Assembly (NCBI RefSeq): GCF_000092125.1 | Contig: NC_014212.1 | Coordinates: forward strand, 640,001-704,000 | Direction: 5' to 3' | Length of the DNA: 64,000 nucleotides | Source: Allomeiothermus silvanus DSM 9946 | GTDB lineage: Bacteria > Deinococcota > Deinococci > Deinococcales > Thermaceae | Part shown: positions 1 through 64,000 of the stretch, piece by piece | How positions within the stretch are numbered: the stretch's first letter is position 1 | Layout of the letters: every line of letters starts with the position of its first letter | Notes under the pieces: model-generated | Seen by the model: only the letters and a program-made list of their open reading frames with translations | Told to the model about the DNA's origin: nothing | Database searches by the model: none | Program-made: the position numbers and the translations under genes

Positions 1-9
1 CGCTTGCGG

Positions 10-15
10 TACAAT
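10..15 (+). promoter_or_regulatory. -10 box of ychF
   Basis: TACAAT ends 11 nt before the ychF ATG, so the transcript should begin only a few bases before the start codon. The -35 element would fall before the window. Confidence 0.5.
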
Positions 16-26
16 AGCCGCTTGGT

Positions 27-1139
27 ATGTTAGGAGTCGGCATCGTCGGTCTTCCCAACGTGGGCAAATCCACGTTATTCAACGCCATCACCAAGGCTGG
101 AGCCTTGGCGGCCAACTACCCCTTCGCCACCATTGACAAAAACGTAGGGGTGGTCTCCCTTCCCGACCCCCGGCTCGAGGCCTTGCAGAAGCTATTCATC
201 AAGGGGGATCGGGTACCCCCCATCGTCCCTACCCACGTCGAATTTGTGGACATTGCGGGGTTGGTCAAGGGGGCGCACAAGGGTGAGGGGCTGGGAAACC
301 AGTTCCTGGCGAATATCCGTGAGGTGGCGGCTATCGCCCACGTGGTGCGCTGCTTCGCCGACCCTAACGTGGTGCACGTAAGTGGCCAGGTGAACCCCTT
401 AGACGACCTCGAGACCATCAACACCGAGCTGGCCTTGGCTGACCTGGCCACGCTGGAGAAGCGCCTGGACAAGCTGCGCAAGACCGCGCGGGTGGACAAG
501 GACGACAAGGCCCTGCTCGAGGTCCTCGAGCCCCTTCTGGTCCACCTCTCTACCGGGAAACCGGCCCGTACCTTCCAGGCCGCTGACCCCGAGCTATTGG
601 AAAAAGCCGCGCGGGAGATGGGCCTGCTCACCTACAAACCGGTGATCTACGTGGCGAACGTGGCCGAAGAAGACCTCCCGGACGGCGCCCGTAACCCCTA
701 CGTGGCCCAGGTCAAGGAGTATGCCGCCCAAGAGAGCGCAGACGTAGTGGTGGTCTCGGCCAAGATCGAAGCCGAATTGGCCGAACTCTCCGAGGAGGAA
801 GCCGCCGAATACCTCAAGACCTTGGGGCTCGAGGAGTCCGGCCTTGACCGTCTGGTGCGGGTGGCTTACCACACCCTGGGGCTCATCACTTTTTTTACCG
901 CGGGAGAAAAGGAAATTCGTGCCTGGACGGTGCGCCGGGGTACCAAAGCGCCCCAGGCAGCAGGGGAGATCCACTCTGACCTCGAGCGCGGTTTTATTCG
1001 CGCCGAGGTTATCGACTGGCATAAGCTGGTCGAGGCCGGGGGCTGGGCCCAGGCCAAGGAGCGGGGCTGGGTGCGCAGCGAGGGCAAAGAGTACGTGGTT
1101 CAAGACGGCGATGTGATGCTGATTTTGTTCAACGTATAA
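27..1139 (+). CDS. ychF: Redox-regulated ATPase YchF (OLA1 family)
   Basis: This is a cytosolic P-loop NTPase of the Obg/YchF group that binds ribosomes and, as known for the family, hydrolyses ATP rather than GTP. The P-loop GLPNVGKST is at residues 8-16. The usual NKxD motif is replaced by an NxxE-type motif (NVAE, about residue 210), the family's mark of relaxed base specificity. The C-terminal 90 residues form the TGS domain, ending in DGDVMLILFNV. At 370 aa it is full length. It starts at an ATG without a Shine-Dalgarno sequence and ends 14 bp from the convergent kelch gene. Confidence 0.96.
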   Translation: MLGVGIVGLPNVGKSTLFNAITKAGALAANYPFATIDKNVGVVSLPDPRLEALQKLFIKGDRVPPIVPTHVEFVDIAGLVKGAHKGEGLGNQFLANIREVAAIAHVVRCFADPNVVHVSGQVNPLDDLETINTELALADLATLEKRLDKLRKTARVDKDDKALLEVLEPLLVHLSTGKPARTFQAADPELLEKAAREMGLLTYKPVIYVANVAEEDLPDGARNPYVAQVKEYAAQESADVVVVSAKIEAELAELSEEEAAEYLKTLGLEESGLDRLVRVAYHTLGLITFFTAGEKEIRAWTVRRGTKAPQAAGEIHSDLERGFIRAEVIDWHKLVEAGGWAQAKERGWVRSEGKEYVVQDGDVMLILFNV

Positions 1140-1153
1140 GCCTGGTAGCCCTG

Positions 1154-2092
1154 TCAGTCACAGCGAGGCGGGGCAAACACCTCCACCAAGTTCACCGCCC
1201 CCAAACCCTGCTGGGTAGCCCCGCCCGCCAGGTAGATCTTCCCACCCAACACCGCCGCGTAGATCCCGTGTTTAGGGATAGGCATGTCCGGCAGGCGTTG
1301 CCAGGCTTGTTGGGCTGGGCGGTAGACCTCAACCTGGGGGAACATCCCCCTGGGGTCAGCCCGGTTCCCCTCGCCACCAAGGATGTAAAGGCAGTTCCCC
1401 ACCGCCGCAGCAGCGTGCCCGGAGCGTCCGGTGGGCATGGGGGTAAGGGTCTCCCACTTGCCGCTGGCCGGGTCGAAGGCCTCGAGCGTACCGAGCGTGA
1501 AGCTGTGCGTGTTGCGCCCGCCTGCTGCGTAAACCTTGCCCTTGAGGGCCGCCACCCCCAGGTGGTTGCGGGGGGTGGGCATGGCCGGGAGTTCCTTCCA
1601 TTGGCCCAAAGCTGGGTCGTAGACGGCGGCATCCCCCAGCGATGACCCCCGCGCCCCGCCGATGGCGTAGATCTTTCCTTCCAGCACAGCTGCTCCCAAG
1701 GCCCCTCGAGCCGTCGGCAGCGGGCTTCCCAGGCTCCACCGGCCGGTCGCCGGATCGAAGATCTGGACCGTCTCGGTAGGCTGGTTTAAGCCTTCCCGGT
1801 AGCCGCCCAAAACCCATAGCTTGCCCTGCAGGCCCACCGCCGCCGGGTGATTGACCGCTACCGGCATCGGGGGGAGATTCTGCCAACGCTCAGTAGCGGG
1901 GTCATAGACCTCGGCACTGCCGAGGGTGGTGCCGTTGGGGGCGAAGCCCCCGACCACGTAGATCTTCCCGCCGACCTCCGCCGCGCCTACTTCCTGTCGC
2001 GGTTGCCCCAGGGGACTGAGCCGAGACCAAGAACCTTCCTGAGCCATAGCCAGCAGGCCCAAGAGCCCAAACCAAACCCAGGCTTTTGCCAT
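1154..2092 (-). CDS. Secreted kelch-repeat beta-propeller protein
   Basis: The 312-aa protein begins with a short signal peptide (MAKAWVWFGLLGLLAMA, cleavage probably after the Ala) and then has six kelch-type repeats. Each shows a GKIYVVGG-like strand followed by a block such as YDPATERWQNLPPMP. A single six-bladed propeller exported across the inner membrane is the simplest reading. Kelch propellers bind ligands or proteins and no catalytic domain is attached, so the function is unknown. It stands alone, convergent with ychF and divergent from the ModE-like gene. Confidence 0.85.
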   Translation of the reverse strand: MAKAWVWFGLLGLLAMAQEGSWSRLSPLGQPRQEVGAAEVGGKIYVVGGFAPNGTTLGSAEVYDPATERWQNLPPMPVAVNHPAAVGLQGKLWVLGGYREGLNQPTETVQIFDPATGRWSLGSPLPTARGALGAAVLEGKIYAIGGARGSSLGDAAVYDPALGQWKELPAMPTPRNHLGVAALKGKVYAAGGRNTHSFTLGTLEAFDPASGKWETLTPMPTGRSGHAAAAVGNCLYILGGEGNRADPRGMFPQVEVYRPAQQAWQRLPDMPIPKHGIYAAVLGGKIYLAGGATQQGLGAVNLVEVFAPPRCD

Positions 2093-2098
2093 GGGCTT

Positions 2099-2104
2099 AT
2101 TGTG
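2099..2104 (-). promoter_or_regulatory. -10 box of the kelch gene (leaderless)
   Basis: On the minus strand CACAAT is followed by six bases and then the ATG, the spacing expected if transcription starts at the start codon. No clear -35 element is seen. Confidence 0.45.
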
Positions 2105-2216
2105 CTCCCTCGAGCGGCCTCCCGCGAATACCCCACACGGCCAACCGGGCTAAAACACCCGCCGGGAGCGACGGATGTTTGTGGGAACCGTGACCGAACT
2201 TGCGCCACGCTGAACG

Positions 2217-2222
2217 TACACT
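2217..2222 (+). promoter_or_regulatory. -10 box of the ModE-like gene (leaderless)
   Basis: TACACT followed by AAGGCC and then the ATG. No Shine-Dalgarno sequence can fit, which supports a leaderless transcript. Confidence 0.5.
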
Positions 2223-2228
2223 AAGGCC

Positions 2229-2576
2229 ATGCGCCCCAAGGCCAAAATCTGGCTCGAGCGCGAGGACGGCTCTTACTTGATGGGGCCGGGGGCCATGCAT
2301 CTGCTGCGGGCAGTGGCTGAAGCGGGGAGTTTAAAAGGTGGCGCCAAACAGGTGGGGATAAGCTACCGCAAGGCCTGGGCCCAGCTTAGAAAAGTCGAGG
2401 CGGCGTTGGGGTTTACTCTTTTGCAGCGGCATTCAGGTGGAGAGGGGGGTGGCGGCAGCACCCTCACCCCAGCGGCGTTGAACTTCCTCGAGCGCTACGA
2501 GCGGTTCTGCCAGGGAGCCCTACACGACCTCGAGGCCCGCTTCCGAGAAGCCTTTGCGCCAGAGGAGCTCAGTTGA
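2229..2576 (+). CDS. ModE-like winged-helix regulator (DNA-binding domain only)
   Basis: The 115-aa protein is a LysR/ModE-type winged helix: GAMHLLRAVAEAGSLKGGAK (turn-helix), then GISYRKAWAQLRKVEAALG as the recognition part, and a wing ending in LTPAALNFLERY. In ModE this domain is followed by molybdate-binding MOP domains, which are missing here, so it matches the stand-alone molybdenum-pterin regulator group. No molybdate transport gene is next to it, so its ligand is unknown. Its 3' end overlaps the convergent TPR gene by 8 bp. Confidence 0.85.
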   Translation: MRPKAKIWLEREDGSYLMGPGAMHLLRAVAEAGSLKGGAKQVGISYRKAWAQLRKVEAALGFTLLQRHSGGEGGGGSTLTPAALNFLERYERFCQGALHDLEARFREAFAPEELS

Positions 2577-3990
2577 GCGTTCGCCCTCCGAGCATAGCCC
2601 GCGCCCGCTCTACATAGCCCTGCAGGGTATCGCGCCATTCGTCTGAATCGGCCAGAAAGGGCATTAAGGCTTCGGCGCGGGCCACGATCTCCTGGGGGCG
2701 TGCGAAGCCCATCTGGGCCAGCACGTCCACTACCATCTCGTTGGCGCTCACCCAGTCGCGGCTGCCTTCCGGGGCTTCTTGAGCGGCAATCTGGTAGTGC
2801 TCGAGGGCTTCTTCCAGATTCAAGAGGTCGTAGGCCAGGTGCCCTAAAATCAGGTGTCCCGCCGACAGCGCCTCGAGCGCAATAGCTTGCTCAGCGGCTT
2901 GGCGCGCCTCGTCGTGGCGACTTTGGCGGTAGAGGGTTTCGGCTAGGTCACCCCAGGCTTCCCCTAAGTACATGTAATCGGGGTCGCGTACTACCTCGCG
3001 TAGATAGGTTTCGGCTTCAGCGGCGTCACCGCTTTCCAGCAAAGCGACGCCGAGTTCATGCAGCGCATAGGTGCGATCGGTGTCTTCGGCGCGGCTGGCG
3101 GCCTCGCGGAAGGCTTCTATGGCGGCTTGATACTGCCCCAGCTGCATCAGAGCCTGGCCCTGTACCAGCGGAGTGCCGTGGGCGGGCTCGGCACCCTGTT
3201 TTTCCAGCTCGAGGGCCTGGGCGATGGCCTCTAGAGCCCGGTTGGGGTTGCCCAGGAGCAGGTGAGCCCGAGCTTCTAAGTAGGCTTGCGTAGCGGCATC
3301 TTCGGGGTCTTTGATGAGGCTGTCCGGCGGCACCGGAGCACCCAACCCAGGGTCGCTGAGGTTTTCCCTGGCTTCCGCGAGCACCTCGAGCGCCTCTTCT
3401 CCTTCCCCTGCTTCCACAAACATCGCGGCAGCATCGAGGAGGTTCCAGTAGCGCTCGAGGCCCATTGCCCCCTGGGCGGCCTTACGGTAGGCCAACGCGG
3501 CTTCCCTGGGCTGGCCCAGGCGCTCGTAGGCCTTACCCTGCAGGGCGTGGGCCCGCCAGGCCAAGAAGCCGGGCAAGCTCAGCCGGGTAGCTCTTTCGCT
3601 GGAAAGAAGGCGTTCCAGCACCCCTAGGGCTTCTTCCGGCAGACCCAAGTAGAGCAAGGCCTGGGCCTGGTGGTATTGGGCTTGGGGGTCGTCATTTTCG
3701 AGCAGGAGGGATTTGACCTCCCCCTCAGAGGCTCCCTCGAGCGCACGCAACTCCGCCAGAAGGGCCCGGTAGCGGGGGTGAACTTCGAGGTTGGGGTAGG
3801 CCTCGCGGCCTTCCTCCAGGGCGCGGTAAGCCCCCTCGAGCCCGCCCTCGCCGTAAAGGGTATAGGCCTCCGCCAAGAGCAGGGAAGCTTCCTTGGCCGC
3901 CTCGCCTTGAGCAAAGGTCAAGGTGCGCACCAACGTCTCAAATGCGGTGTCGTAATCTCCTTGGTGTAGTGCTTCCAGCACCCGCTGCAT
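2569..3990 (-). CDS. TPR-repeat protein
   Basis: The protein is made almost wholly of helical tetratricopeptide-like pairs (for example ALQGKAYERLGQPREAALAYRK and LHELGVALLESGDAAEAETY). It has no signal peptide or membrane segment, so it should be a cytosolic scaffold. An upstream in-frame ATG at 4041 exists, but an extended -10 (TGGTATTCT) lies between it and the ATG at 3990. I therefore start at 3990 (473 aa, MQRVLEALHQGDYDTAFETL). The partner proteins are unknown. Confidence 0.82.
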   Translation of the reverse strand: MQRVLEALHQGDYDTAFETLVRTLTFAQGEAAKEASLLLAEAYTLYGEGGLEGAYRALEEGREAYPNLEVHPRYRALLAELRALEGASEGEVKSLLLENDDPQAQYHQAQALLYLGLPEEALGVLERLLSSERATRLSLPGFLAWRAHALQGKAYERLGQPREAALAYRKAAQGAMGLERYWNLLDAAAMFVEAGEGEEALEVLAEARENLSDPGLGAPVPPDSLIKDPEDAATQAYLEARAHLLLGNPNRALEAIAQALELEKQGAEPAHGTPLVQGQALMQLGQYQAAIEAFREAASRAEDTDRTYALHELGVALLESGDAAEAETYLREVVRDPDYMYLGEAWGDLAETLYRQSRHDEARQAAEQAIALEALSAGHLILGHLAYDLLNLEEALEHYQIAAQEAPEGSRDWVSANEMVVDVLAQMGFARPQEIVARAEALMPFLADSDEWRDTLQGYVERARAMLGGRTLN

Positions 3991-3997
3991 CCGAGCG

Positions 3998-4003
3998 AGA
4001 ATA
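3998..4003 (-). promoter_or_regulatory. Extended -10 of the TPR gene (leaderless)
   Basis: Minus strand TGGTATTCT with seven bases to the ATG at 3990. It lies inside the longer open frame and so fixes the start codon. Confidence 0.55.
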
Positions 4004-4053
4004 CCACAGGACGCTGCTTTGTACCGTCGCCTAGCGCTCAACGTAAATAGGCT

Positions 4054-4090
4054 AGATGCCGAACGCTAAACGCAAGACGCAGGAGCCTAG
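4054..4090. repeat. Copy of the dispersed 'CCGAACGC-AAACGC' repeat
   Basis: ATGCCGAACGCTAAACGCAA followed by GACGCAGG is a short run of degenerate 7-8-mers. Related runs occur near 20005, 38290, 40725, 45550 and 47085. A shorter piece (AGCGTTTGGCATAG, about 4153-4166) lies nearby in opposite orientation. The 3991-4295 gap otherwise holds only the TPR promoter and the ftsH leader. Confidence 0.6.
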
Positions 4091-4281
4091 AGTCAGGTTG
4101 ACAGGGACAGAACCTCAACCTGTGCCCTTGGGGTCATCCGTTTGCTTTTCAGCGTTTGGCATAGGCCGTTATCCCCCCTGGCACTCAATCCTCATTCGTT
4201 CGTGAGTTACCATACAGGTGTGCGAACGCCCACTTTGGGTCAGCACGGTTTAATTTGGGATAGTTCTGGCCCAGAGGTGTT

Positions 4282-4288
4282 GAGGAGG
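4282..4288 (+). promoter_or_regulatory. Shine-Dalgarno deciding the TTG start of ftsH
   Basis: GAGGAGG sits seven bases before TTG at 4296. No ATG or GTG lies at a better distance, and the peptide from the TTG ([11 protein letters not shown]) leads straight into the first membrane helix. Confidence 0.75.
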
Positions 4289-4295
4289 TATAAGG

Positions 4296-6158
4296 TTGCC
4301 AACGCGCATCAACCCATGGACTTTGGTAATCCTGGTGATCGCCGGATACTGGTTATTTACCCTGTTCTCCGGCGGCAACCAGCCTACCGTCTCGTATAGC
4401 GATTTTAGGCGGTATGTGAGCGAGGGCAAGATCGCTCGGGTAATCCTGGAGGAGAACCGCATCACCGGGGTGTTCAAGGTCCCCGAGCGGATCACCACAG
4501 GCGGAGGCACTTCCACGGTGTCTCGCTTCAGCTTGCCCACCTTGCCCAGCAACGTTCGGGATGACGAGCTTATCCCGCTCTTGCAACAGAACAACGTCGA
4601 GGTAATCACCCGTTCCCCCTCGATTTGGCCCCAGGTGATCGGGATCTTTGCCCCGGTGATCCTGCTGATGGCGTTCTTCTGGTTCTTCTTCATGCGCTCG
4701 CAAGGGGGGGCCGGGCAGGTCATGCAATTTGGGCAGAGCCGGGCCCGGCAGTACGGCAAGGAGCGGCGGGTCTCCACCACCTTCAAGGACGTAGCCGGGC
4801 ACACTGAGGCCAAGCGCGAGCTGATGGAAGTCGTAGACTTCCTCAAGAACCCTCAGAAATACATTGCCATCGGGGCGGAGATCCCCAAGGGGGTGCTCTT
4901 GGTGGGGCCTCCCGGAACCGGGAAGACCCTCCTTTCGCGGGCCATTGCCGGAGAGGCGGGGGTGCCTTTTTTCTCGGTATCGGCTTCGGAGTTCATGGAG
5001 ATGTTCGTGGGGGTAGGGGCTAGCCGGGTGCGCTCGCTCTTCGAGGAGGCCCGCCGCAACGCCCCGGCGATCATCTTCATCGACGAATTGGACTCCATCG
5101 GGCGCAAGCGCGGGGCGGGGATCGGGGGTGGGCACGACGAGCGCGAACAGACCCTTAACCAGATCCTCTCCGAGATGGATGGCTTCGAAAAAGACACCAG
5201 CGTGATCGTGCTGGCCGCGACCAACCGTCCGGACATCCTGGATCCGGCGCTGTTGCGCCCCGGGCGCTTTGACCGTGAGGTAGTGATTGGCCTGCCTACC
5301 ATGGAGGAGCGCAAAGAAATCTTGCTAGTACATATGCGGGGCAAACCCATCGCCTCCGATGTGGAGGTAATGGAGCTGGCCCAGATCACTCCCGGGATGA
5401 GCGGAGCCGATCTCAAAAACCTGGTGAACGAAGCGGCGTTGCAAGCAGCCCGCGAGGGGTACAACCAGATCCACATGAGCCACTTCCGCACTGCTTTGGA
5501 CAAGATCATGCTGGGCCTCGAGCGCGGCACGCTCAAGCTCTCCGAGAGCGAGAAGCGGGCGGTGGCCTACCACGAGGCGGGCCACGCCGTCGCGGGCGAG
5601 GTATTGCCCTATGCCGACAAAACCGAGAAGGTTTCCATCGTGCCGCGCGGGATGTCCTTAGGGGTGCGCTGGAGCAAGCCCGAGGAGCGGGTGCTGATGA
5701 GCAAGGAACACCTCGAGGACACCCTGGCCATGACCCTAGCGGGCCGCGCCGCTGAGGAGATCTTTACCGGCACCATCACCACCGGGGCGGCCAACGACTT
5801 CAAGCAAGCTACCCAGATGGCCAAGCAGATGGTGCTGGACTGGGGCATGGGCGAGCACTTCAAGAACGTGGCCTGGGGTTCTAACAGCGGCCCTATCTTT
5901 TTGGGAGAGGAAATCGCCAAGAAGCAGGACCACTCCGAGGAGACGGCCCGCCTCATTGACGAGGACATCCGCAAGATTCTCGACGATGCCTACGCCAAGG
6001 CCAAAAAGGTGCTCTCCGACCACGCCCCCGCCATGCACAAGATCGCCGAGGAACTCCTCACCCACGAGACCATCCTGGGCAACCGGGTGCGGGAGATCCT
6101 GGCCGAGGCCAAGGCCCCCCAACCCGTAGCCACGCCGACCCAGGCCCCTGAAGCTTAG
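4296..6158 (+). CDS. ftsH: ATP-dependent zinc metalloprotease FtsH
   Basis: This is a membrane-anchored AAA+ protease that degrades unfolded membrane and regulatory proteins as a hexamer. Two membrane segments are visible, residues 7-25 and about 108-130, with an extracytoplasmic domain between them. Walker A GPPGTGKT is at 204-211, Walker B is in [12 protein letters not shown], followed by the SRH arginines. The zinc motif HEAGH is at 426-430 with its third ligand in TGAANDF. The start is TTG with GAGGAGG (4282-4288) seven bases before it. At 620 aa it is full length, and a terminator follows directly. Confidence 0.97.
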
Positions 6159-6179
6159 CGCCTAGAGCGGTTCCCACGA

Positions 6180-6203
6180 GGCCGCCTAAACGGGCGGCCT
6201 TTT
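6180..6203 (+). terminator. Rho-independent terminator after ftsH
   Basis: A 7-bp G+C stem (GGCCGCC / GGCGGCC) with a 6-base loop is followed by TTTT. It lies between convergent ftsH and ddl. Confidence 0.8.
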
Positions 6204-6276
6204 CAGCAAGCGGCTCAGGCCTCGCCTCCCAGCCTGCTCATCGCTCACTGTTCATTACCCTGTTCGGAAGGACTTT

Positions 6277-7314
<1,038 letters not shown>

Positions 7315-7321
7315 CTAAATA

Positions 7322-8173
7322 ATGAATCCTATGGCGAAGTATGTCATCCTCAACGGCGAACTGGTCCCCGAGCCAGATGCAAAAATCCATGTCAGCGACC
7401 TGGGCCTGCGGCGAGGCTACGCAGTGTTCGAGTTTTTTCGGGTGATGCGGGGTATACCGCTTTTTTTTGAGGACCATCTGGCCCGCTTTCAGCGCTCGGC
7501 CGAGTTGCTTTTCCTCGAGCCCGCATGGACAATGGAGAAAATCCAGCAGTTCGTTTTCCAATTGGTGGAGGCCAACGGCCTGCAGGAGGCGGGGGTGCAG
7601 TTGGTGCTCACCGGGGGGTACTCGCCCGACGCCTTCACGCCCACCACGCCCAACCTGATCATCACCGAGGCCGAGGTCAGGCCCTATCCTGCCGAGCAGT
7701 ACGAGCAAGGGGTGAAGGTCATCACCCACCGCAACCTGCGCGAGCTGCCCGAGGCCAAGACCACCGACTATCTGATGGCCGTGCGGCTGATTCCACGGAT
7801 GCGCTCCCTGGGCGCAGTGGAAGTGCTGTACCACGATGGGCGGCGGATGCTCGAGGGGGCCCGCTCGGGGTTGGGGATCATCACCGCGGAGGGAGTGTTG
7901 GTTACAGCCGGGAGCAGCGTGCTCGAGAGCATCACCCGACGGCGGCTCTTAGGGGTGGCAAGGGAACTTCTCCCCATCGAGGAGCGGGACATCCCGCTGG
8001 AGGAGTTCTTTGCTGCACCGGAGGTGTTCATCCTCAGCTCGACCCGTGGGGTGATGCCGGTGACGCAGGTGGATGACCGAAAGGTAGGCACCGTCGGCCC
8101 CCACACCCGCCGCCTGATGCAGGCCTTCCGACAGCACGTGGAGGAGTACCTCGCAGCTCGGGCTAGCCGTTAG
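7322..8173 (+). CDS. Class IV aminotransferase (BCAT / D-amino-acid / ADCL type)
   Basis: This is a PLP fold-type IV enzyme of 283 aa. The N-terminal motif ILNGELVPEPDAKIHVSDLGLRRGYAVFEFFRV, the PLP lysine in LPEAKTTDYL, and RRMLEGARSGLGIITAEGVL in place of the usual E-x-S/T-x-xN segment are all visible. The last is atypical, so I cannot separate branched-chain, D-amino-acid and 4-amino-4-deoxychorismate lyase activity. A second in-frame ATG at 7331 fits better with the -10-like TAAATA at 7316-7321. It converges on pth with an 11-bp overlap. Confidence 0.85.
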   Translation: MNPMAKYVILNGELVPEPDAKIHVSDLGLRRGYAVFEFFRVMRGIPLFFEDHLARFQRSAELLFLEPAWTMEKIQQFVFQLVEANGLQEAGVQLVLTGGYSPDAFTPTTPNLIITEAEVRPYPAEQYEQGVKVITHRNLRELPEAKTTDYLMAVRLIPRMRSLGAVEVLYHDGRRMLEGARSGLGIITAEGVLVTAGSSVLESITRRRLLGVARELLPIEERDIPLEEFFAAPEVFILSSTRGVMPVTQVDDRKVGTVGPHTRRLMQAFRQHVEEYLAARASR

Positions 8174-8750
8174 GTTCCGGGGGTTGGTACCGGGTGAAGT
8201 CTAGGCCGTTGAACTTCTGCTGCGCGGCTACGAAGCCCTCCACCACCCAGACCTTTACCCCCTCGGCAGCGGCCTCGAGCACCTTTTCCAGCACCGGCAA
8301 CTGATCGGGCCGAAAGCCACTCAAGACCCAGCTCGCTCCCTCCTCCGGGCTTTTGGGTTTGCCGATGCCGATTCTGAGACGATGAAAAGCGGAGGAGCCC
8401 AGGGCTTGGGTGATGGACTCGAGGCCGTAATTCCCTGCGTTTCCCCCACCCTTTTTGAAGCGGAGCTTCCCCAAGGGCAGATCCAGCTCGTCGTGAACTA
8501 CCAGGATGCGTTCTTCCGGGATCTTGTGGAAGCGGGCAAACGGAGCCACGGCCCTACCGGTAGCGTTGTAATAGGTGATGGGCTTCATCACCCAGCCCTT
8601 TTCGTCGCCTAAGCTGAGTTCGGCGATACCGGCATCCCCCCTAATACGGAACTCCAGGCCCAGCTTATCCAGCACCTGCCAGCCCACGTTGTGCTTGCTG
8701 CGCAGGTACTGGGTTCCAGGGTTGCCTTGTCCGACGATCAGGAAGCTCAT
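8163..8750 (-). CDS. pth: Peptidyl-tRNA hydrolase
   Basis: This enzyme releases peptides from dropped-off peptidyl-tRNA in the cytosol. The 195-aa protein starts MSFLIVGQGNPG. Conserved N10, catalytic H20 (KHNVG) and the DELDLPLGKLRFKKGGGNAGNYGLESI block are all present. I start at 8750 because the family begins exactly there; the upstream extension to 8798 lies in a repeat. It follows rplY on the same strand, the usual rplY-pth order, with a 67-bp repeat-bearing gap. Confidence 0.95.
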   Translation of the reverse strand: MSFLIVGQGNPGTQYLRSKHNVGWQVLDKLGLEFRIRGDAGIAELSLGDEKGWVMKPITYYNATGRAVAPFARFHKIPEERILVVHDELDLPLGKLRFKKGGGNAGNYGLESITQALGSSAFHRLRIGIGKPKSPEEGASWVLSGFRPDQLPVLEKVLEAAAEGVKVWVVEGFVAAQQKFNGLDFTRYQPPEPNG

Positions 8751-8769
8751 GGCTTGGCCATAGCAAAAA

Positions 8770-8816
8770 GCTGACAGCCATAACGGGCCATCAGCCATAC
8801 GCCATGCACTATTGGC
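8770..8816. repeat. Dispersed 'AGCCATCAGCC'-type repeat between rplY and pth
   Basis: GCTGACAGCCATAACGGGCC followed by ATCAGCCATACGCCATG is built from degenerate 7-8-mers of the same kind as those near 45425 and 38457. Confidence 0.5.
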
Positions 8817-8817
8817 G

Positions 8818-9435
<618 letters not shown>

Positions 9436-9494
9436 ACACCTTCTCCTTCTTATTTGGGGTGCTGGGCAGGGGTCGCCCAAACACAAGCCTTCCG

Positions 9495-9503
9495 AGTTTA
9501 CCA
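9495..9503 (-). promoter_or_regulatory. Extended -10 of rplY
   Basis: Minus strand TGGTAAACT about 60 bases before the rplY ATG. Unlike many genes here, rplY has a leader and a Shine-Dalgarno sequence. Confidence 0.45.
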
Positions 9504-9561
9504 CACGGCGTGGGAAGAGGGAAGCTGGGTGGGTGGATCCTCAGCTTCGGCGGAAGACGCT

Positions 9562-11229
9562 TCAATCGATGATCCAGGCTGCCTGATACGGTTTAAGTAC
9601 CCCGGTGAACCACTGTCCGGTGATGAGGTTTTTCCCGATCCGGCTCACTACCTGGGGGCGGTCGGTGACGTTGATGTAACAGCCGACCGCCTGATCTCCC
9701 TCACCCCGAACGATGCGCAGCACTTCCGTGGAGGGCAGGATCCGTTGGGGTGCATTGGGATGGAAGGCCGGGTGCATTGACCGCACCCGCAGCAGGTGGG
9801 AGTAGGCGGCTAGGATCTTGGCGGCCCTCGAGGCCGGATCGGCCAGCCGTTCCTCGAGTTCGGCCTTCGTAAACTTGTGCCGGTTGAGACGGCGGGGGAT
9901 TCCGCTCTCCTCGAACCCAGCGTGATCCGAGGGAGAGCCGAAGAGGCTGTGGATGTAGACCCCAGGTATCCCCTGCAAGCTGAGCAAGATGACGTTGGCC
10001 GCGAGGAAGCGGGCGATCTTGAGATCTTCCGCTTCGTCCGAGTTGGGATTGCTCAGTGCGTCGAAGAGGGTCAGGCACAGCTCGTAAGGCACCGGGCCGT
10101 CGGGGGTGTCCTTGTGGTTGACCCGGCCTCCATGCTCCAAAGCTTGCCGCACCAAGGCCGCGATTTCTTCCGGTTGCAAAATTCCCCCCGCTGGAACCAC
10201 CCCGATTCCATCGTGCGAGGCCAGGAAGTTGAAAAAAGTGGTGCGCTCGGAGGGAAGGGTAAGCCCCGCCGCCCAACCCGCCAGCTTGGAGGCATCCCCG
10301 GTACGAAAAGTGTGCATGACCAGCGGTGGCAAAGGGAACTGATAGACCAGTTGGGCTTCGTCGTGGCCGTTGCCGAAGTACGAGATGTTCTCGCGGTGCG
10401 GCGCGTTGGTTTCGCTGACCAGCAGCACGTGGGGGGCTACCGCGTCCAGCACTAGGCGCATCAGCTTGACGATGCGGTGGGCGCCCTCGAGGTGCATGCA
10501 ACTCGTCCCGATCTCCTTCCAGATGAACCCCACCGCATCCAGGCGGATCAGCCCGGCTCCGTTTCGGACGTAGCACAGGAGGGCTTCGATGACCTCGAGC
10601 AACACCTCGGGGTTGGCATAGTTGAGGTCGGTCTGGTCCGGGGAGAAGGTCGTCCAGACCAGCTTCTCCCCGCTGGGAGTCTGGAACGGGGTAAGCAGGG
10701 GCAGAGCCCGGGGCCGGAATACTGTACTGAGGTCGGTGCCCGGATCGACTGTAATGAAAAATCCTTGGTACTGGGGGTCATCCTGCAAGAAGCCCTGGAA
10801 CCAAGGCGAGGAGGCTGAGACGTGGTTGCAGACCAGGTCGGCCATCAACCGGAAGTCCTGGGCGATGATGCGGATATCGGTCCAGGTGCCCAGCTCAGGG
10901 TCCACCCGCTGGAAGTCCACCACGCTAAAGCCATCATCGGAGGTGGAAGGGTAAAAGGGCAGGAGGTGAACCCCGGAGAAAACCCCCCGCAGCCGCTCGT
11001 ATAAAAAGTCATACAGGGTTTGCAGAGGGGGCTCGCCCTCAGCGTGGATTTGGTCGCCGTAGGTGATGAGCAGGGCGTCCTTCTCGCTCCAGCCGCCCTC
11101 CCGCCGCTGCGCCGGAAAGCCCGAGCAGATCTCCTCGAGCCGCCCCAGCACCGCAGGGGCCCGCTCCCCGTACAAAAATCCCAGGTGCTCGAGGATGGAC
11201 TGGCGAAGTTCGGGGGTCAAGCTGCTCAT
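9562..11229 (-). CDS. GH13_18 phosphorylase, probably glucosylglycerate phosphorylase
   Basis: This is a retaining alpha-glucoside phosphorylase of the sucrose phosphorylase subfamily (555 aa, somewhat longer than sucrose phosphorylases). The nucleophile is the Asp of LIRLDAVGF, the acid/base Glu is in LLVSETNAP, and the transition-state Asp is in ASHDGIG. GH13_18 also contains enzymes acting on glucosylglycerate, an activity known from Meiothermus. The neighbouring GH63 hydrolase and ABC importer favour that substrate: glucosylglycerate + phosphate to glucose 1-phosphate + D-glycerate. It is the last gene of the operon and overlaps the TIM-barrel gene by 4 bp (ATGA). Substrate is inferred, not seen. 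Confidence 0.8.
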   Translation of the reverse strand: MSSLTPELRQSILEHLGFLYGERAPAVLGRLEEICSGFPAQRREGGWSEKDALLITYGDQIHAEGEPPLQTLYDFLYERLRGVFSGVHLLPFYPSTSDDGFSVVDFQRVDPELGTWTDIRIIAQDFRLMADLVCNHVSASSPWFQGFLQDDPQYQGFFITVDPGTDLSTVFRPRALPLLTPFQTPSGEKLVWTTFSPDQTDLNYANPEVLLEVIEALLCYVRNGAGLIRLDAVGFIWKEIGTSCMHLEGAHRIVKLMRLVLDAVAPHVLLVSETNAPHRENISYFGNGHDEAQLVYQFPLPPLVMHTFRTGDASKLAGWAAGLTLPSERTTFFNFLASHDGIGVVPAGGILQPEEIAALVRQALEHGGRVNHKDTPDGPVPYELCLTLFDALSNPNSDEAEDLKIARFLAANVILLSLQGIPGVYIHSLFGSPSDHAGFEESGIPRRLNRHKFTKAELEERLADPASRAAKILAAYSHLLRVRSMHPAFHPNAPQRILPSTEVLRIVRGEGDQAVGCYINVTDRPQVVSRIGKNLITGQWFTGVLKPYQAAWIID

Positions 11230-12020
11230 GGCCAGAACCGTAAACGGTGCGCTGAGACTGGTAAAACTTGCTCGGCGGGGCCGCTCAGGCGGCCCTCGAA
11301 AGCCATGAAGCCGTCGAACCCGGTCTCCCGCAAGGCGGCCAAGGCCGAGGCAAAGTCGCTGTGACCGGCGCCGGGCTCGAGGCGGTTGGAGTCGGCTAGA
11401 TGGACGTGGGCGAGGTGTTTGCCAGCCTTTCGGATCGAGCTGGGAAGCTGGGCTTCCTCGATGTTCATGTGATAGAGGTCGGCGATCACCTTGACCGATT
11501 CTAAGCCGGTTTCCTGGCAGTAAGCCGCGGCCTGCTCGAGCGTGTTGACCATGTGGTCCTCGTAGCGGTTCAAAGGCTCGAAGAAGAGGGTGGTGCCCAC
11601 CTTCCTGGCGTGTTCGCCCAGGGTGCGCAGGGCCTCGAGCAGGATGCGGTGATCCTCCTCCGCGCTGCGTGGCGGCTCGAAGGGCGGCAAGCGTTTGGAG
11701 AAGATGCCGTAGGCGGCGGGCGTGACCACCCCGCGCGCCCCGATCTGGGGGGCGGTCTCGAGCAGGAGCTTCATCCGCTCGAGGGCCTCCCGGCGTTTCT
11801 CCGGGTCGAACTCCCCGATAAACGGCCCGCCCGCCAGACAGATCGAAGACAGCACCACGCCGGACTGGGCGGCTTCTCGTAGCTCGGGCAAGCGCTCGCC
11901 GAACTCGGCGCGGCTCTTGACCAGGATCTCGATCCCGTCAAAGCCCGCGCTCTGGGCAAAGGCCCACTTCTCGAGCAGGCTGCCTCCAGGCAAAAGGTGT
12001 TCCTGAGCGGCCAATTTCAT
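11226..12020 (-). CDS. TIM-barrel sugar phosphate isomerase/epimerase family
   Basis: The 264-aa xylose-isomerase-like TIM barrel (AP endonuclease family 2 fold) has acidic and His metal ligands at barrel strand ends: FEPLNRYEDH, VIADLYHMNIEE, LAHVHLADSNRLEPGAGH and MAFEGRL. Members isomerise or epimerise ketoses and keto-inositols, but the substrate cannot be told. It is translationally coupled on both sides by ATGA overlaps, with the dehydrogenase upstream and the phosphorylase downstream. Confidence 0.85.
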   Translation of the reverse strand: MKLAAQEHLLPGGSLLEKWAFAQSAGFDGIEILVKSRAEFGERLPELREAAQSGVVLSSICLAGGPFIGEFDPEKRREALERMKLLLETAPQIGARGVVTPAAYGIFSKRLPPFEPPRSAEEDHRILLEALRTLGEHARKVGTTLFFEPLNRYEDHMVNTLEQAAAYCQETGLESVKVIADLYHMNIEEAQLPSSIRKAGKHLAHVHLADSNRLEPGAGHSDFASALAALRETGFDGFMAFEGRLSGPAEQVLPVSAHRLRFWP

Positions 12021-13090
12021 GCTATCTCCTGAAAATCCAAAACCACCTGCACGGCCTCCGCCGGACGCTGGTCGAGGAGTTCGTAGGCTCGGGCGGCTTC
12101 CGGGGCGGGGAAGACGTGTGAGACCAGCGCCATCAACTCGAGCCTCCCCTCTATAGCCAGCCGCATCACAGTCTGCTCGAGCCGGAGCCGATCCCAGCGG
12201 TGGTCGAGAGCGGGGTGAACCCCGGAGGTCTGGGAGCAGACCAGTTGCACCCGGTTATGGTGGAACTCCTCGCCCAGCCGGAGCCCGGCTCCTTCGCCCT
12301 GGAAGAATCCCCCGACCACCACCCTGGAGTTATAGGCGGTGGCCCGGATCGCCTCGTGCAAGGCGGCGTAGGAGCCGGTGACCTCCAAGGTCACATCGGC
12401 CCCCCGATTCTGGGTGAGGGCTTTGATGGCTTCGGCGGGGCTTCCTTGGCGGAAATCTATCGTTGGTGTGCCGAGCTTCTCGGCTAACTCGAGGCGTTTC
12501 TGCACCCCGTCCACCGCCAGAACCTCGGCCCCATTCAGCCGGGCGAGCTGAGCGGTGATGATCCCCACCACCCCCAGCCCGAACACCACCACCGTATCCC
12601 CCAGCCGAATCTCCGCGCCGTGGACCATGTTGAGGGCAATCGCGCCGATCCGGGCGAAGATGCCGAGCAGCGGGTTCCAGCTTTCGGTTCCTTGAGCCCA
12701 GAGCCCGCTGCTCGGTCCGAGCGCCCTCGAAGCCGCGACCTCCTCGCTCAAGATCACCGAACTGCGGTGTCCCCAGGAGCCCCAGACCACCTGCCCGACC
12801 TCGAGCCTCCGCACCTTTGAGCCCACCTCCACGACCCGGCCCACCTGCTCGTAGCCGATGCCCCGCAGGGGGTACTCGAGCCCTGCCCGGTCCGGCACGA
12901 AGAGGCGCCGCACGGGGTCCCAGCGCTTCTCGAGGTAGGGGTTGGTGCCCCGGTACTGGGTGAGTTCGGTGCCCGCCGAGATGCCCGAGTAAAGGGTGCG
13001 CACCCGGACCTCGCCGGGTTGCAGCGGAGGGTCGGGGTACTCTTCGAGCCCGACTCTGCGGGGAGCGGTAAAACTGAGTTGGGTTCCCAT
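12017..13090 (-). CDS. MDR-family alcohol/polyol dehydrogenase, catalytic zinc site not evident
   Basis: The 357-aa protein has the GroES-like N-terminal fold and a Rossmann domain (VVVFGLGVVGIITAQLARLNGAEVLAVDG). Where zinc-dependent members have Cys-Gly-(T/S)-D, this protein reads YSGISAGTELTQYRG. The first zinc-ligand cysteine is therefore absent, as in the oxidoreductase group found in glycoside operons. It probably oxidises or reduces a sugar hydroxyl with NAD(P). It lies between the GH63 and TIM-barrel genes. Confidence 0.8.
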   Translation of the reverse strand: MGTQLSFTAPRRVGLEEYPDPPLQPGEVRVRTLYSGISAGTELTQYRGTNPYLEKRWDPVRRLFVPDRAGLEYPLRGIGYEQVGRVVEVGSKVRRLEVGQVVWGSWGHRSSVILSEEVAASRALGPSSGLWAQGTESWNPLLGIFARIGAIALNMVHGAEIRLGDTVVVFGLGVVGIITAQLARLNGAEVLAVDGVQKRLELAEKLGTPTIDFRQGSPAEAIKALTQNRGADVTLEVTGSYAALHEAIRATAYNSRVVVGGFFQGEGAGLRLGEEFHHNRVQLVCSQTSGVHPALDHRWDRLRLEQTVMRLAIEGRLELMALVSHVFPAPEAARAYELLDQRPAEAVQVVLDFQEIA

Positions 13091-13159
13091 TTTTCTCCGA
13101 ATGGTCGAAATGGCTTCTTGAAGACCTGAGGGAGGGCTGTAGGCACGGTGTAGGGTGAC

Positions 13160-14431
13160 TCAGTGCGCCCATGGAGATACTTCCCACCACAACGCCATCG
13201 CTGCCGTCCAGGAAAACTCCCCGCCGCCCAGCCCGGCCCCGGTGGTGGGGTGATAGTATTCGCTGAAACCGGAGAGTTCCGCTAGCTTGAGGGTGTCCTG
13301 GTGGATGCGCTCGGCGGCTTCGGGGTAGCCGTACTCGGCAAACCCTTGGGCGATGAGGTAGTTCATGATGGCCCACACCGGGCCGCGCCAATAGCGCTGG
13401 GGCTCGTAGCTGGGGTGGCCGGGGTCGGTGCTGGGGACCAGGTAGCGTACCTGCTCGGCCCAACTTTCCAGCGTCCGCACCAGCCGGTGAGCCCTCTGGG
13501 GGCTGCTGGTTCCGGCGTAGAGGGGCAAAAAGGAAGCCGAGGTCCCCACCCGGATCGGTGCGTCCTGTACCCGGTCGTAGTTGTAATAGAGCCCGGCCTC
13601 CTCGTCCCAGAGCGCCTCGATGGCCCCCTGGCTGGCCTCGAGCCACCCCGCGATCTCGGTCTCGTCGCCGAAGCCGAACCGTGCGGATAACCAAGCCAAA
13701 TCGCGGTTGGCCCGGTGCAGCACGCAGTCGATGATCAGGCTCACCACCCGGAAGGGGCATTCTCGGTGCAGCCGAAGCTGGTCGTAGTCGCAGCGCTTGT
13801 AGACCTCGAGCAGCGACAGATAGCGGTCGTACTCGGCCTGGTGGGGGCGCTGGCTGGGGTCTACGTGGCTGGTGTCGCGGCGGGTGTAGGGGGGCAGGGT
13901 GGGGTCCACCGGCACCCGGGCCAGGGCTTCGTCCCAAGCCGGGCTGTTGTCGGCCCCGGTCTCCCAGGGGTGAAAGGTGTTCGTTAGGCCGGTGTTGGCG
14001 GGGTCGCGCTCGCGTTTGAACCAGCGGTGATAGGCCAGGATTTTGGGATAGAGGGCTCGAGCCTTGGTCTGGGCCAGGGTCTGATCCTCGGCCTGCTCGA
14101 GCATCATCCGCACGAAGCTGGCCACCACCGGGGGCTGGGTGATGCCCGAGGTGGGCGGGGTGTGGCGGGTTCCCCAGCGGTCCGGTCCGGGAAAGTAGGT
14201 GGCTTCGGGCCGGTGGAAGACGATGTGTGGCAACATGCCGTTGGCCCACTGGCCCTCGAAGAGCCGTTCGAACTCCTGCCAGGCCCGCGCTTCGTCGAAC
14301 TTCATCCAGCCCAGGGCGCTAAAGCCCGCGTCCCATAGCCACTGGAAGGGATACAGTCCGGCGGTGGGGATGGTGAAGCCGCCCCGGTCGTTGGCCCGCA
14401 GGATACGGATGGCCTCTCGTTCGAGCGACAT
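13160..14431 (-). CDS. GH63 glycosidase, probable glucosylglycerate (mannosylglycerate) hydrolase
   Basis: The 423-aa (alpha/alpha)6-barrel enzyme carries family marks such as LYPFQWLWDAGFSALGW, EFERLFEGQWANGMLPHIVF, ETGADNSPAWDEAL and YWRGPVWAIMNYLIAQG. The WDAGF and EFSWTAA regions resemble the Thermus/Rubrobacter mannosylglycerate hydrolase group, which release D-glycerate from mannosyl- or glucosylglycerate. The open frame extends far upstream through the ABC gene. The real start is ATG 14431 because GAGGT precedes it and the ABC stop is 2 bases away. No signal peptide is present, so it acts on imported substrate. Confidence 0.8.
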   Translation of the reverse strand: MSLEREAIRILRANDRGGFTIPTAGLYPFQWLWDAGFSALGWMKFDEARAWQEFERLFEGQWANGMLPHIVFHRPEATYFPGPDRWGTRHTPPTSGITQPPVVASFVRMMLEQAEDQTLAQTKARALYPKILAYHRWFKRERDPANTGLTNTFHPWETGADNSPAWDEALARVPVDPTLPPYTRRDTSHVDPSQRPHQAEYDRYLSLLEVYKRCDYDQLRLHRECPFRVVSLIIDCVLHRANRDLAWLSARFGFGDETEIAGWLEASQGAIEALWDEEAGLYYNYDRVQDAPIRVGTSASFLPLYAGTSSPQRAHRLVRTLESWAEQVRYLVPSTDPGHPSYEPQRYWRGPVWAIMNYLIAQGFAEYGYPEAAERIHQDTLKLAELSGFSEYYHPTTGAGLGGGEFSWTAAMALWWEVSPWAH

Positions 14432-14433
14432 GT

Positions 14434-15492
14434 TTACCTCGCTAAGGCCCGCCCACTCGAGGGGTCGAGCCAGCGCAGCCGCCCGGGCTGAGGCCTGAGC
14501 CAGAGGGTCTGCCCGGGCCGGGTGGCAAAGTCGGGGGGGACGGTCACTTTGAGGGGTTGCTGCTCGTGCATCAGGGTGAGCAGCAGGTGCGGCCCCAACG
14601 GCTCCACCACCAGCACCTGGGCGGGGAAGCTCTGGGGCTGGGGCTCGAGGTGGGCCTCGAGGTCTTCCGGGCGCACCCCCAGCAGCACCTCCTGGCCCGG
14701 CGGGGGTATAGGCAGGTCTAGGGCGAAGGATTGCATCTTGGCCTGGTTTCCCTCCACCGGAAGCCGCAGGAAGTTCATCGGTGGGCTCCCGATAAAGCCG
14801 CCCACGAAGGTGTCGGCGGGATCTTGGTAGACCTTCATCGGCTCGTCGTACTGCACCAGCCGCCCGGCATTCATCACCGCGATGCGGTCGGCCAGGCTCA
14901 TGGCCTCCACCTGGTCGTGGGTCACGTAGAGGGTGGTGGTGCGGCTTTCCGCCAGCAGGCGCTTGAGTTCGGCCCGCATCTCCAGCCGCAGCAGGGCGTC
15001 GAGGTTGGAAAGGGGTTCGTCCATCAGCAGCACCTCGGGCTCTACCGCCAGCGCCCGCGCTACCGCCACCCGCTGGCGCTGCCCACCCGAAAGCTGCGCG
15101 GGGTAGCGCTCGAGCAGGTTCTCGATATGCATCAAGGTGGCGGCCCGGCCTACTTGGGTCTTGACCCGCTCGGGCGAAGCCTTTTGCATCCTGAGTCCGA
15201 AGGCGATGTTCTCGAAAACGCTGAGGTGGGGGAACACCGCGTAGTTCTGAAAAACCATAGCGATCTTGCGGGAGCGCGGGGGAAGGGTGGTCACGTCGCG
15301 TGCTCCGATAAAGACCCGGCCCGCTTCGGCGTGCTCGAGGCCCGCGATGATCCTGAGCAGGGTGGTCTTGCCACAGCCCGAAGGCCCCAGCAGCACCACG
15401 AACTCCTGGTCGCGCACCTCGAGAGAAACCCCATCCAAGGCTTTCACCCTGCCGAAGACCTTCTCGATATTTTCCACTCGGATTCCAGCCAT
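14434..15492 (-). CDS. MalK/UgpC-type sugar ABC transporter ATPase
   Basis: The 352-aa protein has Walker A GPSGCGKTT (about 36-44), the Q-loop, the LSGGQRQRVAVARAL signature, Walker B VLLMDEPLSNLDA and the H-loop (VTHDQ). The C-terminal TOBE/OB region from about residue 240 is typical of CUT1 sugar importers. It should dimerise and power the two permeases encoded upstream. Only one base separates its stop from the GH63 start. Confidence 0.93.
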   Translation of the reverse strand: MAGIRVENIEKVFGRVKALDGVSLEVRDQEFVVLLGPSGCGKTTLLRIIAGLEHAEAGRVFIGARDVTTLPPRSRKIAMVFQNYAVFPHLSVFENIAFGLRMQKASPERVKTQVGRAATLMHIENLLERYPAQLSGGQRQRVAVARALAVEPEVLLMDEPLSNLDALLRLEMRAELKRLLAESRTTTLYVTHDQVEAMSLADRIAVMNAGRLVQYDEPMKVYQDPADTFVGGFIGSPPMNFLRLPVEGNQAKMQSFALDLPIPPPGQEVLLGVRPEDLEAHLEPQPQSFPAQVLVVEPLGPHLLLTLMHEQQPLKVTVPPDFATRPGQTLWLRPQPGRLRWLDPSSGRALAR

Positions 15493-15507
15493 AAGCCTCC
15501 GTAGTTA

Positions 15508-15633
15508 GCGATGAGCGATGAGCAACGAGCAATGAGCACAGCGGAAAAGCACAGGTCAGAAGAATTGTTCTGCTTCCTTCCCTGCAAGCCTGCGGCATTC
15601 CTTCTTTTGCCCCAGCGCTAGCTGCTCATTGCT
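15508..15633. repeat. Dispersed 'AGCGATGAGC' repeats forming a long-range inverted repeat
   Basis: Tandem degenerate 8-mers (AGCGATGAGCGATGAGCAAC...) begin the gap between permease and ATPase genes. AGCAATGAGCA at 15528-15538 is matched by its reverse complement at 15623-15633, 84 bases away. A related piece lies near 6238-6256. Confidence 0.6.
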
Positions 15634-15637
15634 TCCT

Positions 15638-16438
15638 TCACCGATTCGCGATTCCCCAGAGTGTGAACAAATAGCGCCGGATCACGAAGATGAAGACCAG
15701 CGCGGGCACGATGAGGAAGAAACCCCCGGCGAAGCGGAAGGGGAGCGGCGAGTCATTGAGCGCGGTGAGCAAGAAAGCCGGGAGGGTCCGCTCGCGCAGG
15801 GTCAGCAAGGTCGCGGCGAAGACCTCGTTCCAGGAGATCACGAAGGCGAAGATGGCGGTGGCGGCCAAGCCCGGCAGGGCCAGGGGCAGCACCACCCGGA
15901 CAAAGGCCTGGACCCGGCTGCACCCCAGGGTCCAGGCGGCTTCCTCGAGTTCCTTGGGAATCCCTAGGAAGAGGCTGCTAGTCACCAGCACCGCGAAAGG
16001 CAGGGCCAAGGTGGTGTGCACCAGGGCCACCCCCAGGGGGGTGTCGTAGAGGCCCAGGTGAATGAACTGCACCGAGAGCGGGATGGCCAGGATGGCCAGC
16101 GGAAAGGCCCGGGTCAAGAGGATCAGGACGCGGTAGGCGTCGGCCCCGGCGAAGCGGTAGCGGGCCAGCGCGTACCCGGCGGGGGCGCCTAAGAGCAAGG
16201 CGAACAGCAGGGTCAGACCGGCGACCACGAAGCTGTTGCGGATGGCCTTGCCGACCCCCTCCACCCCGAAGAAGAAGGAGATGGTCTCAAGCGAGAACTG
16301 CTGGGGCAAGATCCCCTTGGGCCAGGCGAACACCGAGGAGCGGTCGCTAAAGGCCAAAGTAGCGATCAGGAAGATGGGGACGATCACCCACAGCGCCAGC
16401 ACGATCGCCAGCAACAAGTACAGGATGCGGAGGTTCAT
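15638..16438 (-). CDS. Carbohydrate ABC transporter permease (MalG type)
   Basis: The 266-aa inner-membrane permease has six predicted hydrophobic segments, starting MNLRILYLLLAIVLALWVIVPIFL. It carries the EAA loop ELEEAAWTLGCSRVQAFVRVVLPLALPGL that contacts the ATPase. The start is ATG 16438, overlapping the upstream permease stop by 4 bp; the longer open frame is read-through of that gene in another frame. Confidence 0.92.
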   Translation of the reverse strand: MNLRILYLLLAIVLALWVIVPIFLIATLAFSDRSSVFAWPKGILPQQFSLETISFFFGVEGVGKAIRNSFVVAGLTLLFALLLGAPAGYALARYRFAGADAYRVLILLTRAFPLAILAIPLSVQFIHLGLYDTPLGVALVHTTLALPFAVLVTSSLFLGIPKELEEAAWTLGCSRVQAFVRVVLPLALPGLAATAIFAFVISWNEVFAATLLTLRERTLPAFLLTALNDSPLPFRFAGGFFLIVPALVFIFVIRRYLFTLWGIANR

Positions 16439-17280
16439 GCCACCTCCCGCGAGCGCATCAGCCGTAAATAAAGCAGCGTAGCCAGCACCGAGATCCCCAG
16501 GATCAGCACCGAATAGGCCGCGGCCACGCCGGGGTTTTGGTAGGCGTTGTACCAGTAGTAGGCCTCCCCGGCCAACACCGGCAGGTTGCGCCCGCCCAGC
16601 GCCACCACCACCGCGAAGACCTCCAGAGCCAAAATCGTCCGCAGGATCAGCGCCACCTGCAAGCTGGGGGTCAGCAGGGGCAGCGTCACCTTCCAGAACC
16701 GCCGCCAGGGGCTGGCCCCGAAGACCTCGGCGGCCTCGCCGTACTCCTTGGGGATGAGCTGCAAGCCCGCCACCAGGATCACGAAGACGATCGCGGTGGC
16801 CCGCCAGACCTCCGCCGCCACCACCGCTAGGAAGAGCATCGCCGGGGTCTCGTAGTTGAGCCACAGCCGGGGTTCTTGGATCACCCCCAGGGCTTGCAGA
16901 AAGCTATTCAGATAGCCCCGCTCGGTAAAGATGGCTAGCCAGACGATCCCCGCAGCCAGATCGGAGATGCCCAGGGGAATGGTCCAGACGTATAAGAAGA
17001 GGTCGCGGCCCTTGCCGATCCCCCCCAGTAGCAACGCAAGGCACAAAGCCAGCACTACCTGTAAAGGTACCACCACCACTGCCAGGAGGACGGTGTACTT
17101 GATGGCGTCCTTGAAGTACAAGTCCGCCGCCATCCGCTGAAAGTTTTCCAGCGTCCACTCCCCGCCCGCCCCCCGGATCGAGAGCAGCAAGGCTTCTACC
17201 AGCGGCCAGGCGAACAGGAACAACAAAAACAGCACGCTCGGCAAGACGAGCAGGTAGGGGATATAGCGTTCACTGCGCAT
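16435..17280 (-). CDS. Carbohydrate ABC transporter permease (MalF type)
   Basis: The 281-aa protein has six membrane segments and the EAA loop EYGEAAEVFGASPWRRFWKVTLPLLTPSL. It pairs with the MalG-type permease encoded directly downstream (ATGA overlap) to form the import channel. Confidence 0.92.
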   Translation of the reverse strand: MRSERYIPYLLVLPSVLFLLFLFAWPLVEALLLSIRGAGGEWTLENFQRMAADLYFKDAIKYTVLLAVVVVPLQVVLALCLALLLGGIGKGRDLFLYVWTIPLGISDLAAGIVWLAIFTERGYLNSFLQALGVIQEPRLWLNYETPAMLFLAVVAAEVWRATAIVFVILVAGLQLIPKEYGEAAEVFGASPWRRFWKVTLPLLTPSLQVALILRTILALEVFAVVVALGGRNLPVLAGEAYYWYNAYQNPGVAAAYSVLILGISVLATLLYLRLMRSREVA

Positions 17281-17388
17281 GGGGCCCTTTTTCGCTCGAG
17301 CTCAGTGAGAGGCTACAGGTGCGGTGAACCCGTCTTCGCGAAGCCTGACCGTCCGACGAGCTCACCAAAGTGAGGATGGCCACCTCCT
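17281..17388 (-). other. Intercistronic spacer between binding protein and permease genes
   Basis: The 108-bp spacer contains a short hairpin (CTCAC-CAAA-GTGAG, about 17362-17375) and 7-bp arms GGTGAAC / GTTCACC about 55 bases apart. Stem-loops here often let the binding protein be made in excess over the permeases, but that role is only inferred. Confidence 0.35.
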
Positions 17389-18675
17389 TCAGTTCACCGG
17401 GCAAGGGCCGTTGCTGGCGGGGTCGGGCGACCAGCAGGGGGCCTTGGTGTCGTTTATGACTCGCCGCAGGTTGGTGGCCTCGCTATCCAGCACCCGGCGG
17501 ATGTCCTCGCCCCGCAGGATGATGCGGGCGAAGGCATCCTGGAAGACCTTGTTGTACTCCCCGCCCTTAGACCCCAAGCCCACCGGCAACAGGCTGGGCA
17601 GGGCTACGCCACTCTGCGATTGTTTGGAGATGGCTTCAGCCCCCATGCGGATACCCTGGGGCAGGTTGTCGGGCAGCTTGATCTGGATCACCGGGAAGAA
17701 CCCGTTTTGTACCAGGGTGGCGATCTGTACCTCGGGGCGGGTTAGGTACTCGATGGTGGCGACCGCACCAGCACGGTTGGGAGCACCTTTGGGAATCCCC
17801 AGCCCGGCCAGGACCGGCATGAAGCCACGCCCATAAGGGCCGATAGGGGCGGGGAAGGCCACGAAGTCGTTGGGCCGTTGGTTGAGCGCGTCGCGCAGCC
17901 GGGCGATGTGGTCCCAGGCCACCCACACCTCACCGGATAGCAGCGGCTCCTGCATGAAGTCGTAGGTGGTGGATTGGGGGTTGACGTACTGCCAGATCTC
18001 CTTGAACTCAGCCCACATGTTCTCGGCTTCGTCGCTACGGAATTTGCTCACCGCGCTCTTGGTGTAGGAGGGGTAGAGGTAACCCTGGGTGAAGCGGTGC
18101 ATCAAACCCCTGGGCCCTGCCGGGAAACCCAGCAACCGCTTGCCGGTGGCTTTTTGCAGGTTGGCGCCCCACTCCTTGAGCTGGGAGTAGGTTAGGGTGT
18201 TGACGCTGGCCTTGGCCGGGAGGTACTGCAAAGCTTGCTTGTTCGCCACCATGATGTAGGTGGCTTGCATCCAGGGGATATAAAGCTGGTTGGGCGTGCC
18301 CATCTTGCCCAGGTTCACGAAGGTAGCGGAGAACTTACGGTCTTTGAGCTGGGCCATCACGTCGTCCACGTTGTCCATCGCCCCGGCCTGAATCAGCGGG
18401 GGGAAGTCACCGTGCAGGCCGCCCACCAGGCTCACATTGACCTTCCCGGCCCTGGCCTCGGAAAGGATGCGGGTGGTAAAGGGGGCGTTGTCCTCGGGTA
18501 CGAACTCCACCTTGACCGGGGCATCCTTGAGGATCACCTGGCGCATCCGCTGAGCCTCTTCGATGGGGGTGAACTGGGTGGAGACGAACAGGAGCGTGCC
18601 GCCCTGGGCTAACGCGCCCAGCACGGCTAGTCCCAACCCAGCGAGTCCTACCGACCACCACTTTTTGCCCTTCAT
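17389..18675 (-). CDS. Extracellular solute-binding protein (family 1, sugar)
   Basis: The 428-aa protein has a signal peptide (MKGKKWWSVGLAGLGLAVLGALAQG) and the SBP-bac-1 fold, with the hinge-type motif GFMPVLAGLGIPKGAPNRAGAVATIEYLTRPE. No lipobox cysteine is seen in the leader, so it is probably periplasmic rather than lipidated. GGAGG precedes the ATG. It delivers the substrate to the permeases encoded next; from context that is glucosylglycerate or mannosylglycerate. Confidence 0.9.
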   Translation of the reverse strand: MKGKKWWSVGLAGLGLAVLGALAQGGTLLFVSTQFTPIEEAQRMRQVILKDAPVKVEFVPEDNAPFTTRILSEARAGKVNVSLVGGLHGDFPPLIQAGAMDNVDDVMAQLKDRKFSATFVNLGKMGTPNQLYIPWMQATYIMVANKQALQYLPAKASVNTLTYSQLKEWGANLQKATGKRLLGFPAGPRGLMHRFTQGYLYPSYTKSAVSKFRSDEAENMWAEFKEIWQYVNPQSTTYDFMQEPLLSGEVWVAWDHIARLRDALNQRPNDFVAFPAPIGPYGRGFMPVLAGLGIPKGAPNRAGAVATIEYLTRPEVQIATLVQNGFFPVIQIKLPDNLPQGIRMGAEAISKQSQSGVALPSLLPVGLGSKGGEYNKVFQDAFARIILRGEDIRRVLDSEATNLRRVINDTKAPCWSPDPASNGPCPVN

Positions 18676-18722
18676 ACCTGACCTCCTTCCAGAAAAACTG
18701 CCACCCGGCTATCGCGGCGAAA

Positions 18723-19814
18723 TTACCCTCCCCCGCTTTGCGGCGAAACCGACGCCGCCCCGCTGCGCGGTGAAATGGACGTCTCCATACAGGGTCCGAC
18801 CGAGCCCCGGATCACCAATTCGGGAGCCCAGACCTCTTGGAGCTTTTGCGCCGGGACACCGTCCATGCGGGCCAGCAGCATTTCCACTAGCCGCCGACCC
18901 ATTGCCCGGAACGGCTGTCTGAGCGTGGTGAGCGGGGGGTCGGTGTAGTGGGCGGGGGAGATATCGTCGTAGCCGATGACCGAGACCTCCCGCCCGGCCC
19001 GGAGGCCCCGCTCGCGCAGGGCGTGCAAGGCCCCCAGGGCCATCAGGTCGTTGGCGCACAAAAGGGCGGTGGGCGGCTGGGGCAGCGAGAGCAACTCGAG
19101 AGCGAGGCGGTAACCGCTCTCTTCGCTGAGGTCGCCCTCGAGCACCCATTCCGCCTGGGCTGGGACGGCGGCAGCCTCGAGCGCCTTGCGATATCCCCGC
19201 AGCCGGTGCAGGGCGAAATTGAAATCCCGCGGTGCGGCGATCAGGGCGATCCGCCGGTGGCCCAGTTCCAGCAGATACCGGGTTGCTACGAAGAAGCCTT
19301 CCTCCCCGTCAATGTCTAGATAAGGAAAGGGTTGCTGGATCGCGTCGCTGCGCCCTTGCACCACGAAAGGTAGGTCTTGCTGCAACAGGTATTTGATGCG
19401 CTCGTCGGAGTGGCGGGTGCGGGCCAGCACCAGCGCGTCTACCCGCTGGCCTTCCACCAAGCGGCGGTAGTGGGTCAGCTCTTGGGTGGGAGAATGGCAG
19501 GTGGTGACCAACAAATCCAGTCCGGCGTCGCCCAGCCCCTCGCCCAGTCCGGCCATTAGCTCGAGGAAAAACGGCTCCAAGGAGCGCCCAGGTGGGGTCT
19601 GGATCACCAGCCCGACCGCCTCGGTGCGCCCCTTGCGTAACCGCTGTCCCAGGGGGTTAGGGCGGTAGCCCACGCGCTCGGCGATAGCCCTCACCTTCTC
19701 GCGGGTGGCCGGGCTCACCCGTGAGGGGTTGTTGAACACCCTCGAGACCGTGGCGATCGAGACCCTGGCAAGGGCTGCCACCTGGCGAATATCGGGAGAG
19801 TTGGAGTCGGGCAC
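18723..19814 (-). CDS. LacI-family transcriptional regulator of the solute operon
   Basis: The N-terminal HTH (IRQVAALARVSIATVSRVFNNPSRVSPATREKVRAIAERVGYRPN) is followed by a periplasmic-binding-protein-like sensor domain. The open frame reaches ATG 19871, but the sigma-A promoter at 19872-19900 means that ATG lies upstream of the likely transcript start. GTG 19814 with GGAGGT three bases away gives a normal LacI length of 363 aa, so I choose it; ATG 19844 is an alternative. It is the first gene of the operon and should repress itself and the transport and catabolic genes until the sugar is present. Confidence 0.88.
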   Translation of the reverse strand: MPDSNSPDIRQVAALARVSIATVSRVFNNPSRVSPATREKVRAIAERVGYRPNPLGQRLRKGRTEAVGLVIQTPPGRSLEPFFLELMAGLGEGLGDAGLDLLVTTCHSPTQELTHYRRLVEGQRVDALVLARTRHSDERIKYLLQQDLPFVVQGRSDAIQQPFPYLDIDGEEGFFVATRYLLELGHRRIALIAAPRDFNFALHRLRGYRKALEAAAVPAQAEWVLEGDLSEESGYRLALELLSLPQPPTALLCANDLMALGALHALRERGLRAGREVSVIGYDDISPAHYTDPPLTTLRQPFRAMGRRLVEMLLARMDGVPAQKLQEVWAPELVIRGSVGPCMETSISPRSGAASVSPQSGGG

Positions 19815-19853
19815 GAAACCTCCATCGGGGCCGAAAAACCCCATCCATGAAAT

Positions 19854-19870
19854 GATGTAAACGTTTTCCA
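19854..19870. promoter_or_regulatory. LacI-family operator
   Basis: GATGTAAACGTTTTCCA is a near palindrome around the central CG (TGTAAAC against GGAAAAC), the classical LacI/GalR box. It covers the predicted +1 region of the operon promoter, a position suited to repression. Confidence 0.7.
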
Positions 19871-19871
19871 T

Positions 19872-19900
19872 ACGCTAACACTTGGTCAGGGTTTGGTCAA
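19872..19900 (-). promoter_or_regulatory. Sigma-A promoter of the lacI operon
   Basis: Minus strand -35 TTGACC (19900-19895), a 17-base spacer, and a weak -10 TAGCGT (19877-19872). Transcription should begin near 19865, inside the operator. Confidence 0.6.
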
Positions 19901-20004
19901 GAGTCCGGAGGAAGATCGGGACGAAAGCTGTAGGCTACTGCGGCAAGCCGGTAGAGTGTGGGATGAGTTTTTCTTTTGGGAAGGGTTTTTGACCTACGAC
20001 GTAC

Positions 20005-20046
20005 CGCGTATGCCGTTCGCCTTTGCCTTTGGCGTTTGGCATACGA
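20005..20046. repeat. Dispersed repeat forming a hairpin upstream of metF
   Basis: GTATGCCGTTCGCC and GGCGTTTGGCATAC are near-perfect inverted arms around a 9-base loop and belong to the same repeat family as at 4054. Apart from this and the divergent promoters, nothing is seen in the 19901-20097 gap; no riboswitch is recognisable. Confidence 0.55.
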
Positions 20047-20097
20047 CCCGCGGTCTCATCGTCCCTCGTTGCCCCGCGCTACACTGAAGAGAACTGT

Positions 20098-20982
20098 ATG
20101 AAGATTCATACCCAGTTCGCCCCAGGCAAACCGCTGTTCTCCTTCGAGTTCTTTCCGCCCAAAACCGAGGAAGGCGAGGCCCAGCTTTTCCGCACCCTAC
20201 ACATTTTGAAACCGCTCCAGCCAGCCTTCGTTTCGGTGACGTATGGGGCGGGGGGGAGCGCTCGAGGCAAGACGGTGGAGTGGGTGGAGCGGATCAAGCG
20301 CGAAGTGGGGCTCGAGGTGATGGCCCACCTGACCTGCGTGGGCGCGACGCGCGAGGAGATAGGTGAGGTGCTGGAGCAGTTGCGTCAGGTAGGGGCCGAG
20401 AACCTCATGGCCGTGCGGGGCGACCCCCCTAAGGGGCAGAGGGAGTTCCGTCCCGTAGAGGGTGGCTTTCGCTACGCCAGCGAGCTTGTGGCCTTCATCC
20501 GGGAGCGCTACGGCGACGCGTTCAGCATCGCTGGGGGTGCTTACCCCGAGGGACACCCGGAGTGCACCAGCCTCGAGGCCGACTTGCACAACCTCAAACA
20601 CAAGGTCGATGCCGGGCTGGATTTTCTCGTCACCCAGCTTTTTTTCAACAACGCCCTATACCTGGGCTTTGTCGAGCGGGCCCGCAGGGTAGGGATCGAG
20701 GTTCCCATCGTGCCGGGGTTGATGCCCATCACCAACTTGGCTCAGGTGCGCCGCTTCACCGAGATGTGCGGGGCCAGCTTACCGGTGCCGCTGTTGGCGC
20801 AGCTCGAGAAGTTCGCCGACGACCCGCAGGCGGTGCTCGAGATCGGGGTGGAACACACCACCCGCCAGGCGCTGGAGCTGCTCGAGGTGGGGGCTCCGGG
20901 GATTCACTTTTACACCCTCAACAAATCTCCTGCCACCCGCTGGGTAGTTGAGAACCTGCGCAGCCGGGTGCGCGCGCTATAG
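20098..20982 (+). CDS. metF: Methylenetetrahydrofolate reductase
   Basis: This FAD-dependent TIM-barrel enzyme makes 5-methyl-THF for methionine synthesis. The 294-aa protein shows FSFEFFPPKTEEGE at the start, VSVTYGAGGSARG, HLTCVGATREEI, NLMAVRGDPPKG, FSIAGGAYPEGHPE and DFLVTQLFFNN, all hallmarks of MetF. The ATG at 20098 is used because the family starts at FSFEFFPPK and a -10 (TACACT, 20080-20085) lies 12 bases before it; the longer frame would include that promoter. Confidence 0.95.
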   Translation: MKIHTQFAPGKPLFSFEFFPPKTEEGEAQLFRTLHILKPLQPAFVSVTYGAGGSARGKTVEWVERIKREVGLEVMAHLTCVGATREEIGEVLEQLRQVGAENLMAVRGDPPKGQREFRPVEGGFRYASELVAFIRERYGDAFSIAGGAYPEGHPECTSLEADLHNLKHKVDAGLDFLVTQLFFNNALYLGFVERARRVGIEVPIVPGLMPITNLAQVRRFTEMCGASLPVPLLAQLEKFADDPQAVLEIGVEHTTRQALELLEVGAPGIHFYTLNKSPATRWVVENLRSRVRAL

Positions 20983-21038
20983 TCTGGCCGTATCTCGTCC
21001 TCTGTATTCGCCCAGACACACCCGGAAAATAGCCCTGC

Positions 21039-21044
21039 GATAAT
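21039..21044 (+). promoter_or_regulatory. Extended -10 of the SDR gene (leaderless)
   Basis: TGCGATAAT followed by six bases and ATG at 21051. Confidence 0.5.
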
Positions 21045-21050
21045 GCCCCT

Positions 21051-21749
21051 ATGAGACTGGACGGAAAAGTCTACCTCCTCACCGGTGGCGGCGGAGCGGT
21101 GGCGGCCTCGATCGCAGAGGTTTTCGCCGGGGCGGGGGCCCGGCTGGCGCTGGCTGATATCCACGGGGAGACGGTCAAAGAACGCGCGGAGAAGCTGGGT
21201 GGGCTGGGGTTTGGCCTCGATCTTACCGACTATGCCGCCACCCAGGCCCTAGTAGGCGAGGTGCAAAGCCGAATGGGGCGTTTGGATGGGCTGATCCACA
21301 CCGTGGGCGGTTTTGCTTTCGGGCCGGTCAGAGACGCCGACCCGGAAGTATATGACCGGATGTTCGAGCGCAACGTGAAGACCTTGTTTTACGCGGTTCG
21401 GGCGGTACTACCCGTGCTGCTCGAGCAGAAAGAGGGCTTTATCGCCGGGTTTGCCGCGGCACCCGCCTGGGAGGGGAAGGGACCCCACAAGGCCCTGTAT
21501 GCTGCCGCTAAAAGCGCTGCTGCTACCTTCTTGCGTTCGGTGGATGGGGAACTCGAGGGCACCGATATTCGGGTCGCGATCCTCTACCCCATGGGCACCA
21601 TCGACACTCCGGACAACCGCCAGGACCTGCCCGGCGCTGATCCCAGCCAGTGGATTGATCCCCGCGAGATCGCGCAAGCCCTGCTGTTTGCGGCTAGCCG
21701 CAGCCGGCGCGGGAGGGTGCTCGAGCTTCCCATCTTTCCTCCGCGATAG
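21051..21749 (+). CDS. Short-chain dehydrogenase/reductase
   Basis: The 232-aa Rossmann protein has a glycine-rich nucleotide loop LLTGGGGAVAASIAEVFAGAG and an active-site YxxxK in ALYAAAKSAAATFL. Asp in LALADIHGE suggests NAD(H) preference. The NNAG-type motif is changed to HTVGGF and the serine before the Tyr is not obvious (FAAAPAWEGKG), so activity may be altered. No pathway is suggested by its neighbours (metF, DedA). Confidence 0.8.
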   Translation: MRLDGKVYLLTGGGGAVAASIAEVFAGAGARLALADIHGETVKERAEKLGGLGFGLDLTDYAATQALVGEVQSRMGRLDGLIHTVGGFAFGPVRDADPEVYDRMFERNVKTLFYAVRAVLPVLLEQKEGFIAGFAAAPAWEGKGPHKALYAAAKSAAATFLRSVDGELEGTDIRVAILYPMGTIDTPDNRQDLPGADPSQWIDPREIAQALLFAASRSRRGRVLELPIFPPR

Positions 21750-21779
21750 GTAGGGCAGTTTGGGGTAACTTAGGAGGGT

Positions 21780-22400
21780 ATGGATTTAGCCACCCTCGTC
21801 GAGCAGATTTCCTACCTGGGCATTTTCGCCATCGTACTGCTCGAAACCGGTTTCCTGGTGGGGTTTTTCCTCCCCGGCGACACCCTGCTGATCACCGTGG
21901 GCCTGCTGGTCGCGGCTGAGAAGATGAGCTTGCCGGTGTCGCTCTTAGCCCTGTTTTTGGGTTCGGTGTTGGGCAACAACCTGGGCTACTACTGGGGACG
22001 GCTGCTGGGACCGCGGCTTAAAACTCGGGTCCGCCCCGACCTCTACGCACGGGGTCAGCGGTTCTTTGCCCGCTTTGGTGCGCTGGCGATCGTCTTGGGC
22101 CCCTTTGTGCCGGTGGTGCGCACCCTGACCCCCTTCCTCTCGGGTTCGCTGGGTGTTCCCTGGCCGCGCTTCGCCCTTTTGAACCTCATCGGGAGCATCC
22201 TCTGGACCCAAGGCGTTACCCTAGCAGCGTGGCGGGTGGGAGAGTTCTTCCCTCATCTAGACCGCTACATCCTGCTGATTGTGGCCCTAGGGGTGCTGGT
22301 GGGGGCGGTTCCGGCGGGCCTCGAGTATTTGCGCCACCGCGGGGGGCTATCGAAGAAAAAGTCAAAGAGCCAACAACCCCCTCCGGGCCAACAGCCGTAA
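21780..22400 (+). CDS. DedA-family inner-membrane protein
   Basis: The 206-aa polytopic protein shows the DedA marks: ETGFLVGFFLPGDTLL, GSVLGNNLGYYWGRLLGPRL, and RFGALAIVLGPFVPVVRTLTPFLSGSLGVPWPRFALLNLIGSILW. DedA proteins are linked to lipid scrambling and proton-dependent membrane homeostasis. The C-terminus ends in a Lys- and Gln-rich cytosolic tail. GGAGGGT overlaps the region just before the ATG. Confidence 0.88.
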   Translation: MDLATLVEQISYLGIFAIVLLETGFLVGFFLPGDTLLITVGLLVAAEKMSLPVSLLALFLGSVLGNNLGYYWGRLLGPRLKTRVRPDLYARGQRFFARFGALAIVLGPFVPVVRTLTPFLSGSLGVPWPRFALLNLIGSILWTQGVTLAAWRVGEFFPHLDRYILLIVALGVLVGAVPAGLEYLRHRGGLSKKKSKSQQPPPGQQP

Positions 22401-22408
22401 GCTAAAGC

Positions 22409-22542
22409 ATGAAAGCTGCAGAACAGGCCGATGTGATCGTGGTGGGGAGCGGTCAGGGCGGGGTGCCGTTGGCCGCCGATATGGCCCAACAGGGCCAGAA
22501 AGTGCTGCTGTTGGAGAGTGGGGCTTTGGGTGGGAGTTGCAT
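22409..22542 (+). pseudogene. Flavin disulfide reductase, 5' fragment (split by an IS3-family element)
   Basis: The 44 codons encode the FAD-binding start ADVIVVGSGQGGVPLAADMAQQG and end at GGSC, where an IS3-family element interrupts codon 45. The rest of the gene resumes at 23780. The missing part includes the second redox cysteine, so this fragment cannot be active. Codons join in frame if the IS and one CAT duplicate are removed. Confidence 0.9.
22540..22542. repeat. Target-site duplication (CAT), left copy
   Basis: CAT is repeated at 23777-23779 on the other side of the IS3-family element. Confidence 0.8.
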
Positions 22543-22612
22543 TGAAGTGCTGCCCCAAATTTGGACCACCCCAAGAGAGAGACCGAGGGGTGTAGCCTGA
22601 AGGGGTAGCGAG

Positions 22613-22900
22613 ATGCGCAGGTGGTCAGCGAAGGAAAAGGTAAAAATTGTGTTGGAGGTCTTGTCGGGTCAAAGGACCGTGGCCGAAGCCTGCCGAGCTC
22701 ACGAGGTCGCAGAGTCCGTGCTCTACAGGTGGCAACGGGCGTTCTTGGATAACGCCCATGCCGCCTTCTCCCATAGCTGCGCAGAACAAGAGGCCCGCGT
22801 CCGCGAACTGGAACGCTTGGTCGGCCAGATGGCCCTGGAGCTGGAGGTCCTAAAAAAAGCCTCGGGACTCTACCGGCAAAGGAAAGGCGGGAGCTGGTGA
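22613..22900 (+). CDS. IS3-family transposase OrfA
   Basis: The 95-aa protein begins with a helix-turn-helix (KEKVKIVLEVLSGQRTVAEACRAHEVAESVLYRWQRAF) that binds the IS ends. A leucine-zipper-like helix follows (VRELERLVGQMALELEVLKKA). A run of seven A at 22852-22858 near its end is the likely frameshift site into orfB. Confidence 0.92.
   Translation: MRRWSAKEKVKIVLEVLSGQRTVAEACRAHEVAESVLYRWQRAFLDNAHAAFSHSCAEQEARVRELERLVGQMALELEVLKKASGLYRQRKGGSW
22852..22859 (+). promoter_or_regulatory. Programmed -1 frameshift site of the IS3-family transposase
   Basis: Seven A then G; the zero frame reads CTA AAA AAA GCC. A -1 slip enters the orfB frame (22897 is in phase with the slipped frame), giving the usual OrfAB fusion. 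Confidence 0.65.
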
Positions 22901-23736
22901 TGGCCCTCAAGGAGGCCTATCCCCTCCGCCTGCTGTGCCGGGCCCTTGGGGTGCCCCGGAGCACCCTCTACTACCGGTCTAAGGGTCCCAATCCCGAGGA
23001 GGCGGTCCTCCGAGGCCGCTTGCGGGAGCTGGCGGGGGCCTGGCCCCGGTATGGATACCGGCGCCTCGCCGCTCTCTTGCGGGGGGAGGGCTTCGGGGTG
23101 GGGGAGAAGCGGGTGCGCTCCCTGATGCGGAGGGAAGGCCTGCTCCTTACCCGGAAGCCCCTCAAGCCCAGGACCACTCTCCCGGAAGAGCTTCTCCCGG
23201 AGGGGGTGCCCAACCTTCTGCTGGGGCTTGAGGTGACCGGCTTCCACCAGGTGTGGGTGGCGGACCTGAGCTACGTGGTCCTGGGGGAGGGGGTGGCCTA
23301 CCTGGCGGTGGTGATGGACCTCCACACCCGCAAGATCCTGGGGGTGGCCCTGGGGCCGAGGCTGTCCCAGGGGCTTGCTCTTGCGGCGCTGGAGATGGCC
23401 CTTAGGGAGGGATGCCCCGAGGTGCACCATTCGGACCGGGGGGTGCAGTACACCTCCAGGGCCTATGTGGAGCGGCTTTTGGGGCTAGGGGTGAGGCTGA
23501 GCTACGCGGGGACGGGGAGGCCCTGGGAGAACGGGCACGCGGAGCGGCTGATCCGGACCGTCAAGGAGGAGTGGGTGGACCTGCGGGAGTACCGGACTCT
23601 GGAGGAGGCGCGGGCGTCGGTGGAGGCGTTCGTCTTTGAGGTGTACAACCGCAAGCGTCCGCACTCGGCCTTGGGGTACCTGACGCCTGAAGCTTTTGTG
23701 GACAGCCTGTTGAAAGGGGGTGGGAGCCCTGACTAA
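22897..23736 (+). CDS. IS3-family transposase OrfB (DDE integrase core)
   Basis: The 279-aa protein has the HTH-21 start (YPLRLLCRALGVPRSTLYY) and an rve core. The catalytic Asp is in VADLSYV, the second Asp in HSDRGVQYTS, and the Glu in NGHAERLIRTVKEEW. The GTG at 22897 overlaps the orfA stop, but the functional protein is probably the frameshift fusion. The element looks intact. Confidence 0.93.
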   Translation: MMALKEAYPLRLLCRALGVPRSTLYYRSKGPNPEEAVLRGRLRELAGAWPRYGYRRLAALLRGEGFGVGEKRVRSLMRREGLLLTRKPLKPRTTLPEELLPEGVPNLLLGLEVTGFHQVWVADLSYVVLGEGVAYLAVVMDLHTRKILGVALGPRLSQGLALAALEMALREGCPEVHHSDRGVQYTSRAYVERLLGLGVRLSYAGTGRPWENGHAERLIRTVKEEWVDLREYRTLEEARASVEAFVFEVYNRKRPHSALGYLTPEAFVDSLLKGGGSPD

Positions 23737-23776
23737 ACTGACCGGTGAGGTGGTGCAAATTTAGGGGCGCAGTACA

Positions 23777-25001
23777 CATCAATTACGGCTGTACTCCCTC
23801 CAAGGCCTTCTTGGCCTCGGCACACGCGGCAGGCCGGGCGCGGTTGGCGGGAGGGTTGGGGGTGCACGCCCAGGTGCGGGTGGACTTCGGGGCGGTGATG
23901 GAACGGGTGCGCCGGATTCGCTCGCAGTGGAGCGCCGGGGTAGAGCGGCGGCTCGAGCGGGCCGGGGTCCAGGTCATTCGGGCGCGGGCGAGTTTTAGCG
24001 GGCCGAAGCGGGTCCGGGGTGGAGACCTCCAATTCGAGGCCCCCCTAATCGTGCTCAACACCGGAACCGCCCCTGCGATCCCGGATATTGCCGGCCTGGC
24101 CGGCACGCCTTACCTGACCAACCAGAACTTCTTCGACCAGACCGAGCTACCCCGGCGCTTGCTGGTGTTGGGCGGGGGGTACATCGGCCTCGAGCTGGGA
24201 CAGGGGATGGCCCGGCTGGGCGCGGAGGTGCACATCCTCGAGCCCGGCGACCGGCTGATGGGCCGCGAGGAGCCCGACGTAGGCCAAACTCTGCGCGAAG
24301 CCTTCGAGGCCGAAGGCATCCAGGTCCACCTGGGGGTGAAAGCGGAGCGGGTCGAGCACGGGGTGGAGGGGTTTGTCTTGCACCTGTCGGACGGCTCGAG
24401 GCTCGCGGGCGAAGCCCTGCTGGTGGCCACCGGCCGCCAGCCCAACACCGCCGCCCTCCAGGCGCAGGCGGTGGGGCTCGAGCTGGACGAAAAAGGCTAT
24501 GTCCGCATAGATGACCAATTCCGTACCTCCTTGGAGGGTGTTTATGCCATCGGGGATGTGGCGGGCCAGCCCCAGTTCACCCACGTGTCCTGGGAGGATT
24601 ACCGCCGTCTCAAGGCGATTGTGCAGGGCGAACCCCGCACCCGCGCCGACCGGGTGGTGGGCTACGCTGCTTTCACCGACCCGCAACTGGGGCGGGTGGG
24701 GATGACGCTCGAGCAGGCCCGGGAAAAAGGTTTGCAAGCCAAGGCTGTGACGCTGCCGCTCTCCCAGGTGGCCCGGGCTACTGAGCTAGGCCAGGAGCGA
24801 GGCTTTTTCCGGCTAGTGGTAGAGGAAAAAAGCGGCAAGATTCTGGGAGCGACTTTTGTCGGCTACGAGGCAGGAGAACTGGTCCAAATCATCCTGGCCC
24901 ATATGGAATCGGGCTCGACCTGGCGCGTTTTGGAGCGCTCGGTGCACATCCACCCCACGCTCGCTGAAGGTTTACCGAGCCTGGCGCGGCTTTTGCAGTA
25001 A
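23777..25001 (+). pseudogene. Flavin disulfide reductase, 3' fragment
   Basis: This carries INYGCTPSKAFL, which with the 5' fragment rebuilds the redox motif C44-I-N-Y-G-C49. Downstream are the NAD(P)H-binding GGGYIGLELGQGMARLGAEVHILE, the second FAD motif VYAIGDVAGQPQFTHV and the C-terminal dimer histidine region HIHPTLAEGLPSL. The rebuilt protein would be 451 aa, of the dihydrolipoamide/mercuric-reductase-like class. The CAT duplicate is 23777-23779. The 3' end overlaps the convergent VanZ-like gene by 30 bp. Confidence 0.9.
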
Positions 25002-25301
25002 GCGAGTGCCTAGGAAGGCCCCCACCGAGTCGGCCAGCAAGTCCAGCGCGTCGGCTTGTCGCCCCGGGACGAAGCTTTGGTGAAACTCGTCGCTGAGACC
25101 ATAGGCGACCGCGATGGCCCAACCCCAGGCCGGGTGACCGCTGCCGCGACCCAGCAACCAGCCCAACAGCCCATACACCCCGGCATGGACGAACTTGTCC
25201 CAGGGAGAAGGGATGCCTACTCGGTCCCCACTTTGGGAAGAGAAGTAGAAGATCACCCCCATCCAGCCCAAAGCGAGGATCAGGTATAAGGGGCGGCTCA
25301 C
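24972..25301 (-). CDS. VanZ-like family membrane protein
   Basis: The 109-aa protein has hydrophobic segments and the VanZ signature: IFYFSSQSG, PWDKFVHAGVYGLLGWLLG, YGLSDEFHQSFVPGRQADALDLLADSVGAFLGTRL. The start is GTG 25301, overlapping the epimerase stop as GTGA and preceded by GGAGGCGGAGAA; the longer frame to 25343 lies in that gene. The function of stand-alone VanZ proteins is not settled. Confidence 0.82.
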   Translation of the reverse strand: MSRPLYLILALGWMGVIFYFSSQSGDRVGIPSPWDKFVHAGVYGLLGWLLGRGSGHPAWGWAIAVAYGLSDEFHQSFVPGRQADALDLLADSVGAFLGTRLLQKPRQAR

Positions 25302-25693
25302 TTCTCCGCCTCCACCAGCTCCACCAGCACTCCGCCCGACCACTTGGGATGCACGAACGCGACCCAGTGCCCCCCAAATCCGGGCCGGGGGCTGCTGTCA
25401 ATCAAGGGCGCGCCCTCGGCGGCGAGTTTGGCCAGCTCGGCCCGAATATCCCGGGTGGCGAAGGCCAGGTGGTGCAGCCCTGGCCCGCGCTTTTCGATGA
25501 ACTTGGCGATGGCCGAATCGGGGCGGGTAGCATAGAGGAGTTCCAGCCGATCCTCTCCGCTGCTCAGCATGTATACCTGCACGCCCTGGCTTTCCACGGT
25601 GTCCTGGGCCTCGAGCCTATACCCCAGCCGCAAGTAAGGCCGGGCGGCTTGCTCGAGGTCGGTTACGGCGATCCCTACGTGATGCAGCTTCAT
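25298..25693 (-). CDS. mce: Methylmalonyl-CoA epimerase-like VOC protein
   Basis: The 131-aa vicinal-oxygen-chelate protein carries His in MKLHHVGIAV, GPGLHHLAFATRD and GGVLVELVE as metal ligands. Segment lengths match methylmalonyl-CoA epimerase, which interconverts the (R) and (S) forms in propionyl-CoA breakdown. No mutase genes are nearby, so the substrate assignment rests on family likeness alone. Confidence 0.8.
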   Translation of the reverse strand: MKLHHVGIAVTDLEQAARPYLRLGYRLEAQDTVESQGVQVYMLSSGEDRLELLYATRPDSAIAKFIEKRGPGLHHLAFATRDIRAELAKLAAEGAPLIDSSPRPGFGGHWVAFVHPKWSGGVLVELVEAEK

Positions 25694-25718
25694 CAGTTTG
25701 GGGTCTGGGGCGGGAGAA

Positions 25719-25744
25719 CCTGACCAAGCTGGGGTTTGGTCAGG
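25719..25744. other. 9-bp perfect hairpin between mce and tnpB
   Basis: CCTGACCAA and TTGGTCAGG pair around an 8-base loop. It could be in the mce leader (minus strand) or near the left boundary of the TnpB element; no T-run is attached. Confidence 0.5.
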
Positions 25745-25816
25745 GAGACAGAGCCCCAGGCCGCCTGCGCCACGCCACGGCGCGGCGTGCGGCTATACCC
25801 ACTCACCTCCTTTCGC

Positions 25817-27100
25817 ATGATGTGCTATACTGTTTTCGTACAGACCCTTACGCTCCGTTGTACCCTCAAGCCCACTCCCGAACAGGCGGCGGCGCTGGCT
25901 GCTTCGCCGATAGGCGAACATCTTGCGGCCACGGTGCGGTTGTTCGCCCAGGGCTGCAACCACGCCCTGAGGGTGGCTAAGGAGCGGGGAGAGTTCCGTC
26001 GCTTCCAGCTGCATCACCTGGTCTACCGCGACCTCCGGGCGATGGGGCTCAGTGCTAACCTCGCCGTACAAGCGATTGCCCGCGTGGGCCGCAAGAAGGG
26101 CAGCCGGGCGAAGTTCTACCAGCCCACCTCCTGTACCTTCGACCCGCGCACCCTCTCCCTGCGGGGGGAGTCGGTGTCCTTGACCACCACCGCAGGCCGC
26201 CTGGTCATCCCGATGAAGCTGGGGAACTACCAGCGGGGGTTGTTGAAGCGGGCCAAGAGCGTCCAGGGAGGGGTGCTGACCCAGGGGCCGAAGGGCAAGT
26301 GGTACCTCAACCTCATTCTTCGGCTGGAAACCCCCACCCCGCCCACGGGTGGCGGGAGGGTGGTGGGGGTGGACCTGGGGCAGAAGGTCCTGGCCACCCT
26401 CTCCAGCGGGGTGCAGTTTTCCGGCGGTTCCCTCAAGGGAAACCGTCTGCATTATCTGGCCAAGCGGGCTGAGGTCCAATCCAAGCTGGACCGTCCTTCC
26501 GAACGCACCAGGGGCACTCGTCGCCTTTGGGAACGGCTTACGGGAAGGGAAGCCCGTTTTGTGAACCACACCCTGCACACCCCGGCAAGGCGCATCGTGG
26601 ACGGTCTGGAACCCGGCGATACGCTGGCCATCGAGGACCTGACCCACCTCAGGAGCCGCACCGCCAAGAGGGGTAAGAAGGAAAGGCACCTCCACAACCT
26701 CTGGCCCTACGCCCGCCTCCGCTCGCTGCTGGAGTACAAGGCGGCCCTGAGGGGGGTACAGGTTGTTGCGGTGGACCCCAGGCACACCAGCCAGGAATGC
26801 CCCCGGTGTGGACATACCGCCAAGGAGAACCGCAAAAGCCAGGCGCTGTTCCGCTGCGCGGCGTGTGGGTTTCAGCACAACGCGGACTGGGTGGCCGCGC
26901 ATAACATTGCCTTGCGTGCAGGGCCGCAGGCCCTCCCGCAGGGGATCGTTGCCCGAAGAGCAGGCTCGACGGGCATGGGCCGCGAGGGGAGCGGCATAGC
27001 CGCTGGGCGCTGTGCGCCTAACCTGTGTAAACCGGCCCGGATTCTGAGGGTGTCGTCTTTGCATCGTTTCTCCTCGGAAAGCCTCTACCAGACCGCGTAG
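25817..27100 (+). CDS. tnpB: Lone TnpB RNA-guided nuclease (IS200/IS605 OrfB type)
   Basis: The protein has an OrfB-IS605 core with a RuvC nuclease. The first Asp is in VVGVDLGQK, the Glu in LAIEDLTHL, a zinc ribbon runs CPRCG...CAACG, and the third Asp is in HNADWVAAHNIAL. No tnpA is near, so it is a stand-alone type, probably moved in trans. The ATG at 25817 gives 427 aa. Homology seems to begin only at QTLTLRCTLKPTPEQ, and an extended -10 lies between. The last 60 residues after the third Asp look unlike protein and probably overlie the guide-RNA region at the element's right end. Confidence 0.85.
   Translation: MMCYTVFVQTLTLRCTLKPTPEQAAALAASPIGEHLAATVRLFAQGCNHALRVAKERGEFRRFQLHHLVYRDLRAMGLSANLAVQAIARVGRKKGSRAKFYQPTSCTFDPRTLSLRGESVSLTTTAGRLVIPMKLGNYQRGLLKRAKSVQGGVLTQGPKGKWYLNLILRLETPTPPTGGGRVVGVDLGQKVLATLSSGVQFSGGSLKGNRLHYLAKRAEVQSKLDRPSERTRGTRRLWERLTGREARFVNHTLHTPARRIVDGLEPGDTLAIEDLTHLRSRTAKRGKKERHLHNLWPYARLRSLLEYKAALRGVQVVAVDPRHTSQECPRCGHTAKENRKSQALFRCAACGFQHNADWVAAHNIALRAGPQALPQGIVARRAGSTGMGREGSGIAAGRCAPNLCKPARILRVSSLHRFSSESLYQTA
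25823..25831 (+). promoter_or_regulatory. Extended -10 inside the 5' end of tnpB
   Basis: TGCTATACT is followed by six bases and the codon GTA, the same spacing as leaderless genes here. A transcript from it would miss the ATG at 25817. Confidence 0.45.
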
Positions 27101-27148
27101 CGGTTGGTAGGGGTGGTTTACGCTATCAAGTTACCCCAAGGCCCACCG

Positions 27149-28285
27149 CTAGGGGTTCACCGGCAGCAGGCTGACCGGGCCGTAGGCCAGATGGGTGGGG
27201 GCGAACCCCAGCCCTTTGGGACCCAGCGGGCTTTGTAGGCTGGGGTCGCCTTGCAGGTCATAGATCAGCAGCTCGGCACCCCGGCCCAGGTAGAGGTAGT
27301 TGTCCAGGCTGACGAGCCCGGTCTGGTAGGCTTCATCGGGGTTAGTGGTAGGTAGCAAGGTGCTGCCGTCCAGCCGGGCGAAGCCCCTAGGGCCGAACCC
27401 CACGATTAGGCCCTGCCCGGTGGTGAGGCTAGACAGCCCCCGCCCCGGAATCGGGCGGGGCGCGGAGGGCGTGGCGGTGGCTGAAGTAGGGTTCCAGGTG
27501 ACGGTTTCACTAACGGTGTTTAGGTTGTTACTCAGGAGCACGTAAAGCTGCCCCAGCGGGTAGCGGAAATCGCGGAGTTGGGGAAAGACCAGGGTGCTGG
27601 TGAACGATTGCTGGTAGAAGGTAGGGGGTGAGCTGGTGGGGTTGGGGAAGAAGCCCAGGGTAAAGGAGTTGCTCACCCCGTCTACGTAGGCCAGGCCGTC
27701 CCCCGGACCCAGGGCGAAGCGAGCGTTATCCGAGAGCGAGGCCAGAATGGGCAAGCTGAGCTGATCGGTGCTGAGCAGCCCGGTGGTGCTCTGGAGAGGC
27801 CGCCAAAGTTGCACCCTGCTACCGTTGCGGCATACCACCAGCAAGTAGCTCGAGCCAGGGCGCAGATAGCCGCTGGGGCAGGAGAAAGGGGGGCTCAGGT
27901 TTTGCGTCAGGTTTTCGCTCGGCGGGGGAGTTTGGTTGCAGTCAAAGGAAGGGATCTGCCCGATCTGGGGGCCTTCCTTGATGACGCTGGTGTCGTAGCG
28001 GAGCAGGCTCGCAGGGGTCAGCACCCACAGCTTGCGCGCATTCTGGTCGAAGAACAGATCGAGGATATCCGCCCCCACGTTGCAGGTTGCTAAAGGGGTG
28101 AGCGGCTGAGCGAACTCGGGGCGGTCGGGGCGCAGGGCAAGGGAGTTGTAGAAGCGAATCTGCTGGTTGCCTGCCGCCACAAAGAGCTGCGGTACTGCTT
28201 CGCCGGTGCTTCCGCTACAAGCCGAAAGGGCTAGCCCCAGGCCAAGGGCCACCACCCCGGATCGGAAAACCTGCAAAAACCTCAT
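27149..28285 (-). CDS. Predicted lipoprotein, beta-propeller-like, last gene of the lpt operon
   Basis: The 378-aa protein has a lipoprotein signal (GVVALGLGLALSAC; lipid attached to the Cys after LSA). Repeated segments of the form LFVAAGNQQIRFYN, LWVLTPASLLRYD and LYVLLSNNLN suggest a propeller. I do not recognise a family. Its ATG overlaps the lptD stop (ATGA), so it is made together with the envelope-export genes and probably acts with LptD at the outer membrane. Confidence 0.75.
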   Translation of the reverse strand: MRFLQVFRSGVVALGLGLALSACSGSTGEAVPQLFVAAGNQQIRFYNSLALRPDRPEFAQPLTPLATCNVGADILDLFFDQNARKLWVLTPASLLRYDTSVIKEGPQIGQIPSFDCNQTPPPSENLTQNLSPPFSCPSGYLRPGSSYLLVVCRNGSRVQLWRPLQSTTGLLSTDQLSLPILASLSDNARFALGPGDGLAYVDGVSNSFTLGFFPNPTSSPPTFYQQSFTSTLVFPQLRDFRYPLGQLYVLLSNNLNTVSETVTWNPTSATATPSAPRPIPGRGLSSLTTGQGLIVGFGPRGFARLDGSTLLPTTNPDEAYQTGLVSLDNYLYLGRGAELLIYDLQGDPSLQSPLGPKGLGFAPTHLAYGPVSLLPVNP

Positions 28286-30999
28286 GGGTTCCTCCTATCG
28301 CCGAGCCCGGGGAATTGAAAGCCATTCTGATCGAGGAAGAAGTCAGCGGCCTGTCCGCCGTAGAGGAAGGAGAGCGTAGCAGCGTTTTTTTGGGCGTCGA
28401 GGGTGAAGCGCAAGGCCCAGCAGCAACGGTCTAGAACAACCACGATGCGCGGCTTGAGAATGCCTAGAAGGGAGTCTCCGGGAAAAGCGCTGGCGTTGCC
28501 GCTGAAGAAGGCACTGAGAAAAAGCCGCGTACGCTCGGCGCCCACAAAGCTGAAGGTGGGGCCAAAGTCGCTCACCACGAGTGCGAACTTACCGCTATCG
28601 GGCGTGCGGTTGAGGTTGAGCCCGCCCTGGATGGCTAGGCCCGGGGGGTCTTCGGGCAAGAGCGGGGCTGGGAAGACCTCGAAACCCCCGATGAAGCTAA
28701 GGGTTTGCAGGTAGTGGTAGGGCTGGTCCCGCTCGGGGAAGTGCCATACTCCCCGCAGGGTCAGGGTACGACCGGGGTCGCGGAGGATCTGGCTGAAGCT
28801 GAGCAGCGGGTTTTTGACATACCCGTCGCGGAAGTACCACACCCCACTCAGGCTCAAGTTGGTGTTGCTGAAGCTATTGCTGTAAGCAAGGGTAAGGTTG
28901 GCGGTATCCTCGTTGGGGTCGGTGATGGCCGGGTTGGGGATCTGAAAACGGAAGGCGTTGCTAAAAGCTAGGCTATGTACGCCCCAGATGGCCCGGGCGC
29001 TGCCGGAGAGGGTGGCCGGGGTGTTTTGCGTGGGGTTGGCGTCGGTGACGGTCTGGCTGAGGGTGTAGCTATCCAGGCCCACACGCAAGCTCAGGGAGAA
29101 GGTGGTGCTCTGACCCCAACCGGTATTCAGGTCGCGGGTGTGCGAGAGCGAGATATTGCCGCCCGGCAGCGCGTAGCCTGCGCTCAGGTTTAGGGGCCCC
29201 CAGCGCTGCACTCCCCGCTCCTGCCAGTCCCAGTTGTAGCTGGTGTTGAGCCCGAAGTTGAAAGGCTGCGGGGTGTACTGGATGGAGCCGGAGGTGGTGA
29301 GGTTTTTGCCCTTATTGAGGTCGCGGGTGTGGGTCAGGGTGACGCTCAGGGGGCTCGAGGAGTAGCCCAGGGTAAGGGTTAGAGGATCGTAGGGGTTGGT
29401 GTTGAGCACACCCGGGTTGAGGCTATTCTCGAGCACCCGCGCGGTGGAGGCTGAGAGGCTGAAAGGCCCCTGGGTATAACTTAGGCCGATTCCCAACCGG
29501 GTCTGGCGGGTGGCCCGCTGGGAGGGGGAGGGATCTACCCCGGAGAAGGGGTTCTCTCCCTCGCGGGCGCTACGGTTAAGGCTCAGCGAGAGGCTAAAGG
29601 GCCCTAGCACCTGGCGGAAGCTAGCCGAGGTGGTCCAATCAATCTGGCGCTCGTATTCTCCACTTGGGTTACGGGTGCTGTAGTAGTAGCCCAAAAAGCG
29701 GTTGCTGAAGCTGAAAGAGGCCCCGCTCCAAAGCTGGGTATTGTACGATTCGGCGTGCTCGAGCAAGACCCGCCCGGCATAGCCATAGCTGCCGAAGGCC
29801 TGGCGGGCACTGCGGTTGGCCGGGTTGGGCGGCGCCCCGTAGATGCCTACCACCATCCGAGCGGTGAGGCTGAAGCCGCCCGCGCGGTAACCCTGGGGGA
29901 AGCCCACCTCCACCTCGGGGAGCCGCTGCACGTCGCCCGGGCGTGGGGTAAGGGGGTCGTGGTCGATCACTCCGCGCAGCGAAAAGCGTAAGGCTGGCTC
30001 GCCCTGGCGCTTGCTGATATTCACGTCCACGTCGGTGAGCAAGGGCCGCCCGCCCAGGTTCTCGAAACGGCCCGGCAGCGGATCGCTACCCGCGTCGTCG
30101 CGCTTGAGGTTGGCTTCATAGCGCCAATCGGGTTCTTCCAGCTTGTACTCCACGCTGTACTGCAGCTGGGGAACCCCCGGCAGCTTGGGGTTGGGCGGTA
30201 GCAGCAAGAAGCGGTAGTGCTCGCGGGCCACGTCGGTACCCCAGTGGTCGAAACCTAGCCCCCAGCCGCGGTTCTCGTAGTAGCGCAGCAGGGTGAAGCC
30301 GATTCCAAAGTCGCTCACATAGGGCAAGTCGGCCTGCGCCCACCAGCCCAGGGTGTCGTCCTGGCCGAGCTCGAGCCGGGGTCGCCGCTCCGAGAGGTGG
30401 AGCAACAGCACCGGCAAGTAGAGTACCGGCTGACCCTTAAGCAGCACCCAGACCTCGCGGGCGATGATGCGGTCGCCAGGGTATAGAAGCACCTCCTTGG
30501 CCCGGAATCCGTAATCGTCCACCGCTTGCCCGCAGCGGGCGCAGGGGGTCAGGTACCCTTCGCTGAGCAGGATCTGCCCGGCGGCCCGTTGGCAGAGGGG
30601 GCCGGTGAGGTCGAACTGGCCCGACTGAATCTTAACGCTCATGGCCTCGAAGCTATCGTCGCTGGCGTCGAGGTCTAGCTGCTGGGCCTCTACCACCCGG
30701 TTTTCCTTGTCGGTGAGGCGCACCGCACCTAGCAAGTAGAGTTTTTTCCGGGTGCGGTTGTAGATGACCCGTTCCGCTTCGATTCGGTCGTCGCCCCGCA
30801 CCATCCGTACTGGGCTGCCGGTGAGGATGATGACCTCCTCTTCTCCCTCGTTGCGTAGCTCGAGCCGGTCGGCCTCGACGATGCGCAAGGTGCGGACTTG
30901 GGGGGAACTCTCGGCAGGGGTGTTTTGGGCCAGGGCAGGGAGGAAGAGCATACAAAGTACCACCCACCCAGTCCATCTCGTACATGACCTGAGGCTCAC
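28282..30999 (-). CDS. lptD: LptD/OstA-like outer-membrane assembly protein
   Basis: The 905-aa protein has a signal peptide (VSLRSCTRWTGWVVLCMLFLPALAQ). An OstA-like beta-jellyroll follows (ILTGSPVRMVRGDDRIEAERVIYNRTRKKLYLLGAVRLTDKENRVVEAQQ). The long C-terminal beta-barrel is rich in alternating aromatic strands (SFSNRFLGYYYSTRNPSGEYERQIDW). Four cysteines cluster near LCQ...CARC. It starts at GTG 30999 inside the upstream lptG stop (GTGA); the longer frame to 31245 lies within lptG. Known LptD inserts lipopolysaccharide; the cargo here is unknown. Confidence 0.83.
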   Translation of the reverse strand: MSLRSCTRWTGWVVLCMLFLPALAQNTPAESSPQVRTLRIVEADRLELRNEGEEEVIILTGSPVRMVRGDDRIEAERVIYNRTRKKLYLLGAVRLTDKENRVVEAQQLDLDASDDSFEAMSVKIQSGQFDLTGPLCQRAAGQILLSEGYLTPCARCGQAVDDYGFRAKEVLLYPGDRIIAREVWVLLKGQPVLYLPVLLLHLSERRPRLELGQDDTLGWWAQADLPYVSDFGIGFTLLRYYENRGWGLGFDHWGTDVAREHYRFLLLPPNPKLPGVPQLQYSVEYKLEEPDWRYEANLKRDDAGSDPLPGRFENLGGRPLLTDVDVNISKRQGEPALRFSLRGVIDHDPLTPRPGDVQRLPEVEVGFPQGYRAGGFSLTARMVVGIYGAPPNPANRSARQAFGSYGYAGRVLLEHAESYNTQLWSGASFSFSNRFLGYYYSTRNPSGEYERQIDWTTSASFRQVLGPFSLSLSLNRSAREGENPFSGVDPSPSQRATRQTRLGIGLSYTQGPFSLSASTARVLENSLNPGVLNTNPYDPLTLTLGYSSSPLSVTLTHTRDLNKGKNLTTSGSIQYTPQPFNFGLNTSYNWDWQERGVQRWGPLNLSAGYALPGGNISLSHTRDLNTGWGQSTTFSLSLRVGLDSYTLSQTVTDANPTQNTPATLSGSARAIWGVHSLAFSNAFRFQIPNPAITDPNEDTANLTLAYSNSFSNTNLSLSGVWYFRDGYVKNPLLSFSQILRDPGRTLTLRGVWHFPERDQPYHYLQTLSFIGGFEVFPAPLLPEDPPGLAIQGGLNLNRTPDSGKFALVVSDFGPTFSFVGAERTRLFLSAFFSGNASAFPGDSLLGILKPRIVVVLDRCCWALRFTLDAQKNAATLSFLYGGQAADFFLDQNGFQFPGLGDRRNP

Positions 31000-32036
31000 C
31001 TGCGCCCTACCCCCAGCAACACGGCCCCGGCTACTGCGTAAAGGGTTCCCGGACCCCAGGCCGCCAGCAACGGCGGCAAGGCCCCTGCCTCGCCCATGAT
31101 CCGGCCCACGCTCCAAGTGGCGTAGTAGAAGAAAGTCAGCACCACTACCCCCACCATCCCCAGATTCCGGCTGCCCCCTAGCAAGAAAAACGACAGCCCT
31201 ACCGCGAAGACCGTGAAAGCAAAAGCAGCGGCGGGTTCGGCCCACTTACGGTAATAAGCGGTGAGTTCGGCGTGGTAGGGGAGCCCGCTTTGCCGGTACT
31301 GTCGAATTCGGCTATGCAACTCGGCCAACGTCAGGGCGGATAACCCGCCGGGGGCATCCTGGGCCAGCTCGACTAGCGGCACGGTGCCCCTCTCGAAGCG
31401 GGCTACCGTGCGGGGGCGACTGCCCGCATAGGTGACCCGGCTGCCCCCCTCGAGCACCAACTGCCCTCCTTCAAAGTGGGCTCGTTCAGAAAGCAGGATC
31501 TCCTCGGCGGTAATGACCCGTACCCCGCCAATCCCCCCTTCGTCGGCCTGGCCCACATAGAGGATGCGTCCATACGCATCGGTAAAGGTGCTGCCGGGGG
31601 CCAAGAGCGCCCGGGGTTTTTGGAACACTGCCTGGCGCAAGAGGCTCTGTCCGGACTGGGTAGCCTTAGGCGCTATGCTCTCCCCGATCAGCACCCCGCT
31701 GATGAAGAGTACTGCCGCCAGCAGCAAAAGCGGGAAGAGCACCCGCAAGGGGGAAATCCCGCCCGCCAGAAATGCCTTGAGTTCGGATTCCTCGCCCATT
31801 CTCGAGAGTACTAAAAGCAAGGCAAACAGCATCGCGATAGGTAGGCCGCGTACCAGGGCATCCGGCACCCGGAAGGCCAGGTACTGAGCCACCACCCAGG
31901 GGTCGGCCCCGCGTTGGAGTAGGGGGGCCAGCACCTCGTACAGGTACCCCCCGATAAAGGCCAGCACGATCACCGCTAGCCCACCCAAGACAGCAGCCCC
32001 CACCTCGCGCCAAAGGTAACGATCGAGGGGGCTCAT
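30996..32036 (-). CDS. lptG: LptF/LptG-family export permease (second copy)
   Basis: The 346-aa YjgP/YjgQ protein has three N-terminal membrane segments, a periplasmic beta-jellyroll domain (residues about 130-250, ITAEEILLSERAHFEGGQLVLEGG) and three C-terminal segments. LSRMGEESELKAFLAGGIS is the cytosolic coupling helix region. ATG 32036 overlaps the lptF stop; the longer open frame to 32114 lies in lptF. It pairs with the next protein to form the LptB-driven exporter; lptB is not in this window. Confidence 0.88.
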   Translation of the reverse strand: MSPLDRYLWREVGAAVLGGLAVIVLAFIGGYLYEVLAPLLQRGADPWVVAQYLAFRVPDALVRGLPIAMLFALLLVLSRMGEESELKAFLAGGISPLRVLFPLLLLAAVLFISGVLIGESIAPKATQSGQSLLRQAVFQKPRALLAPGSTFTDAYGRILYVGQADEGGIGGVRVITAEEILLSERAHFEGGQLVLEGGSRVTYAGSRPRTVARFERGTVPLVELAQDAPGGLSALTLAELHSRIRQYRQSGLPYHAELTAYYRKWAEPAAAFAFTVFAVGLSFFLLGGSRNLGMVGVVVLTFFYYATWSVGRIMGEAGALPPLLAAWGPGTLYAVAGAVLLGVGRR

Positions 32037-33046
32037 CGCAGCAACCTCACCGTGCCCCAGGCCGCCAGGAGGCCGTAGACCAGGTTGGGGAGCCAGGCTC
32101 CGTAAGCCCCCCACACATTAAACTTGGCGAACTGCGCCGAGGCCGTCCATAAGACGTAATAGCCGAAGATCAGGCCCACGATGCTGATAAATGCCCAGGC
32201 CGACTCGCGCAAAGACAGCCCCACCACAATAGCCAGCCAAGCCAGCACCAAGGCCCCCAAGGCGTTGGCGTAGGTACGGGCCAGGGTAAAACGTACCGAA
32301 GGGTCTACCCGAGCTGCCGCGTGCAGATCCGGGAGCCGCAGCGTAAGAGCCCCCGAAGAGCTGCTTTGGGGCACGAAGCGGGCTGGGAAAGGCAGGGGCT
32401 GAAGGCTTACTTGGGTGACTTTGCCATCAGGGTCTACCCGGTAGGCGTTCTGGAGCTGCCAGGATTTTTCCAGCCAGCGCCCCCGGTCGGCACTCCAGAT
32501 GGCTCCCCCGGGTTCGATCACCCGTACGCCCTCGAGGCGGGCTCCTTCCCGATCGGGGTAGATGCGCTGGGCATAGTAGACCCCCAACCCCTCCGGCGCA
32601 TAGACTTTGTCGCTCAGCACCCCCGAAAGCTGTGAGCCGTAATAGATGCGGTACTGCACTGCGTCGAAGCGTGCTTGGGCCTCGGGCTTGACCCAGCCTT
32701 CGTTCCACAAAGCTACGCCCGATACCACCACACCCAGCAGGAGTGCTGGCCAAAGCAGGCTCCTAGGCGGAATCCCCCCGGCGTAAGCCGCTTTGAGTTC
32801 GGACTGACGAATCCAGCGCGATAAGGTGACCAACAGGGAAAATACCAGCCCCAACGGCAAAGCGATCCCCAGTGTGTAGGGGAGGCGGTAGACCACCAGT
32901 TGTAGCACGTCGGAAAGCGGGGTGTTCTGGCGCAGCAACACTCCTGACAGCGAGGAGAGCAGATCCGTGGTCAGCAAGCCCACAAAGATCAGGATGCCGA
33001 CCGTGTAAAGCCCCAGGGTTTCGCGAAGGAGGTAACGCTGCAGCAT
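32033..33046 (-). CDS. lptF: LptF/LptG-family export permease (first copy)
   Basis: The 337-aa protein has the same topology as its downstream partner: membrane segments near the start, the coupling helix LSRWIRQSELKAAYAGGI, a jellyroll domain and a final membrane triplet. It is the first gene of a four-gene set joined by 4-bp overlaps. TATACT lies eight bases before the ATG, so it is probably leaderless. Confidence 0.88.
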   Translation of the reverse strand: MLQRYLLRETLGLYTVGILIFVGLLTTDLLSSLSGVLLRQNTPLSDVLQLVVYRLPYTLGIALPLGLVFSLLVTLSRWIRQSELKAAYAGGIPPRSLLWPALLLGVVVSGVALWNEGWVKPEAQARFDAVQYRIYYGSQLSGVLSDKVYAPEGLGVYYAQRIYPDREGARLEGVRVIEPGGAIWSADRGRWLEKSWQLQNAYRVDPDGKVTQVSLQPLPFPARFVPQSSSSGALTLRLPDLHAAARVDPSVRFTLARTYANALGALVLAWLAIVVGLSLRESAWAFISIVGLIFGYYVLWTASAQFAKFNVWGAYGAWLPNLVYGLLAAWGTVRLLR

Positions 33047-33054
33047 CCTGGGGC

Positions 33055-33060
33055 AGTATA
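33055..33060 (-). promoter_or_regulatory. -10 box of the lpt operon
   Basis: Minus strand TATACT with eight bases to the lptF ATG; no Shine-Dalgarno. Confidence 0.5.
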
Positions 33061-33123
33061 CGCTGCTCGTCAGTGAGAATCGCCTCTGTATTGGCTAAGT
33101 ACCTGAAAAGCGCGTCAAATCTT

Positions 33124-33200
33124 TGGTGCGCCCGGCAGGACTCGAACCTGCGACCTAAGGTTTAGGAAACCTTCGCTCTATCCAGCTGAGCTACGAGCGC
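33124..33200 (-). tRNA. tRNA-Arg (CCT)
   Basis: The minus strand folds into a full cloverleaf: acceptor GCGCTCG/CGGGCGC, D-arm AGCTCAGCTGGATAGAGC, anticodon stem AAGGT/ACCTT with loop TTCCTAA (anticodon CCT), T-arm GCAGGTTCGAGTCCTGC, discriminator A and an encoded CCA. An extended -10 (TGCTACAAT, -10 hexamer 33224-33219) precedes it. Confidence 0.96.
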
Positions 33201-33251
33201 ACGAAAACGCGCTTGCAGATTGTAGCACAACCGGGCGGGAGGGCTCGAGGC

Positions 33252-33281
33252 TTGACACCCGGTTTTAGGTATGCCTAAACT
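33252..33281 (+). promoter_or_regulatory. Sigma-A promoter of the metal-transport operon
   Basis: TTGACA (33252-33257), an 18-base spacer and TAAACT (33276-33281). The first operator covers the spacer and -10. Confidence 0.65.
33263..33280. promoter_or_regulatory. DtxR/MntR-type operator 1
   Basis: TTTAGGTATGCCTAAA is a near-perfect palindrome of the DtxR/MntR class overlapping the -35/-10 spacer and -10, where binding would block RNA polymerase. Confidence 0.7.
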
Positions 33282-33292
33282 ATTAGCAGATA

Positions 33293-33312
33293 TTTGGGTA
33301 GGCGTACCTAAA
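33293..33312. promoter_or_regulatory. DtxR/MntR-type operator 2
   Basis: TTTGGGTAGGCGTACCTAAA, read on the minus strand, contains TTTAGGTACGCCTA and so shares the core of operator 1. It lies just downstream of the predicted +1. Confidence 0.65.
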
Positions 33313-33325
33313 TACGGGGGTCATC

Positions 33326-33616
33326 ATGTGGATGAGCCTTGCGATTGCAGGGATGCTGTACGCGCTGGGGGCGGTGCTCTTCGGGCACTTCGAGACCAAG
33401 ACCCCGCCAGCCCAGCGCTTGAGGAAGCTGGTGGTGTTCTTCGGCGTCACCGCGCTGCTGGCGGCGTGGGTGGGGGATTGGGCGTTGGTCTGGGTTTTGG
33501 GGATGATGGGGGCGGGCCTGGGGTTCCACTTCACCTGGTGCAGGCTCAACCGGATCCACCCGCTCAGCGCCGAGCCTAAGGAGCGGTACTACCGCCTGAG
33601 GGGGTGGAGCCTGTGA
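33326..33616 (+). CDS. Small membrane protein of unknown function, first gene of the metal operon
   Basis: The 96-aa protein has two or three hydrophobic segments (MSLAIAGMLYALGAVLFGHF, VVFFGVTALLAAWVG, ALVWVLGMMGAGLGFHF) and a basic tail (PKERYYRLRGW). I do not recognise a family. Its stop overlaps the regulator's GTG (GTGA), and it lies directly behind the two metal-regulator boxes, so it should be made under the same metal control as the transporter. Confidence 0.7.
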   Translation: MWMSLAIAGMLYALGAVLFGHFETKTPPAQRLRKLVVFFGVTALLAAWVGDWALVWVLGMMGAGLGFHFTWCRLNRIHPLSAEPKERYYRLRGWSL

Positions 33617-34317
33617 ACACGTCGCTGTCCCGCCGCGTGCTGAGCGAGGCGCAGGAGGACTACCTCAAGCAGATCCTGTTGCTGGGCAGCGCGCCGGAGG
33701 GCTCGAGCCTCGAGCACACCACCGCTGTCTCGACGCAGGAGCTCGCCGACCGCATGGAGGTCAAGCCCGCGTCGGTGACAGGGATGCTCAAGAAGCTGGC
33801 CGAGCTCGCGCTGGTGGAGTACGAAGCCTACAAGGGCGTGCGGCTCACGGAGGCGGGATACAAGGTGGCGCTGGAGGTGCTGCGCCACCACCGCCTTCTG
33901 GAGACCTACCTGCACCAGGCGCTGGGCTACGGCTGGGAGGAGGTGCACGCCGAGGCCGAGCGCCTGGAGCACCACATCTCCGAGGCCTTCGAGAAGCGCA
34001 TCGCCGAGTGGCTGGGGCACCCCTCCCACGATCCCCACGGCGACCCCATCCCCACCGCCGAGCTCCACCTGCCCGAGGGCGTGCCCACGCGCCGGCTGGC
34101 GGCGCTCGAGGCCGGCGAGCGGGGTCTCGTGGCGCGGGTCGGCAGCCAGGACCAGGACGCGCTCAACCTCTTCGCGCACCTGGGGCTGCGGCCCGGGGCC
34201 CAGGTGGAGGTGCTCGAGCACGTGCCCGAGGGGGTGCGGGTGCGGGCGGCGGGGGAACGCTACCTGCTGCCCGTGGCCCTGACCCAGATCGTGTGGGTCG
34301 CGGAGGTGGGGGGATGA
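33613..34317 (+). CDS. mntR: DtxR/MntR-family metal-dependent repressor
   Basis: The 234-aa protein has three domains as in DtxR. They are a winged helix ([16 protein letters not shown]...[41 protein letters not shown]), a dimer/metal-binding domain ([34 protein letters not shown]) and a FeoA/SH3-like C-terminal domain ([19 protein letters not shown]). The GTG at 33613 is chosen over 33604 because it overlaps the upstream stop by 4 bp. It should repress its own operon when Mn(II) or Fe(II) is plentiful. Confidence 0.9.
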
Positions 34318-35258
34318 AGGCGCTGCACCTCTGGGCGCTGGCCCTCGTCCTGCTGCTGAGCGCCTGCCAGGTCCAGGACTTCGCCCTGCGGCCCATCGAC
34401 GGCGACCGCCCGGTGCGGGCCGTGGCCACCGCCAACTTCGTCACCGACCTCGTGCAGCAGATCGGCGGGGAGCGGGTGCAGGTCACGGGCCTGATGGGCC
34501 CTGGCGTGGACCCCCACCTCTACAAGGCCTCGGCCGGGGACGTGCGCAAGCTCACCCAGGCCGACGTGGTGTTCTACAGCGGGCTGTTCCTCGAGGGCAA
34601 GATGGTCGAGCTCTTCGAGAAGATGCCCAAGGCCATCGCCATCACCGACGCCATCCCCCACGAGCTGCTCATCGCGCCGGAAGGCGGCTTCGAGGGCACC
34701 TACACCTACGACCCCCACGTCTGGTTCGACGTGAGCCTGTGGGCCCACACCGCCGAGGCCGTGCGGGACGGGCTCTCCAAGGTGGACCCGGCAGGCGCCG
34801 GCTACTACGCCGAACGCACCCGGCAGTACCAGGCCCGGCTGCAAGAGCTCGACGCCTGGGTCAAGCAGGAGATCGGGCGCATCCCCCCCGCGCAGCGGGT
34901 GATGGTGACCGCGCACGACGCCTTCGGCTACTTCGGGCGGCGCTACGGGCTCGAGGTGCGCGGCCTGCAGGGCGTCTCGACCGTGGCCGAGACCGGCACC
35001 CGCGACGTGCAGGAGCTCGCGGCCTTCCTGGCCGAGCGCGGCATCCGGGCCATCTTCGTCGAGTCGAGCGTGCCCCGGCGCTCGGTGGAGGCCGTGGTGG
35101 CGGCGGTGCGGGCCCGGGGCAAGGAGCTGCGCATCGGCGGCGAGCTCTTCTCCGACGCGGCCGGCGACCCCGGCACCCCCGAAGGCACCTACGTCGGCAT
35201 GGTCGAACACAACGTCAGAACCATCGTTTCGGCTCTGCTCGGAGGCGAACACCCATGA
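34314..35258 (+). CDS. Metal ABC transporter substrate-binding lipoprotein (ZnuA/TroA/MntC cluster A-I)
   Basis: The 314-aa protein starts with a lipobox ([13 protein letters not shown]). Metal ligands of the family are visible: His in [12 protein letters not shown], His in YDPHVWFD, Glu in IFVESSVP and Asp in GELFSDAAG. The His-rich loop typical of zinc-specific ZnuA is missing, which with the MntR regulator favours manganese. The ATG overlaps the regulator's stop; the longer open frame to 34008 lies in mntR. Confidence 0.92.
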
Positions 35259-36031
35259 TCAAGTCCAGCATCAACGAACAAGCTTCGGCCCTTCCCCGGC
35301 GGGCGGCGCCCCTCGAGGTGCGCGACCTCACCGTGGCCTACCACGAGAAGCCCGTGCTGTGGGACGTGGATCTCTCCATCCCCGAAGGCCAGCTCTGCGC
35401 CATCGTCGGGCCCAACGGCGCGGGCAAGAGCACCCTGATCAAGGCCGTGCTGGGGCTCATCCCCAAGGCCTCGGGCACCGTGCAGTTCTTTGGGCAGCCG
35501 CTCGAGGCCGCCCGGCGCCGCATCGGCTACGTGCCCCAGCGCTCCTCCGTGGACTGGGACTTCCCCACCAACGCCCTGGACGTGGTGCTGATGGGGCTCT
35601 ACGGGCGGCTGGGCTGGTTCCGCCGGCCCGGCAAGGCCGAGCGCGAGGCCGCTATGCACGCGCTCGAGCAGGTCGGGCTCACCGCCTTCGCCCACCGCCA
35701 GATCGCCCAGCTCTCGGGCGGCCAGCAGCAGCGGGTCTTCCTGGCCCGCGCCCTGGCCCAGGCCTCCGACCTCTACTTCATGGACGAGCCCTTCGCCGGG
35801 GTGGACGCGGTCACCGAGGCCGCCATCCTGCAGGTGATGCGCGAGCTGAAGAAGCAGGGCAAGACCGTGGTGGTGGTGCACCATGACCTCGAGACGGTGC
35901 GCGACTACTTCGACCACCTCACCCTGCTCAACGTGCAGGTCATCGCCAGCGGGCCGCTCGAGCAGACCTTCACGCCCGAGAACCTCAAGGCCACCTACGG
36001 CGAGCGCATGAGCGTGGGCGTAGGGAGGTGA
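35255..36031 (+). CDS. Metal ABC transporter ATPase
   Basis: The 258-aa protein has Walker [10 protein letters not shown] (about 51-59), signature [17 protein letters not shown], Walker [14 protein letters not shown] and the H-loop VVHHDL. The motif [24 protein letters not shown] is typical of Mn/Zn/Fe importers. ATGA overlap with the binding protein gene. Confidence 0.94.
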
Positions 36032-36035
36032 GGCC

Positions 36036-37193
36036 GTGGACCTCCTCGCCGGCATCTTCACCGACTACACCCTGCGCAACGTAGCGCTGGGCGCGGCACT
36101 GCTGGGCCTGGTGGGCGGGGTGCTGGGCAGCTTCGCCACGTTGCGCCGCCAGAGCCTGCTGGGCGACGTGCTGGCCCACGCCGCGCTCCCCGGCATCTGC
36201 TTGGCCTTCCTCCTCACCGGGACCAAGGCCCCGCTGATCCTGCTGCTGGGCGCGGGCCTGGCGGGCTGGCTGGCCTCACTGTTGATGCTCGCCATCCTGC
36301 GCAGCACCCGCCTGCCCGAGGACAGCACCCTGGGCGTGATCCTCAGCGGCTTCTTCGGCTTCGGCATCGGCCTCCTGACCTTCATCCAGCACAGCGGCGA
36401 CAGCGACCAGGCCGGTCTCGACAAGTTCATCTTCGGGCAGGCCGCCACCGTCGTGGGCGAGGACGTGCTGACCATGGCCGTTTTGGGCGGCGTCGCGCTC
36501 TTGCTGGTGGGCCTGCTGTACAAGGAGTTCAAGCTGCTCACCTTCGACCCCGCCTTCGCCTCGAGCCTGGGCCTCCCCGTGCGCGGCCTGGGCACGCTGC
36601 TGACCTCGCTGACGGTGATCGCGGTGATGATCGGGCTGCAGACCGTGGGCGTGGTGCTGATGGCCGCCATGCTCATCGCCCCGGCCGCCGCCGCGCGGCA
36701 GTGGACCAACCGCCTGAGCACCATGGTCTGGCTCTCCGCGGCCTTCGGCGTCCTGTCGGGCGTGCTGGGCGCGGTGATCTCGGCCACGCGCGAGAACCTG
36801 CCCACCGGCCCGCTGGTCGTGCTCACCGCCAGCCTCATCACCCTCTTCTCGCTGCTGCTGGCCCCCGAGCGCGGGCTGGTGTGGGACTGGCGGCGCACCC
36901 GCAACAACCGCCGCCGCATCCGCCTCGAGCGCCTGCTGCTCGACGCCCACGTGCTCTACAACCACGCCGAGCTCACCCCCGAGAGCCTGGCCCAGCGCCG
37001 CCGCACCGCCCCGGCCAGGGCCAAGGAGGAGCTCGAGGAGCTCGCCGCCCGGGGCTGGGTGACCGGGCGCGGGGAGCGCTGGGAGCTCACCGAGCAGGGC
37101 CACGCCGAGGCCCACCGCCTCGAGCAGGCCATGCGGGTGCTGCCCAAGGCCCTGAACCCGCGCGCCGAAGGCGGCGCAGGAGGTGCCGCGTGA
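36036..37193 (+). CDS. Metal ABC-3 permease with C-terminal winged-helix tail
   Basis: The first about 280 residues are a usual ABC-3 metal permease with eight or more membrane segments (LLGDVLAHAALPGICLAF; STLGVILSGFFGFGIGLLTF; GLQTVGVVLMAAMLIAPAAAARQW). Residues about 290-385 form a soluble tail rich in Arg and Glu (RRIRLERLLLDAHVLYNHAELTPESLA...LEELAARGWVTGRGERWELTEQGHAEAHRLEQAM). It looks like a winged helix akin to DtxR-type domains. Ordinary ZnuB/MntB proteins stop near residue 280. GTG start with an AGGTGAG-type site. Confidence 0.88.
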   Translation: MDLLAGIFTDYTLRNVALGAALLGLVGGVLGSFATLRRQSLLGDVLAHAALPGICLAFLLTGTKAPLILLLGAGLAGWLASLLMLAILRSTRLPEDSTLGVILSGFFGFGIGLLTFIQHSGDSDQAGLDKFIFGQAATVVGEDVLTMAVLGGVALLLVGLLYKEFKLLTFDPAFASSLGLPVRGLGTLLTSLTVIAVMIGLQTVGVVLMAAMLIAPAAAARQWTNRLSTMVWLSAAFGVLSGVLGAVISATRENLPTGPLVVLTASLITLFSLLLAPERGLVWDWRRTRNNRRRIRLERLLLDAHVLYNHAELTPESLAQRRRTAPARAKEELEELAARGWVTGRGERWELTEQGHAEAHRLEQAMRVLPKALNPRAEGGAGGAA

Positions 37194-38275
37194 GCTCCGA
37201 CTTCGTCATCGTCCTCACCGCCATCTTCGTCTCCACCGCCTCGGCGCTGCTGGGCAGCTTCCTGGTGCTGCGCCGTATGGCCCTGATGGCCGACGCCATC
37301 TCGCACGCGGTGCTCCCCGGCATCGTGCTGGCCTTCTGGGTCTCCGGGGGCGAGCGGGCCACGGCCCCGGCGCTGCTGGGCGCCGCCGCAGCCGGGCTGC
37401 TCACCGTGACGCTGGTGGAGTGGCTCACCCGTACCGGGCGCATCAAGAACGACGCGGCCATCGGGCTGGTCTTCCCCGCCCTCTTCAGCCTCGGGGTGCT
37501 GGCGGTGTCGCTGTACTTCCGCAACGTCCACCTCGACCTCGACGCGGTGCTCTACGGCGAGATCGCCTACGCCCCCTTCAACACCCTCGAGGCCTTCGGC
37601 CTCAACCTGGGGCCGGAGTCGCTGTGGATCATGGGCGGCCTGACCCTCGTCAACCTGCTGTTCGTGCTGCTGTTCTACAAGGAGCTCAAGCTCTCGACCT
37701 TCGACGCAGGGCTGGCGGCGGCCCTGGGCTTCCTGCCCGCCGTGCTGCACTACGCCCTGATGAGCCTGGTCTCGCTCACCGCCGTGGGCGCGTTCCAGTC
37801 GGTGGGGGCCATCCTGATCGTGGCCTTCCTGATCATCCCCCCCGCCACTGCCTACCTCCTCACCCAGCGCCTGCCGGTGATGATCGCCCTGGCGGTGCTG
37901 GTGGGGGCGGTCTCGAGCGTGCTGGGCTACGTGCTCGCCATCCTGCTCGACGCCTCCATCGCCGGGATGATGGCCACCGTGGCTGGGCTGCTCTTCGGGC
38001 TGGCCTGGCTGTTCTCGCCCGTGGGCGGGGTGCTCACCGCCCGCAACCGCCGCGAGCGCCAGCGCCGCGAGTTCGCCGCCCGCCTGCTGCTGGCCCACCT
38101 GGCCCACCACGACCGGCCCGTCCCGGCGCGGGAGGTGCTCGAGGAGTTCGGCTGGAGCCCCGCCTTCCTGGCCCAGGCCCAGCAGTGGGCCCAGCGCGAA
38201 GGGCTCCTCGCGGGCGACCCCAACGGGCTGCGGCTGACGGCTCGAGGCGCAGCTTTGGCGGGGGAAAGGCCGTAG
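37190..38275 (+). CDS. Metal ABC-3 permease, second copy, also with a C-terminal tail
   Basis: The 361-aa protein has the same permease core (MALMADAISHAVLPGIVLAFWVSGG; GAFQSVGAILIVAFLIIPPATAYLLTQRLPVM). It ends in an about 80-residue soluble tail (RRERQRREFAARLLLAHLAHHDRPVPAREVLEEFGWSPAFLAQAQQWAQREGLL...LRLTARGAAL) that again reads like a winged helix. GTG 37190 overlaps the first permease stop (GTGA). The pair probably forms a heterodimeric channel. Confidence 0.88.
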   Translation: MSSDFVIVLTAIFVSTASALLGSFLVLRRMALMADAISHAVLPGIVLAFWVSGGERATAPALLGAAAAGLLTVTLVEWLTRTGRIKNDAAIGLVFPALFSLGVLAVSLYFRNVHLDLDAVLYGEIAYAPFNTLEAFGLNLGPESLWIMGGLTLVNLLFVLLFYKELKLSTFDAGLAAALGFLPAVLHYALMSLVSLTAVGAFQSVGAILIVAFLIIPPATAYLLTQRLPVMIALAVLVGAVSSVLGYVLAILLDASIAGMMATVAGLLFGLAWLFSPVGGVLTARNRRERQRREFAARLLLAHLAHHDRPVPAREVLEEFGWSPAFLAQAQQWAQREGLLAGDPNGLRLTARGAALAGERP

Positions 38276-38277
38276 GG

Positions 38278-38480
38278 GGGGGTCGATAGTCGATAGCTGA
38301 TAGCCGAACGCCAAACGCAAAACGCAAGATGCAAGACGCAAGACGCCCCTTCTCCACCCCCCTTAGCAAGGGGGGCCGGGGGGGATAAACCCTCCCCGCC
38401 CGCGGGGAGGGAAGGGGAGGGGTGCTTTTCACCACGGGCCACACGCCACGTGCCTCCCGCTGACGGCTGACCGCCAATAA
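38278..38480 (+). repeat. Composite intergenic repeat, copy 1
   Basis: In order: GTCGATAGTCGATAGCTGAT-type 7-8-mers running into CCGAACGCCAAACGC, a hairpin CCCCCCTT-AGC-AAGGGGGG (38357-38375), a hairpin CCCTCCCCGC-CC-GCGGGGAGGG (38390-38411), then GGCCAC and CCGCTGACGGCTGACCGCC. An inverted copy with the same parts in reverse order lies at 45408-45582. Neither hairpin has a T-run. Confidence 0.75.
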
Positions 38481-38500
38481 CTCACTCGAGGAGATCGATT

Positions 38501-40711
38501 GTGATCAAACGATGGAGATTCACCCTCGCCTGTGCCGTGCTGCTGGGCTCTTGCCCTGCGCTGGCCCAGCCCCTCTACAAAGACCCCGCGCAGCCGGTGG
38601 AGAAGCGCGTCGCCGACCTGCTCGCGCGCATGACGCTGGAGGAGAAGCTGGGGCAGATGACGCAGGTGGCGGTGTCCAAGCTGATGTCGGACGGCTGGGG
38701 GCTGGGGCCGCTGAAGGGGGAGTTGCTCGAGCGCTACCTCGTGCAGCGCGGCATCGGCTCGGTGCTCTCGGGCGGGGGGATGGGGCCGGTGCCCAACACG
38801 CCCCGCGCCTGGGCCGAGATGACCAACGCCATCCAGCGGGCGGCGGTGGAGAAGGGCCGCCTGGGCATCCCCTTGCTTTACGGCGTGGACGCGGTGCACG
38901 GGCACAACAACGTCGTGGGGGCCACCCTCTATCCCCATAGCCTGGGCCTGGCGGCCACCTGGAACCCGGCCCTGGTGGAGCAGGTGGCCCGGCGGGTGGG
39001 GCAGGAGCTGCGGGCCACGGGCACGCTGTGGAACTTTGCCCCCGTGGCCGACCTGGGTCGTGACCCGCGCTGGGGCCGCTTCTACGAGACCTTCGGCGAG
39101 GACCCGCTGCTGGCGGGTAGCCTGGTGGCCGCGACGGTGCGGGGCCTGCAGGCTGGCCGCGTCGCCGCGACGCTCAAGCACTTCACCGGCTACGGCCAGC
39201 CCCTCGGCGGCACCGACCGCAGCCCGGCCTTCCTGGCCCCCCGCACCCTTCAGGAGGTGTGGCTGCCGCCCTTCCGGGCGGGCCTCGAGGCCGGCGCCCT
39301 CACGGTGATGGCCAACAGCGGCTCACTCAACGGCGTGCCGGTGCACGCCTCGCGCTACCTGCTCACCGACGTGCTGCGCGGCCAGATGGGCTTCAAAGGC
39401 GTGGTGATCTCCGACTGGAACGACATCGACAAGCTCGTGGGCGACCACAAGGCCGCCGCCGGCTTCGCCGACGCCGTGGCCATGAGCATCAACGCCGGCG
39501 TGGACGTGTACATGGTGCCCATGGAGGTCGACCGCTACCTCCAGACCCTCAAGGAACTCGTCGAGGCCGGCCGGATCTCCCGCGCCCGCGTCGACGAGGC
39601 GGCAGGCCGCGTCCTGTGGCTGAAGTTCCAGCTCGGCCTCTTCGAGCGCCCCTACGTCGAGGCGGCCGAGGCCGAGAAGGTGGTCGAGGCCCAGCGCCCC
39701 CTGGCCAAGCAGGCCGCCCTCGAGTCCATCACCCTGCTGGAAAACGCCGCCTTCACCCTGCCGCTCACCAACGTCAAGACCCTGCTCGTCACCGGCCCCG
39801 CCGCCACCGACAAGACCATGCAGATGGGCGGCTGGAGCATCGACTGGCAGGGCAAGGAGGGGGCCAAGGCCCCCGGGGCGACGGTGCTCGAGGGCCTCCA
39901 GAAGGGCGCCCCCCAGGGCGTGAAGGTGGCCTACGCCGACCCCAAGGACGCCAGGGCCCTCGCCGCCGCGGTCAGGGCCTCCGACGCGGTGGTGGTGGCC
40001 CTGGGCGAGAAGCCCTACGCCGAGAACGAGGGCAACAACCTCACCGGCGAGCTCCCCGCCGAGCAGTACAAGCTGCTGCGTGACCTCAAGGCCCTGGGCA
40101 AGCCGGTCGTGCTGGTGCTGCTCGCCGGCCGCCCCCTGGCCTTCCCCGACGACGCGTGGCTCGTCCCCAAGGCCATCCTCATGGCCTACCTCCCCGGCTC
40201 TGAAGCGGGCAGCGCCCTGGCCGACGTGCTCTTCGGCCGCCACAACCCCAGCGGCCGCCTGCCCTTCACCTGGCCCAAGCTCTTCGGCCAGGTGCCCTTC
40301 ACCTACGACCGCTACCCCGACATCTACCCCAAGGCCGAGCCGCTCTACCCCTTCGGCTACGGCCTGAGCTACACCGACTTCACCTACCGCCTACAGGCCG
40401 CCCGAGCCACCGCCAACGCCGTGGAGGTGGACGTCGAGGTCCGCAACACCGGCAAACGCGCCGGCAGCGACGTCGTCCAGCTCTACACCCGCTTCCCCCC
40501 GCTCGGCCTCCTAGCCCCCCGCGAACGCCTGGTGGCCTTCACCAAGGTGAACCTCGAGCCCGGCCAAACCCGCACCCTCAAGCTCACCGCCCCTCTAGAC
40601 CGCTTCGCCCTGGTGCCGGGCGACGTGTTCAGCCTCGAGCTGCCCCGCGTGCTGCCTGGGCGCTACGTTTTGCGGGTGGGGGAGCAGACGGTGGGGGTGG
40701 AGGTGCGGTGA
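38501..40711 (+). CDS. bglX: Periplasmic beta-glucosidase, GH3
   Basis: The 736-aa protein has a signal peptide (MIKRWRFTLACAVLLGSCPALAQ), the GH3 N-terminal barrel (PLLYGVDAVHGHNNVVGATLYPHSLGLAATWNP), nucleophile D305 in GVVISDWNDI, the C-terminal alpha/beta domain and a fibronectin-III-like end (VEVRNTGKRAGSDVVQLYTRFP). It hydrolyses beta-glucosides or beta-xylosides outside the cytosol. GTG start with GAGGAG (38488-38493) seven bases before it. It lies upstream of the xylose genes, which suggests plant-polysaccharide use. Confidence 0.93.
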   Translation: MIKRWRFTLACAVLLGSCPALAQPLYKDPAQPVEKRVADLLARMTLEEKLGQMTQVAVSKLMSDGWGLGPLKGELLERYLVQRGIGSVLSGGGMGPVPNTPRAWAEMTNAIQRAAVEKGRLGIPLLYGVDAVHGHNNVVGATLYPHSLGLAATWNPALVEQVARRVGQELRATGTLWNFAPVADLGRDPRWGRFYETFGEDPLLAGSLVAATVRGLQAGRVAATLKHFTGYGQPLGGTDRSPAFLAPRTLQEVWLPPFRAGLEAGALTVMANSGSLNGVPVHASRYLLTDVLRGQMGFKGVVISDWNDIDKLVGDHKAAAGFADAVAMSINAGVDVYMVPMEVDRYLQTLKELVEAGRISRARVDEAAGRVLWLKFQLGLFERPYVEAAEAEKVVEAQRPLAKQAALESITLLENAAFTLPLTNVKTLLVTGPAATDKTMQMGGWSIDWQGKEGAKAPGATVLEGLQKGAPQGVKVAYADPKDARALAAAVRASDAVVVALGEKPYAENEGNNLTGELPAEQYKLLRDLKALGKPVVLVLLAGRPLAFPDDAWLVPKAILMAYLPGSEAGSALADVLFGRHNPSGRLPFTWPKLFGQVPFTYDRYPDIYPKAEPLYPFGYGLSYTDFTYRLQAARATANAVEVDVEVRNTGKRAGSDVVQLYTRFPPLGLLAPRERLVAFTKVNLEPGQTRTLKLTAPLDRFALVPGDVFSLELPRVLPGRYVLRVGEQTVGVEVR

Positions 40712-40713
40712 GG

Positions 40714-40771
40714 GTCGATAGTCGAACGCCGAACGCTGAACGCCGAACGCCGAACGCTGAACGCCATTCGG
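40714..40771. repeat. Dispersed 'CCGAACGC' repeat after bglX
   Basis: GTCGATAGTCGAACGCCGAA followed by repeated CGCTGAACGC units. Same family as at 38290 and 47085. Confidence 0.65.
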
Positions 40772-41102
40772 GATCAATTATCCACTGGGGTTGTGACCGA
40801 CCCGACAGCTAACTACAGCCCCACTCCCCAGGGGACACCCGCTCGACCTGCGAGCCCGTCCCCGGCCGGGGTGGCGGGGTGTCGGGGGAGCCCAGGGGGA
40901 GCAGGTTTCCGGCGTATGCCAGATCGCGTACCGCGATGCCCTCGCCATGTGGAATGGCCTCCCCCTCGCTCCCCCGACGGCGGAACCGTGGTCGCCAAAC
41001 CATAGCACCGCAGCACACCCCCCGCCAAAAGAGAAACGAACAGAGCGAACACGAAACCCGCCCCTACCCGTGCTGAGCTGCTCGAGTAAGATGGCGGCAC
41101 CG
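40772..41102. other. Intergenic stretch without a recognised gene
   Basis: The 331 bases between the repeat and the shortened binding-protein gene hold only a G+C-rich inverted stretch (CCCGTCCCCGGCCGGGGTGG near 40856-40875). Short open frames on both strands have no family likeness. No promoter is clear. Confidence 0.5.
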
Positions 41103-41888
41103 ATGATGCTCAAGCCTTCCTGGACCACCTTGCGGCTCGCTGCCTTGTTGACCCTGCTGGCAAACGCCCTGCTCCCGAGCACCGCACAACCGTCCAAGGT
41201 GACGGTGGGGGTGAGCTGGGGACACCTCGAGGGCGAGTGGAAGATCCACGAGGACGCGCTGCGGGCCCGGCTGGGCTCGCTGGGGGCGCAGTACACCCGC
41301 ACCGACGCCAAAGGCTCGTCCGCCCAGCAGCTAAGGGACATGGACGCGCTCGCCGCCAAGGGCGCGGACGTGCTGATCGTGGTCGCCGCCAACCCCGAAG
41401 CCCTCCGCCCCGGCCTCGCCCGCGCCCAGGCCGCCGGCATCCCGGTGGTGGCCTACGACCGCCCGGTGCCCGACCCCGCCGCCTTCTACGTGGGCTTCGA
41501 CGAGCTCGAGGCCGGCCGGATGCAAGCCAGGGCGGTGTACGCCGTCCGGCCGCACGGTCGCTACGCGCTGTTGCTCGGGCCGGGCGCCGAACGGGTGCGC
41601 CAGGGGCTGCTCGAGCGGCTCGAGGCTGCCCTCAAGGCCGGCGACGTCCGGGTGGTGGCCGAGCGCTCGGTCGCGGTGCGGCTGGCTCGAGGCGCCGCCC
41701 CCGCCGCCCTCGCCTTCGAGGGAGCCAAGGCCGGCCCCCTCACCCTGGGCCCGGTCATGCTCGAGGCGCTGCTGGTCAGGCCAGTCCCCGTCACCCCGGC
41801 CAACCTCGACGCCGTGCTCAGGGCGGGCTGGGTCAGCAAGGCGGCCCTGTGCCAGGGCGTGAGGGCGGCTCCCCCGGCTTGCCGCTGA
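41103..41888 (+). CDS. Shortened XylF/RbsB-like sugar-binding protein
   Basis: After a signal peptide (TLRLAALLTLLANALLPSTAQ) comes VTVGVSWGHLEGEWKIHEDALRARLGSLGAQYTRTDAKGSSAQQLRDMDALAAKGADVLIVVAANPEALRPGLARAQAAGIPVVAYDRPV, the N-terminal lobe of xylose-type binding proteins. The C-terminal lobe is compressed: the protein is 261 aa where 330 is usual. No ABC permease or ATPase genes accompany it. It may be a remnant or a sensor-like protein. ATG 41106 is an equal start candidate. Confidence 0.6.
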   Translation: MMLKPSWTTLRLAALLTLLANALLPSTAQPSKVTVGVSWGHLEGEWKIHEDALRARLGSLGAQYTRTDAKGSSAQQLRDMDALAAKGADVLIVVAANPEALRPGLARAQAAGIPVVAYDRPVPDPAAFYVGFDELEAGRMQARAVYAVRPHGRYALLLGPGAERVRQGLLERLEAALKAGDVRVVAERSVAVRLARGAAPAALAFEGAKAGPLTLGPVMLEALLVRPVPVTPANLDAVLRAGWVSKAALCQGVRAAPPACR

Positions 41889-41926
41889 GCGCCCGACCAG
41901 CCACTAACCCCCCCGCGTCGCCCGGT

Positions 41927-41956
41927 TTGACGGGGTGAGCGGGCATCCGCTAATAT
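41927..41956 (+). promoter_or_regulatory. Sigma-A promoter of the xyl genes
   Basis: TTGACG (41927-41932), 18-base spacer, TAATAT (41951-41956). An imperfect dyad (TTCATGTCTCGAACTTGAG, about 41958-41976) covers the +1 region and may be the XylR operator. Confidence 0.6.
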
Positions 41957-42012
41957 GTTCATGTCTCGAACTTGAGCCCACGGCCCAGCACGACCGCACG
42001 GGAGGAGGGTCC

Positions 42013-43161
42013 ATGCCTGTTCGCCCCAGAACCGCCAACACCAACTCGGGAACGGGGGTCCTGCGCCACCTCAACCGCTCGCTGGTGCTGCGCACCCTCT
42101 GGCAGCAGCCGGGCCTCTCGCGCTCGGAGCTGGCCCGGGAGCTGGGGCTGGCAAAGTCCACCGTCTCGGTGGTGGTGGCCGAGCTGCTGGGCGAGGGGCT
42201 GCTGCAGGAAGGGGAGGAGGTGCCCGGCGGGGTGGGGCGGCCCTCGCGGGCCCTCGAGCTCGACCGCGCGAGGAACCTGGTGGCGGCCTGGGAGGTCAAC
42301 GTGGACTACCTGGCCGTGCGGCTGCAGAACCTGATGGGGGAGGTGCGCCACGCCCAGGACCTGGAGCTCGGGCCCGAGCCCGACCCCGGCGACTGCCTCG
42401 ACCGGCTGGCGGAGGCCACCCGGGGCCTGCTGCAGGGCGCCGGCCCGGGGGTGCGCCTGCTGGGGCTGTGCCTGACGGTGCCGGGGTTGGTCGAGCCCAC
42501 CCAGGGCCACCTCACCCTCGCCCCCAACCTCGGCTGGCGCGACCTGCCGCTGCTGGCGATGCTGGGGCACAAGCTCGAGCGGCACAAGCTCCGCGTGGAG
42601 GCCCCGCCCACCCTGGAGAACGAGGCCAACACCGCCGCGCTGGGGGTGTACACCCTGGGCGAGTGGCGCGCGGCCAACCTGGTCTACCTGAGCCTGGGGA
42701 CCGGGCTGGGGGGCGGGCTGGTGCTGGGCCACCAGCTCTTCTCGGGCAGCTACGGGCACGCGGGGGAGGTCGGGCATGTTCCCCTCGACCCCCAGGGGCC
42801 GCCCTGCCGCTGCGGCAAGCGGGGCTGCGCCGAGACCTTCGTCAGCCTCAAGGCCTGGCGGGCCGACCCCACCGAGGCCGGCCTCGAGCGCATGGCTGAC
42901 AAGCTGGGGCTCTTGCTGGCCCACCTCCTCAACCTCCTCGACCCCGACGTGGTGGTGCTGGGCGGCCCGCTGGCGGAGGAGATCGGGCCCCGGCTGCTGC
43001 CGCCGGCCCGCGAGGCCGCCCGGCGCTACGCCCTCGAGCAGCCCGCCCGCACCGCGCAGGTCGTGCTCTCGCCCTTCGGCCGCGACAGCGCGATCCTGGG
43101 GGCCGGGGTGCTGGCGATCCGCGCCTTCCTCGAGGCCCAGCAGGCCGGGGTGGGGGCGTGA
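42013..43161 (+). CDS. xylR: ROK-family regulator (XylR/NagC type)
   Basis: The 382-aa protein has an N-terminal MarR-like winged helix (VLRTLWQQPGLSRSELARELGLAKSTVSVVVAELLGEGLL) and a ROK sugar-kinase-like domain with YLSLGTGLGGGLVLG, GHVPLDPQGPPCRCGKRGCAETF (zinc-binding CxCGxxGCxE) and VVVLGGPL. GGAGGAGGG before ATG 42013 fixes the start. It is directly followed by xylA and so should be the xylose repressor. Confidence 0.9.
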   Translation: MPVRPRTANTNSGTGVLRHLNRSLVLRTLWQQPGLSRSELARELGLAKSTVSVVVAELLGEGLLQEGEEVPGGVGRPSRALELDRARNLVAAWEVNVDYLAVRLQNLMGEVRHAQDLELGPEPDPGDCLDRLAEATRGLLQGAGPGVRLLGLCLTVPGLVEPTQGHLTLAPNLGWRDLPLLAMLGHKLERHKLRVEAPPTLENEANTAALGVYTLGEWRAANLVYLSLGTGLGGGLVLGHQLFSGSYGHAGEVGHVPLDPQGPPCRCGKRGCAETFVSLKAWRADPTEAGLERMADKLGLLLAHLLNLLDPDVVVLGGPLAEEIGPRLLPPAREAARRYALEQPARTAQVVLSPFGRDSAILGAGVLAIRAFLEAQQAGVGA

Positions 43162-43248
43162 GCCGCGGCAGGCCCGCCGCCCGGCCGCCGTAGGGCGCCC
43201 CCCGCCGGCCCTTCCGCCCTCAGCCATCCTTCCCCCAGGAGTCCTGCC

Positions 43249-44412
<1,164 letters not shown>

Positions 44413-44464
44413 GGGGCCCGCAGGCCCGCGGCGCTTGGTAGAGTTTGGGAAGGGTTAACGCCTC

Positions 44465-45385
44465 ATGAGACCTGAAATCCTCCACAACTCCAAGCTCCGC
44501 CTCACCGTCCTCCCCGGCTTGGGGGCGAGCATCGGCGGCCTCGAGCTCTACCGCGAGGGCTTCTGGCTGCCGCTGCTGCGCCCGACCTCGCTGGCCGCCG
44601 TGGCCGCGGGGGCCTCGCCCGGCACCTCGAGCTACATCCTGGCCCCCTACTCCAACCGCATCCGCGAGGGGCGCTTCAGCTTCCGCGGCAGGAGCTACCA
44701 GCTCCTGCCCAACTGGCCCGACGGGGAGCAGACCATCCACGGCGAGGTGCATGGCCGCCCCTGGACCGTCGTCGAGCGCAGCGAGGGCCTGCTGGTGTGC
44801 CACTTCAACGCCAACAACCCCCAGGCCCTCAACTTCCCCTTCCGCTATACCGTGCGGGCGGTGTACTGGCTGGGCGACAGCAGCCTGCGCATGAGCCTCG
44901 AGCTCACCAACACCGGCGAGGAGGCCATGCCCGCGGGCTTCGGCTTCCACCCCTACTTCGTGCGGCGCCTGGGCGCCAGCCTCGACCCCCTGCTCTCCTT
45001 CCGCGCCGCCCGGGTCTACCTCACCAACGGCAGCCGCATCCCCGACGAGCCCCCCGTCCCGCTGCCCCCCGGCTTCGACTTCTCCACCCCCCGCCCCCTG
45101 GGCGACGCCGCCTTCGACCACGTCTTCAACGGCTGGGACGGGTCGCTCAGCCTCGAGTGGCCCGGCATCGACGTGCGCCTGCAGCTCGAGGCCGACCCCG
45201 TCTTCTCCCACCTCGTGGTGTTCACCGCCCCCGACGGCACGCTGGCCCTCGAGCCCGTCTCCCACGCCACCGACGGCTTCAACCTCATGGACCGCGGCTG
45301 GCCCGACACCGGCGTGCGCGTCCTCGAGCCCGGCGAAAGCCTCGCCGGCGAGGTGCGGATCAAGGTCCGGGCGGAGGGGTGGTAG
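44465..45385 (+). CDS. galM: Aldose 1-epimerase (mutarotase)
   Basis: The 306-aa galactose-mutarotase-like protein has the family motifs [41 protein letters not shown] and a late acidic residue region ([24 protein letters not shown]). It speeds alpha/beta anomer exchange, supplying the ring form used by xylose isomerase. Confidence 0.9.
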
Positions 45386-45407
45386 GTGGGGGCGGGGACG
45401 CGTGGCA

Positions 45408-45582
45408 CGTGGGGGGTTCGGAGAGCCGTCAGCGGTCAGCCATCAGCCATCAGCGGTCAGCTCGTGGCCCGGGGTTGCCCCTCCCCGTCCCTCCCCGCGC
45501 GCGGGGAGGGTGTATCCCCCCCAGCCCCCCTTGCTAAGGGGGGAACAAGGCGTTCGGCTATCAGCTATCGACCATCGACCCC
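45408..45582 (-). repeat. Composite intergenic repeat, copy 2 (inverted)
   Basis: Read on the minus strand it repeats copy 1: GGGGTCGATGGTCGATAGCT, CCGAACGCC, hairpin CCCCCCTT-AGC-AAGGGGGG (45543-45525), hairpin CCCTCCCCGC-GC-GCGGGGAGGG (45510-45489), GGGCCAC, then the CTGACCGCTGATGGCTGA tract. It lies between galM and xylB. Confidence 0.75.
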
Positions 45583-45593
45583 ACAGGAGCCCC

Positions 45594-47093
45594 ATGAAAC
45601 CCGTCAGCATCGGTATCGACCTGGGCACCAGCGGCCTCAAGGCCCTCGCCCTCACGCCTGAAGGCCACGCCGTGGCCGAGGCGGGCGCGGCCTACCCCTT
45701 GCTCACCCCCCGGCCCGGCTGGACCGAGCAGAACCCCGCGGACTGGCTCGAGGCCGCCCGCAAGGCGCTCGCCGAACTCACCGGGAAGCTCGAGGCGGGC
45801 GGTTATACCCCGGTCGCGCTCGGCCTCTCGGGGCAGATGCACGGCGGGGTCTTCCTCGACGGCGGGGGAGAGGTAGTGCGGCCCGCGCCGCTGTGGAACG
45901 ACCAGCGCACCGCCGAGGCCTGCGCCGAGCTCGAGGCCGCCGTGCCTAGGGCCGAGCTCATCCGGCGCACCGGCAACCCGGCCGTCACCGGCTTCCAGCT
46001 CCCCAAGCTGCTGTGGCTGCGCCGGGCCGAGCCCGGCGCCTTCGCCCGCACCCGCCGGGTGCTGCTGCCCAAGGACTACCTGGGCTTCGCGCTCACCGGC
46101 CGCGCCGCCACCGAGCCCTCCGACGCCTCGGGCACCGGGGCGCTCGACCTGGCCAGGCAGGACTGGGACGCCGAATTGCTGGCCGCGCTGGGTCTCGACG
46201 TGGGCCTTTTCCCCACGGTGATCCCCTCGCACGGCGTGGTGGGCGGGCTTAAGGCCGAGTGGGCACGGGCCACCGGGCTGCCGGAGGGCCTGCCGGTGGT
46301 GGCCGGGGCGGGCGACAACGCGGGCGCGGCCATCGGGTTGGGGCTCTCGAGCGCCCGCCCGGGCGTGGGCAGCGTCTCGCTGGGCACCTCGGGCGTGATC
46401 TTCCTGCCCCTAGAGCACCCCACCCCCGACCCCCACGGCCGCGTCCACCTCTTCTGCCACGCCGACGGCGGCTACCACCTGCTGGGCGTGACCCTGGCCG
46501 CCGCGGGCAGCCTCCAGTGGTACCGCGACCGTCTGGCCCCCGGCGTGCCCTTCGACGCGCTGATGCAGGAGGCCGCCGCCGTGCCCCCTGGGAGCGAGGG
46601 GCTGCTGTTTTTGCCCTACCTGGCGGGCGAGCGCAGCCCCCACCTCGACCCCGACCTGCGCGGGGCCTGGCTGGGCCTAAGCCTGGCCCACGCCCGCGGC
46701 CACCTCACCCGCGCCCTGCTCGAGGGCGTGGCCTTCAGCCTGCGGGACGTGCTCGAGGTCATGAAGCCCCTCGCTGCCGCGGACCGGCTCCTGGCCATCG
46801 GCGGCGGGGCCCGCTCGGAGCTGTGGCTCTCCGTCCTCGCGGCCGTGCTCGAGGCCCCCCTGGCCCGCACCCCCGTCGAGGAAGGCCCGGCCCGGGGTGC
46901 CGCCCTGCTCGGCCTGGTGGGCGCCGGGGTATACGGCAGCGTGGGGGAGATGCTGGAGGCCACCGCGCCCGCGTCCGACCCCCTCCCCGGCCATCCTGAG
47001 CCAGCCTACGCCGCGGCGTACGAGCGCTTCAAGGCGGGGTTCCGGGCGGTGGCGGGGGTGGCTCGAGCGGGGTCGATAGCTGATAGCCGATAG
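45594..47093 (+). CDS. xylB: Xylulokinase
   Basis: The 499-aa FGGY kinase phosphorylates D-xylulose. The ATP/sugar motifs [58 protein letters not shown] and [21 protein letters not shown] are all present. ATG 45594 has AGGAG before it; the longer frame to 45402 lies in the repeat. The last codons and the stop (SIADSR, TAG) fall in a copy of the dispersed GATAGCTGATAGC repeat. Confidence 0.95.
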
Positions 47094-47133
47094 CTGATAG
47101 CCGAACGCCAAACGCAAAACGCAAAACGCCTTG
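47071..47133. repeat. Dispersed 'GATAGCTGATAGCCGAACGC' repeat at the xylB end
   Basis: Tandem GATAGC/TGATAGC units followed by CCAAACGCAAAACGC units. It forms the 3' end of xylB and is cut off by the IS5-family element. Confidence 0.7.
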
Positions 47134-47169
47134 TCAGAGGCTGTCGTAAAAGTCTACTATGCTTGAAGG

Positions 47170-47601
47170 GTGGCTTCTACACGTAGATTTTACCCCAGCG
47201 ACCTCTCGGATCAGGCTCGCTTTAGCGACCGCCAGGCGGAGTGGGTTCTCCTGGAACCCCTCATCCCCGCCCCCAAGCCGGGAGGCCGCCCTGCAAAAGT
47301 GCCTAGAAGGGAGATCGTCAACGCCATACTCTACGTCCTGAAAAACGGCATCCAGTGGCGGGCCATGCCCCATGACCTGCCCCACTGGTCTACGGTCTAC
47401 CACTACTTCCGCAAGTGGCAGAAGGAGGGGGTGTGGGAGAAGGCGGTCCAAGCCCTGGCCCGGTGGGATCGGGAGCGAGAAGGAAGGCAGGCTTGCCCCA
47501 GCGCTCTTGTCATGGATAGTCCGTCCGTCAAGACCGCGGAAAAAGGGGGCCCCGGGGACACGACGGGGCGAAGAAGGTCAAGGGGAGGAAACGCCAGGTA
47601 G
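47170..47601 (+). CDS. IS5-family transposase, N-terminal frame
   Basis: The 143-aa frame starts with the DUF4096-like domain (LSDQARFSDRQAEWVLLEPLIPAPKPGGRPAKVPRREIVNAILYVLKNGIQWRAMPHDLPHW) and reaches the first catalytic Asp in ALVMDSPSVKTAEKGG. After that it leaves the family sequence (PGDTTGRRRSRGG), and the family sequence continues one frame back. The switch lies at the AAAAAGGGGGCCCC run, 47541-47553. Confidence 0.88.
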   Translation: MASTRRFYPSDLSDQARFSDRQAEWVLLEPLIPAPKPGGRPAKVPRREIVNAILYVLKNGIQWRAMPHDLPHWSTVYHYFRKWQKEGVWEKAVQALARWDREREGRQACPSALVMDSPSVKTAEKGGPGDTTGRRRSRGGNAR

Positions 47602-48029
47602 TGACGGACACGGGGGGCCGATGGCTGAAGGTGTATGTGCACCCGGCCAACGGGCACGACCGGTGGGGTGGGCAGGAGGGGATGGACCTCGACTATTGGC
47701 CGAGGGCACGGAAGGTCTTCGTGGACTGGGGCTACCGGGGTTTGCGGGAGGTGGCTAGGGGGCTGGGACTGGAGCTGGAGGTGGTTGCCCATCCCCATGC
47801 GGGGGTGCGGGGGGTATGGGTGAGGGAGGGGGAGCCACTTCCGGAGGTAGAGCGTGTGAAGGGGTTTAGGCCGTTGCCCAAGCGGTGGGTGGTGGAACGG
47901 ACCTTTGCCTGGCTGGGGCGAAACCGACGGCTGGGAAAAGATTACGAGTACTATCCTGAGGTAACGGAAGCCTGGATGTATTTAGGCATGATACGCTTGT
48001 TGGTGAAGCGGCTGGCCAGGGCCGCGTAG
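47601..48029 (+). CDS. IS5-family transposase, C-terminal frame
   Basis: The frame carries the second catalytic Asp (VFVDWGYRG) and the late Glu region (KRWVVERTFAWLGRNRRLGKDYEYYPEVTEAWMYLGMIRLLVKRL). In this frame the sequence already reads GHDGAKKVKGRKRQ just before 47601, so the two frames belong to one protein joined by a -1 shift at or near 47541-47553. The first in-frame start, 47601, is probably not used. Confidence 0.88.
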   Translation: MTDTGGRWLKVYVHPANGHDRWGGQEGMDLDYWPRARKVFVDWGYRGLREVARGLGLELEVVAHPHAGVRGVWVREGEPLPEVERVKGFRPLPKRWVVERTFAWLGRNRRLGKDYEYYPEVTEAWMYLGMIRLLVKRLARAA

Positions 48030-48062
48030 CCTCCTGTGGAGGACTTTTACAACAGTTTCTCA

Positions 48063-48393
48063 CACCCCAGCCCACTTCACACCCTGTGACGCTAGCCACC
48101 CCACGTGCCCAAAGAATATGGGGGATGCCGCATAGTGAAAGGACGTATGGTGGCCTGCTAGATATTGTTCTAAAGGGTCTTGTGCAGATAACTGTGAGGT
48201 GGTGGCCTGCTTTTTCATGGATATCTTCCCTCGGCACTATGTAGGGTGGAGCGGCCAAGAAGCTTTGTTCGGGCTTCGCACCTGTAGGGAACGGACACCA
48301 CTGCCTGTTGCTGGTTGCAAAACGTTATCCAAACCCCACCCCCTAGGCAAATTCCCCTACATCGATAACATCTCCCCGATAGAATGACGGTAA
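48063..48393 (+). other. Region upstream of csm1
   Basis: No gene is seen. GGTGGCCTGCT occurs twice, near 48150 and 48201. TAGAAT (48380-48385) is a -10 box eight bases before the csm1 ATG. TTGCAAAACG near 48316 hints at a regulator site but no clear palindrome is present. Confidence 0.5.
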
Positions 48394-50820
48394 ATGTTGG
48401 ATAGCGTGTTTATAGCCCTATCGGGTCTGGTTCATGACATCGGGAAGCTATATCAGAGGGCATTTTGGAGCCGTGCCCCAGAGGGATGGGCCTTCGATGA
48501 CCACAGCCACCCGGCCTATACGGCGTGGGCATTGCAGCGCCACCACCGTCTATTTCGCAAGGTAGGCCTCGAACCGAGCCTCCTGCAAGAAACTGCCACC
48601 CGCCACCATGAGGGCTGGCGCGACAAGCCTCGGTACCAGCCCCAGACCCCCGAGCAGTGGTGCGTAGCTTTGGCTGATACCTATGCCTCGCGCGAGCGGC
48701 AAGAGTCGGATGGGCAGAGCGGGCATACCCCCGATACCCCGCTCAAATCGGTCTTTGCCAACCTGCGGGTGCAAGATGCTTACGGCCAGCGGAACTGGGG
48801 CTACAGCATGGTGCGGGAGCGTCAGGAGGTGGGCCAGAAACCGGGCGAAGCCTACCCGGAGCCTGTACCTAACGTCTCACAGGACACCTACAGGCGGGTG
48901 GCTGAGCGGCTGGATGCACGTCTGGCGGAACTGTCCAGGTTCACCCTGAGCCCAGAAGCTTTGCTTTCGAACCTGCTGGGCGTCTTCCAGGAGCTTTTGT
49001 GGAACGTGCCCTCCGATACCCAGGGCGAGCCGGATGTATCGCTCTTTGACCACCTGCGCCTGACCGGGGCCATCGCGGCGGCGCTGTGGGCCTACCACGG
49101 GGGGTCGCCGAGCATCGAAGCCCTTCGGGACGAGAGCCCCGAAAAGTTCTTGCTGGTGCTGGGTGATCTGGGCGGCATCCAGAGCCACATCTACCGCATC
49201 CAGGGGGCCCAGACCGGGGTGGGAGGCCTGGCCAAGCGGCTCCGGGCGCGCAGCCTCGAGGTCTCCCTGGCTGCCGAGGCGAAGGGGCTCGACCTGCTGG
49301 AGCGCACCGGGTTCACCCCCTTGCAGCGCATCATGAGCGCGGGGGGCAAGTTCTACTTGCTCTTGCCCAACACCGAGGCCGTGCTGAAGGCGCTCGATGA
49401 GGTGCGCCGGGAGTGGGAGGCGTGGGCCCTGGAGCAAGGGGCGACCCTGCTGCCCTTCCTGGCGGCGTACGCCTTCGCCCCCTCGGGTTTCAAGTCCTTC
49501 AGCCGGGTGCTGGGGGAAGCCCACCGCAAGCTGGCCGAAGCCAAGCTCAACCCGCTCTCCAGCCGTTTGAACACGCCCTATCTGAGCGTGGGGGGCGTCA
49601 GCCTGCGCCCCTGCCGAGCCTGCGGGGTCCGGCCCGCCAAGTCCGCCACCAACGAGCTTTGCTATGGCTGCGAGCGCGACGCGCACCTGGGCCGCCTGGT
49701 TCCCAAGCGGAAGGAGGTGGGGTTTTTTGTGCCGGAGGCACCCGAACCCCACTACCGCTTCCCTGCTTCGCGGGCAGCGCTCGAGCCCTCTGATACCTAC
49801 ACCCTGCGCACCCACCTCGAGTTCACCCCCGCGCCCCATCCTTGGGAGGTGCGGCTTTTGGCGGGGCATGTCCCCACCCTCAAGGATGCCCTGGGTACGG
49901 GGCGTTGGCGCAACCTGGCCGAGTACCAGGCCTGGGCTAAGGAGCAGAAGCTTTGGGAAGAGGAGGAAGACGGGCGCGAAGCCGGCGACCCCCTCACCCT
50001 GGCCGAGCTGGCCGAGTTCTCTACCGGGACCAAATACCTCGGAGCCCTGATGCTCGATGCCGACCGCATGGGCGAGGCCTTTGCCAGCGGCCTTATGGAT
50101 GAAAAGGGCCACGACCGCAGCAGCCCCAGCCGCACCGCCAGCCTATCGCGGATGCTCGAGCTCTTCTTCGCGGGCGAGGTGCTGGAGCTGATCAAGAACC
50201 CCAAAACCTACCAACATCGCCTGGGCTGGGATGGGCTAAAAGCTAGAGAAAAGGCTGAGCGCTATCCCCTCATCTATTCGGTCTATGCCGGGGGCGACGA
50301 CCTCTTCTTGCTGGGGCCGTGGGATGTGCTCTTGGAGTTTGCCCTGGATCTGGAAGCCCTCTATCGGCAATTTACCCAGCACCCCAAGCTCACCCTTTCG
50401 GGCGGCTTTGTGCTGGTAAATCCCTCGCTGCCCATCCCGCTTTTGGCGGAGGCGGTGCAGGAAGCCGAAAAGGCCGCCAAAGCTGCCGGGCGCGACCGGC
50501 TCCACCTCTTCGGCCAGAGCGTGCCCTGGGGCGAGCTGCGCAGCTTGGTGCCCTGGGTACGCGACTTCCAGCGCCACCTAAACGCCGAAAGCAAGGCGGG
50601 CATGACCAGCGCTCTGGCCTACCGCCTGCTCAGGTTGTGGAAGCAGCACCAGCAGGACGACCCGGCCCGGCGTATGCGTTACAAGCCGCTTTTGGCTTAT
50701 ACCTTGCGCGAGCGTAGCGAGGAAATACGCCAGCACTACCTACAGCTAACCGACCATACCCATATGGCCTGGGAGCACCTGCCGGTGTGGGTGCAGTGGG
50801 GGCTTTATCTGGAGCGATAA
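48394..50820 (+). CDS. csm1: Type III-A Cas10/Csm1
   Basis: The 808-aa large subunit of the Csm effector complex has an HD nuclease motif H14-D15 (GLVHDIGK) for ssDNA cleavage and a zinc-binding four-Cys cluster at about 407-425 (CRAC...CYGC). The second Palm domain carries GGDD at 633-636 (YAGGDDLFLLG), the active site that makes cyclic oligoadenylates when target RNA is bound. Both activities look intact. It opens the cas operon; probably leaderless (TAGAAT eight bases before the ATG). Confidence 0.96.
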   Translation: MLDSVFIALSGLVHDIGKLYQRAFWSRAPEGWAFDDHSHPAYTAWALQRHHRLFRKVGLEPSLLQETATRHHEGWRDKPRYQPQTPEQWCVALADTYASRERQESDGQSGHTPDTPLKSVFANLRVQDAYGQRNWGYSMVRERQEVGQKPGEAYPEPVPNVSQDTYRRVAERLDARLAELSRFTLSPEALLSNLLGVFQELLWNVPSDTQGEPDVSLFDHLRLTGAIAAALWAYHGGSPSIEALRDESPEKFLLVLGDLGGIQSHIYRIQGAQTGVGGLAKRLRARSLEVSLAAEAKGLDLLERTGFTPLQRIMSAGGKFYLLLPNTEAVLKALDEVRREWEAWALEQGATLLPFLAAYAFAPSGFKSFSRVLGEAHRKLAEAKLNPLSSRLNTPYLSVGGVSLRPCRACGVRPAKSATNELCYGCERDAHLGRLVPKRKEVGFFVPEAPEPHYRFPASRAALEPSDTYTLRTHLEFTPAPHPWEVRLLAGHVPTLKDALGTGRWRNLAEYQAWAKEQKLWEEEEDGREAGDPLTLAELAEFSTGTKYLGALMLDADRMGEAFASGLMDEKGHDRSSPSRTASLSRMLELFFAGEVLELIKNPKTYQHRLGWDGLKAREKAERYPLIYSVYAGGDDLFLLGPWDVLLEFALDLEALYRQFTQHPKLTLSGGFVLVNPSLPIPLLAEAVQEAEKAAKAAGRDRLHLFGQSVPWGELRSLVPWVRDFQRHLNAESKAGMTSALAYRLLRLWKQHQQDDPARRMRYKPLLAYTLRERSEEIRQHYLQLTDHTHMAWEHLPVWVQWGLYLER

Positions 50821-50829
50821 GGAGGAGAT

Positions 50830-51240
50830 ATGGAGTTCTATCAGGACAGGCAAAACAAAATTCTGCGACCGGGACTCTTTGATACAGACGCTAGGAAGGA
50901 CGCCGACGGGGTACAAGGTATCCAATCCAGCCAGTTCCGTAACTACTTTCATGAGCTTCGCACGCTGGAGGCTAACTATGAGCGCGAGGCCAAGGCTAAC
51001 TCCAAACTGGCTTTTGCCAAGCTGGTTCCGCAGCTTGAGCTTCTAAAGGCCAAACTAGCCTACGGGCAACGCAAGAATGGCCCTCTGCAAAACGCAGGCG
51101 GCTTTGTCAGCCTGATGAACCGGTTGATCGATGCAGGCAAAAAGAGCCCCGAGGACTTCGAAGCCATGATGCAGTACCTCGAGGCTGTGCTGGCCTACTT
51201 CTACGCTAAGGAAGGGCAAAACCAGGGGGGACGTAGATGA
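50830..51240 (+). CDS. csm2: Csm2 small subunit
   Basis: The 136-aa alpha-helical protein (SSQFRNYFHELRTLEANYEREAKANSKLAFAKLVPQLELLKAKLAYG...GGFVSLMNRLIDAG...FEAMMQYLEAVLAYFYA) is a standard Csm2, forming the inner filament of the complex. GGAGGAG precedes the ATG. It overlaps csm3 by 4 bp. Confidence 0.93.
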   Translation: MEFYQDRQNKILRPGLFDTDARKDADGVQGIQSSQFRNYFHELRTLEANYEREAKANSKLAFAKLVPQLELLKAKLAYGQRKNGPLQNAGGFVSLMNRLIDAGKKSPEDFEAMMQYLEAVLAYFYAKEGQNQGGRR

Positions 51241-51914
51241 GACTAATTGGTTACAAGCGCATTCACGGCATTATCCGGCTCAAAAGCGGCCTGCGCATCG
51301 GCATGAGCAAGGATCAGATGGCTATCGGGGATGTGGACAACCCGGTGATCCGCAACCCCCTCACCGAAGAGCCCTACATCCCCGGCTCCTCGCTCAAGGG
51401 GAAGATGCGGTATTTGCTCGAGTGGCACCTAGGGGGTGACTATATTTCCCGCTCGAGCGAGAGACATGTCTACGTGCCTGACGACCCGAAAGATCCGGTT
51501 GGGCGTATCTTTGGTAGTGCGCCTAGTAACGAGGCCCAGCGCCGAATTGCCCAAGAGCGCGGCCCCACCCGCCTGCTGGTGCGCGATGCTTACCTAACCC
51601 CCAATTCCAAGCAGGCCCTCGAGCGCATGACCGCCCGCGGCGGCTACCTGACCGAGGTCAAGCAGGAGGTCTTCATCCCCCGCATCGGCGGCAATGCCAA
51701 CCCTCGCACTGCCGAGCGCGTGCCCGCAGGGGCCGAGTTCGCCTTTGAGATGGTCTACCGGGTGATGGACACCGGCGACGGCGGCCAGACCGACCGGGCG
51801 AACTTCCATCACGTTGAGAAGGCCCTGGAGCTTCTGCAACTCGATGGGCTGGGGGGCTACATCAGCCGGGGCTATGGGCAGGTAGAACTCGACTACCGGG
51901 TTGAGGAAAAATGA
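51237..51914 (+). CDS. csm3: Csm3 backbone RNase subunit
   Basis: The 225-aa RAMP protein carries AIGDVDNPVIRNPLTEEPYIPGSSLKGKMRYLLEW. D34 (in DVDNPV) matches the catalytic Asp that cuts target RNA every six bases, so target RNase activity should be present. The glycine-rich loop GLGGYISRGYGQVEL is near the C-terminus. Confidence 0.95.
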   Translation: MRLIGYKRIHGIIRLKSGLRIGMSKDQMAIGDVDNPVIRNPLTEEPYIPGSSLKGKMRYLLEWHLGGDYISRSSERHVYVPDDPKDPVGRIFGSAPSNEAQRRIAQERGPTRLLVRDAYLTPNSKQALERMTARGGYLTEVKQEVFIPRIGGNANPRTAERVPAGAEFAFEMVYRVMDTGDGGQTDRANFHHVEKALELLQLDGLGGYISRGYGQVELDYRVEEK

Positions 51915-52798
51915 GGGTCAAAGCTTTTCACCTGGCGCTGGGGAGCATCAGCGCCCCGCCCAGTGCCCCTACTCTGTGGGGCCACCTAGCCTGGTGGGTG
52001 CGCTACACCCAGGGCGAGAGGGCCTTGTTGGAGTGGCTCGAGGCCTTTAGGCACGACCCGCCTTTTCTCATCTCCTCGGCTTTCCCTACCGGCTACCTGC
52101 CGCGCCCGCTGTTGCCCCAGGTGCGGATAGACGACACCGCCAAGCGCAAATCGCTCAAAAGCATCCGCTACCTAAGTTTTGCGACTTTTGCACGGGTAAT
52201 CCGGGAAGGCGAGCAAGCTTTGCTAGAATCACCGGAACTCAAAGAGAAGAAGGCTCCCAAGGTGACCCTGGCCACCCAGACCCGGGTGGGCATCAACCGT
52301 ACTACCGGCACCGCCCAGGAGGGCATCCTCTTTACCGACCGGGTGTACTGGCTGGGCGACCAAGAAAAAAAGCAGACCTGGACGGTCTACGTGCAGATTC
52401 GCCAGCCAGCCGATTACCTGGAACAAGCCCTGCGAGAGATCGGCACCTTCGGTTACGGCGGCAAGGCCAGCGTGGGGCTGGGGCGCTTTGAGGTGGTGGA
52501 TACCCAGGAGATGGACTTACCCGAGGCCCCTAGCCCCACCCACTACGTCACCCTTTCCCCCACCTTGCCTAAGGGCGAGGGGTACTGGGCCCTGGAAACC
52601 TACTGGGGCCGCCTGGGGGGGCATTACGCCCAGGCCGAGACCCCCTTCAAGCGCCCGTACCTGCGGGCCAAAGAGGGCAGTGTCTTTCGGGAGCAACCCA
52701 CCGCGGGCCTTCTGGACGTGACCCCTGAGCCTGCTCCGGAGGGCGGGGTAAAGATCTGGGAGTACCTGTATGCCTTTCCGCTGGGGGTGCGGGTATGA
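51911..52798 (+). CDS. csm4: Csm4
   Basis: This 295-aa RAMP subunit binds the crRNA 5' handle and Cas10. It has SAPPSAPTLWGHLAWWVRY near the start and GTFGYGGKASVGLGRFEV as the G-rich loop. ATGA overlaps on both sides. Confidence 0.92.
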   Translation: MRVKAFHLALGSISAPPSAPTLWGHLAWWVRYTQGERALLEWLEAFRHDPPFLISSAFPTGYLPRPLLPQVRIDDTAKRKSLKSIRYLSFATFARVIREGEQALLESPELKEKKAPKVTLATQTRVGINRTTGTAQEGILFTDRVYWLGDQEKKQTWTVYVQIRQPADYLEQALREIGTFGYGGKASVGLGRFEVVDTQEMDLPEAPSPTHYVTLSPTLPKGEGYWALETYWGRLGGHYAQAETPFKRPYLRAKEGSVFREQPTAGLLDVTPEPAPEGGVKIWEYLYAFPLGVRV

Positions 52799-53925
52799 GC
52801 TTTCTGGAGAGCTACCGCTTAGAACTCGAGACCTTGGGCCCCATTCACGTAGGCACCGGGGAGGCTTTTCCGGCCTATAGTTACTTGGTGGACGAGGCTC
52901 AAAAGGAAGCCCTGATCCTGGACGCGGGGCGGCTGCTCGAGCTGTTGAGCGAAACCCAACGGGAAAACTACCTGCAGGCAGTGGCGCAAGGTCCCAAGCA
53001 AGCCCAGAAGAGCCTGCAGTCGCTGTGGGGTGGCGGCCTGCTAGACCCTACCCCGGCCATCGTGCGCCGCCTCCCCGCGACCCCAGCCTTCATCAATACC
53101 GTCAAGAACGCCACCGACGCCGCGGGTCTGGAGTTTCGCCCCTTGCCCAGGAGCCCGCTGGGGGCTTACCTGCCGGGCTCGAGCCTCAAGGGGGCTTTGC
53201 GCACGGCCTGGCTGTTCAAGCGGGTGGTGCAGCAAGGGCGGGATATCGAGTACAAAGGTCGCTGGCAATGGGGCCAGAAGGTTCAAGGAGGCGAGTGGCC
53301 CCTCATCCAGCTGCCCGAGAGGATATCAACCCCTGTTGCACAAGCCTTTGAGGCCCTGGTGCTGGACTACGTCACCGAACGCAGCCCCAACCTTCACCGC
53401 GACCCCTTCCGCCAGGTCCGCGTGAGCGACAGCGAACCCAGCGAGAACCTTTTGCTCAACCGCATCGGGGTGTTTCACCCCAGGGGTCAGATGGACCAGA
53501 CCGTAATCCTGGCCGAGATGTTCCGGGTGGGAACCAAGCTCCAAGCCACCCTGCGCCTGCACGTGGGTTTAGCCCAGCAAAGGCACAAAGACACGGTTTC
53601 CCACGCCATTTCAGCCCAAGCGCTGGCCGAGGCCTGCCGGGAGTATTACCTCGAGGTGCTTCACCTCGAGCGAGAATACGCGCAAAATCACGGTCTTGCA
53701 CAGGCGCTCAAGGTCTACGACGCTATGGCACAGCGGCTGGAGGCGGAGGAGTACCTTTTCCCGCTGCGCATCGGCTTTGGGTCGGGGCGCATGTCCATCC
53801 GGCTGGCGCTCTTGCTCGATGGGGAGGAGGGCCAGGAGCCCAAAACCCGCAAGACCGCTGGGCACTCCAGCCCCAAAGATGGCTTCCCGCTAGGCTGGGC
53901 CATTGCCAGGCTCGAGCCTTACTGA
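52795..53925 (+). CDS. csm5: Csm5
   Basis: The 376-aa RAMP protein at the crRNA 3' end starts LETLGPIHVGTGEAFPAYSYL and contains LPGSSLKGALRTAWLFKRVV and FGSGRMSIRLALLL. It caps the complex and recruits 3'-trimming nucleases. It ends just before the vapB promoter. Confidence 0.92.
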   Translation: MSFLESYRLELETLGPIHVGTGEAFPAYSYLVDEAQKEALILDAGRLLELLSETQRENYLQAVAQGPKQAQKSLQSLWGGGLLDPTPAIVRRLPATPAFINTVKNATDAAGLEFRPLPRSPLGAYLPGSSLKGALRTAWLFKRVVQQGRDIEYKGRWQWGQKVQGGEWPLIQLPERISTPVAQAFEALVLDYVTERSPNLHRDPFRQVRVSDSEPSENLLLNRIGVFHPRGQMDQTVILAEMFRVGTKLQATLRLHVGLAQQRHKDTVSHAISAQALAEACREYYLEVLHLEREYAQNHGLAQALKVYDAMAQRLEAEEYLFPLRIGFGSGRMSIRLALLLDGEEGQEPKTRKTAGHSSPKDGFPLGWAIARLEPY

Positions 53926-53943
53926 AAGCCTGTTTTTTCAGCC

Positions 53944-53949
53944 TATACT
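53944..53949 (+). promoter_or_regulatory. -10 box of vapBC (leaderless)
   Basis: TATACT, six bases, ATG of vapB. A small hairpin CTGAAA...TTTCAG (53922-53941) lies just before it, over the end of csm5. The toxin-antitoxin pair can thus be transcribed separately from the csm genes. Confidence 0.5.
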
Positions 53950-53955
53950 GAATCC

Positions 53956-54210
53956 ATGGCCCTCACCGTCAAAAACCTCGAGGTCGAGTGCCTGGCCGAG
54001 GAAGTAGCCTGCCTGGCGGGCGAGACCAAGACCGAGGCCATCCGCAAGGCCCTTTTGGAGCGCAAGGCCCGGCTGGCCCGCCCCGAGCGCCCGCGCAGCG
54101 AGGTCATCGAGGAGTTTCTGCGTGATATGCAAGACTTACTGCCCAAGGGCCGCCGTCCTACTAAAGGAGAAGAGGAAGAGATCCTGGGCTTTGGCCCGGA
54201 GGGCTACTGA
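53956..54210 (+). CDS. vapB: VapB-like antitoxin
   Basis: The 84-aa protein fits the Rv0623/PSK-type antitoxin family: MALTVKNLEVECLAEEVACLAGETKTEAIRKALLERKARL is the ribbon-helix-helix DNA-binding part. The C-terminal part (EFLRDMQDLLPKGRRPTKGEEEEILGF) binds the toxin. Its stop overlaps the vapC ATG by one base. Confidence 0.85.
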   Translation: MALTVKNLEVECLAEEVACLAGETKTEAIRKALLERKARLARPERPRSEVIEEFLRDMQDLLPKGRRPTKGEEEEILGFGPEGY

Positions 54211-54551
54211 TGGTGCTGGGCAGCTCGGTGCTGCTGCATATTCTTTTCCGCGAGCCGGGTTACCCGGAGGTTGCGCGCAAGCTGAACGGGGCTTCGCAGC
54301 TTTTGGTAGGGGCTCCAACCCTAGTCGAAACGGCCATGGTGCTGATTCATCGGGAAGGTGATACGCAGTTACTCGTACTGGAAGACTTTTTGCGCCGCCT
54401 CCGGGTAGAATCGGCTTTCCGGCGCTTTGGCAAGGGCCGCCACCCCGCGGCCCTCAACCTTGGCGACTGCCTGAGTTACGCGGTGGCCAAGGTAAGCGGC
54501 CTGCCCCTGGCCTACGTGGGCGACGACTTCGCCCATACTGACCTGGCATGA
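54210..54551 (+). CDS. vapC: VapC-like PIN-domain protein with a changed active site
   Basis: The 113-aa protein aligns with VapC RNases throughout: E40 (APTLVETAMVL), FGKGRHPAALNLGDCLSYAVAK with D86, and YVGDDFAHTD with D105/D106. The first PIN Asp, expected as MVLDSSxLL, is Gly here (MVLGSSVLL, GGC in place of GAC). Loss of this metal ligand normally abolishes RNase activity, so the toxin is probably disarmed. Its stop overlaps the cas6 ATG by 4 bp. Confidence 0.85.
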   Translation: MVLGSSVLLHILFREPGYPEVARKLNGASQLLVGAPTLVETAMVLIHREGDTQLLVLEDFLRRLRVESAFRRFGKGRHPAALNLGDCLSYAVAKVSGLPLAYVGDDFAHTDLA

Positions 54552-55351
54552 TGCTCGCGGCCCTCGTCCTCCCCCTGGAAGGCCAAGCCCGCCCCGACCC
54601 CGACGGCTGGCGTGGCCTGGTGTATGGATTGCTCAAGGAGATAGACCCCGAGCTGCACACCGCCCAGCACAACCCCTTCAGCCTGGGGCTGGGCGGAGCC
54701 GAGGGGCAGTGGTGGGTGCGGATTGCTCTGCTGGAGGAGGGGCTTTACGCCCGGCTCTCGCCGCACCTATTTGGCCTGGTGGGCCAGAGCGTCAAACTCA
54801 AAGAGCCCTTTCGGGTCAGAGCGGTGCTGCAGGAAGAGCACCCCTGGGCCAGCCTGAGCACCTATCCCCGGCTCTTCCAGGGCCAGGCCAGCCCCAGCCT
54901 GGGCCTCCAGTTTGCCAGCCCCACCTTCTTCCGCCGCAAGGGGAACAGCTACCCCCTGCCCGAGCCTAAGCTGGTCTTCGACTCGCTCACCCAGCGCTGG
55001 AATGCCTTTGCCCCGGTGAAGGTACCCCCCGAAATGGCCGAAACCTGGGAGCGCGTGACCATCACCCGCCTCCAGGGCCACACCCAGGCCATCCGGCCCA
55101 ACCCGGACGAACGAGGGGTGGGTTTTGTGGGCCGGGTGGTGTACCACCTACCCGCTGCCAAGCCTACCGAGGCCCAGTGGATGCAGGCTTTGGGGCGCTT
55201 TGCTTTTTATGCCGGGGTGGGGGCCAAGACCAGCCTAGGGTTTGGGCGGGTACGGGGGTTTGACCCCATACTCAAGGAGGAATCTGCCAATGGAAGACTT
55301 GATGCAGAAGATTCATCTAGCTTGGCAACACCTCAAGACCCAGGAGCTTGA
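54548..55351 (+). CDS. cas6: Cas6 crRNA-processing endoribonuclease
   Basis: The 267-aa two-RAMP-domain protein has LHTAQHNPFSLGLGG (likely catalytic His region) and the Cas6 G-rich loop FYAGVGAKTSLGFGRVRGFD. It should cut the repeat transcript 8 nt before the repeat end to leave the ATTGCAAC handle. The last 20 residues overlap the next gene. Translation is coupled to vapC. Confidence 0.92.
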   Translation: MMLAALVLPLEGQARPDPDGWRGLVYGLLKEIDPELHTAQHNPFSLGLGGAEGQWWVRIALLEEGLYARLSPHLFGLVGQSVKLKEPFRVRAVLQEEHPWASLSTYPRLFQGQASPSLGLQFASPTFFRRKGNSYPLPEPKLVFDSLTQRWNAFAPVKVPPEMAETWERVTITRLQGHTQAIRPNPDERGVGFVGRVVYHLPAAKPTEAQWMQALGRFAFYAGVGAKTSLGFGRVRGFDPILKEESANGRLDAEDSSSLATPQDPGA

Positions 55352-56690
55352 AGGCGCAAGGGCACAGGAACTTTATAACCAAACCGTCTGGCCGCTGCTG
55401 CTCGAGCTTTGGCGACTGGAGCCGCAAGTGCATCCTTTGCGGGAGAGCTTCGATGTATCCATCCATACTCTAGGCACCAGCCCCGAAGCCACCACCCTGG
55501 CTGCCTTGGGGTTGGGCGCAGACGAGATATACGTGTTGCACACTCCCGAGAGCCGGCGCTACCTGGCTCAGCTCCAGCAAGACCTAGGCCGCCCGGTATA
55601 CCCCATCGAGATAGACAAAAGCGATGTAACCCGGCTCTACCAAGTGGTAGGTGAGCAAGTGCGCAAGCATCCGGGCAAAAAGATTGCCCTTGATCTCACC
55701 AGTGGTACCAAGGCCATGAGTGCAGGGATGGCCGCAGCGGGTTACTTCTTGCAAAGGGTGCACCCCAGTTTGCGGGTGGCTTATGTGGACAACGATGCCT
55801 TTGATGTGGCGTTGCGTAAACCAGTAGCCGGCACCGAGAAACTCATCCTGCTGCCCAACCCCCACGAGGTACTGGGCGACCTTGACGAGCACCTGGCTCA
55901 GGAGTTTTACAAAGCGCGGGAGTTCGGCAAGGCCGCCGACCGCTACAACGAACTTCGCCGAAAGACCGGTCAGGGCGGCTTTGAGGTGTATGCAGCGCTG
56001 TGCGAGATGTACCAGCGGTGGTACGCCTTGGACTTTGAGGGCGCGCTGAGCAATGCGGAGCGCCTGTTGAAATTTTTGAGCCAGGATGCTTACCGCAATC
56101 ATCCGCTAAACCTTCGCGCCCAACGCATAAAAGAGCAGAAAGAAGGCCTCGAGGGCATCGTTAGTCTCCTTAAGTCGCAAAGTTTTGCCGAGAAAAAGGA
56201 CATTCTTTGGTTGACTGCAACGCTGCTACAACTGGGTGATGAGCGCAAAGAACGGCAGCCGGTCTTGGCGGCGCTCTACTTTTATCGGGCCCTCGAGCTC
56301 ATCTTGCAGCACCGTATTGCTGTTAACGGCAGAAGCAACGACAATCCAGTACTGACCCCCGAGGAGCAAGACCACCTGCGCCAAAGTCTGGCCAGATGGC
56401 TGAAAAGATCTTTGGAGGAGATAAAGCCCATCACAAAGTTGGGTTTGCTAGAGAGTATGGCCCTATTGCGTTATTTGGAAGACCCCCTACTTGATAATTT
56501 CTCCGAAAATGATTTGCAGGGCTACCAAGGGATGTTGCAAAGCCGCAACAAAAGCCTTCTCATCCATGGTCTCGAGGTGAGCAAAAAAGGCGATGTGGAA
56601 AAACTTCAGCAGTTTGCGCGAAAGCTGTACCTAACCACACGCGAAGAGGCCAAGCTGGCGTTGTCGGTTGAACCGGTAGAGCTGATGTGA
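55290..56690 (+). CDS. csm6: Csm6-type CARF-HEPN ribonuclease (first copy)
   Basis: The 466-aa protein has a CARF domain with the ligand motif DLTSGTKAM (135-143) for cyclic oligoadenylate. A helical part follows, then a C-terminal HEPN RNase with R419-x6-H426 (RNKSLLIHG). AAGGAGG at 55274-55280 selects ATG 55290; the frame is open to 55242. It should act as a second-messenger-activated, non-specific RNase in Cas10 signalling. It overlaps cas6 and ends in a GTGA overlap with cas1. Confidence 0.9.
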   Translation: MEDLMQKIHLAWQHLKTQELEGARAQELYNQTVWPLLLELWRLEPQVHPLRESFDVSIHTLGTSPEATTLAALGLGADEIYVLHTPESRRYLAQLQQDLGRPVYPIEIDKSDVTRLYQVVGEQVRKHPGKKIALDLTSGTKAMSAGMAAAGYFLQRVHPSLRVAYVDNDAFDVALRKPVAGTEKLILLPNPHEVLGDLDEHLAQEFYKAREFGKAADRYNELRRKTGQGGFEVYAALCEMYQRWYALDFEGALSNAERLLKFLSQDAYRNHPLNLRAQRIKEQKEGLEGIVSLLKSQSFAEKKDILWLTATLLQLGDERKERQPVLAALYFYRALELILQHRIAVNGRSNDNPVLTPEEQDHLRQSLARWLKRSLEEIKPITKLGLLESMALLRYLEDPLLDNFSENDLQGYQGMLQSRNKSLLIHGLEVSKKGDVEKLQQFARKLYLTTREEAKLALSVEPVELM

Positions 56691-57658
56691 CCCTCCACCT
56701 CACCGAGCAGTCCTCCACCCTGCGCCTCAGAGCGGGGCGGCTTTTGGTGGAGCTGGACGAGCAAATCCTGGCCGAGCTTCCGGCCCGCAAGGTGCGGGGG
56801 GTGGTGGTCTGGGGTAATGTGCGGCTCACCACCCCGGCGCTGGCCTTTTTGCTGCGCCAGGGGGTGCCGGTGCTATACGCCACCTTGGAGGGTCAGCTTT
56901 ACGGGCAGGCCCAGGCCCCCCAGAGCCTTGCCCCCCAAGTGCTGCGGGCGCAGATGCAGGCTCAGCAAGACCCTCTTCCGCTGGCCCAAAGCTTTTTGCA
57001 AGGCAAGCTGCGCTCGGAACTGATATTGCTCGAGCGCCTTTCCCGCCAAGCTCCCACCGCGCTCCAGCAGGCCGAGATCCGCGCCGCTCTTTCGGACCTA
57101 CCCCAAACCAGGGGCCTCGAGGCCCTGCGCGGGGTGGAGGGAAGCGCGGCTAGGGCTTACTTTGCCGGGCTTCAGGCGGTGCTCTCTCCCTACGGTTTCG
57201 CAGGGCGCAACCGCCGCCCACCCACCGACGCCGTAAACGCTGCACTCTCGTACGGCTATATGGTGCTTTTGGGCCGCACCCTGCTGGCCTTGCACCTGGC
57301 GGGCCTGCACCCCGAGTTGGGCCTTTTGCACGCCGAGGGCCGCCGGGCCCCCGCGTTGGCCTTCGACCTGATGGAGGAGTTCCGGGTTGCGGTGGTGGAT
57401 GTCATCGTTACGGCGGCCTTCCTACGCGGCGAGCTGGACCTCCAGAAGCACGCCGAGGCCCGTGACGGCGGAGTCTACCTAAACGACACTGGGCGCAAGG
57501 TGCTGCTCAAGCTGCTGGAAGGGCGCCTGGCCCAAGAGGCCCAACACCCCAAGGGCTTCCGCAAGCCCTACCAAGAACTCATCGAAGCCCAGGCCGCCCG
57601 GCTCAAGGCGGCCATCCTAGGGCGCGAAGCCTATACACCCTTCTACCTCTGGAGGTGA
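56687..57658 (+). CDS. cas1: Cas1 integrase
   Basis: The 323-aa spacer integrase has metal ligands E151, H215 (LGLLHAEG) and D227/E230 (FDLMEEFR). The N-terminal beta domain (LRAGRLLVELDEQILAELPARKVRGVVVWGNVRLTTPALAFL) is normal. GTG start inside the csm6 stop. Confidence 0.95.
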   Translation: MTLHLTEQSSTLRLRAGRLLVELDEQILAELPARKVRGVVVWGNVRLTTPALAFLLRQGVPVLYATLEGQLYGQAQAPQSLAPQVLRAQMQAQQDPLPLAQSFLQGKLRSELILLERLSRQAPTALQQAEIRAALSDLPQTRGLEALRGVEGSAARAYFAGLQAVLSPYGFAGRNRRPPTDAVNAALSYGYMVLLGRTLLALHLAGLHPELGLLHAEGRRAPALAFDLMEEFRVAVVDVIVTAAFLRGELDLQKHAEARDGGVYLNDTGRKVLLKLLEGRLAQEAQHPKGFRKPYQELIEAQAARLKAAILGREAYTPFYLWR

Positions 57659-57659
57659 A

Positions 57660-57935
57660 ATGCCCACCGAACGCTTCTACACCGTCACCTACGACATCCC
57701 CGACGATGGCCGCCGGGTCAAGGTGGCCAATACCCTCAAGAGCTTTGGCGAGCGGGTGCAGCTCTCGGTTTTTGAGTGCTGGCTCAACCCGGCCCAGCTC
57801 GAGCAGCTCAAGAAGCTGTTGCAGAAGAAGCTCAAGCCCACCGAGGACGGCGTGCGCATCTACCCCGTAGGGGGAACGGTGGAGGTACTGGGCGTAGGTC
57901 GGATTGCCGATAACCCCGACTACCTGATCCTCTAG
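57660..57935 (+). CDS. cas2: Cas2
   Basis: The 91-aa ferredoxin-fold protein (FYTVTYDIPDDGRRVKVANTLKSFGERVQLSVFECWL) forms the dimer at the core of the Cas1-Cas2 integrase; the Asp of YDIPDD is present. GGAGGTG directly precedes the ATG. Confidence 0.95.
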   Translation: MPTERFYTVTYDIPDDGRRVKVANTLKSFGERVQLSVFECWLNPAQLEQLKKLLQKKLKPTEDGVRIYPVGGTVEVLGVGRIADNPDYLIL

Positions 57936-58281
57936 CCGCAAAAATCTCTGCGCGATGGCACTCCTTCGCCAGTAAAAGCGGGCACTATCCCCGTCTGAAA
58001 CGGCACATAACCTGATTCTTAAAACACAGCGTTATGTTTTGCGCAAAATGTTATAATCACCCTAACGGGGCTGCCCGGAGCGTACCTTGAAAGCTAGCCT
58101 TTCCCTTCCTCATCGCCAATTCCTGCGACATAAAGTCTAAATGTGCAGGGAAGTAAGCATTCATCGGCATAATCCCCACTTTTTACCCCACTTATCCACA
58201 GGGGGGCTGTGGATAACTCCACTTTCTCATAAATCCACCCCCTGGCGCCTCTGTACGGGACGGGGTTTTGTGGGGTATGCT
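57936..58281 (+). promoter_or_regulatory. CRISPR leader region
   Basis: The 346-bp region between cas2 and the first repeat is more A+T-rich than its surroundings. An extended -10 TGTTATAAT lies at 58049-58057 and a TATGCT at 58276-58281 touches the first repeat. It contains the DnaA-box dyad at 58192-58216. Array polarity is set by its position and by the ATTGCAAC repeat end. Confidence 0.7.
58192..58216. promoter_or_regulatory. Perfect inverted pair of DnaA-box sequences in the leader
   Basis: TTATCCACA (58192-58200) and TGTGGATAA (58208-58216) are both exact matches to the DnaA consensus. They form 10-bp arms (with the flanking G/C) around GGGGG. No T-run follows, so it is not a terminator. 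Confidence 0.7.
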
Positions 58282-59146
58282 GTCGCAAACAAAAAGCCCC
58301 GTAAGGGGATTGCAACCCGCTTCGGCCAGGGCCAGGGCCGCCCCCGCGCCCATCACCAGTCGCAAACAAAAAGCCCCGTAAGGGGATTGCAACCAACCTG
58401 GATCGAGGAGCAGATCCAGCAACGAAATCCTGAAGGTCGCAAACAAAAAGCCCCGTAAGGGGATTGCAACCGGCGGCCTCGAACTCGCCGTCGATGAAGA
58501 GCTCCGCAGTAAGTCGCAAACAAAAAGCCCCGTAAGGGGATTGCAACAAGTTCCTCCTTACGCATCAGCTGCAAAAAAAGCTGAGTCGCAAACAAAAAGC
58601 CCCGTAAGGGGATTGCAACGTCGTTGTAACCATCGATGAATGTGACACTTACAGTGTAGGGTCGCAAACAAAAAGCCCCGTAAGGGGATTGCAACTTTAC
58701 GGACTCAGAAGTGAAGTCAAGGAAGTATATACCTGTCGCAAACAAAAAGCCCCGTAAGGGGATTGCAACAAGGACTTGCTGAAGCGCCTTATGCCTAGTT
58801 ACTAAGGTGTGTCGCAAACAAAAAGCCCCGTAAGGGGATTGCAACTTTCGTCATACTGTCATCTCCTTACCCTCGATTGTCGGGTCGCAAACAAAAAGCC
58901 CCGTAAGGGGATTGCAACGCTCGGCGCAGGCGAGAATTATCTTTTCGTCGAAGTTTAGCGTCGCAAACAAAAAGCCCCGTAAGGGGATTGCAACCCGTAC
59001 GCACAGTACTCGGCTATGCCGACGCCGAGCTCACAGGTCGCAAACCAAAAGCCCCGTAAGGGGATTGCAACGCAAAGAAGGACGGAAGGGTTAGTCGAGG
59101 GCTACGAACCGGTCGCAAACAAAAAGCCCCGTAAGGGGATTGCAAC
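58282..59146 (+). CRISPR. Type III-A CRISPR array, 12 repeats and 11 spacers
   Basis: The 35-bp repeats start GTCGCAAACAAAAAGCCCCG and end GGGGATTGCAAC. Starts: 58282, 58359, 58436, 58513, 58585, 58661, 58735, 58811, 58884, 58960, 59037, 59112. Spacers are 37-42 bp and all different by eye. The repeat forms CCCC-GTAA-GGGG, a short stem with a GNRA-type loop, and ends in the 8-base ATTGCAAC handle. All copies are identical except the eleventh, which has A to C at its tenth base. The leader is on the left and transcription rightward. Confidence 0.98.
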
Positions 59147-59154
59147 CTTCTTGT

Positions 59155-59160
59155 TAGCAT
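59155..59160 (+). promoter_or_regulatory. Extended -10 of the second CARF-HEPN gene
   Basis: TGTTAGCAT (hexamer TAGCAT) lies eight bases after the last repeat and six bases before ATG 59167. A -35 would fall in the last repeat and is not obvious. Confidence 0.45.
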
Positions 59161-59166
59161 GTCGGT

Positions 59167-60375
59167 ATGCAGGAGATAAAACAGGTGCTCATCGCTACAG
59201 TAGGCCATAGCCGCGCTCCTGTGGAGTTTGCCCTAGCCGAGCATGCCCCGGAGGGAGTGGTTTTCATCGCCAGCCAAGATTCGCAGTTGGTGGCAGCGGA
59301 GTTGATGCGAGAGTATGGCGCCCACCTGCGCCACCATACTTTTTTGCTGGACGACCCCGAAAGCCTTACCGAGAGCTACCTTGTGGCCCAGAAGGCTTTA
59401 CGCAAGGCGCTGGAATGGGAAGCCCGCAGCGTAGTGGCCGATGTAACCGGGGGAACCAAGCCCATGGTGGCGGGGGTGGTACTGGCGCTTTCGGGACGGG
59501 GAGTTACGTTTAGCTATGTAGGCGGCGAGCAGCGCGACGAGGTGGGGAGGGTTGTCGGAGGGGCTGAACGGCTGAAGCTGCTGGAAGACCCTACCACGCG
59601 CTACGGGGTAAGGGAGTGGGCCGAGTTCGTCCAGGCCTGGAACATCGGACAGATGGATGCGGCCAAGTCACACCTCGAGGCCCTACTCCAGCGCGACCTT
59701 AGCCCCTCGGAGCGGCGCTTTTACCAGCACTTGAAGGGTGTTGTGGAGGGGCTTACCGCCTGGGACCGTTTTCAGCACGCCGCGGCGCAAAAGCTATTGC
59801 GGGAACACCTCGAGCCCGCCTTGGCGGTGGCTGAGGCTTGGGGACATGGAAGCAAAGTACGTGTACTGCAAGCGCTGAAAGTGGCTACCCAGGGATTGCA
59901 GAAGCTGCTCGAGCAGGGAAACGTTCCCAGCTTCGAGCTGGTCGCGGACTTACTGGCCAATGCCCAGCGACGGGCAGCCGCCGGGCGCTATGACGACGCC
60001 CTGGCGCGGCTGTACCGGGCGGTCGAGCTGGCCGCCGAGGCCGATGTTTACGCTCGCCACAAGTTGGTGCTGCGGCGACCTGAGACCTATCCGGAAGCCG
60101 TTGCCACCTTAAAAGACCGGGCAGTCGGGCTGCGCGGTCTCAAGGAGACATTAGCCCTGGCCTTCGACCTGGATGTCCGGGCCGGGTATACCGGTACGCT
60201 CGCCCAGCGCCTTTACGGCGACTACGCCCAGCGCCTCCAGGGGTTGTTGGATCGCCGCCACCAGAGCATCCTGGCCCACGGCACCAAGCCCGTAGCCGTA
60301 GAGGACTACCAGGCTCTATGGGATTACCTGGTGGAGTGCGGGCTCGAGGCGGCTCCGACGTGGCCGAAGTGGTGA
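59167..60375 (+). CDS. Csm6/Csx1-type CARF-HEPN ribonuclease (second copy)
   Basis: The 402-aa protein has a CARF domain beginning VLIATVGHSRAPVEFAL and carrying DVTGGTKPM (92-100). A long helical linker follows, then a HEPN motif R364-x6-H371 (RHQSILAHG). It differs clearly from the first copy, so it is not a recent duplicate. It starts 20 bases after the last CRISPR repeat and may be read from the array transcript as well as its own promoter. Probably a second cyclic-oligoadenylate-activated RNase. Confidence 0.88.
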   Translation: MQEIKQVLIATVGHSRAPVEFALAEHAPEGVVFIASQDSQLVAAELMREYGAHLRHHTFLLDDPESLTESYLVAQKALRKALEWEARSVVADVTGGTKPMVAGVVLALSGRGVTFSYVGGEQRDEVGRVVGGAERLKLLEDPTTRYGVREWAEFVQAWNIGQMDAAKSHLEALLQRDLSPSERRFYQHLKGVVEGLTAWDRFQHAAAQKLLREHLEPALAVAEAWGHGSKVRVLQALKVATQGLQKLLEQGNVPSFELVADLLANAQRRAAAGRYDDALARLYRAVELAAEADVYARHKLVLRRPETYPEAVATLKDRAVGLRGLKETLALAFDLDVRAGYTGTLAQRLYGDYAQRLQGLLDRRHQSILAHGTKPVAVEDYQALWDYLVECGLEAAPTWPKW

Positions 60376-60395
60376 CTTTGAGCGGCAACATGTAA

Positions 60396-60421
60396 GGCCC
60401 GTATACGTTCCTATACGGGCC
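60396..60421. terminator. Hairpin after the CRISPR locus
   Basis: A perfect 10-bp stem GGCCCGTATA / TATACGGGCC with a 6-base loop lies between the CARF-HEPN gene and the convergent tRNA-Pro. It has no long T-run, so it is a probable two-way terminator. Confidence 0.6.
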
Positions 60422-60432
60422 CAACAGATAAC

Positions 60433-60509
60433 TGGTCGGGGAGGCGGGATTTGAACCCACGACCACACGCACCCCAAGCGTGTGCGCTACCAGGCTGCGC
60501 TACTCCCCG
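60433..60509 (-). tRNA. tRNA-Pro (GGG)
   Basis: Minus-strand cloverleaf: acceptor CGGGGAG/CTCCCCG, anticodon stem CACGC/GCGTG with loop TTGGGGT (anticodon GGG), T-arm GTGGGTTCAAATCCCGC, discriminator A and encoded CCA. Confidence 0.95.
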
Positions 60510-60545
60510 TTGTCCACGTTGGTATGGACCAGACGTGCGCATATA

Positions 60546-60574
60546 AGTGTATAGACCGAGGGAAGGTTCGTCAA
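60546..60574 (-). promoter_or_regulatory. Promoter of tRNA-Pro
   Basis: Minus strand TTGACG (60574-60569), 17 bases, TACACT (60551-60546). Confidence 0.65.
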
Positions 60575-60601
60575 CCGGTTGGAGAAGTGCCAGCTAAAGC
60601 G

Positions 60602-61751
60602 GATGCTGAACCCGGACAAACACATGTGAGACTCTAAGCTGGGATAAAAAGAGGGGAACCGACCAGGAAAGGAGGTTCCCCAGGTGCAGTTTACCACCGT
60701 TGGCCGAGAGATATGGAGAGGCGCTAGACAAGCACAGAGGCTGGCCGAGGCCAACGCAAGCGACCCAGAGGTCCAGGAACGTCTGCGCAAGCTCCGACTG
60801 GTCAAAGCCCTGCGTGAAAGTAAAAAGAGCTGGAAGGAGATCCAGGACCTGGTCGGGATCAGCCGGGCCACCTACCACCGCTGGCAAAAAGCCCTAAAAG
60901 AAAAGGGCCTGGCTGGACTCAAACCCCGCTCCCGCCGCCCTAAGCACCTGCGCACAAAGGTCCACTGGACCCCAGGGCTGCTCATTAGAATAGAAACTCT
61001 CCGCAAGGAAAACCCCACCTGGGGACGCTGGTCCATCTGGCTTACCCTCCGCAAGGAGGGTTTCCAGATGAGCGAACGCACGGTGGGGCGCATCCTGGCC
61101 TACCTGGAGAAGCACCGACGTATCGAGAGCGTGGCCGGCTACCTGGCCCGGACTCAAAGAGGGAAGCTAAAGCGAAGGGTAAACCGGCCCTACGCCAAAA
61201 GGAAGCCCCGAGGATACGAGGCCAGGGCTCCTGGGGACCTGGTCCAGGTGGACACCCTCACCCTGACCTTAGGACCGGGAAGCATGGTCAAGCACTTCTC
61301 GGCGATTGACCTCCATAGCCGGTTTGTCCTGGCGGAGGTGCACAGCCGGGCCACGGCTAAGCTTTCTGAGGGGTTCTTGTCCTTGCTTCTGGCCAGGGCC
61401 CCTTTTCCCATCCGGGCCATCCAGGTGGATGGGGGCAGCGAGTTCATGGCCGAGTTTGAGGAGGCCTGCTGTGCTCTGGGGATTGCCTTGTTTGTGCTAC
61501 CGCCGAGGAGTCCTAAACTCAATGGTCACGTGGAGCGGATGCAGCGGACCTTCAAGGAGGAGTTCTACACCCGGCCTTTGCCCACCCCGCTCAGCGAGCT
61601 GCAGGCAGAGCTGGATACCTACCTGGACTACTACAACCGCCGAAGGCCTCACATGGCCCTGGGGGGTCTTGCTCCGCTGGAGTTTTTGGCTAAGATGCAA
61701 GAGGAGTCGGTTCCTCAAAGAGTCTCAAATGTGTTGACCGATTACAGATGC
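60602..61751 (+). mobile_element. IS481-family insertion sequence with GATGC duplications
   Basis: The element proper is 60607-61746 (1140 bp). Imperfect ends share ACACAT(G/T)TGAGACTCT and start TGAACCCGG or, inverted, TGTAATCGG. GATGC is repeated at 60602-60606 and 61747-61751. One transposase gene fills it. It sits between two tRNA promoters. The exact outer ends are less certain than the core. Confidence 0.8.
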
Positions 61752-61763
61752 TTGACCGGCTAG
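60684..61763 (+). CDS. IS481-family transposase
   Basis: The 359-aa protein has an N-terminal helix-turn-helix pair (VKALRESKKSWKEIQDLVGISRATYHRWQKALKEKGLAGL) and an rve DDE core: Asp in DLVQVDTLTL, Asp in AIQVDGGSEFM, Glu in LNGHVERMQRTFKEEF. GTG start with GGAGG before it. The reading frame runs 17 bases past the proposed IS end, so its last codons (CLTG) and stop come from the host target. Confidence 0.92.
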   Translation: MQFTTVGREIWRGARQAQRLAEANASDPEVQERLRKLRLVKALRESKKSWKEIQDLVGISRATYHRWQKALKEKGLAGLKPRSRRPKHLRTKVHWTPGLLIRIETLRKENPTWGRWSIWLTLRKEGFQMSERTVGRILAYLEKHRRIESVAGYLARTQRGKLKRRVNRPYAKRKPRGYEARAPGDLVQVDTLTLTLGPGSMVKHFSAIDLHSRFVLAEVHSRATAKLSEGFLSLLLARAPFPIRAIQVDGGSEFMAEFEEACCALGIALFVLPPRSPKLNGHVERMQRTFKEEFYTRPLPTPLSELQAELDTYLDYYNRRRPHMALGGLAPLEFLAKMQEESVPQRVSNVLTDYRCLTG

Positions 61764-61780
61764 GGGGAGTTCGCTATATT
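61752..61780 (+). promoter_or_regulatory. Promoter of tRNA-Ile
   Basis: TTGACC (61752-61757), 17 bases, TATATT (61775-61780). The -35 starts at the first base after the IS target duplicate. Confidence 0.75.
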
Positions 61781-61798
61781 AGGAACTCGCTGGTATGG

Positions 61799-61875
61799 GG
61801 GCGGTTAGCTCAGCTGGTTAGAGCACACGCCTGATAAGCGTGAGGTCCCCGGTTCGAGTCCGGGATCGCCCACCA
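61799..61875 (+). tRNA. tRNA-Ile (GAT)
   Basis: Cloverleaf with acceptor GGGCGGT/ATCGCCC, anticodon loop CTGATAA (anticodon GAT), T-arm CCCGGTTCGAGTCCGGG, discriminator A and encoded CCA. It is not followed by tRNA-Ala or 23S rRNA, so this is a stand-alone copy. Confidence 0.96.
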
Positions 61876-61896
61876 CGAAGAAAGCAAGCGCGAAAG

Positions 61897-61929
61897 CCAA
61901 ACCCCCGATGGCTAAAATCGGGGGTTTGG
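61897..61929 (+). terminator. Terminator after tRNA-Ile
   Basis: A perfect 13-bp stem CCAAACCCCCGAT / ATCGGGGGTTTGG with a 7-base loop is followed by ATGTTTTG. Confidence 0.75.
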
Positions 61930-61954
61930 ATGTTTTGAACCAAGTATCTCCACG

Positions 61955-62088
61955 GCTAATACCAGATTCGGTTGATTCGTTACCGTTCGGTAACGAATCA
62001 ACCCGACCCATGGGAGTGCTCTGGATTCAAAAAGACATCCTCTGGGGTTTTGGGTTTTGTAAACTGTCTTTTTGAATCCGGTATTAGC
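61955..62088. mobile_element. MITE-like palindromic element
   Basis: The 134-bp element has outer arms GCTAATACCAGATTC (61955-61969) and GAATCCGGTATTAGC (62074-62088), one mismatch. Inside are a 15-bp perfect hairpin GGTTGATTCGTTACC / GGTAACGAATCAACC (61970-62003) and a second pair GGATTCAAAAAGACA / TGTCTTTTTGAATCC (62023-62037, 62065-62079). No gene is present. Its right arm contains the stop codon of the next gene. Confidence 0.65.
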
Positions 62089-63211
62089 TCGAGCGCAAGA
62101 CCGCTGCCAACCTCTGGATGCCTTTCTTCAATTCAGCGGAGTCATAATAGGCAAAGCATAGCCGGAGTGCGTGGGCAAAGTTCCCTTGGCTGGAGAACCT
62201 GACGCCCGGTTGGTAGCGAACCCCCGCCTGTATAGCCTGCTCCAATAAAACCTGCGAGTCTGCGGCGGGGTCTAGCTCGAGCCAGACAAAATACCCTCCC
62301 TCCGGCGTGTAGCGGGGCCTTAATCCGTTTTGGCGCAGGGCTTCTAGCAACGTCTCCAATCGGCCCCGATAGGTGTTGCGGAGCTTGTGTAGGTGCTGTT
62401 CTTGCAAGCCTAGCTCCAGGGCACTGCGCACGATGGCGGAGGCGAAAGGATTGAGCCCGCCCCCACTGGCCACCATGCCGTTACGGGTGAGGGTGTGCAG
62501 CAACCTTGGAGCGGCTTGAATCCAGCCCAGGCGCAGCCCTGGGGCCAGGATCTTGGAGAACGAACCCAGGCTGAGCACGGTTCCCGCAGCGGCAAAGCTG
62601 CCCAGCGAGAGGGGAGGGGACTGGTGGTAGTAGAGCAGTTGGTATACCTCGTCGGCCACGATCAAAAAGCCATATTCCTGGCTCAGTTCCACCAGCCGCT
62701 TGCGGCGCTGTTGGCTCAGGGTGGCTCCGGTGGGGTTCTGAAAGGTAGGAATCGTGTAGACCAGCGCGGGCTGGTGCTGTCGTAGGGCAGCCTCGAGGGC
62801 CGTGATATCCAGCCCGTCTGCATCGGTGGGCAGGGCCACGACTTCGAGGTGATGATCCCGGAAGATCCCCAGCGACAGAAAGTAGGTGGGCTCCTCGACA
62901 AAAATCACCTGGCCGGGCCGGGTGAAGGCCGTGCAGATTAGGTCCAGGGCTTGCGATACGCCAGCGGTGACGAACAGGGTATCTGGCTCGAGGGAAAAAC
63001 CGTAGTGTCGGCTGAGAAACCCGGCCAGCTCAGTGCGGAAATAGCCGTCCCCAGGCTCGGCCCCATACTGCAAGAAAGCAGGGTTGCCTTGGGACAGGCG
63101 GTGCAGCGCGGCCTGGCGGAGTTCCTCCAGCGGCAGGAGCCCCAGGCTGGGATGTCCTACCCCAAGATCGATAACCCCTTGCGGGATGCGGGTCTGCGTA
63201 ACGTCGAGCAT
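62084..63211 (-). CDS. PLP-dependent aminotransferase (class I/II, 2-aminoadipate/aromatic type)
   Basis: The 375-aa fold-type I enzyme has VTAGVSQALDLICTAFTRPGQ, the substrate-binding Asn in TFQNPTGATLS, Asp in LIVADEVYQLLYY, PLP Lys in SLGSFSKILAPGLRLGW and the C-terminal Arg in HALRLCFAYY. It resembles the LysN/2-aminoadipate-type group related to MocR enzymes, without the DNA-binding domain. It follows the ABC ATPase gene by 8 bp, so it probably transaminates an imported amino acid. The TAA stop lies in the MITE-like arm. Confidence 0.88.
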   Translation of the reverse strand: MLDVTQTRIPQGVIDLGVGHPSLGLLPLEELRQAALHRLSQGNPAFLQYGAEPGDGYFRTELAGFLSRHYGFSLEPDTLFVTAGVSQALDLICTAFTRPGQVIFVEEPTYFLSLGIFRDHHLEVVALPTDADGLDITALEAALRQHQPALVYTIPTFQNPTGATLSQQRRKRLVELSQEYGFLIVADEVYQLLYYHQSPPLSLGSFAAAGTVLSLGSFSKILAPGLRLGWIQAAPRLLHTLTRNGMVASGGGLNPFASAIVRSALELGLQEQHLHKLRNTYRGRLETLLEALRQNGLRPRYTPEGGYFVWLELDPAADSQVLLEQAIQAGVRYQPGVRFSSQGNFAHALRLCFAYYDSAELKKGIQRLAAVLRSS

Positions 63212-63219
63212 GGTTGCCT

Positions 63220-63957
63220 CTAGTGGTGCAATACCCGCTGCAAAAAGGTCCGGGTGCGCTCATGGGTAGGGTTTTGGAAGATCACGCTGGGGGGAGCCTG
63301 CTCGAGGATCTGTCCCTGATCCATCACGATCACCCGGTCGGCCACCTCCTTGGCGAAGGCCATCTCGTGGGTCACTACCAGCATGGTCATGCCGCTTTCG
63401 GCCAGATCGCGCATCACGTCCAGTACCTCGCCGACCATCTCCGGGTCGAGCGCGCTGGTGGGTTCATCGAAGAGCATGATCTTAGGCTCCATGGCCAGCG
63501 CCCGGGCGATGGCCACCCGCTGCTGCTGCCCACCCGAGAGCTGGCCGGGATACTTGTGCGCCTGGTCGGCGATGCCCACCCGCTCGAGCAGCTCCATGGC
63601 TTTTCGCTCGGCTTGCTCCTTGGGCCACCGGCGGACCTTCTGCGGAGCCAAAGCCGCATTTTGCAGCACGGTCATGTGGGGAAAGAGGTTGAACTGCTGA
63701 AACACCATCCCCACCTCGCGCCGCACCGCTTCTAGGTTTTGGGCCGAACGCAAGGGGATGCCGTCTACGAAAACCTCGCCCTGCTGAAAGTCCTCGAGCC
63801 GGTTGATGCAGCGGATCAAGGTGGACTTGCCCGAGCCCGAAGGCCCTACGATCACCACCTTTTCGCCTGCGGCTACCTCGAGGTTCACTTCCCGCAGCAC
63901 GTGCAACCGGCCAAACCACTTGTTGAGCCCCTGAATCTGGATGATAGCCCCGCTCAT
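63220..63957 (-). CDS. glnQ: Polar amino acid ABC transporter ATPase (GlnQ type)
   Basis: The 245-aa protein has Walker [10 protein letters not shown] (about 38-46), [15 protein letters not shown], signature [17 protein letters not shown], Walker [15 protein letters not shown] and VTHEM. The ATG overlaps the stop of the upstream permease. Confidence 0.93.
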
Positions 63958-64000
63958 CCGCCCTCCTTCTTGCGCAGGGCCAGCAGCGAGATCAACTCGT
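63954..64000 (-). CDS. Amino acid ABC permease, C-terminal end only (partial)
   Basis: The last 14 codons read [14 protein letters not shown] and end in a TGA that overlaps the glnQ ATG. The rest lies beyond the window. The permease call comes from gene order, not from the visible residues. Confidence 0.5.

Follow-up and report, generated by a model that had tools for sequence, protein, structure and literature searches.

Inverted DnaA boxes, very probably a selected DnaA site, recur at a set distance from the first repeat in a class of Deinococcota CRISPR leaders

Inverted DnaA boxes in a type III-A CRISPR leader

The leader of a type III-A CRISPR array in Allomeiothermus silvanus DSM 9946 contains an inverted pair of nonamers, TTATCCACA-N7-TGTGGATAA, at positions 58192-58216 of the window (the whole 64,000-nucleotide stretch analyzed here, G000:C1:640001-704000), ending 65 bp before repeat 1. 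Comparison with homologous leaders makes it very probable that this dyad is a strongly selected site for DnaA. The reading that we favor, with a probability of about 0.47, is that these are selected inverted DnaA boxes and that DnaA bound to them would act on the leader-repeat junction, most likely by positioning Cas1-Cas2. The recurrence of this box pair, equally far from the array, in related bacteria of three families suggests that the replication initiator may help run the CRISPR system.

The source genome comprises 3,721,669 bases, with a chromosome of 3,249,394 bases. In the window, a type III-A locus extends from cas10/csm1 to cas2 (48394-57935); next come a leader of about 230 bp, the array and a CARF-HEPN gene. 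The type III-A effector genes cas10/csm1, csm2, csm3, csm4 and csm5 (48394..53925; TIGR02578, TIGR01870, TIGR02582, TIGR01903 and TIGR01899), cas6 (54548..55351; TIGR01877), cas1 (56687..57658; TIGR00287, 219.9 bits) and cas2 (57660..57935; TIGR01573, 61.5 bits) lie on the + strand, as do the conserved leader (58052..58281), defined by alignment of 36 homologous leaders, and the array of 12 repeats of 35 bp (58282..59146), whose repeat 1 begins with GTCGCAAAC at 58282. A -10-like hexamer, TATGCT (58276..58281, + strand), abuts repeat 1 and is nearly invariant in the 36 leaders; it is a possible promoter element of the array, and a promoter scan returned no full sigma-70 site, and the hexamer lacks a good -35. 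Two CARF-HEPN genes (Csx1/Csm6-like, TIGR02710; 55242-56690 and 59167-60375) flank the adaptation genes and the array, one on each side.

Box 1 (TTATCCACA, 58192..58200, + strand) and box 2 (the same nonamer on the - strand, 58208..58216) both match the DnaA-box consensus TTATCCACA (PMC4451416) exactly, and are separated by the gap GGGGGGC (58201..58207). The initial annotation had placed the dyad correctly as TTATCCACAG-GGGGG-CTGTGGATAA at 58192-58216; its 10-bp arms are present here, but across leaders only the 9-mers are constant, whereas the tenth base and the G-run vary. The nonamer occurs twice in the 64-kb window, both times in the dyad, against 0.10 expected copies, and none of 100 shuffles reached two. 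A chance origin of the dyad is ruled out by these shuffles together with the phylum-wide distribution of box pairs and their conservation in 47 leaders.

Conservation of the dyad across homologous leaders

A core set of leaders was retrieved with a leader-repeat junction pattern that did not include the dyad. This dyad-blind search yielded 36 true leaders in 16 genomes from three genera, and both boxes were exact in 35 of them, the exception (G001:C5) carrying one mismatch; the three remaining matches were two isolated repeats without a leader and one repeat within an array. The set was widened through a phylum search (111 genomes) and through relatives of Cas1, with the junctions of a Marinithermus-like genome (G058) and a Truepera-radiovictrix-like genome (G108) searched afterwards. 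That later search returned four and five perfect junctions, respectively, and the pair was present with at most one mismatch in all nine leaders. The resulting 47 leaders of this array class span three families, with members from Allomeiothermus, Calidithermus and Meiothermus, the Marinithermus-like genome and two Truepera-like genomes.

Both nonamers are exact in 43 of the 47 leaders, and the other four carry one mismatch. Box 1 is exact in 45 leaders, with CTATCCACA in two; box 2 is likewise exact in 45, with one mismatch in two. The length (6-10 bp) and sequence of the gap differ among leaders: the four leaders of the Marinithermus-like genome have a gap of 10 bp (two exact pairs and two with CTATCCACA), the five of the T. 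radiovictrix-like genome a gap of 8 bp, and the leader of a Truepera MAG a gap of 9 bp. In the Meiothermus granaticius leader, box 2 reads TTATTCACA. Invariant columns in the 36 core leaders are concentrated in the boxes (17 of 18, versus 52 of 204 other leader columns), with a Fisher P of 7e-9 that is only indicative, because neighboring columns and related leaders are not independent.

The end of box 2 lies 61-66 bp from repeat 1 in all 47 leaders, whereas the distance from the dyad to the upstream CTTGAAA motif drifts between 67 and 106 bp; the position of the dyad thus follows the array side of the leader. Retention at a set distance from repeat 1, as befits a host-factor site, thus holds for the orthologous leaders (n = 47), Thermus leaders lacking the dyad. 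Four leaders of the T. radiovictrix-like genome (L259, L261-L263) also contain another exact TTATCCACA, the third, which lies 32 bp ahead of box 1 in direct orientation. In another genome, a fragmented cas1 lies just upstream of an array whose leader has the exact dyad (G018:C1:1407101-1407681; L232, L286); cas1 remnants are likewise found upstream of T. thermophilus arrays (PMC7515739).

Distribution within the genome and the phylum

The initial annotation had held that a random distribution of such dyads, or their absence from orthologous leaders, would speak against a leader function. Single copies of TTATCCACA show no clear enrichment in the A. silvanus genome (27, versus 22 for the reversed control), and inverted pairs with gaps of 0-20 bp number three versus none in the control. 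One of the three is the dyad described here, another lies at C1:2315140 in the leader of a second array of the same class (C1:2315220), with the same dyad, and the third is a coding-looking pair with a gap of 15 bp and no array nearby. Among the 111 Deinococcota genomes, 44 of 46 exact pairs with N6-N10 gaps are in leaders, counting one (G014:C86) by sequence alone, as its contig ends just after the dyad; the two non-leader pairs (L264, L273) have no array nearby. The distribution is hence not random, and a genome-wide or mobile repeat is ruled out by the near confinement of exact N6-N10 pairs to leaders. Of the pairs with gaps of 11-20 bp, those examined are not in leaders: they were located ahead of dnaA (N14), within an oriC-like cluster or in sequence that is probably coding.

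The dyad is confined to one class of arrays. In nine of nine arrays associated with other Cas1 types, in A. silvanus and its relatives, no DnaA box with up to one mismatch was found within 300 bp. Across 93 arrays near Cas1 relatives, mostly cyanobacterial, TTWTCCACA boxes are rightly placed only in four Deinococcota arrays; the box pair is absent from the 89 arrays of non-Deinococcota type, two Calothrix arrays having a lone TGTGGAAAA. These nine and 89 arrays rule out that the dyad is a feature of all CRISPR leaders.

The dyad is present in orthologous leaders, so that the second condition of the initial annotation does not tell against it either, except that within the Thermaceae it does not extend to Thermus. 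Ten clearly homologous Thermus leaders contain no box, the best pair having 6-7 mismatches in 18 positions and the best single box at least two in nine, which rules out a feature of all Thermaceae. Thermus oriC nevertheless uses the same TTATCCACA, and Thermus Cas1 of this class is about 61% identical. The type III leaders of Thermus (L220-L233) share with the dyad-bearing ones their homology, TATAAT, the hairpin, CTTGAAA, TTCTCA(T/C)AAA, CCAGGACGG and the -10-like box at the repeat, but the place of the dyad is taken by a conserved block around TGTGCATATTCC / TGTGCATATTCCAAGCTTCATC, which may be read by a different factor. The lack of boxes in Thermus leaders of this class counts against the favored reading: the class does not require them in every genus, and T. 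thermophilus, whose type III arrays do acquire spacers (PMC7515739), shows that it can function without them. On the Cas1 tree, the dyad-bearing and Thermus proteins form one supported clade with three branches of unsettled order (Meiothermus-type, Thermus, and Truepera plus Marinithermus). The simplest reading is an ancestral dyad that was lost in Thermus, the alternative being a later origin of the dyad with transfer.

The protein reading the dyad and rival explanations

DnaA is highly likely to bind the leader dyad, judging from the sequence of the site and the proteins encoded in these genomes. The A. silvanus oriC contains six exact copies of the same 9-mer between dnaA and dnaN, and DnaA is the only protein with a Bac_DnaA_C domain in each of five genomes checked. 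The A. silvanus DnaA is present in a single copy, with PF08299 at 102 bits and a GRDHTTV motif, and its domain IV matches that of E. coli DnaA, for which the structure is known (1j1v). Conservation in the leaders stops exactly at the 9-mer, the tenth base being variable, and the gap is free in sequence, does not keep complementarity and differs by 4 bp in length among leaders. A 9-mer boundary with a free, variable gap therefore fits two separately bound monomers better than a rigid dimer or a stem. The leader boxes share their nonamer with the boxes in oriC and upstream of dnaA; they differ from oriC in forming only one inverted pair, far from the origin, with a gap of 6-10 bp and no evident AT-rich unwinding region. 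The initial annotation is thus supported in part. Its suggestion that DnaA may tie spacer capture or array transcription to replication stays a hypothesis, but its proposal of DnaA sites in the leader is well supported on several counts: the boxes are near-invariant in three families, phased to the repeat, bounded at the 9-mer and equal to the oriC box, and a sole protein with the matching domain is encoded in the five genomes.

The main and serious rival to a function in adaptation, which we nonetheless regard as rather unlikely, accepts DnaA as the ligand and has it regulate array transcription, activating or repressing a promoter with the -10 TATGCT abutting repeat 1, so that pre-crRNA would follow the replication state. 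DnaA is a transcription factor elsewhere, the nearly invariant TATGCT (without a good -35) directly precedes repeat 1, and Meiothermus also has an inverted box pair with a 14-bp gap upstream of dnaA. The fixed distance between dyad and repeat suits a repeat-proximal promoter equally well as the junction, and the dyad center would fall near -80 of a TATGCT-based start. However, the real promoter may be a second, extended -10-like site (TGCTATAAT) located about 225 bp upstream, which would leave the dyad downstream of the start, and Thermus retains the proximal element without the boxes.

The remaining explanations are less probable. That another protein reads the dyad, for example Cas1-Cas2 itself or a dimeric regulator, with the likeness to DnaA boxes a coincidence, seems improbable: type I-F leaders have inverted repeats read by Cas1-2/3 (PMC12259127) and the dyad is limited to one Cas1 class, but conservation coincides exactly with the 9-bp DnaA box, gaps that range from 6 to 10 bp do not resemble those of a rigid dimer site, and the chance that a conserved 9-mer equals the oriC box is small (4^9 = 262144 nonamers). 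We consider it very improbable that the boxes titrate DnaA or tune initiation, with placement in the leader incidental, as in the manner of datA and DARS, which are non-origin sites with DnaA boxes. Like these, the leader dyad is a non-origin DnaA-box site, and genomes carry up to six box-bearing leaders; unlike them, it is phased to the CRISPR repeat, recurs with each array and is missing where leaders are missing, with only two boxes per site in arrays whose number ranges freely from 0 to 6 per genome. Sites of the datA/DARS kind (DARS are covered in PMC4451416) are placed by replication function, independently of other elements, and the dyad instead occurs once per leader in phase with the repeat. 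Least probable of all is that the inverted repeat works as a hairpin in RNA or DNA. Complementarity between the boxes would give a stem of 9-12 bp, but no compensatory change was seen among the 47 leaders, each of the four arm variants breaks a pair, and the gap bases beside the arms keep no complementarity, whereas the short hairpin with which these leaders begin at their 5' end does covary. For want of compensatory change the hairpin was rejected, and the structural signal entertained in the initial annotation is disfavored by the same uncompensated arm changes and the unkept complementarity of the gap.

Proposed role in spacer adaptation

If DnaA binds, a role in adaptation is slightly favored on this analysis. 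DnaA would dock on the two boxes as two separate monomers and act from there on the junction of leader and repeat, at a distance of about six helical turns. Its most likely part would be architectural or in recruitment, folding the leader and placing Cas1-Cas2 where spacers are inserted, much as IHF does in types I-E and I-F, and its presence at the leader would link insertion to replication. Adaptation stands first in our ranking for three reasons: the host-factor sites known from leaders serve adaptation (PMC9048733, PMC12259127), the distance between dyad and junction is near six helical turns, and E. coli Cas1 foci vanish when DnaA cannot initiate (PMC10359635, PMC13244154). The loss of foci when DnaA46 cannot initiate (PMC10359635), however, shows a link to replication rather than to leader-bound DnaA.

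Correct integration requires host factors such as IHF (PMC9048733; PMC12259127). The leaders described here resemble the IHF-dependent leaders of types I-E and I-F in that a short, conserved and here putative host-factor site precedes repeat 1 by a set distance (PMC9048733, PMC12259127), and differ in belonging to a type III-A system and in having a 9-bp DnaA box in an inverted pair in place of an IHF site. A host-factor site in a leader is thus of a known kind, and DnaA as the likely factor is new. Within open-licence papers, which give weak evidence of absence, we found nothing that links DnaA boxes or DnaA binding with CRISPR leaders. For type III leaders, where we saw no host factor described, DnaA would become a candidate. 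Spacer capture in E. coli needs active replication, which has been explained by DNA structures left by replication; conservation of a DnaA site in the leader would tie the replication initiator directly, at the molecular level, to the CRISPR locus. A more specific and tentative version, to which we give less than an even chance, is that DnaA is a dedicated adaptation host factor in Deinococcota which, bound to the dyad, gates insertion by Cas1-Cas2 according to the replication state, for instance through the level of DnaA-ATP. If true, the replication initiator would license immune memory. Short and exact, the site occurs in cultivable species.

Other leader elements and DnaA-box clusters

The far end of the leader (58052-58092) contains a TATAAT box, a short covarying hairpin and an invariant CTTGA(A/C)A motif, elements that occupy the same place in relatives (L079-L116, L220-L233, L259-L263), including Thermus and Truepera. 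This region may constitute a distal promoter and the structured 5' end of the array transcript. The 5'-end hairpin changes on both sides among leaders (GCTAGA/TCTAGC, GTTGGA/TCCAAC, GCCGGG/CCCGGC). Directly upstream of the dyad, a second, imperfect inverted repeat of the AAAAGTGCGG...CCGCACTTTT type (approximately 58137-58190 of the window) is found in Meiothermus-type leaders (L081-L116), and from their alignment it too seems to change on both sides.

Away from leaders, the region immediately upstream of dnaA contains an inverted TTATCCACA pair separated by 14 bp at four Meiothermus loci (L036, L046, L047, L048), which suggests autoregulation. The A. silvanus genome also contains clusters of two to four copies of TTATCCACA away from oriC, at G000:C1:1223782-1223865, 1003209-1003228 and 2893940-2893960.
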